Assembly: GCA_016789245.1 (NCBI GenBank)
Contig: JAEURM010000141.1
Span: 1 to 5,778 of the forward strand
Direction of reading: 5' to 3'
DNA from: Anaerolineales bacterium
Lineage (GTDB): Bacteria; Chloroflexota; Anaerolineae; Anaerolineales; UBA6663
DNA: 5,778 nt
The position numbers and the translations under genes are program-made. The stretch's first letter is position 1; each line of letters starts with the position of its first letter. The notes under the pieces are model-generated. The model worked only from the letters and a program-made list of their open reading frames with translations, was not told the origin of the DNA and made no database searches. This document shows, in pieces, positions 1 through 5,778 of this stretch.

Positions 1-520
1 TGGAAACCATGAAGCCACGGGTGAGCGTGAAGGCGTTGTGCAAAGCGCGCAGGGCAATGGTGACGCCGGTGCTGGTGCAATTGGGATTGGTCACAATAAA
101 GCCCGGCCAGCCGCGTGCCTGCCGCTGGTGCGTGATGAGGGCGGTGTGGTCTGGGTTCACTTCGGGAATCAACAGCGGCACATCCGGCCACATACGGTGC
201 GAGGACGCATTAGAGCACACACCGTAACCGGCGGCGGCCAGCTTCGGCTCAGCTTCTTTGGCAATCTCCGTAGGCAGGGCGGAGAACGCCATTTGCGCGT
301 CAAAGCCCGGCTCGGTGGGAAGCACCGTCATCTCGCGCGCGTACTCTGGCATGGAGCCGGAAAGCACCCAACGCACGCCCGCGCCATACTTCTGCCCCAC
401 CGTTCGGTCTGAGCCGGTGAGGGCGCTCACTTCAAACCACGGATGATTTTCTAGCAACTGCACAAACCGCTGGCCCACTGCGCCGGTAGCGCCGAGAATG
501 GCGACTTTAATCTTTGACAT
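1..520 (-). CDS. asd: Aspartate-semialdehyde dehydrogenase, N-terminal 173 residues (3' end cut by window edge)
   Basis: This cytosolic enzyme reduces aspartyl-4-phosphate to aspartate-4-semialdehyde with NADPH, the second step of the lysine/threonine/methionine pathway. The translation begins MSKIKVAILGATGAVGQRF, with the dinucleotide-binding loop GATGAVG at residues 10-16. The motif NPNCTSTG carries the probable catalytic cysteine at residue 148, and CSNASSHR lies at 102-109. The sequence resembles the archaeal/fungal branch of the family rather than the Escherichia coli type; such proteins are about 340-360 residues, so roughly half is present. The ATG at 520-518 is supported by an AGGAG five bases upstream and by starting just before the Rossmann strand. 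It lies 75 bp downstream of lysC on the same strand, which encodes the preceding enzyme, so co-transcription under the lysC attenuator is likely. The reading frame is open to the window edge with no defect seen. Confidence 0.95.
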   Translation of the reverse strand, partial: MSKIKVAILGATGAVGQRFVQLLENHPWFEVSALTGSDRTVGQKYGAGVRWVLSGSMPEYAREMTVLPTEPGFDAQMAFSALPTEIAKEAEPKLAAAGYGVCSNASSHRMWPDVPLLIPEVNPDHTALITHQRQARGWPGFIVTNPNCTSTGVTIALRALHNAFTLTRGFMVS

Positions 521-525
521 GACGA

Positions 526-530
526 CTCCT
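526..530 (-). promoter_or_regulatory. Ribosome binding site of asd
   Basis: AGGAG on the minus strand, five bases before the ATG at 520. It is the clearest Shine-Dalgarno in the window. It sits ten bases downstream (in transcript sense) of the 540-582 hairpin, so it is not itself enclosed in that stem. Confidence 0.75.
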
Positions 531-539
531 GAAATGAAA

Positions 540-582
540 CGTGAAGCGTGAAACGTGATGAGCTTACGTTTCACGTTTCACG
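540..582. repeat. 17-bp hairpin built of 7-nt repeats in the lysC-asd spacer
   Basis: Arms at 540-556 and 566-582 pair over 17 positions with a single G.T at one position, around a 9-nt loop. Each arm is a run of near-identical heptamers (units like GTGAAAC / GTTTCAC), so the palindrome is an inverted pair of tandem heptads. It fills most of the 75-bp gap between the lysC stop and the asd start. In the transcript it would form a stable stem followed only by TTTCATTTC, which is a poor terminator tail. Partial attenuation, mRNA protection, or no function at all are each possible. Confidence 0.75.
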
Positions 583-590
583 CATAACGC

Positions 591-616
591 TTAGCTCATG
601 CAACAATTAGCTCATG
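591..616. repeat. 10-bp direct repeat across the lysC stop codon
   Basis: TTAGCTCATG occurs at 591-600 and again at 607-616, a 16-bp period. The distal copy contains the lysC TGA stop (598-596) and the other copy encodes part of the terminal residues HEL. This looks like a small local duplication that fixed the present C-terminus; it could also be chance. Confidence 0.5.
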
Positions 617-2011
617 TATCGCCCGCACGGCATCATCCGCTTGGGCGGCTTCTACGCACAAGCTGATGCTACACTCCGAAGAACCTTGCGCGATGACGAC
701 GACGTTGACGCTGGCCGCGCCGAGCGCACCAAATACTTTACCGGCAATGCCCGGCGTGTGCCGCATGCCAGCGCCCACCACCGTCACCACCGCGCACTCC
801 GCAGACGCCCACACGCGCTCAATATCCTTGCGCACAATTTCGGCGCGGAATTCTTCCTCCAGCGCGGCAGTTACCGTTTCTGCAGAACTTTTAGGAATCA
901 CGAAACAAATGCTCTGCTCAGAGGAGGCCTGCGAAATCATAGAGACGCTGGTTTTGGTGCGGGCCACCGCCGCAAAGGTGCGGGCCGCAATGCCGGGGAT
1001 GCCTAACATGCCGCGCCCTTCTAGCGTGAGGATGCACTGGCCTTTGAACGCGGTGACCGAACGCACACTACCGTGCGCCACATGATTATCCGGCACAATT
1101 TCCGTGCCCGGGTGTTCTGGTTGAAACGTATTCTTCACGCGCAGAGCAATGCCGCGCTCAATTACGGGCCGGATGGTTTTGGGGTGCAAAACTTTGGCGC
1201 CGAAGAACGCTAACTCAGAAATCTCGCGGAAGGTGAGTTCCGGCAAAGTGCGCGCCGCTTTCACCACGCGCGGGTCAGCCGTCATCACGCCGGGCACGTC
1301 CGTCCAAATCCATACTTCCGCCGCGCTCAGCGCCACGCCAAAAATTGCGCCGGAAAAATCACTGCCGCCGCGCCCTAGCGTGGTAACCACACCTTGTTTA
1401 TTCGCGCCCAAAAAGCCAGTGATGACGGGCACGCGGCCCGCTTCCAACAAGGGCCGCACTTTGCGCCCCGCTTGTACGGTAGTGGCCTCCATATCCGGCG
1501 TGGCGGATTGGAAAACGGAATCCGTTACCACTACCTCAGCGGCATCCACAGCGGCGGCGGGCAAACCGGCGGCCTCCAGCGCGGCGGCCACTAGCCGCAC
1601 ACTCATCCGCTCACCTAAAGAGGCAATGGCATCTTGCGCGCGTGGCGAGGCTTCGCCTAACACATGCATGGCGTGGCACAACGCTTTGAACTCTTCCAAA
1701 TATTCATTGATTAGGCCGCGCACTTCAGTATTGTTCGGCGCCAGTTCGGCCAAGGCCGTGAAGTGTTTTTCGCGCACGGTGTTTAGCGCGGCTTCTAAAG
1801 TTTGCGTTTCGCCGCTCGGCATCGCTTCGCCGCGCTCCGCCGCGTGCGCGGTGTTGAGCAAAATATCCGTCACGCCGCTCATGGCCGAAACAATTACCGC
1901 CACTTCCGGCCACTGCGCTTTGGCAGTGCGCGTAATTTCAATCAGGTTGCGGATGGCGGCCGCGCTCCCAACGGAGGTGCCGCCGAATTTCATGACGAGG
2001 GTCTTGGGCAT
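596..2011 (-). CDS. lysC: Aspartate kinase (monofunctional, ThrA-like, two C-terminal ACT domains)
   Basis: It phosphorylates L-aspartate to 4-aspartyl phosphate with ATP, the committed step to lysine, threonine and methionine. Of 471 residues, about 1-300 form the amino-acid kinase domain: KFGGTS at 8-13, SLGERMS at 131-137, TLGRGGSDFS at 211-220, WTDVPGV from 236, and FFGAKVLHPKT at 269-279. Two ACT regulatory domains follow at roughly 322-395 and 405-471; QASSEQSICF and AQGSSECSIS are their repeated ligand-site motifs. The ACT region resembles E. coli ThrA/MetL, but the homoserine dehydrogenase domain of ThrA is absent and the protein ends after the second ACT domain. Feedback inhibition by threonine (or lysine) is inferred from family, not shown. 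The ATG at 2011 places the first beta-strand at the N-terminus and follows a GGGAG at 10-nt spacing. Upstream is a threonine attenuator; downstream is asd. Confidence 0.96.
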   Translation of the reverse strand: MPKTLVMKFGGTSVGSAAAIRNLIEITRTAKAQWPEVAVIVSAMSGVTDILLNTAHAAERGEAMPSGETQTLEAALNTVREKHFTALAELAPNNTEVRGLINEYLEEFKALCHAMHVLGEASPRAQDAIASLGERMSVRLVAAALEAAGLPAAAVDAAEVVVTDSVFQSATPDMEATTVQAGRKVRPLLEAGRVPVITGFLGANKQGVVTTLGRGGSDFSGAIFGVALSAAEVWIWTDVPGVMTADPRVVKAARTLPELTFREISELAFFGAKVLHPKTIRPVIERGIALRVKNTFQPEHPGTEIVPDNHVAHGSVRSVTAFKGQCILTLEGRGMLGIPGIAARTFAAVARTKTSVSMISQASSEQSICFVIPKSSAETVTAALEEEFRAEIVRKDIERVWASAECAVVTVVGAGMRHTPGIAGKVFGALGAASVNVVVIAQGSSECSISLCVEAAQADDAVRAIHELIVA

Positions 2012-2020
2012 GTTATTTGC

Positions 2021-2057
2021 TCTCCCTCACCCCGGCCCTCTCCCGCTGGGAGAGGGG
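2021..2057. repeat. REP-like palindromic repeat in the lysC 5' leader
   Basis: The stretch contains CCCTCACCCCGGCCCTCTCCC-type sequence followed by its return arm. CCCTCTCCC (2036-2044) and GGGAGAGGG (2048-2056) form a perfect 9-bp stem with the loop GCT. This CCCTCACCCC/CCCTCTCCC pattern is familiar as an intergenic repeat in many bacterial genomes. It lies between the attenuator terminator and the lysC start, and so would be transcribed only when the terminator is read through. It is not followed by a T tract in transcript sense. Confidence 0.7.
2022..2027 (-). promoter_or_regulatory. Ribosome binding site of lysC, embedded in a repeat
   Basis: AGGGAG on the minus strand, ten bases before the lysC ATG (an alternative register, GGAGAG, gives eight). 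The purine run is the outer edge of the REP-like repeat at 2021-2057, so the repeat seems to provide the Shine-Dalgarno. The neighbouring C-rich arm of that repeat could pair with it and reduce translation. Confidence 0.55.
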
Positions 2058-2064
2058 GCGCAAG

Positions 2065-2096
2065 GAAACAAAAACGCGGAGCAGGTTGCTCCGCGT
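2065..2096 (-). terminator. Intrinsic terminator (attenuator) ahead of lysC
   Basis: On the minus strand, ACGCGGAGCA, loop ACC, then TGCTCCGCGT form a perfect 10-bp GC-rich stem (arms 2096-2087 and 2083-2074). It is followed by TTTTGTTTCC, so the RNA has the stem-plus-U-tract form of a Rho-independent terminator. It lies 53 bp upstream of the lysC start and about 32 nt after the stop codon of the threonine-rich leader frame. On the plus strand the downstream bases are not T-rich, so it is directional toward lysC. It is best read as the attenuator of lysC-asd. Confidence 0.88.
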
Positions 2097-2128
2097 GGGT
2101 TGAGTGCTTGAATTTTCAGCACCGCTAC

Positions 2129-2197
2129 TCAGTCCGAAGCCGCCTCCATGAAAGGAGTGGTAGTTCGCATAGTAGTGGTGCCAAACGTTGAAAACAT
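2129..2197 (-). CDS. Putative threonine-rich attenuator leader peptide of lysC-asd
   Basis: A 22-codon frame from ATG (2197-2195) to TGA (2131-2129). It begins MFSTFGTTTMRTTT and ends in PFMEAASD. Threonine occupies seven positions (4, 7-9, 12-14), with codons ACG, ACC, ACT, ACT, ACT, ACC, ACT, in two triple-Thr blocks. There are two internal Met codons. Such a density of the end-product amino acid, between a promoter and an intrinsic terminator ahead of an aspartate kinase gene, is the hallmark of a regulatory leader peptide; thrL of enterobacteria has the same logic without sequence similarity. The peptide itself probably has no function beyond ribosome stalling. There is no strong Shine-Dalgarno (only GGG seven bases upstream), and the predicted transcript start is very close to the ATG, so initiation may be leaderless or nearly so. 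Confidence 0.72.
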   Translation of the reverse strand: MFSTFGTTTMRTTTPFMEAASD

Positions 2198-2206
2198 CGT
2201 ACCCAG

Positions 2207-2236
2207 AAAATAACACGGGCGGGCGGGGGCTGTCAA
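2207..2236 (-). promoter_or_regulatory. Sigma70-type promoter for the lysC-asd leader
   Basis: The minus strand carries a consensus -35 TTGACA (2236-2231). Eighteen bases of very GC-rich spacer follow, then TATTTT (2212-2207), four of six matches to TATAAT; TTATTT with a 17-bp spacer is the alternative. The start site would fall near 2202-2198, just before the leader ATG at 2197. This also separates lysC-asd from the upstream gene cluster as its own transcription unit. Confidence 0.62.
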
Positions 2237-2283
2237 TCCAAGAAAATGCTCAACTGGCGAGGCACAATGCACAAACGGGTAGT

Positions 2284-2370
2284 GCGGATTTGAAACACAG
2301 ATGGAACGGATTGAGATGGAAGAACACGGAGTTTTTTGTGTGATCCGTGCTACTCCGAGTTCTTCCGTGT
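2284..2370. repeat. Dispersed repeat, copy 1, with 15-bp hairpin at the 3' end of the upstream gene
   Basis: The left block (2284-2331, GCGGATTTGAAAC onward) is about 80 percent identical to 3443-3490. The right block (2345-2370) matches 3657-3682 at 23 of 26 positions. Inside it, arms 2318-2332 and 2352-2366 form a 15-bp stem with one mismatch around a 19-nt loop. The right block runs into the saccharopine-dehydrogenase-like gene and encodes its last residues, TRKNSE, and TAG stop. No T tract follows in transcript sense, so an RNA-stabilising or silent role is likelier than termination. Confidence 0.7.
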
Positions 2371-3429
2371 CTCAGCCAGTTCGGCCATCCGTTTTTCCAG
2401 CCACGTCAAGAACGCTTCCGGCTCTAAGGCTTGGGCGGGGGCTAACACACCGGCACGGTTGAAGCTTGACTCCAGAAATTTCTGCGCGGCGTAGGTGGCT
2501 ATGTGGGCGGTGAGGGCGTACGGCTCTGTGCCGCGGACCGTGCGCGTAAGTGTTTGCCCTGTAGCTGTGGCTTCAATTTGGATAGCGAAGCGGGCGGCGT
2601 TGGGCGGCGTGGCGGGCGGTGGCGGCGTGAGGTAACGGAACGCCAAACGCGTTAGCCAGCCGAGCGGCGTACGGAGTAAAACGCTCACCAGCGGTAGAAG
2701 CGCACCCACCACTCCCGCCCACTCCGGCGAGAGCGCCAGCCATGCTTGCACATCTTTTACCTGAACGTGCGCGGGCACGGTGATAATTTCTGAGCTGGGA
2801 AACGCCACCGCAGAGTAAGCGCGTTGGCCGATAAAACCATTACGCGGCGGGCCGCCCGGCAAGCGCCGCACTAATTTTCCATTGCGGTAGCCCAGCCATG
2901 AAACTGCAAAGGTGCGCAGGCCAGATAAACGCGTGCCGTAGCTCACCACACCGGATGGCAAAGCGTATATTACGTTCACGCTTTCCAGCGGCGCGGAAAT
3001 TTCACGCGCAAGCAGGGCCACCATACAATCAGCAATTGCCACTTCAAACGCGCACGCCGGAACAAGCGCCGCGCCGGAGGCTTTGGCCAGCGCATCATAC
3101 TGGCGCACACGGGCCACGTATGCCAATTCATTGGTGATATCCAAATAATGCACGCCGGCCGCCGCCGCGCGCTCTGCCACCGGCTCACCTAATTCTGTAA
3201 ACGGCCCCGCGCAGTTAATCAGCATGCGCGTATTTTTCACCAGTGCGGTGAGCGTTTCCGGTTGAGATACATCGGCTACCAACGTGGGTGGGCCGGAGGG
3301 AAGCGTTTGCGCCAGCGCGGCCAGCTTAGCGGCAGAGCGGCCCGCCAAACGGTACGGCACGCCAGCTTGTTCTAGTTGCTGGGCAATTTGTGAGCCAGTG
3401 TAACCGGTAGCGCCAAAGAGCGTAATCAT
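2350..3429 (-). CDS. Saccharopine-dehydrogenase-like NAD(P)-binding oxidoreductase
   Basis: A 359-residue protein starting MITLFGATGYTGSQIA, with the Rossmann dinucleotide loop GATGYTG at 6-12. LAGRSAAKL follows the second strand, and NCAGPF with HYLDITNE marks the rest of the saccharopine-dehydrogenase NADP-binding fold. This family also includes trans-acting enoyl reductases and many uncharacterised lipid-related reductases. A true lysine-pathway role is not implied by the neighbouring lysC, which has its own promoter. A hydrophobic stretch (VVGALLPLVSVLL and beyond, mid to C-terminal half) may associate with membrane or lipid. The ATG at 3429 gives the usual Rossmann start, but no Shine-Dalgarno is visible; the sequence before it is repeat-derived. 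The last six codons and stop come from a dispersed repeat. Substrate unknown. Confidence 0.85.
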   Translation of the reverse strand: MITLFGATGYTGSQIAQQLEQAGVPYRLAGRSAAKLAALAQTLPSGPPTLVADVSQPETLTALVKNTRMLINCAGPFTELGEPVAERAAAAGVHYLDITNELAYVARVRQYDALAKASGAALVPACAFEVAIADCMVALLAREISAPLESVNVIYALPSGVVSYGTRLSGLRTFAVSWLGYRNGKLVRRLPGGPPRNGFIGQRAYSAVAFPSSEIITVPAHVQVKDVQAWLALSPEWAGVVGALLPLVSVLLRTPLGWLTRLAFRYLTPPPPATPPNAARFAIQIEATATGQTLTRTVRGTEPYALTAHIATYAAQKFLESSFNRAGVLAPAQALEPEAFLTWLEKRMAELAETRKNSE

Positions 3430-3442
3430 AAAAACGGATGGA

Positions 3443-3490
3443 GCGGATTTGAAACGCGGATGGAACGGATTGGAGCGGAAGAACGCAGAT
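3443..3490. repeat. Dispersed repeat, copy 2, left block
   Basis: It begins GCGGATTTGAAACGCGGATG and is about 80 percent identical to 2284-2331. It is itself made of degenerate units of the form CGGAT(T/G)GAA/GC. It forms the upstream (5' leader) sequence of the saccharopine-dehydrogenase-like gene, starting 14 bp from its ATG. In copy 1 the left and right blocks are 13 bp apart; here they are separated by 166 bp that include a different palindromic element. Confidence 0.65.
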
Positions 3491-3519
3491 AAACCTTAAC
3501 TTACCTAGTGCCTTGAACT

Positions 3520-3604
3520 GTCACTCCCCCACAAGAGCGGGGGCAGGCCGCGAAAGCGGGAGTTCATTTTGGGTTTTGTGGATACCCGCTTTCGCGGGTA
3601 TGAC
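3520..3604. repeat. MITE-like palindromic element between two genes
   Basis: An 85-bp unit bounded by imperfect terminal inverted repeats, GTCACTCCC at the left and GGGTATGAC at the right. Internally, CCGCGAAAGCGGG (3548-3560) and CCCGCTTTCGCGG (3585-3597) are perfect 13-bp inverted copies, and each can also fold alone (CCGC-GAAA-GCGG; ACCCGC-TTTC-GCGGGT). A further C5/G5 stem lies at 3526-3543. The GTCAT-ACCCGCGAAAGCGGG pattern is familiar as a dispersed intergenic element. It carries no coding sequence. The flanks 3491-3519 and 3605-3656 show nothing I can name. Confidence 0.65.
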
Positions 3605-3656
3605 GTTCCTTTAGAATATGGGCCGCATAAGGTGAAGTTTTAATTATCGTGTCTTT

Positions 3657-3682
3657 CCGCGCTACTCCGTGTTCGTCCGTGT
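3657..3682. repeat. Dispersed repeat, copy 2, right block, overlapping the FAD oxidoreductase 3' end
   Basis: It matches 2345-2370 at 23 of 26 positions. It overlaps the end of the FAD-oxidoreductase gene in the same reading frame as copy 1 overlaps its own gene, so it encodes TRTNTE and the TAG stop, against TRKNSE and TAG in copy 1. Confidence 0.7.
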
Positions 3683-5179
3683 TTTCAAAGGCCGTGTTTC
3701 AGATATTGTACTGCGTGAGGGCCGGTGCGCTTGCAGAATGTTGCGGGCCACACGCCAGCCGCCCAGCGTTACGCCCGCCGTGGATTGGCCGGGGAAAATT
3801 GAATCACCTACGAGCCACAAGTTGGGTAGGCCGGTGGCCGGGCCGCGCACGTTAAACAAAGATGTTTGCGGAAAGCCACCCACCATGCCCTGTGGCCGCC
3901 GCGTGTAAAACTCAAAGGTGGCGGGTGTACCGGGCAATTGCAAGCGGATGGCGGAACGGAGGCCGGGCAGGGCGCGTTCCGCCGCCGTAAGCATTTTCTC
4001 GGCGTACTCGGCTTTGCGCGCCTCATACGCGGCCAAATCTTTTTGCTGTAACGCCAGCCACGGCGCAATCACGGTGTGCGTGGAGAGCGTGGCCGCTCGC
4101 ATTCCGGCGGGCGCGCGGGCCACATCCTGTGCTTCAGAAAGAGAAATGAAAACGGAATTAGTTTCGCCCAGCGGCTGGCCGGGGTTGAGCACCACTTGGT
4201 GGTGGGTGGGCGTGTTAGCGGGCAACTGGGAAGTATCTAAACCGAGATACAGCGTGAACGCCCCCCACGTGGGTTCACGTTGCGCCACTTCGCGCCGCAA
4301 ACTTTGCGGTGCGGCCTCGGCCAAAACTTCCGCCAGCGCCCACGGCGTAAGGTTGCCCACAAACGCCTCTGCTTCCACACGCAGGCCTTTGGTAGTGTGG
4401 GCGGCCACTACGCGGCCATGCTTCACTTCCAGCCGCTCAACTTTTTGGCGGAAGAGCACTTGCCCACCGTTGGCGCGGATCCAATCCACCAGCGTTTGCG
4501 CCAACGCGCCGATGCCGCCACGCACATGGTTCACGCCGCGCCGTGGCAAATCTAGCGCCGCACTGCCGTACAACGCATGCGCGTACGGGCTGATGGTTTG
4601 CGCCGCAATCAGCAATTGCGCATCTACAAAGGTTTTGAAATCTAAATTTTGTTGCGCGCTCCCGGCTATGTGCGCTACGGTGCTGAACAGATGTGGTGCG
4701 GCCAGCAAAGTGCGAGGCCGGAGCGCGAGCGCCAAATCTGCCAAATCGCGGGCTGAAGTGGGCGGCCACGGAAAATGCCGAGAAGAAATGTCCCACGCAA
4801 TTTCAGCCAGTGATTCTTGGGTGCGCCAAAAACGCTCGGCGTGTGGGAAAGCCGCGCGGCGTTCCTCGCGCCAGCGTTCGGCCTCCGCCCACTGCGTTAC
4901 TGTTTTATCCGGCAGGTGCGTCACCCAGGCCGGGTCAACAGGCGTTACCGGCCACTGCACATCTAAAATTTCTGCCAAGCGCGCGTGCGGGCCATTGGCG
5001 GAGAAGCCGCCCACCAACGTTGCGCCCGCATCAAACCGGTAGCCTTGATGGAAAAATGTGCCTGCGCAACCGCCCGCGTACACGTGCGCCTCTAGCACAG
5101 TTACGGTGTGGCCGGCTTTGAGCAGTAAAGCGCCGGTGGTGAGGCCGCCCAGCCCTGCGCCGATGATGACGGTGTGCAT
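3662..5179 (-). CDS. Phytoene-desaturase/carotenoid-isomerase-like FAD-dependent oxidoreductase
   Basis: A 505-residue flavoprotein of the CrtI / CrtISO / retinol-saturase type. The N-terminus MHTVIIGAGLGGLTTGALL has the FAD-binding GxGxxG at 7-12, with the ribose-binding acidic residue E30 in TVLEAH. GGCAGTFFHQGYRFDAGATL follows, the usual second motif of these enzymes. The C-terminal flavin motif LWLVGDSIFPGQSTAGVTLGG starts near 454 and ends in RVARNIL. Length is typical. Family members desaturate, saturate or isomerise polyenes; which of these applies cannot be read here, and no other carotenoid gene is visible. The last 23 residues after RNIL are a non-family tail, and the final six (TRTNTE) are encoded by a repeat. 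The ATG at 5179 starts just before the flavin-binding strand; no Shine-Dalgarno is seen in the A-rich, repeat-derived leader. It lies 49 bp after the SRPBCC gene. Confidence 0.88.
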   Translation of the reverse strand: MHTVIIGAGLGGLTTGALLLKAGHTVTVLEAHVYAGGCAGTFFHQGYRFDAGATLVGGFSANGPHARLAEILDVQWPVTPVDPAWVTHLPDKTVTQWAEAERWREERRAAFPHAERFWRTQESLAEIAWDISSRHFPWPPTSARDLADLALALRPRTLLAAPHLFSTVAHIAGSAQQNLDFKTFVDAQLLIAAQTISPYAHALYGSAALDLPRRGVNHVRGGIGALAQTLVDWIRANGGQVLFRQKVERLEVKHGRVVAAHTTKGLRVEAEAFVGNLTPWALAEVLAEAAPQSLRREVAQREPTWGAFTLYLGLDTSQLPANTPTHHQVVLNPGQPLGETNSVFISLSEAQDVARAPAGMRAATLSTHTVIAPWLALQQKDLAAYEARKAEYAEKMLTAAERALPGLRSAIRLQLPGTPATFEFYTRRPQGMVGGFPQTSLFNVRGPATGLPNLWLVGDSIFPGQSTAGVTLGGWRVARNILQAHRPSRSTISETRPLKTRTNTE

Positions 5180-5186
5180 GTTTTTT

Positions 5187-5225
5187 ACGCAATACGAAAT
5201 ACTTGTTGCGTATTCCGTGTTGCGT
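5187..5225. repeat. 16-bp heptad-periodic hairpin between SRPBCC and FAD oxidoreductase genes
   Basis: Arms 5187-5202 and 5210-5225 pair at 14 of 16 positions, the two exceptions being G.T or A.C, around a 7-nt loop. The arms read as 7-nt units of the type ACGCAAT / ACGAAAT and their complement. It takes up nearly the whole 49-bp spacer, ending three bases from the SRPBCC stop. The design is like the 540-582 hairpin but with a different heptamer. No T tract follows in transcript sense (TAAAAAAC follows), so it is not a standard terminator. Confidence 0.68.
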
Positions 5226-5228
5226 AGA

Positions 5229-5675
5229 TTAAGTCTCTAAACTTCGCCGCGTGATGAAGCCGCGATACCAAAACAGAAATTGCAGGGCGGGTGGGTTGAA
5301 CAATAAACGGGCTAGTATGCCGCGTAAGCCGGATGGATAGTCATACACAACGTGTTCACGGACGCGGGTGGTATTCACGTCCACCATATTAAAACGGTGG
5401 GTGTGCCGCCACGCCGCTAGCGGGCCGCTTTGCTGAGTATCCGTAAAGCCGTGCAAGGTATCCACTTCAGAATGAACGGCCACCCAACGCACCGGCAAAG
5501 GGCCAAACCACAGCGTGAAATCTGCAATGGCGCCATCGGCCAAAGCATCTAGGCGGTGCAGTTGCACAAACAGTGGCGGCGGTGAGAGCTTTTTGAGGGT
5601 GGTGGTTGAGCGATGAAACTCCGCCACAGCGGCTAATGGAGCTTTGACTTTGAAAGTGTAGGTGAAGGTGGGCAT
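5229..5675 (-). CDS. SRPBCC / START-like ligand-binding protein
   Basis: A 148-residue protein starting MPTFTYTFKVKAPLAAVAEF. The pattern is that of the SRPBCC (polyketide cyclase/START-like) fold: a first beta-strand, a helix with 'apl-aavaeFHRS', a mid-chain strand series (DFTLWFGPLPVRWVAVHSEV), then VREHVVYDYPSG before a C-terminal amphipathic helix (LARLLFNPPALQFLFWYRG). That length and order fit the family. Such proteins bind hydrophobic ligands in a deep pocket; some are cyclases, many are unassigned, and no catalytic residues can be called. It precedes the FAD oxidoreductase on the same strand, which suggests a shared hydrophobic substrate. The ATG at 5675 gives a complete first strand; only a weak AGGT lies upstream. 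No signal peptide is seen. Confidence 0.8.
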   Translation of the reverse strand: MPTFTYTFKVKAPLAAVAEFHRSTTTLKKLSPPPLFVQLHRLDALADGAIADFTLWFGPLPVRWVAVHSEVDTLHGFTDTQQSGPLAAWRHTHRFNMVDVNTTRVREHVVYDYPSGLRGILARLLFNPPALQFLFWYRGFITRRSLET

Positions 5676-5682
5676 GAACTAA

Positions 5683-5748
5683 AGACCTGTCAGGTGGACG
5701 TTCAAGTTTAAAAAAAAGCGAGCCCAAATACGCCCACTTGACAGGTCT
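5683..5748. repeat. Long inverted repeat upstream of the SRPBCC gene
   Basis: Arms 5683-5697 (AGACCTGTCAGGTGG) and 5734-5748 (CCACTTGACAGGTCT) pair at 14 of 15 positions. The pairing extends inward to 19 positions with two mismatches, enclosing a spacer with a run of eight or more A (T in transcript sense). ACCTGTCAGGT is itself a near palindrome. AGACCTGTCAGGT-type sequences are familiar as dispersed intergenic repeats in Chloroflexota-like genomes. It covers most of the region before the gene at 5675, and I see no convincing promoter there. Confidence 0.65.
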
Positions 5749-5753
5749 ATGAC

Positions 5754-5778
5754 TTACGCCAACTGCAATTGCTTCACG
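5754..5778 (-). CDS. Possible last codons of an upstream gene
   Basis: One minus-strand frame reads VKQLQLA and then TAA (5756-5754), ending just before the inverted repeat that opens the spacer. Only eight codons are in view, so this is a positional guess: the other two frames give either an early stop or a read-through into the antisense-free frame that overlaps the SRPBCC gene. It cannot be identified. Confidence 0.3.

Follow-up and report, generated by a model that had tools for sequence, protein, structure and literature searches.

How the gene of a monofunctional aspartate kinase is controlled in a member of the Chloroflexota is the question raised by the locus considered here. Aspartate kinase controls the flow into threonine, methionine, lysine and isoleucine. 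The window (the whole analysed stretch of 5,778 nt, from an Anaerolineales bacterium) carries lysC and the beginning of asd on its minus strand (Table 1). An initial annotation proposed a threonine attenuator ahead of lysC-asd, and the parts that it listed are all present in the minus-strand sequence, namely a TTGACA promoter, a 22-codon frame with seven Thr codons and two Thr-Thr-Thr blocks, and a perfect 10-bp terminator with a T-rich tail before lysC. The proposal as a whole is supported, with the Thr frame and the terminator being kept together in relatives; two of the three refuting conditions that it named were checked and neither went against it. Judged from sequence comparison and modelled folds, a ribosome-mediated transcription attenuator responsive to threonine very probably controls lysC-asd. 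Two further features, a near-leaderless start and Met codons within the Thr clusters of the family, were absent from the initial annotation.

Table 1. Features of the lysC-asd locus and its leader in the window.
Feature	Positions	Strand	Basis or remark
-35 element TTGACA	2236-2231	minus	promoter scan; TTGAC at the corresponding position in many relatives
-10 element TATTTT, with TG upstream	2212-2207	minus	promoter scan
Transcription start, predicted	about 2200-2198	minus	from spacing
Leader ORF, MFSTFGTTTMRTTTPFMEAASD followed by stop	2197-2129	minus	22 codons, 7 Thr, two TTT blocks; similar ORFs in relatives
Stop codon of leader ORF	2131-2129	minus	
Control codons Thr7-Thr14 (TTTMRTTT)	2179-2156	minus	six Thr and one Met
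Predicted antiterminator 5' strand, in last leader codons	GG 2144-2143, GCUUCG 2140-2135	minus	fold of the RNA free of a stalled ribosome
Predicted antiterminator 3' strand	CGGAGC 2093-2088, CC 2085-2084	minus	overlaps terminator 5' arm and loop
Intrinsic terminator hairpin, perfect 10 bp, loop of 3	2096-2074	minus	terminator scan and fold
Terminator T tract TTTTGTTT	2073-2066	minus	
Post-stop segment GTAGCGGTGC	2128-2119	minus	able to pair with 2181-2172
lysC, monofunctional aspartate kinase with ACT domains	596-2011	minus	471 aa
asd, aspartate-semialdehyde dehydrogenase, N-terminal part	2-574	minus	longest frame; cut by window end
Saccharopine-dehydrogenase-like gene	2350-3429	minus	upstream of lysC
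CrtD/CrtI-like carotenoid desaturase-type oxidoreductase gene	3662-5179	minus	upstream of lysC

The true start of asd is probably an internal ATG rather than the start of its longest frame. An inverted repeat (GTGAAGCGTGAAACGTGA / TTACGTTTCACGTTTCACGC) surrounds the lysC-asd junction (534-598), a palindromic CCCGCTTTCGCGGG-type repeat lies between two genes (3533-3605), and an ORF of 148 residues (5229-5675, minus strand) gave no Pfam or NCBIfam match at E 0.001. Scanning the window against Rfam returned no credible match, the best being a microRNA family far below its cut-off (E 0.51).

Within the window the parts of the leader differ in how far each stands out. The promoter has 10 of 12 matching positions and an 18-nt spacer between its two elements; as 2.1 promoter-like sites are expected in the window and four occur, the match by itself is weak. 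When the 350-nt upstream region was shuffled 2000 times with its dinucleotides preserved, six Thr in eight codons never arose, at least five arose in 4 shuffles and at least four in 56. Terminator-like sites number five against 9.5 expected in a scan of the whole window, and the hairpin after the leader is alone in reaching 10 pairs. The 136-nt leader has a fold with z = -4.93, and none of 200 shuffles was equally stable. From the leader stop to the lysC ATG there are 117 nt, with the terminator in between. A second strong hairpin (GCGCCCCCTCTCCC..GGGAGAGGG..GGGAGAGC; 2012-2060, minus strand) stands between the terminator and the lysC ATG, where it overlaps the likely ribosome-binding site of lysC, and may be a dispersed palindromic repeat.

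Upstream regions of lysC were drawn from the order, class and phylum of two Chloroflexi MAGs, and represent part of the matches, taken with the nearest LysC first. A short ORF within the last 350 nt counted as Thr-rich when a stretch of eight residues included four Thr or more. The check on relatives put forward by the initial annotation came out in its favour, since such an ORF is found in 55 of 122 distinct lysC upstreams (window included) against 3 of 122 on the reverse strand, these and the other counts and p values given here carrying no correction for kinship. Two of the 55 (L102 and L117) are probably chance frames. The remaining 67 upstreams lack a Thr-rich ORF at this cut-off, five of them having weaker Thr leaders by eye (L047, L055, L056, L058 and L068), and a further 59 class and phylum upstreams gave three on the forward strand and none on the reverse.

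The nearest LysC overall (G052) is 76% identical to that of the window, and the matches in the Chloroflexi MAGs are 64% identical (L001) and, over its first 61 residues, 62% identical (L029). In an 82-row LysC tree the window falls in a clade of 19 rows (support 98/96), 17 of which have the leader, and a second clade of 20 rows has it in 19. Overall, the leader is present in 36 of the 82 rows, a label that covers the by-eye leaders and three without a terminator match, and it requires 5 changes on the tree against a shuffled mean of 27.0, with none of 500 shuffles as low. Compared by sequence, the leader trait thus tracks the LysC tree. Aligned separately, the leaders of the two clades seem unrelated except for the Thr cluster and the layout, and the last Thr of the Thr-rich stretch lies 8-14 codons ahead of the stop in 42 of 47 leaders. 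L001 and L139, both in the window's clade, have no recognisable leader and are apparent losses. L076, L085 and L092 have runs of six or seven Thr codons near the ends of short ORFs, with a seemingly longer 5' UTR; no terminator was found in these three upstreams, which possibly make a different use of a Thr-rich leader.

The second constant part of the layout is the terminator. An intrinsic terminator follows the leader stop in 49 of the 55 Thr-leader loci, at a distance of 19-40 nt in 48 of these and 63 nt in one. Among the 73 upstreams outside the 49, a terminator was found within the last 250 nt in nine. Read on the reverse strand, 16 of the 49 leader upstreams have a terminator-like hairpin, so a hairpin of this kind is not rare in itself, while its position is. 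L117, which has a Thr-rich frame without a terminator, was left out of the promoter and Met counts.

The start of the leader ORF is also a recurrent feature. In the window, the ATG stands 9 nt past the -10 element, which would leave a 5' UTR of about 3 nt without room for a Shine-Dalgarno sequence. The promoter scan covered 59 loci (54 of the 55, and the five weaker by-eye leaders), ten of which gave no promoter. The ATG lies 7-14 nt past the -10 element in 39 of the 49 loci with a promoter call (at 10 nt in 19), an approximate count because calls were automatic (the first ATG after the best promoter) and L042, L083 and L141 are likely miscalls. With this spacing, the transcript would begin at the start codon or a few nucleotides from it. 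Many clade-B relatives read TTGAC-17-TAGAAT-ACCGCCCAAT-ATG or TTGAC-17-TATAGT-TGCGCCCAAT-ATG, in some cases a base longer or shorter, and a minority has 30-36 nt from the -10 element to the ATG (e.g. L059, L104, L115, L125). An ORF of leaderless type (a promoter with an ATG close behind) precedes lysC in 44 of 181 upstreams against 2 of 181 on the reverse strand. The leader ORF therefore looks leaderless or nearly so in sequence. Leaderless genes have been detected in 4 of 12 Chloroflexi genomes, at about 4.7% of genes, in the portion of the survey available (PMC3160421).

These parts suggest how the switch could work. RNA polymerase would start at the leader ATG or about 3 nt ahead of it, and the ribosome would begin on a leaderless or near-leaderless message. 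With ample charged tRNA-Thr, and probably tRNA-Met, the ribosome would reach the stop codon and cover the last leader codons, whereupon the terminator would fold and transcription would end before lysC. Under threonine shortage, the ribosome would stall in the TTTMRTTT block and leave 2144-2135 bare, and this stretch could pair with 2093-2088 before the terminator 3' arm exists, allowing the polymerase to continue into lysC-asd. Sequence and comparison show the ORF and the terminator together with the way they are ordered and spaced, the return of Thr clusters in widely differing leaders and, as a prediction for the family, the two-state fold; the exact 5' end, leader translation, stalling, termination and Met sensing are what we infer.

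The fold was modelled with a ribosome that covers the RNA to 13 nt past the start of the A-site codon, the remainder being folded before the terminator 3' arm is made. Across 49 loci, the terminator 5' arm is paired upstream with a mean probability of 0.78 when the ribosome stands on the Thr codons and 0.23 when it stands at the stop; the gap exceeds 0.2 in 46 loci and is reversed in none. Part of this contrast comes from the longer free RNA alone, as codon-shuffled tails reach a mean of 0.53. In every one of the 49 loci the real tail scores higher than the mean of its own shuffles, at p ≤ 0.05 in 17, and the duplex of tail and arm is better than codon shuffles (≤ 0.05) in 26 of 49. Swapping arms among 47 of the 49 loci (L102 and L060 were left out here and in the Thr-codon count) gave a summed energy of -645 (sd 21) against -803 for the loci's own arms, with none of 2000 swaps as low, and pairing with the own arm is stronger than with the mean foreign arm in 40 of 47.

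Once the 3' arm is present and equilibrium is assumed, terminator probability drops below 0.5 for 13 of the 49 loci when the ribosome is stalled and for none of them when it is at the stop; in the stalled state the terminator persists in the other 36 loci, and in the window its probability is 0.93 stalled against 0.95 at the stop. Since the terminator is favoured at equilibrium in these 36 loci even when the ribosome is stalled, the model needs co-transcriptional kinetics, in which timing decides. Timing decides the choice of fold in other attenuators too.

For the window itself, the stalled state is predicted to pair GG..GCUUCG with CGGAGC..CC over an inner hairpin (-20.3 kcal/mol), and with the ribosome at the stop the terminator stays (-17.9 kcal/mol). 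GCUUCG occurs in the leader tail of 9 of 13 aligned clade-A sequences (window included), with variants of one or two bases in the other four. Taken on its own, the window's switch does not exceed chance (p 0.377 against codon shuffles, with sequestration at 0.68 against 0.35), its tail:arm duplex shows no excess over shuffles (fraction 0.277), and its tail has no preference for its own arm (-12.7 against a mean of -14.1 with clade-B arms). The closest relative (L035) does stand out in the fold test (p 0.016), though not in the duplex test (fraction 0.253). The modelled argument for a switch rests on the family, the window alone being insufficient. The initial annotation had assigned the role of the freed segment to the bases right after the leader stop, a role which the fold gives instead to the end of the ORF. 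Their complementarity to the Thr codons (2181-2172) at 9 of 10 positions is present, and does not go beyond chance (p 0.13 in the window) nor is it conserved. Pairing between the ORF and the post-stop segment (1:2) was rejected as a conserved element, with 0 of 40 loci at p ≤ 0.05 and a mean p of 0.56 (40 of the 49 loci).

Covariation in the two helices is another comparison suggested by the initial annotation. In a clade-B alignment of 17 sequences (19 candidates, less L080 and L089), 99.3% of cells are paired in the terminator and 89.0% in the antiterminator; sliding the latter lowers its figure to 27-52%, a control that leans towards the structure drawn from the consensus. Columns 6, 73 and 83 change together in both helices, with C/U in a leader Arg codon accompanying changes in both terminator arms. 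Against 500 shuffles, the terminator stands out in three of five measures (no shuffle as high), while double-changed pairs (493 shuffles as high) and pair types (498) are at shuffle level. Evidence of covariation in the antiterminator is thin: two of the five measures, pairs with double changes (145) and pair types (258), do not rise above the shuffles, the numbers of paired cells (19) and of double-changed cells (24) do so modestly, and the covariation score, reached by 2 shuffles, does better.

Two other explanations of the same parts need to be weighed. The terminator could serve the saccharopine-dehydrogenase-like gene, with the Thr-rich frame being a chance ORF or an unrelated small protein; that gene shares the strand of lysC and its end (2350) is some 250 nt short of the terminator, and the window's alternative fold alone does not beat codon shuffles. 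A promoter match between the end of the gene and the terminator speaks against this, and a chance ORF is hard to reconcile with the excess over the reverse strand (55 against 3), the narrow spacing to the terminator, a trait that tracks the LysC tree and a Thr cluster that no shuffle reproduced, so we regard this explanation as scarcely credible. It is also conceivable that the leader ORF does read threonine, but acts through translational coupling, Rho or a sensed nascent peptide, the hairpin being a by-product. Leaderless upstream ORFs with repeated codons have been discussed in mycobacteria as affecting downstream translation, in the available parts of two reports (PMC4633059; PMC9031893), and a second strong hairpin stands directly before lysC in the window. 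Set against this are the T-tract hairpin in 49 of the 55 loci, the fit of its 5' arm to the leader tail, and a leader stop that, on general knowledge, lies too far from the lysC ATG for simple coupling, with the terminator between them. This mode of action we consider very unlikely, and the threonine-responsive transcription attenuator is the reading we prefer.

The attenuator may read more than threonine. Threonine and methionine share the homoserine branch below aspartate kinase. Across 42 distinct eight-residue Thr clusters (47 of 59 leaders; L134 and L141 left out), Met makes up 46 of the 138 residues other than Thr, compared with 41 of 711 residues elsewhere in the same leaders (Fisher p 3e-17, without kinship correction), while Ile accounts for 7 and Lys for none of the 138. 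Met is present in 29 of the 42 clusters and recurs in both LysC clades, and an alternative definition of the cluster (47 of the 49 loci) gave 43 Met and 2 Ile. The Thr codons in the clusters are ACC (98), ACT (79), ACG (33) and ACA (15); only ACG is one transition away from Met, and the others, 192 of 225, are nearer to Ile, so drift is not a ready explanation for Met. From these sequence counts, threonine and methionine are probably sensed together by the leader.

A broader statement, which we advance tentatively as close to evenly balanced, is that the main gate of the aspartate pathway in one large group of Chloroflexota is a leaderless attenuator that integrates Thr and Met codons in one stall site (TMTMTTT, TTTMRTTT), no such leader having been seen at hom or thrC. 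The Met codons could instead go unsensed, as reserve starts for a leaderless message or as partners in RNA pairing, in which case the threonine attenuator may still stand. Leaderless messages need a 5' AUG and some leaders have a nearby second AUG (e.g. L042), and CCAUG in some clade-B clusters could, by eye, pair with CAUGG in the tail. The concentration of Met inside the clusters, with little Ile and no Lys, and its recurrence in both clades although most cluster Thr codons are one transition from Ile, weigh on the other side; we lean against unsensed Met codons while taking them as a serious possibility. If both amino acids are indeed read, the leader would sense the two of them through a 70S ribosome initiating at a bare 5' AUG.

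The leader appears to be particular to lysC among the genes scanned. No comparable leader was found before hom (22 loci) or thrC (22 loci) in 21 leader-bearing genomes, where at least four Thr in eight occurred in 4 of 44 loci and five in none (L180 has no sequence ahead of it, and weaker paralogues are among the thrC loci). Before trpE (20 loci, three of them paralogues below the cut-off) and ilvB (18 loci), in 20 of these genomes, an ORF with four Thr in eight was found once. Taken together, the four genes gave four Thr in eight in 5 of 82 loci, none with five, and a leaderless-type ORF in 2 of 82. Leaderless leaders as a general device for trpE and ilvB were rejected, as the sole candidate in 38 loci is a nine-residue ORF without a codon run. 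One locus (G158, contig C1, 1773441-1776192) has a thrC match in the same orientation as lysC and some 400 nt ahead of it, with the leader between the two genes. In the order sample, 107 of 201 genomes have a LysC match, which is single in 98 of the 107, and there may be a divergent second aspartate kinase in these genomes. The other 94 genomes had no LysC match at E 0.001, for which incomplete genomes, a loose initial scan or a different aspartate kinase may account.

The arrangement resembles enterobacterial thrL (RF00506, Thr_leader) in its Thr-rich leader peptide, intrinsic terminator, alternative helix and place before the first enzyme of the aspartate pathway. The thrL leader reads threonine and isoleucine from a normal 5' UTR with a Shine-Dalgarno site, whereas the Chloroflexota leader has Thr with Met, looks near-leaderless and stands on a monofunctional lysC-asd. 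The RF00506 covariance model found no match in the window up to E = 5, the window's own leader has no Ile, and the Thr clusters of the 47 leaders, with 46 Met and 7 Ile, do not show a Thr/Ile mix of the RF00506 type. T-box elements and the lysine riboswitch, the latter on lysC, are other RNA devices for amino-acid genes; the present case differs in that the conserved element is an ORF and the window has no credible Rfam match to either. The Thr_leader family is among those listed in the available part of PMC3766115.

Other parallels come from the Actinobacteria. The ilvBNC attenuator of Corynebacterium glutamicum (IlvL), compared here by description and not by sequence, likewise has its transcription start at or near the leader start codon, as predicted in the window, but concerns branched-chain amino acids and other genes. 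For ilvB, the transcription start lies one nucleotide from the start codon of the leader peptide and mutations support attenuation, according to the portion of the report available (PMC11857589). Mycobacterial polycysteine ORFs are also leaderless, short and rich in repeated codons, with downstream genes under attenuation (Canestrari et al., 2020; PMC9031893, in part), and in the cysA2 case the Cys codons are at the C-terminal end of the ORF (PMC4633059, in part). The Chloroflexota leaders differ in having a Thr/Met cluster, which in 42 of 47 leaders ends 8-14 codons before the stop, and an intrinsic terminator.

As far as the available text of a 2010 survey goes, demonstrated leader-peptide systems were confined to Proteobacteria and Actinobacteria until the survey itself added a case in Firmicutes (PMC2965389); a later Firmicutes example appears in part of PMC5794164. 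In the available portion of a 2005 survey of Actinobacteria, operons for threonine or methionine are reported to have no conserved RNA element ahead of them (PMC1262725). Literature searches under the name Chloroflexi found no leader-peptide transcription attenuation, threonine or otherwise, for the phylum, and no attenuator whose leader peptide combines threonine and methionine codons was found. The principle of attenuation is textbook; within the reach of these searches, the phylum, the missing ribosome-binding site and the Thr and Met code look new.

With strong comparative support, leader-peptide attenuation appears in the Chloroflexota, on the gate gene of the aspartate pathway. Short ORFs of this kind, which are expected to escape annotation, gain a meaning. 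The family offers about 50 natural variants in which the layout is kept while the sequence drifts, and these make it possible to test how a leaderless message is reconciled with tight coupling, whether two amino acids are sensed, and how antiterminator, terminator and codons evolve together.
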